A DNA stretch of 9,280 nucleotides, taken from the NCBI GenBank assembly GCA_021797025.1, contig JAKAAK010000118.1, forward strand, positions 1 to 9,280, written 5' to 3'. This DNA is from Thermoplasmata archaeon (GTDB lineage Archaea; Thermoplasmatota; Thermoplasmata; Thermoplasmatales; Thermoplasmataceae). Each line of letters opens with the position of its first letter. Within the stretch, counting starts at the first letter, position 1. The notes under the pieces were generated by a model. It worked only from the letters and a program-made list of their open reading frames with translations. It did not search any database and was not told the DNA's origin. Both the position numbers and the translations under genes were made by a program. Shown here one piece after another: positions 1 to 9,280 of the stretch.

Positions 1-108
1 GTTCAATTTTCTGGATTTTCGTTCAGAAAACAACATTGCCTTAAGGTCTTCCAGTAATTTATCATATTTGCTGATGTCGATCATTATCATTACGAATACC
101 ATAGCCAT
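1..108 (-). CDS. Possible N-terminus of a leftward gene, cut by the window edge
   Basis: A reading frame is open from the ATG at 108 to the left edge (36 codons) and continues outside the window. In-frame ATGs also lie at 90 and 84. The AT-rich box ATAAATATTT at 120-111 lies about 25 bases before the ATG at 90, so by the leaderless rule that fits other genes here, the start at 90 (or 84) is more likely than 108. From 84 the peptide begins MIDISKYDKLLEDLK and goes on with a basic stretch (SERKSRK). It looks like a soluble, helix-forming, lysine- and arginine-rich N-terminus. I do not recognise the family. It could also be a chance open frame, because only 36 codons are visible. Confidence 0.35.
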   Translation of the reverse strand, partial: MAMVFVMIMIDISKYDKLLEDLKAMLFSERKSRKLN

Positions 109-110
109 TT

Positions 111-120
111 AAATATTTAT
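111..120 (-). promoter_or_regulatory. TATA-like box of the left-edge gene
   Basis: Read leftward the bases are ATAAATATTT. The box is centred about 25 bases before the ATG at 90, the spacing expected for a leaderless archaeal transcript. The same 10-mer occurs before the CoA-transferase gene (4885-4876) and directly before the transporter ATG (1264-1273). Confidence 0.35.
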
Positions 121-303
121 CACTAATAGAAGCTATTCTACCCGCAATTAAGAAATCCAGACGTAGATCGGTGCAACATAGTGGTATACTCCACTTAAAT
201 TTGGATACCATGAATTATATGGTTAGTTTAATGAAAGCCTTTATTTTACTTTGTTTATATAGGCAACTCTTATCCCGCTATTTTTATACTATACTTGTAT
301 GAT

Positions 304-480
304 TTATAATAGGATTCCGGTAAAATAAGATACTGGACTGATTAACCTGTGGATACGTTCGGAGGTCAATAATCCTGAATATAGCAAACTCCTGGCATAT
401 TGAAATATTCTGATATATCTCATCCTTAGCTGTCTGGAATTAATAAGCGCGGATCGGGTAATTATAGATTTTATTCTAAA
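304..480 (-). pseudogene. Short leftward open fragment, possible gene remnant
   Basis: The minus strand is open for 58 codons between stops at 483-481 and 306-304. An ATG at 423 would give 39 residues beginning MRYIRIFQYARSLLYSGLL. The fragment is basic and helix-like. It lies in a different frame from the 509-994 stretch, so the two could be pieces of one frameshifted gene or unrelated. No ribosome site, promoter or recognisable domain is visible. Chance is a serious alternative at this length. Confidence 0.15.
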
Positions 481-508
481 CTAATACATAAGTGAAATTA
501 AGAATAAT

Positions 509-994
509 CTATTGTCTTTTTTTATGTAGATAGCATATTATTTTATATCTGCCATTTATTAATTTAATGAAAAATTCTGTTTTTGGATATACTTCTTCTA
601 TGGTATTTCTCCGGAACCATAAAACTTGCAGCTTTTTTGCCGTTAAACAATTTTCTCTTATTATAATAACAACGCCCTTTATAGTTGGTGGGTTGGAGCC
701 TGTGCATTCTGTAGTGCTTCGTTGATTGTATCTAAATAACATTTTGACATCCATATATTCAACAAAAGCTTCTTTTACATTTTTATGAAATTTATTATAA
801 ACGACCCCTCACCATTGGAATACTGTCACTTTCCTGGAGAACAACAGGGCACTGTACGTTATTTTAACTGATTTACTGAATGCAAGCAACCCATTATATA
901 CAAAATAAATGTCTTCTGTAAGGGGATTTGTTGAATCATGCTTGTAATAAAATACATCCAGTGCAGAATTCAATATGGTGATGAATGATACTTT
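509..994 (-). pseudogene. Candidate decayed gene with one in-frame TGA
   Basis: On the minus strand one frame stays open from 994 down to a TAA at 509-511, broken only by a TGA at 811-809. The part before the stop is 61 codons (it includes NPLTEDIYFVYNGLLAFSKS) and the part after it is 99 codons (it includes VVYNKFHKNVKEAFVEYMDV). In DNA this rich in A and T, two adjacent open runs of this length in the same frame are unlikely, though not impossible, by chance. The residue mix looks protein-like, with alternating hydrophobic and charged positions. I do not recognise a family. An ATG at 754 would allow an 81-residue product, but no convincing promoter lies before it. Most likely it is an eroded gene; a sequencing error at the TGA or a fortuitous frame are alternatives. 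Confidence 0.3.
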
Positions 995-1244
995 TTACAT
1001 ACTTTCTAATTTCTAAATTTATATTTCTTACAGTTTTGGTTATACTTCAAATATTTTCGTTTTTCATTCGTTTATGGCATTTAAAGTCTATAATTGGTCA
1101 TTCTTTACGGTACCATTTAAAAATATGCTTTTTCCCCTACAATGTGGTTTAATCCATTAAGTTATTATACTACATAGCTTGAACTTTAACTCTTAATGTA
1201 CATAGGATAAATAGTATAGAGTAGGCAACATGTTTAATATAAAC

Positions 1245-1257
1245 TTTAAATATAAAA
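1245..1257 (+). promoter_or_regulatory. TATA-like promoter of the transporter gene
   Basis: The run TTTAAATATAAAA is centred about 23 bases before the ATG at 1274, so transcription would begin at or next to the start codon. No Shine-Dalgarno site lies before the ATG. A second AT-rich box, ATAAATATTT, abuts the ATG at 1264-1273; it is too close to serve as a TATA box for this start. Confidence 0.55.
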
Positions 1258-1273
1258 TATCTTATAAATATTT

Positions 1274-2710
1274 ATGGCAGAAACATCGAATAGTGGTTCT
1301 AACTATAAATATAAACTCGACGAAATATTGCATAGGCTTGACGATGCTAAATTAAAGAGATTGTACTGGAGTTTGGTGGCACTTGCTACAGTTGGTGGAT
1401 TTCTTTTTGGATATGATCAATCGAATATTGGCCTTGTTATACCTTTCTTTCCATATACCTCCAAAATCCCTGTGCTGTTAGGGTTGGAAGCTTCATCAGA
1501 ATTTATTGGTGGTGCATTCGGGGCTTTGATTATTACTTTTCTGGCTGATAGAAGTGGACGAAAAGTATTTTTGCTTGCAGATATGGCTATATATATAGTT
1601 GGCGCTTTGATTTCCGGTTCAGCTTTTTCTTATATAGAACTTTTTATAGGGAGATTGATCATCGGGGTTGGAATCGGTGCAGATAGTGCTATAGCAACTG
1701 CTTATATATCTGAATTTGCGCCAGCTAAAGACAGGGGGAGGTTAACAGGTTTTCAGCAAATGATGGTTAACATGGCCATTTTCGGAGCCTATTTAATCGG
1801 TATATTAATTTATGGTGTTTCACCCGGCCTCGCAACTACTATTGGCTGGAGACTAATATTTTTTGTGGCTGTAATTCCCTCGGTTGTGGGATTACTCTTC
1901 AGGTATAAAATGCCAGAATCACCAAGATGGTTAATAATACATAAAAAAACAAAGCAGGCACTTAAAGCACTCAATCAATTCGGTATTGCAGCTGAAGAGA
2001 GTGAAATAATCGAAGCTTCAAACGAATGGATTGCCAAAACAAAAAATTATAAAATACCCAGATCAATATGGAAAGCCGTGGGGGTTGTAATTGGTTTTGC
2101 GTTTTTTGACATGTTCTGTGGTATTGATATCCCATTCATCTATGGCCCTACAATTTTAAGTACTATACATCTGTTTCCGAGTAATATTGGTCCTGTTACA
2201 ACAGAAATTTATGACATGGCCGCACTTCTTCCAATTGGTGTTGCACTCGTAGTTGGAGGATTTTATGGTTGGAAACATATAGATACCTGGGGGCGAAAGA
2301 AAATTTCTGAGATAGCGTGGAGTGGTATGATAATCTCAGGCTTAGCGGCAGCAATTTTATGGTCTTTCAAATTATATATCGCTGTTCTTATATTACTTTA
2401 CATATATACGTTTGTATATTCGGTTTCTATAGGTATGACCGCATGGGTTCTCCAGGGAGAGACTTCCACAAGTGAATCCAGGGGATTTATTGCCGGAATA
2501 ATTGCAATTGCAATCTGGATAATGGATTTCGCAAATGTTACTATATACCCTATCATGTCCAGTGCAATTGGATTTACAGGCGCATGGATTGTATATTCAA
2601 TATTGTCCGCAGGTGCTCTTGCATGGACTGTCTTTATGTTGAAAGAAACTAAAGGGATTCCTGCAGAAGATATGGATAAATTATATGTGAAGAACGCAGG
2701 AGCTAAATAA
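1274..2710 (+). CDS. MFS transporter, sugar porter type
   Basis: A 478-residue secondary transporter of the major facilitator superfamily, expected in the cytoplasmic membrane with 12 helices. Hallmarks of the sugar porter family are visible in order: GFLFGYDQ in helix 1 (about 42-49), the loop 2-3 signature ADRSGRK (91-97), GRLIIGVGIG in helix 4 (126-135), PESPRWL after helix 6 (214-220), the second-half loop signature DTWGRKK (337-343) and ETKG after helix 12 (458-461). The length is typical. The N-terminal 30 residues are soluble and charged. Substrate cannot be read from sequence; the family carries sugars and other polyols or organic acids by proton symport, and the neighbourhood (dehydrogenase, sugar-acid dehydratase, GH88) makes a sugar or sugar acid likely. 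It appears to be a single-gene transcript ending at the T-run at 2738-2744. Confidence 0.88.
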   Translation: MAETSNSGSNYKYKLDEILHRLDDAKLKRLYWSLVALATVGGFLFGYDQSNIGLVIPFFPYTSKIPVLLGLEASSEFIGGAFGALIITFLADRSGRKVFLLADMAIYIVGALISGSAFSYIELFIGRLIIGVGIGADSAIATAYISEFAPAKDRGRLTGFQQMMVNMAIFGAYLIGILIYGVSPGLATTIGWRLIFFVAVIPSVVGLLFRYKMPESPRWLIIHKKTKQALKALNQFGIAAEESEIIEASNEWIAKTKNYKIPRSIWKAVGVVIGFAFFDMFCGIDIPFIYGPTILSTIHLFPSNIGPVTTEIYDMAALLPIGVALVVGGFYGWKHIDTWGRKKISEIAWSGMIISGLAAAILWSFKLYIAVLILLYIYTFVYSVSIGMTAWVLQGETSTSESRGFIAGIIAIAIWIMDFANVTIYPIMSSAIGFTGAWIVYSILSAGALAWTVFMLKETKGIPAEDMDKLYVKNAGAK

Positions 2711-2737
2711 ATAATATGGTGTACCTTTATATCTATC

Positions 2738-2744
2738 TTTTTTT
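2738..2744 (+). terminator. T-run terminator after the transporter gene
   Basis: A run of seven T lies 27 bases after the transporter stop codon, within a wider pyrimidine-rich stretch. Archaeal polymerases terminate at such oligo-T runs without needing a hairpin. Confidence 0.5.
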
Positions 2745-3038
2745 AATTTATTGTAAGTTATTATTTTACCATGCTTTTCTCTAACTATGATGTGGGTGCA
2801 CTATTACTACTATACTTCTCAGTTGAATTGCTTTTCCTATAATGGTTAATTTCTCCTATTTGAATTCCAGTTTAATATAATGGTTTTTTATTTCACTGCA
2901 TAATTGATGTTAATAGCTTTCAGGTTATACATTGTTGATGTGAGTTATATATTCAAATAAAAATTGACTGCATCACCAATCACATCATTCACGACAATCA
3001 ACTTTTAGTGGCCGCACTAATTACCATCTTAACACCAC

Positions 3039-3203
3039 TTAATCTAATGGTTTTTTTATAATTCCTCTTGCTTTCTTTATCTGGTCTGTCAGTATTGGTT
3101 CAAATCTAACCTGTGTAAGGCTAGTTATAATTCTCAGGCAATTACTTTCACTTTCAATTATAATATATTGAGTTGCAATAATAAAACATATTGCACATAA
3201 TAT
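3039..3203 (-). pseudogene. Leftward open fragment resembling a protein C-terminus
   Basis: On the minus strand 54 codons are open between a TAA at 3206-3204 and a TAA at 3041-3039. The last part reads LTQVRFEPILTDQIKKARG and then ends with a basic tail, which looks like real protein rather than random AT-rich translation. There is no ATG, GTG or TTG start in the frame, and it overlaps the promoter of the hydratase gene on the other strand, so it cannot be an intact gene. A leftover 3' end of a deleted gene is the likeliest reading; family not recognised. Chance remains possible. Confidence 0.2.
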
Positions 3204-3213
3204 TTAAATATAG
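3198..3213 (+). promoter_or_regulatory. TATA-like promoter of the MaoC-type gene
   Basis: The AT-rich box TAATATTTAAATATAG is centred about 34 bases before the ATG at 3240, which predicts a very short leader of roughly 8-10 bases. The purine run GGTAGGA at 3220-3226 ends 13 bases before the ATG, too far for a normal ribosome site. Confidence 0.5.
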
Positions 3214-3239
3214 AAAACAGGTAGGATATTCTGGTATAT

Positions 3240-3671
3240 ATGAAAACTGATATAATCAAAACCCCGGCCAGGACAATAACAGAAACCGATATTGTTAGGT
3301 TCGCGGGATTAAGTGGCGATTATCACCCTGCACATACAAATGAAATATATGCATTGACAACATCCATATCAGGCAAACGGGTGGCACACGGCCTGCTTAT
3401 ATTAAGCATCTCAGAAGGTTTATTTTTCAGGACTAATTATTTTGATTGGGAACATGTCCCCCTAATGACGTTAGGATTTGAAAATGTAAAATTCCCTAAT
3501 CCCACATTTATCGGAGATACCATACATACAGAACTATTCATTAAATCGAAAAGAGACAGTTCAAAACATAAAGGCATGGAAATAATCATCTTCCATGCAA
3601 ATGTTGTAAATCAGGAGGACATAATTGTTTGCGAATATGATCATCCCATAATTGCTAAAAAACAAATTTAA
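3240..3671 (+). CDS. MaoC-like hot-dog enoyl-CoA hydratase/dehydratase
   Basis: A 143-residue single hot-dog-domain protein of the MaoC / (R)-specific enoyl-CoA hydratase type, which adds water to, or removes it from, CoA thioesters in the cytoplasm. The diagnostic hydratase segment AGLSGDYHPAHTNEIYA is at residues 22-38: D27 and H32 match the catalytic Asp-x(4)-His pair of (R)-hydratases. The HGLL motif follows at 50-53, and FPNPTFIGDT (about 85-94) matches the family's conserved P-x-x-x-G-D segment. Length is normal for a stand-alone family member. It has its own promoter, and its last codons overlap the 3' end of the CoA-transferase gene coming from the other strand, so the two are not co-transcribed but are likely functionally linked: transferase makes a CoA ester, hydratase acts on it. 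The exact acyl group is unknown; mesaconyl-, crotonyl- or hydroxyacyl-CoA are possibilities from related proteins. Confidence 0.85.
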   Translation: MKTDIIKTPARTITETDIVRFAGLSGDYHPAHTNEIYALTTSISGKRVAHGLLILSISEGLFFRTNYFDWEHVPLMTLGFENVKFPNPTFIGDTIHTELFIKSKRDSSKHKGMEIIIFHANVVNQEDIIVCEYDHPIIAKKQI

Positions 3672-3690
3672 ATTACTTTTTCCTTTTTTA
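3654..3690. terminator. Bidirectional T-rich terminator at the convergent gene ends
   Basis: Rightward, the hydratase stop is followed by TTACTTTTTCCTTTTTT (3673-3689). Leftward, the CoA-transferase stop is followed by TTTGTTTTTTAG, the complement of 3655-3666. Each T-run therefore lies inside the last codons of the opposite gene. Oligo-T termination on both strands within about 35 bases would keep the two transcripts from running far into each other. Confidence 0.45.
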
Positions 3691-4849
3691 AATTATTTAT
3701 GAAGTGCGCCGAGAAATGCATGACATTTTCATAGAATTCATCATTATTATACCCTAGGGGAAGGCCGGGAGATTTAATAATTCCCGGTGTTTCAGACATT
3801 TTTAATGCAGAACCGATAGTCTTGAAATTACCTATAGTTGGATGTTTGGTGTTTACTATCATATTTCGTGCTATTACCTGCGGGTCACTAATCATGTCTT
3901 CTAGCTTTTTAACAGGGCATGCAGCACCTCCACATTCCTTAACTATGGCAACGTCATATTCCATGGTATTTTTTATACTCCAGTCTGAGACTATCCTGTC
4001 AACAATATCAGAATGTGCAGTTCTATCCTTTAAAAGCTTTAATCGATCATCATCTAAATCAGCCGGTGTTCCTATTTTTTTGATAAATGCTTCCCATTTG
4101 GCATCTTCCCCGATTACTATAACTACCCATCCATCTTTAGCCTTATAAACATTATAGGGTGCAAGGACAGGTATAGCATTTCCCTGCTTTTCCACATTGC
4201 CTACCTGCAGCTGGCTATATAGCCCGATCATATAGTTAACGCCCACATCCAGCATTGATATATCTATTCTCTGGCCATGGCCTGTTCGCTCTTTATGAAA
4301 GAGTGCAGTTATAATAGCCATTGCGGTGAAAACCCCTGCCGAAATATCTATAATAGCCGGGGCCGATCTTATTGGTGGGTCCCCAGGAAAACCTGTAAGA
4401 TCCATCATACCGGTTAATGCTTGAATTGTTGTGTCGTAGGCTGCATCATTTTTATAAGGGCCTGTATAACCAAAACCAGTGCTGGTGGCATAAATTATAT
4501 TGGGGTTAACTCTTTTCTGTGCTTCATAACCAATACCTAGCCTATCCATAACACCTGGCCTGAAGTTATCAAGGACCACATCACTAATTTTAACCATGTC
4601 AAGAAAAATTTCTTTGCCCTTATCAGATTTCAGATTTAACGTTATGAACTTTTTGTTACTATTATAGTTCATGAAGAATGTAGACTCACCATTTATAGTA
4701 GCTGAATTATGCCTGTTAGGTTCTCCAAATGGTGGTTCAACTTTAATAACTTCTGCCCCCAATTCTGCAAGCAATCTGCCTGCATATGGGCCGTTAAGAT
4801 GAAACGAGCATTCCAGTACTCTAATGCCATCAAGCGCCCCGGCTGCCAT
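3668..4849 (-). CDS. CaiB/BaiF family III CoA-transferase
   Basis: A 393-residue family III (CaiB/BaiF, formyl-CoA-transferase-like) enzyme that moves CoA between carboxylic acids, normally as an interlocked cytoplasmic dimer. Visible family blocks: LDGIRVLE (6-13), LLAELGAEVIKVEPP (26-40), NSNKKFITLNLKSDKGKE (63-80), DNFRPGVMDRLGIGY (94-108), NPNIIYATSTGFGYTGPY (115-132) and the C-terminal PLGY. D168 in the segment PAIIDISAG aligns with the catalytic aspartate (Asp169 of oxalate formyl-CoA transferase), so the enzyme should be active. Length is normal. The start is set by MAAGALDGIRVLE, which fits the family N-terminus, and by a TATA-like box about 29 bases upstream. It follows the dehydratase gene on the same strand after 98 bases but has its own promoter. 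Substrate not predictable from sequence; succinyl-CoA or acetyl-CoA is a common donor. Confidence 0.9.
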   Translation of the reverse strand: MAAGALDGIRVLECSFHLNGPYAGRLLAELGAEVIKVEPPFGEPNRHNSATINGESTFFMNYNSNKKFITLNLKSDKGKEIFLDMVKISDVVLDNFRPGVMDRLGIGYEAQKRVNPNIIYATSTGFGYTGPYKNDAAYDTTIQALTGMMDLTGFPGDPPIRSAPAIIDISAGVFTAMAIITALFHKERTGHGQRIDISMLDVGVNYMIGLYSQLQVGNVEKQGNAIPVLAPYNVYKAKDGWVVIVIGEDAKWEAFIKKIGTPADLDDDRLKLLKDRTAHSDIVDRIVSDWSIKNTMEYDVAIVKECGGAACPVKKLEDMISDPQVIARNMIVNTKHPTIGNFKTIGSALKMSETPGIIKSPGLPLGYNNDEFYENVMHFSAHFINNLKKEKVI

Positions 4850-4870
4850 AGTACTTCAAAAGAGAAAATG

Positions 4871-4885
4871 TACTTAAATATTTAT
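4871..4885 (-). promoter_or_regulatory. TATA-like promoter of the CoA-transferase gene
   Basis: Read leftward the bases are ATAAATATTTAAGTA, centred about 29 bases before the ATG at 4849. No Shine-Dalgarno site precedes the ATG, so a leaderless or nearly leaderless mRNA is expected. Confidence 0.5.
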
Positions 4886-4947
4886 GTTGACAGGTTTAAA
4901 AATGGCAACAATTTTTAAATGCTGGATAAATCATGCATTTGACTTCT

Positions 4948-6054
4948 TTACTGGTCAACAACGTATTTTTCAATGGCTTTTTCCTTCACCTCAGAACCGG
5001 CACCTTTTATTGTGCCAAGATGGAAGTACCCATTTTCAGGGGCTATTGGATATTTCCAGACATCTGCTAGCCAATCAACATGTTCCACCATTTTTCCATT
5101 CGGCACTGAAGCAACCAGCTGTGCATGCAGCGGTTGCTGTATATTTGTATGTGGGTACACATTCAATCCGAATGCCTCGGACAGATTGGCGACCTTGAGC
5201 CATTCTGTTATGCCACCTACTTTCGTTGCATCAACCTGGACAATATCTACAGCATGGTTGACAATATAATCCCTGAATGAATACAAAGATGTCAGTGATT
5301 CTCCAAGTGCAATAGGTATATTGGTTCTTTTCTTCAGTTCTGCATGGGCGTATATATCATCCGGGTTCAGTGGTTCTTCAAGCCAGTATATATCAAACTC
5401 TTGAAGTTTCCTTGACATGTATACTGCTGTTTCAAGGTCCCATTTTGTATTGGCGTCTATCATCAATCGCATGTCCTTGCCTATAGCCTCTCTGACCGCC
5501 TTTACCCTGTAATAGTCATCTATGGGGTTCTGGCTTCCCACTTTGAGTTTGATAGATTTATAACCTGATTGCTTTAGTTTTATTGCATTGGATACAAGGT
5601 CTTCTTTTGGCCATGAAAGCCATCCCCCGTCAGTATTATAAGCCTCTACACTGTCACTTCCCGCACCAAGTATTTTATAAAGCGGAACGCCCTCCACCTT
5701 GCAAAGTATGTCCCACAGGGCTATATCCACCAGCGAAGATATATACACGCCAAGGCCATTGTACCCGAGCCTCGGGTCCCACCCAAAGTTATGGGTAGAC
5801 ATAAGTGACCTGTTAATGTCAAGGCGCATAAGCGGGTCCATGCCTATAAGCCGGGATGATATGTATTCATCAAACATTTTTTTAACAACGCCCAATCCTT
5901 CGGATGTATGCCAGTTATATCCAAACCCTTCTATGCCGGTATCGGTAGTGATCTTTAAAACCAGCAAGTTTATCCCGGTCACTGTATACTGTGAATCGTT
6001 GATTCTTTTCACAGGTATATTCATTAGATATGTCTTTGCTTCTGTTATTTTCAT
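4948..6054 (-). CDS. Mandelate-racemase-type enolase-superfamily protein, probable sugar-acid dehydratase
   Basis: A 368-residue protein with the two-domain plan of the mandelate racemase subgroup: an alpha+beta capping domain (about 1-125) and a (beta/alpha)7-beta barrel. All catalytic parts are present: K169-x-K171 (IKLKVG), magnesium ligands D200 (IDAN), E226 (LEEP) and E252 (GES), the Asp-His pair D275 and H302 (PHTN), and E324. The enzyme abstracts the proton alpha to a carboxylate in the cytoplasm. In archaea related proteins dehydrate gluconate, galactonate, xylonate, arabinonate, fuconate or rhamnonate to 2-keto-3-deoxy acids; which of these applies cannot be read here, and a racemase or cycloisomerase cannot be excluded. 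The start MKITEAKTYL matches the family N-terminus and has a TATA-like box about 23 bases upstream. It lies 107 bases downstream of the regulator gene on the same strand. Confidence 0.88.
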   Translation of the reverse strand: MKITEAKTYLMNIPVKRINDSQYTVTGINLLVLKITTDTGIEGFGYNWHTSEGLGVVKKMFDEYISSRLIGMDPLMRLDINRSLMSTHNFGWDPRLGYNGLGVYISSLVDIALWDILCKVEGVPLYKILGAGSDSVEAYNTDGGWLSWPKEDLVSNAIKLKQSGYKSIKLKVGSQNPIDDYYRVKAVREAIGKDMRLMIDANTKWDLETAVYMSRKLQEFDIYWLEEPLNPDDIYAHAELKKRTNIPIALGESLTSLYSFRDYIVNHAVDIVQVDATKVGGITEWLKVANLSEAFGLNVYPHTNIQQPLHAQLVASVPNGKMVEHVDWLADVWKYPIAPENGYFHLGTIKGAGSEVKEKAIEKYVVDQ

Positions 6055-6070
6055 AAAATATTATTTTTTT

Positions 6071-6081
6071 GTTATATATAT
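6071..6081 (-). promoter_or_regulatory. TATA-like promoter of the dehydratase gene
   Basis: Leftward the box reads ATATATATAAC, about 23 bases before the ATG at 6054 and followed by an A-rich stretch. It would give a leaderless mRNA. The wider 6055-6161 gap is almost all A and T and also holds a T5 run (leftward, 6149-6145), a possible end of the regulator transcript. Confidence 0.45.
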
Positions 6082-6161
6082 GGTTATCTTTCAACATGTT
6101 CAATTTTATAAAATAAATTTAAAATTTATGGAACTCCCATTAATAAAAATACCTTCTCATA

Positions 6162-6860
6162 TTAACTTTTTACCTGGTTGACATTATCCAGTAATTTATC
6201 TATTTCCATATTCTGGACATGGGTTGAAATATAATAGTTAATCGTATTGGTTTCTATTTTCCTTAATTTTCTGGAAACATTGGATTTAGAAATGCCAAAA
6301 ATTTTTGCAATTTCACCCAGGTTAATATTTTTATTCTGGGAATAATACCCTCTTCCAATTGCATAATTAAGAAGGTTCAGGTTTGCAATTACATCTTCAT
6401 CGATAAATGGATTTGGAAAATTTATATTGTCTAACTCTGTATAAGAAACCATATCCGCAACATTTTCTATACTTTTAAGGAGTTCTTCTCTATTAGTGTC
6501 CCAGAAGAAGATATCCCATATTTCATACCCACGGTAAAATATTTCCCTGTAAAATGGCACATCGTATTTCTCTATTACAGAAGTTACAGAATTTTTAGTA
6601 CTGTTCAGGAATTTAACAATAAAAATTTTAGATTTATTATAGGATTCAATGTGTTCTAAATTTTTAACAGAAACTTCTTGCTTTAAGTTTTTAAAAAATA
6701 ATTCCCAATCTGTATCCTTATGCAGGGAATAAAATGCTACATTGCCTGCTATATCATTAGCAAAGGATTTTTGCCGCAGTAAAAATCCATAAATATCACT
6801 ACTTTTGGAAAGTATTTGTGACCAGCATGTCTTATGATTTAATATAACTCTTATGAACAT
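6162..6860 (-). CDS. HTH_10 (bacterio-opsin activator type) transcriptional regulator
   Basis: A 232-residue protein with an unrecognised N-terminal domain of about 155 residues and a C-terminal helix-turn-helix of the archaeal bacterio-opsin-activator (HTH_10) kind. The family signature is clear: LNLLNYAIGRGYYSQ (about 160-174), then INLGEIAKIFGISKSNVSRK (179-198) and LRKIE. This domain binds DNA as a dimer and in haloarchaea and Thermoplasmatales controls nearby metabolic genes. The N-terminal half, rich in aromatic residues and alternating beta/alpha segments, is presumably a ligand-sensing or dimerising domain; it has no membrane segment. The gene is divergent from the dehydrogenase operon (137 bases between start codons) and lies upstream of the dehydratase, so these are the most likely targets. 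An inverted repeat straddling its own TATA box suggests autoregulation. Confidence 0.82.
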   Translation of the reverse strand: MFIRVILNHKTCWSQILSKSSDIYGFLLRQKSFANDIAGNVAFYSLHKDTDWELFFKNLKQEVSVKNLEHIESYNKSKIFIVKFLNSTKNSVTSVIEKYDVPFYREIFYRGYEIWDIFFWDTNREELLKSIENVADMVSYTELDNINFPNPFIDEDVIANLNLLNYAIGRGYYSQNKNINLGEIAKIFGISKSNVSRKLRKIETNTINYYISTHVQNMEIDKLLDNVNQVKS

Positions 6861-6876
6861 AAATATAACTACAATC

Positions 6877-6905
6877 TAATCACTATATAGTTATTGCGGT
6901 GATTA
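6877..6905. promoter_or_regulatory. Candidate operator: 7-base inverted repeat over the regulator promoter
   Basis: TAATCAC at 6877-6883 and GTGATTA at 6899-6905 are exact reverse complements, separated by 15 bases. Their centres are 22 bases apart, about two helix turns, so a dimeric protein could contact both arms from one face. The regulator's TATA box lies between the arms, so binding would be expected to block its transcription; the site also lies about 60-90 bases upstream of the dehydrogenase promoter. Assignment to the HTH_10 protein is inferred from position. Confidence 0.4.
6883..6890 (-). promoter_or_regulatory. TATA box of the regulator gene
   Basis: The self-complementary octamer CTATATAG is centred 27 bases before the ATG at 6860, the expected distance for a leaderless archaeal gene. 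Confidence 0.5.
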
Positions 6906-6963
6906 CTTAAATATAAAGTTAGGCATTAAGCCAAATATCATTGAAAATGGAACGTATATACAC

Positions 6964-6978
6964 AAATATTAAAATATG
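6964..6978 (+). promoter_or_regulatory. TATA-like promoter of the dehydrogenase operon
   Basis: The AT-rich run AAATATTAAAATATG is centred about 27 bases before the ATG at 6998. There is no Shine-Dalgarno site, so the first gene of the operon is probably translated leaderless. Confidence 0.45.
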
Positions 6979-6997
6979 TCTATAGAGTTTTAATACT

Positions 6998-8035
6998 ATG
7001 AACTGTAATGCAATGGTGCTTGAAGATTTTAACAGGCCCCTGGTAAAAAAATCAATAGAAATCAAGGAACCTGTGGGTGAGGAGGTAGTCATAAAAATTC
7101 TTGCTGCCGGGATGTGTGGGACTGATCTTGGAATTTCAAGGGGGATTGAGCTGAAACCCGGTTTTAAATTACCCATGGTGCTTGGGCACGAAAATGTTGG
7201 AAAAATAATAAGCACTGGCACCAATGTTAAAAATTTTAATATTGGAGATATCGTTGCAGTTTATCCTGCATGGGGATGTGGAAATTGCAGATGGTGCCAT
7301 AATGGTTTCCCAAATCTATGCCCATATCAAACAACACCCGGGCAGACAGGCTATAATGGAGGATATGCTGAGTATATGATGGTTCCCAGTTACAGATGGC
7401 TCTACAATATAGGTAAACTAAAACCCGTTGATATTGCACCCCTTGTGGACGCTGGGACAACGTCCATGGGTGCCGTTTTGAAAATTTTGCCGTCTCTATT
7501 ACCATCATCTACTGTGATTATTAATGGAATTGGTGGAATTGCTACATACGCGGTTCAAATTCTCAGGGCTTTAGCCCCTTATGTACGGATAATAGCGGTA
7601 TCAAGAAAACCAGAACATCTTCAATTTGCCAGTAAACTCGGAGCCGACATAGCTATCACGCCAGCAGAGCTTCCGGAACTTATAGATAAAGAAACGCATG
7701 GAAGTGGTGTAGATGCTGCTATAGACCTTGTTTCTACGGCTGATACAATCCCGCTCTTAAACAAATTGCTCACAGTAAATGGTAAATTGGTACTTGTTGG
7801 CGCATATGGGAGCAGTGCACCTATAGACGTATTTCCAACAATGGTCTACCAGCACTCAATTATGGGCAGCAATTATGGAACATATGAGAACATGGTTGAT
7901 GTGATAAACATGTATGCGAGGAAATTTATTAAAAGCTATGTTGTTAAACGGCAACTTGAGGAAGCAAATAAAGGTTTGATGGATATGGCTTCTGGAGTTA
8001 TAATTGGCAGGCAGGTTATAGTTCAAAATGAATGA
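6998..8035 (+). CDS. Zinc-dependent medium-chain alcohol/sugar dehydrogenase
   Basis: A 345-residue cytoplasmic oxidoreductase of the zinc-containing medium-chain dehydrogenase family. The N-terminal GroES-like domain carries the catalytic zinc ligands C40 (GMCGTD) and H64-E65 (GHEN), with D151 (LVDAGTT) as the probable further ligand, and a complete structural zinc site C94, C97, C100 and C108. The Rossmann domain has NGIGGIA (176-182), in which the third glycine of GxGxxG is alanine. At the end of the second strand AVSRK (200-204) replaces the usual acidic residue with Ser-Arg, which favours NADP over NAD. Length is normal. Related archaeal enzymes oxidise aldoses to lactones or act on alcohols and keto-deoxy sugars; the adjacent lactonase-like gene makes a sugar 1-dehydrogenase attractive but unproved. 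It is the first gene of a two-gene operon and divergent from the regulator. Confidence 0.9.
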   Translation: MNCNAMVLEDFNRPLVKKSIEIKEPVGEEVVIKILAAGMCGTDLGISRGIELKPGFKLPMVLGHENVGKIISTGTNVKNFNIGDIVAVYPAWGCGNCRWCHNGFPNLCPYQTTPGQTGYNGGYAEYMMVPSYRWLYNIGKLKPVDIAPLVDAGTTSMGAVLKILPSLLPSSTVIINGIGGIATYAVQILRALAPYVRIIAVSRKPEHLQFASKLGADIAITPAELPELIDKETHGSGVDAAIDLVSTADTIPLLNKLLTVNGKLVLVGAYGSSAPIDVFPTMVYQHSIMGSNYGTYENMVDVINMYARKFIKSYVVKRQLEEANKGLMDMASGVIIGRQVIVQNE

Positions 8036-8042
8036 AGGTGAT
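8034..8042 (+). promoter_or_regulatory. Shine-Dalgarno site deciding the start at 8046
   Basis: GAAGGTGAT at 8034-8042 matches the archaeal 16S anti-Shine-Dalgarno sequence (AGGAGGTGAT) over nearly its full length and sits three bases before the ATG at 8046, with the GGTG core five bases away. It cannot serve the in-frame ATG at 8028, which lies before it. Confidence 0.65.
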
Positions 8043-8045
8043 AAA

Positions 8046-8822
8046 ATGGTAGATATATTTAGTATAAAATTGATAAAAGTGGGAGAGCATACGGTGCCAT
8101 CTCCACTTGCGTACTTTATGAAGGATTTTAATAAGTATGAAAAACTTGTTTTTCATGTGGCATTAATCAATGCTGGTGGAGAGAAAATAATATTGAATAC
8201 AGGGATGCCCGTCGATATGCGGCCACTGTTACAGCACTGGAAAAATACAGACCCGGGCATAAAAGCGGTAAAATTTGAGGAATTTAACAAAGCATCGTAT
8301 TTTTCTGCAATGGGTTTTGACCCTGATTCAGTAGATCACGTGATCTTATCCCCTCTTGTTTCCTATGCAACTGGCAATCTGGATATGTTCAAAAATGCAC
8401 GCATACATTTCTCAAAAACCGGATGGGAACAGATAATGAATAAAAATCCACTTGAAGTGATGCCAGAAAAGGAGATAAATTTTCCAGATTCTATTTTAAA
8501 GCCACTGGTAACCGACTGGTGGGAAAGGGTTAATTTGCTTGAGGATGAGGATAAAATAAACAACTCCATCAAAGTAATAAGAACTGGCGGCCATCATTTC
8601 AGTTCCATGCTTGTCATTGTTGATACGGAGATAGGAAAAGTTGGGCTCACAGATTCATTTTTCACCTATAAAAATTTAGAGGGGCATATACCTATCGGTG
8701 TTGGGGTTGACCTTCGAGAATCCATTAACTCCATAAAAATTGCTGAAGAAAAATGTGATATAATAATTCCGATGCTGGACCAGAATTTGACCCAAAAGTA
8801 TCAGAATGGCATTATAGTTTAG
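8046..8822 (+). CDS. Metallo-beta-lactamase-fold lactonase-like protein with a degenerate metal site
   Basis: A 258-residue protein that follows the layout of N-acyl-homoserine-lactonase-type MBL-fold hydrolases: LNTGMP (50-55) for DTGMP, GFDPDSVDHVILS (90-102) before the metal motif, TGGHHFSS (180-187) for TPGHxxGS, and LTDSFF (201-206) for LTxDxxY. The HxHxDH motif should follow ILS, but the sequence is ILSPLVSYATG: the four ligands become P103, V105, Y107 and A108. The final GHD histidine is L244 (MLD). Only H183 and D203 of the usual ligands remain, and the catalytic-loop tyrosine is F206. The frame is intact and well translated in appearance, so this is a conserved-looking gene, not obvious decay. 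A normal two-metal site cannot form. It is the second gene of the dehydrogenase operon, starting 10 bases after it. An ATG at 8028 would add six residues and overlap the dehydrogenase end; 8046 is preferred because of its ribosome site. Confidence 0.78.
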   Translation: MVDIFSIKLIKVGEHTVPSPLAYFMKDFNKYEKLVFHVALINAGGEKIILNTGMPVDMRPLLQHWKNTDPGIKAVKFEEFNKASYFSAMGFDPDSVDHVILSPLVSYATGNLDMFKNARIHFSKTGWEQIMNKNPLEVMPEKEINFPDSILKPLVTDWWERVNLLEDEDKINNSIKVIRTGGHHFSSMLVIVDTEIGKVGLTDSFFTYKNLEGHIPIGVGVDLRESINSIKIAEEKCDIIIPMLDQNLTQKYQNGIIV

Positions 8823-8830
8823 TTAAATTA

Positions 8831-9280
8831 TTATTTTCCTTTACTAAGATAATTTTTTAAATGAAGAAGAAAGCTTAAAAGGTAATAGTCACTGTATATT
8901 AGATCCGCATTTGTTGCTACGTTTCTTGGTTTGTCAAAACATCCGTGATTTAAAATGTAATTCTGCATAGAAGAATCAATATAAGGGGTAAATGAATAAA
9001 AAATCTCTCTTAAGAGTTCCTCGTCCTGTGTCCCCTGATTGAATAGCATTATAATATAAGACTCTGCTAAAATTGCAAGTGCAGATGTATCCAGTGGCGG
9101 AAGGGTTGCCATCGGTGCATCTAAATCGTAAAAAGGCACCATGCTGGAATTATTATTATTTTTTAAATAGAAATTTAAGGCCTGTAAATAAATCCTCTGG
9201 TACTCTGGATTGTGTGTGTGCCTGTATCCGTATGCGAGTGCAAGGAGGAACCACGCCTGGCCCCGCGACCATGTGGAATC
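8831..9280 (-). CDS. GH88 unsaturated glucuronyl hydrolase, C-terminal part (cut by window edge)
   Basis: The frame is open from the right edge to the TAA at 8833-8831, giving the last 149 residues; the true start lies outside the window. The fragment begins DSTWSRGQAW, the conserved (W-x-RGQAW) block of GH88 unsaturated glucuronyl hydrolases, followed by a Y-x(n)-T-x-N-x-x-Y helix pair, VPFYDLDAP (48-56), PLDTSALAIL (62-71) for the family's DSSA segment, and a C-terminal SDYYLLSFLLHL matching GDYYFLEAL. These are helices of an (alpha/alpha)6 barrel. The family removes 4,5-unsaturated uronic acids left by polysaccharide lyases. With a usual length of about 370 residues, roughly 60 percent is missing, including both catalytic aspartates, so activity cannot be judged. 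RGQAW favours GH88 over GH105 (RGNGW). It is convergent with the lactonase-like gene, 8 bases apart. Confidence 0.82.
   Translation of the reverse strand, partial: DSTWSRGQAWFLLALAYGYRHTHNPEYQRIYLQALNFYLKNNNNSSMVPFYDLDAPMATLPPLDTSALAILAESYIIMLFNQGTQDEELLREIFYSFTPYIDSSMQNYILNHGCFDKPRNVATNADLIYSDYYLLSFLLHLKNYLSKGK
8851..8859 (+). terminator. T-rich stretch after the dehydrogenase operon
   Basis: AATTTTTTA at 8851-8859, preceded by shorter T-runs at 8833-8842, lies within 40 bases of the lactonase-like stop codon. It could end the rightward transcript. It is inside the coding end of the convergent GH88 gene. Confidence 0.35.

Follow-up and report, generated by a model that had tools for sequence, protein, structure and literature searches.

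The window, meaning the whole stretch of DNA analysed here (9,280 nucleotides, positions 1 to 9,280 of contig JAKAAK010000118.1 from a Thermoplasmata archaeon), carries a gene for a protein of the metallo-beta-lactamase (MBL) fold next to genes for a dehydrogenase, a sugar-acid dehydratase and a sugar porter. We use the label MBL* for this protein, which has lost its metal ligands, and for its relatives. The preliminary description of the DNA reported an intact frame of 258 codons behind a strong ribosome site; the frame is indeed open and a likely ribosome-binding site is present, but "strong" was generous wording because GGTGAT lies only 3 nt from the ATG. An alternative in-frame start at 8028 would give an 8-bp overlap with the dehydrogenase gene; most close MBL* orthologues match the start position at 8046.

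Table 1. Genes of the window and sites of the MBL* gene (positions in the window; residue counts refer to 206 family proteins).
Feature	Position	Strand	Remarks
MFS sugar porter	1274..2710	+	PF00083
Enolase-superfamily sugar-acid dehydratase (MR/MLE)	4948..6054	-	PF13378, 1.1e-62
HTH_10-domain regulator	6162..6860	-	PF04967; divergent from the ADH-MBL* pair
Zn-dependent medium-chain dehydrogenase (ADH)	6998..8035	+	PF08240/PF00107; directly upstream of MBL*
Likely ribosome-binding site GGTGAT	8037..8042	+	Read from the sequence
MBL* gene	8046..8822	+	Intact frame, 258 codons; AiiA-type MBL fold; predicted aldonolactonase
N51-T52-G53, motif I with Asn for the usual Asp	8196..8204	+	N in 205/206
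S102-P-L-V-S-Y-A-T-G110, in place of the HxHxDHxG loop	8349..8375	+	P103 and Y107 in 206/206
H183-H184-F-S-S187	8592..8606	+	H183 and H184 in 206/206; S187 in 205/206; R185 in 198/206
D203-S-F-F206, bridging Asp retained, Phe in place of the loop Tyr	8652..8663	+	D203 and F206 in 206/206
L244-D245, replacing HD of GHD	8775..8780	+	Position 244: Y in 198/206, L in 8/206
GH88-like protein, C-terminal part, runs off the window	8831..9280	-	Convergent with MBL*

The closest solved structure to the window's ADH is the D-arabinose 1-dehydrogenase 2H6E (E 4.6e-90, the next match being at 7.1e-54), and the dehydratase scores 256.9 bits with NF047820, below the cut-off of 500. The order ADH, MBL* and convergent GH88-like gene is shared by the window and two relatives from the same genus, and in all three genes for a dehydratase, a sugar porter, a CoA-transferase III and a MaoC protein lie near the ADH-MBL* pair; the Zn-ADH, the dehydrogenase partner of the preliminary description, is conserved within the window copy's own clade. 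The HTH_10 regulator recurs in the gene clusters of other MBL* loci. A full-length homologue of the GH88-like protein matches PF07470 weakly (23.9 bits against a cut-off of 26.6); a GH88-like gene also adjoins MBL*, on the same strand, in genome G021, and this neighbour hints at unsaturated uronic-acid sugars as a source. Positions 3240-4849 of the window encode a MaoC-like hydratase and a family III CoA-transferase, found in the same neighbourhood in the two genus relatives and in G021, so that a CoA-dependent branch of sugar-acid breakdown is possible.

Ligand positions were mapped by a profile alignment of the MBL* family to the solved lactonase 8x78, in which THMHFDHMGN of 8x78 aligns with tPlqdYatgn of the family, SHTFGS with vHHrsS, GDIVYWYSN with tDsaFkyrN and PGHD with plyd. 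The alignment bears out what had been noticed in the window protein, namely that four ligand positions of HxHxDH are occupied by P, V, Y and A, that GHD has become MLD and the loop Tyr Phe, and that H183 and D203 are retained, as they are throughout the family. Two features go beyond that description: the motif-I Asp, present in all five HxHxDH comparison sequences (DTG in four, DVG in one), is replaced by Asn, and H183, which keeps an old ligand position, is followed by a new, second invariant His, H184. N210, G218 and E225 are likewise invariant in the 206 family proteins, and the columns of the old metal site rank among the most invariant of MBL*. The H.H.DH motif is absent from all 206 proteins inspected, that of the window included; since the ligand substitutions are common to 206 archaeal and bacterial proteins, they lie far beyond chance.

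These 206 distinct proteins are the window's own and its collected relatives, P0002 being excluded as a repeat of the window protein. A single-sequence search found eight proteins (again counting the window's own), all with SPL[VI]SYATGN, while a search of 101 genomes gave matches in 18 genomes at 25 places, most about 30% identical and most reading TPxQDYTxG at the motif position. Two of the 25 were left out of the alignment: L023, which is a weak match (E 8.4e-4) and carries the usual SHLHFDH, and the broken copy L025. In the profile searches the best 120 of 220 and then the best 120 of 1333 matches were inspected. Among the matches listed are proteins from Ferroplasma sp., Picrophilus oshimae, Thermoplasma acidophilum, Acidiplasma and Stygiolobus caldivivus, and from Bacteroidota and Pyrinomonadaceae MAGs; the listed members with a named source are labelled hypothetical protein, Zn-dependent hydrolase, glyoxylase-like metal-dependent hydrolase or metallo-beta-lactamase. 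MBL* is a family across archaea and bacteria, and no oddity of the Thermoplasmatales. L058 comes from a Nitrososphaeria archaeon, whose phylum we take to be Thermoproteota; in a draw of 398 genomes from that phylum the A3 family profile matched 13 at E <= 1e-20. Of 292 genomes drawn from the window's phylum 13 matched, all 13 from the window organism's family. A scan of genome contigs gave 13 loci, all archaeal by title. When plasmids were searched by tblastn, 61 records were returned with query P0097 and six with P0082; the four of the 61 that were translated all carry H.H.DH and served as outgroup. No MBL* relative was found in the viral contigs searched. P0007, a homologue at 71% identity, is filed under a Candidatus Parvarchaeota MAG, for which mis-binning and transfer are both possible.

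In a tree of 50 rows, in which the HxHxDH rows are long-branched and the root is arbitrary, one branch (support 100/99) splits 45 MBL* members from five HxHxDH lactonases. Of 33 gene pairs at 55% identity or more, 13 have a finite dS (Nei-Gojobori), with dN/dS between 0.04 and 0.18; seven pairs with dS up to about 1.1 give 0.07-0.18, examples being 0.067 for L017/L022 and 0.081 for L002/L003 from the window's clade. In pairs that include the window gene itself the synonymous sites are saturated, with dN about 0.2. The family is therefore under purifying selection, and the survey of 206 proteins and the dN/dS values together sustain the earlier view of a conserved, selected protein without the two-metal site. 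Among the family proteins inspected, no close homologue with the same neighbours and an intact HxHxDH was found.

An AlphaFold2 model of the window protein (pLDDT 91.4) predicts the fold of AiiA-type lactonases, with the alpha-beta-beta-alpha sandwich. The NCBIfam AiiA model NF045699 gives the window protein 29.1 bits against a cut-off of 375 and matches 24 of 35 sampled MBL* members at E <= 1e-5 (best 3.1e-21). A Pfam scan of the window protein (P0001) found no family at E <= 0.1, SMP30 (PF08450) included; among the 35 sampled (A3) members Lactamase_B is the sole Pfam family at E <= 0.001, matching six (best 3.9e-5). Membership of the ordinary AHL lactonases is ruled out by the low NF045699 score and the absent HxHxDH.

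The fetched Thermoplasmatales stretches contain 23 MBL* genes, 18 of them assigned by similarity to a sister clade, whose loci are not independent because some are closely related (L011 and L013, for instance, at 99%). At 17 of the 18 an enolase-superfamily sugar-acid dehydratase lies immediately upstream on the same strand; at the remaining one, L039, a single gene separates the two. Many of these dehydratase and MBL* genes apparently overlap, an effect that may be overstated because the ORF calls take the longest frame. At L028 the SDR passes the L-rhamnose 1-dehydrogenase cut-off of 450 with 469 bits, an L-rhamnonate-dehydratase-like protein scores 202.5 bits against a cut-off of 393, and a FAH protein has 2,4-didehydro-3-deoxy-L-rhamnonate hydrolase as its nearest match (180.6 bits against a cut-off of 500); the set also includes a rhaM mutarotase, a DHDPS-type protein, a Zn-ADH, a sugar porter and an HTH_10 regulator. 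Across the 101 genomes MBL* is present in 18, L-rhamnose 1-dehydrogenase in 19 (11 of them above the family cut-off), and both in 16. MBL* stands alone in G006, whose contig ends before the point at which synteny would put the SDR (L043 compared with L044), and in G016, which is 50% complete. The dehydrogenase stands alone in G032 and G058, where the match is partial in each and G032 is 99% complete, and in G043, which is 59% complete.

Among 12 Thermoproteota loci, a Zn-ADH lies immediately upstream of MBL* on the same strand at eight (L080, L081, L082, L083, L085, L087, L089 and L090). At L084 a dehydratase, not an ADH, takes that place; L079 and L088 have both genes within the stretch, though not adjacent, and L086 has neither gene near MBL*. 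Six of the eight Thermoproteota ADHs were compared with that of the window and are 43-44% identical to it, and of the two ADHs for which 2H6E was tested, the window's and that of L080, the latter also has it as best solved match (4.7e-94). The L080 copy of MBL* converges on the gene of a true L-rhamnonate dehydratase (644 bits against a cut-off of 393), which follows a second type of ADH, 49% identical to the rhamnose-cluster ADH of L028. The MBL* frames of L089 and L090 are broken in the assembly, as are several of their neighbours. Five loci (L081, L082, L083, L085 and L087) have the ADH and no dehydratase within the stretch, and their common neighbours are unlike sugar catabolism; at L081 these are of the amino-acid-biosynthesis type (homocitrate-synthase-like, aconitase C-terminal, isocitrate/isopropylmalate dehydrogenase), which may reflect chance position or a different use. 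At these five, proteins of a 335-aa and a 280-aa type flank the ADH-MBL* pair; their L081 representatives (L081:8484-9491 and L081:5701-6543) match no Pfam family at E <= 1e-5. Three genes upstream of an MBL* gene, L084:12170-12997 encodes an MBL protein with the usual HxHxDH, which offers an internal comparison.

Linkage to a sugar 1-dehydrogenase and an aldonate dehydratase is thus found, though not at L086 and less clearly at the five Thermoproteota loci that have the ADH and no dehydratase within the stretch. What links either of two unrelated aldose dehydrogenases to the dehydratase is the lactone, and with a lactonase fold the simplest reading is an aldonolactonase. On balance we lean towards reading MBL* as an MBL-fold aldonolactonase that has abandoned the di-metal centre and acts between the sugar 1-dehydrogenase and the dehydratase, a view that draws on the predicted fold, the loss of the ligands, the invariant residues that have taken their place, the purifying selection and the conservation of the gene linkage. 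The dehydrogenase, AraDH-like ADH in the window and SDR-type L-rhamnose 1-dehydrogenase in the sister clade, would oxidise an aldose to its lactone, MBL* would open the lactone to the aldonate, and the enolase-superfamily dehydratase would take the aldonate onward. Sulfolobus solfataricus AraDH accepts L-fucose, a sugar with a likeness to D-arabinose, and the window copy would act on a lactone of the L-fucono/D-arabinono type; for the sister clade L-rhamnono-lactone is the likely substrate. The reading accordingly moves from a pseudoenzyme serving the dehydrogenase to what is probably an aldonolactonase of a metal-ligand-less MBL clade, and of the alternatives first offered we favour a putative enzyme with a metal-free or single-metal mechanism.

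How such an enzyme would work is more tentative. It is possible that the broad family gave up its metals once, and that the new invariant site (N51, P103-Y107, H183-H184-S187 and D203) hydrolyses sugar lactones metal-free in archaeal 6-deoxysugar pathways of the non-phosphorylative kind, MBL* being the lactonase supplied to them. Judging from conservation, H183, oriented by D203, might act as general base on water, and Y107, H184 and N51 might polarise the carbonyl. A lactonase with a rebuilt single-metal site of H183, H184, D203 and perhaps N51 or Y107 seems rather unlikely to us: H183 and D203 occupy two of the old ligand positions, H184 never varies in the family, and mixed metal sites are plausible because xylonolactonase, an SMP30-family aldonolactonase, holds one iron by Glu, Asn and Asp (excerpt of PMC9795676), but only two canonical ligands are left, and H184, which aligns with a Thr of 8x78, might not point into the site.

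About equally improbable is an MBL pseudoenzyme with no catalytic role, serving the sugar dehydrogenase or dehydratase as a scaffold or by binding ligands. Almost all catalytic ligands are lost, the gene pairs are tight and often apparently overlapping, and the ligand-less MBL partner INTS9 provides a precedent (excerpt of PMC7980224). INTS9, however, has an active MBL paralogue, whereas here H.[HE].DH occurs in only two of 502 neighbour ORFs (L030_17 and L084_11); the columns of the old metal site are among the most invariant, which a scaffold would not need; and the neighbour is an AraDH-like ADH at some loci and a dehydratase, with an SDR close by, at others. This alternation, which involves two unrelated dehydrogenases besides the dehydratase, disfavours a dedicated subunit of the Zn-ADH, and the suggestion of a non-catalytic subunit serving the co-transcribed dehydrogenase lacks support as an account of the whole family.

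We regard as more doubtful still that MBL* acts on these intermediates in another way, as a lactone ring-size isomerase, epimerase or mutarotase; the neighbourhoods fit any enzyme acting between dehydrogenase and dehydratase, and His/Tyr/Asp sets also suit proton transfer, but the nearest solved folds are hydrolases and six of the 18 stretches from the sister clade already contain a rhaM-type mutarotase gene. That a single lineage has recently lost an ordinary lactonase to decay, as ligand loss taken alone might suggest, is rejected on the family-wide absence of HxHxDH, the tree split and the low dN/dS.

Several observations count against the aldonolactonase reading: the broken frames of L089 and L090, the context of L086 and the five non-sugar Thermoproteota loci. 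Lactones can also open spontaneously, perhaps fast enough in heat (excerpt of PMC9795676). Other lactonase families, moreover, are present in many MBL* genomes: SMP30 occurs in 26 and Amidohydro_2 in 12 of the 101 relatives' genomes, and SMP30 in nine of 13 MBL*-positive Thermoproteota genomes. Those of L080, L089 and L090, the last two with a gene order like that of L080, lack SMP30 and have two to three Amidohydro_2 matches each, so the lactonase slot is not empty everywhere. We take COG3618 to be an amidohydrolase. In SAR202 it is counted with the paralogue sets for pathways of sugars and lactones (excerpt of PMC10444878). SMP30 co-occurs with L-rhamnose 1-dehydrogenase in 14 genomes (of 26 and 19, p 1.1e-6), a link less tight than that of MBL*, and Amidohydro_2 does so weakly (5 of 12, p 0.046). 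A BLAST search of the 502 neighbour ORFs with ten SMP30 and Amidohydro_2 proteins gave no homologue, and the stretches fetched around MBL* showed no recognised lactonase gene.

Compared with the AiiA-type AHL lactonases (AiiA 2a7m, 8x78 from P. poae, GcL, AiiB) and 4-pyridoxolactonase, MBL* lacks HxHxDH and the last His, has Asn for the motif-I Asp and Phe for the loop Tyr, and adds an invariant Pro, Tyr and second His in a sugar-gene context. CPSF100, like INTS9, is a ligand-less MBL partner of an active MBL nuclease. INTS9 shares with MBL* the loss of HxHxDH and the retained fold (excerpt of PMC7980224), but INTS9 and CPSF100 are eukaryotic beta-CASP nuclease partners, whereas MBL* has a new invariant residue set and sugar-enzyme neighbours. 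The SMP30/gluconolactonase family has the reaction and pathway slot proposed for MBL* on a different fold, a six-bladed propeller with bound metal (excerpt of PMC9795676). Genes of the non-phosphorylative L-rhamnose and L-fucose/D-arabinose pathways (dehydrogenase, dehydratase, aldolase or FAH hydrolase) are present here too; for the lactonase, MBL* is the candidate. The S. solfataricus pentose gene cluster has no aldonolactonase gene, and the role of two putative lactonases elsewhere is described as unclear (excerpt of PMC9795676), so MBL* offers a testable candidate for this open step in archaeal sugar oxidation. A review defines the MBL superfamily by HxHxDH, all archaeal sequences detected there having the motif (excerpt of PMC10340364). 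Having dropped HxHxDH while keeping residues just as invariant where that motif stood, and a constant place next to sugar genes, the MBL* clade would give a clear natural example of a metalloenzyme fold turned to a different kind of catalysis, and since its members go by names such as metallo-beta-lactamase or Zn-dependent hydrolase, the finding would correct annotations. Among the open-access papers listed, no ligand-less MBL aldonolactonase appears in the titles and the opening lines of the abstracts; subscription work, for example on archaeal L-rhamnose catabolism, may describe one.

The window's genome holds a second MBL* gene, of the sister clade, at G000:C5:16977-17648, where it adjoins a dehydratase and lies about 3 kb from an L-rhamnose 1-dehydrogenase above the family cut-off. 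At L032 (G021:C3:136500-156000) three open MBL* genes and a broken fourth lie within about 13 kb among different sugar-gene sets; the broken copy, L025, contains one TGA and four TAG codons.
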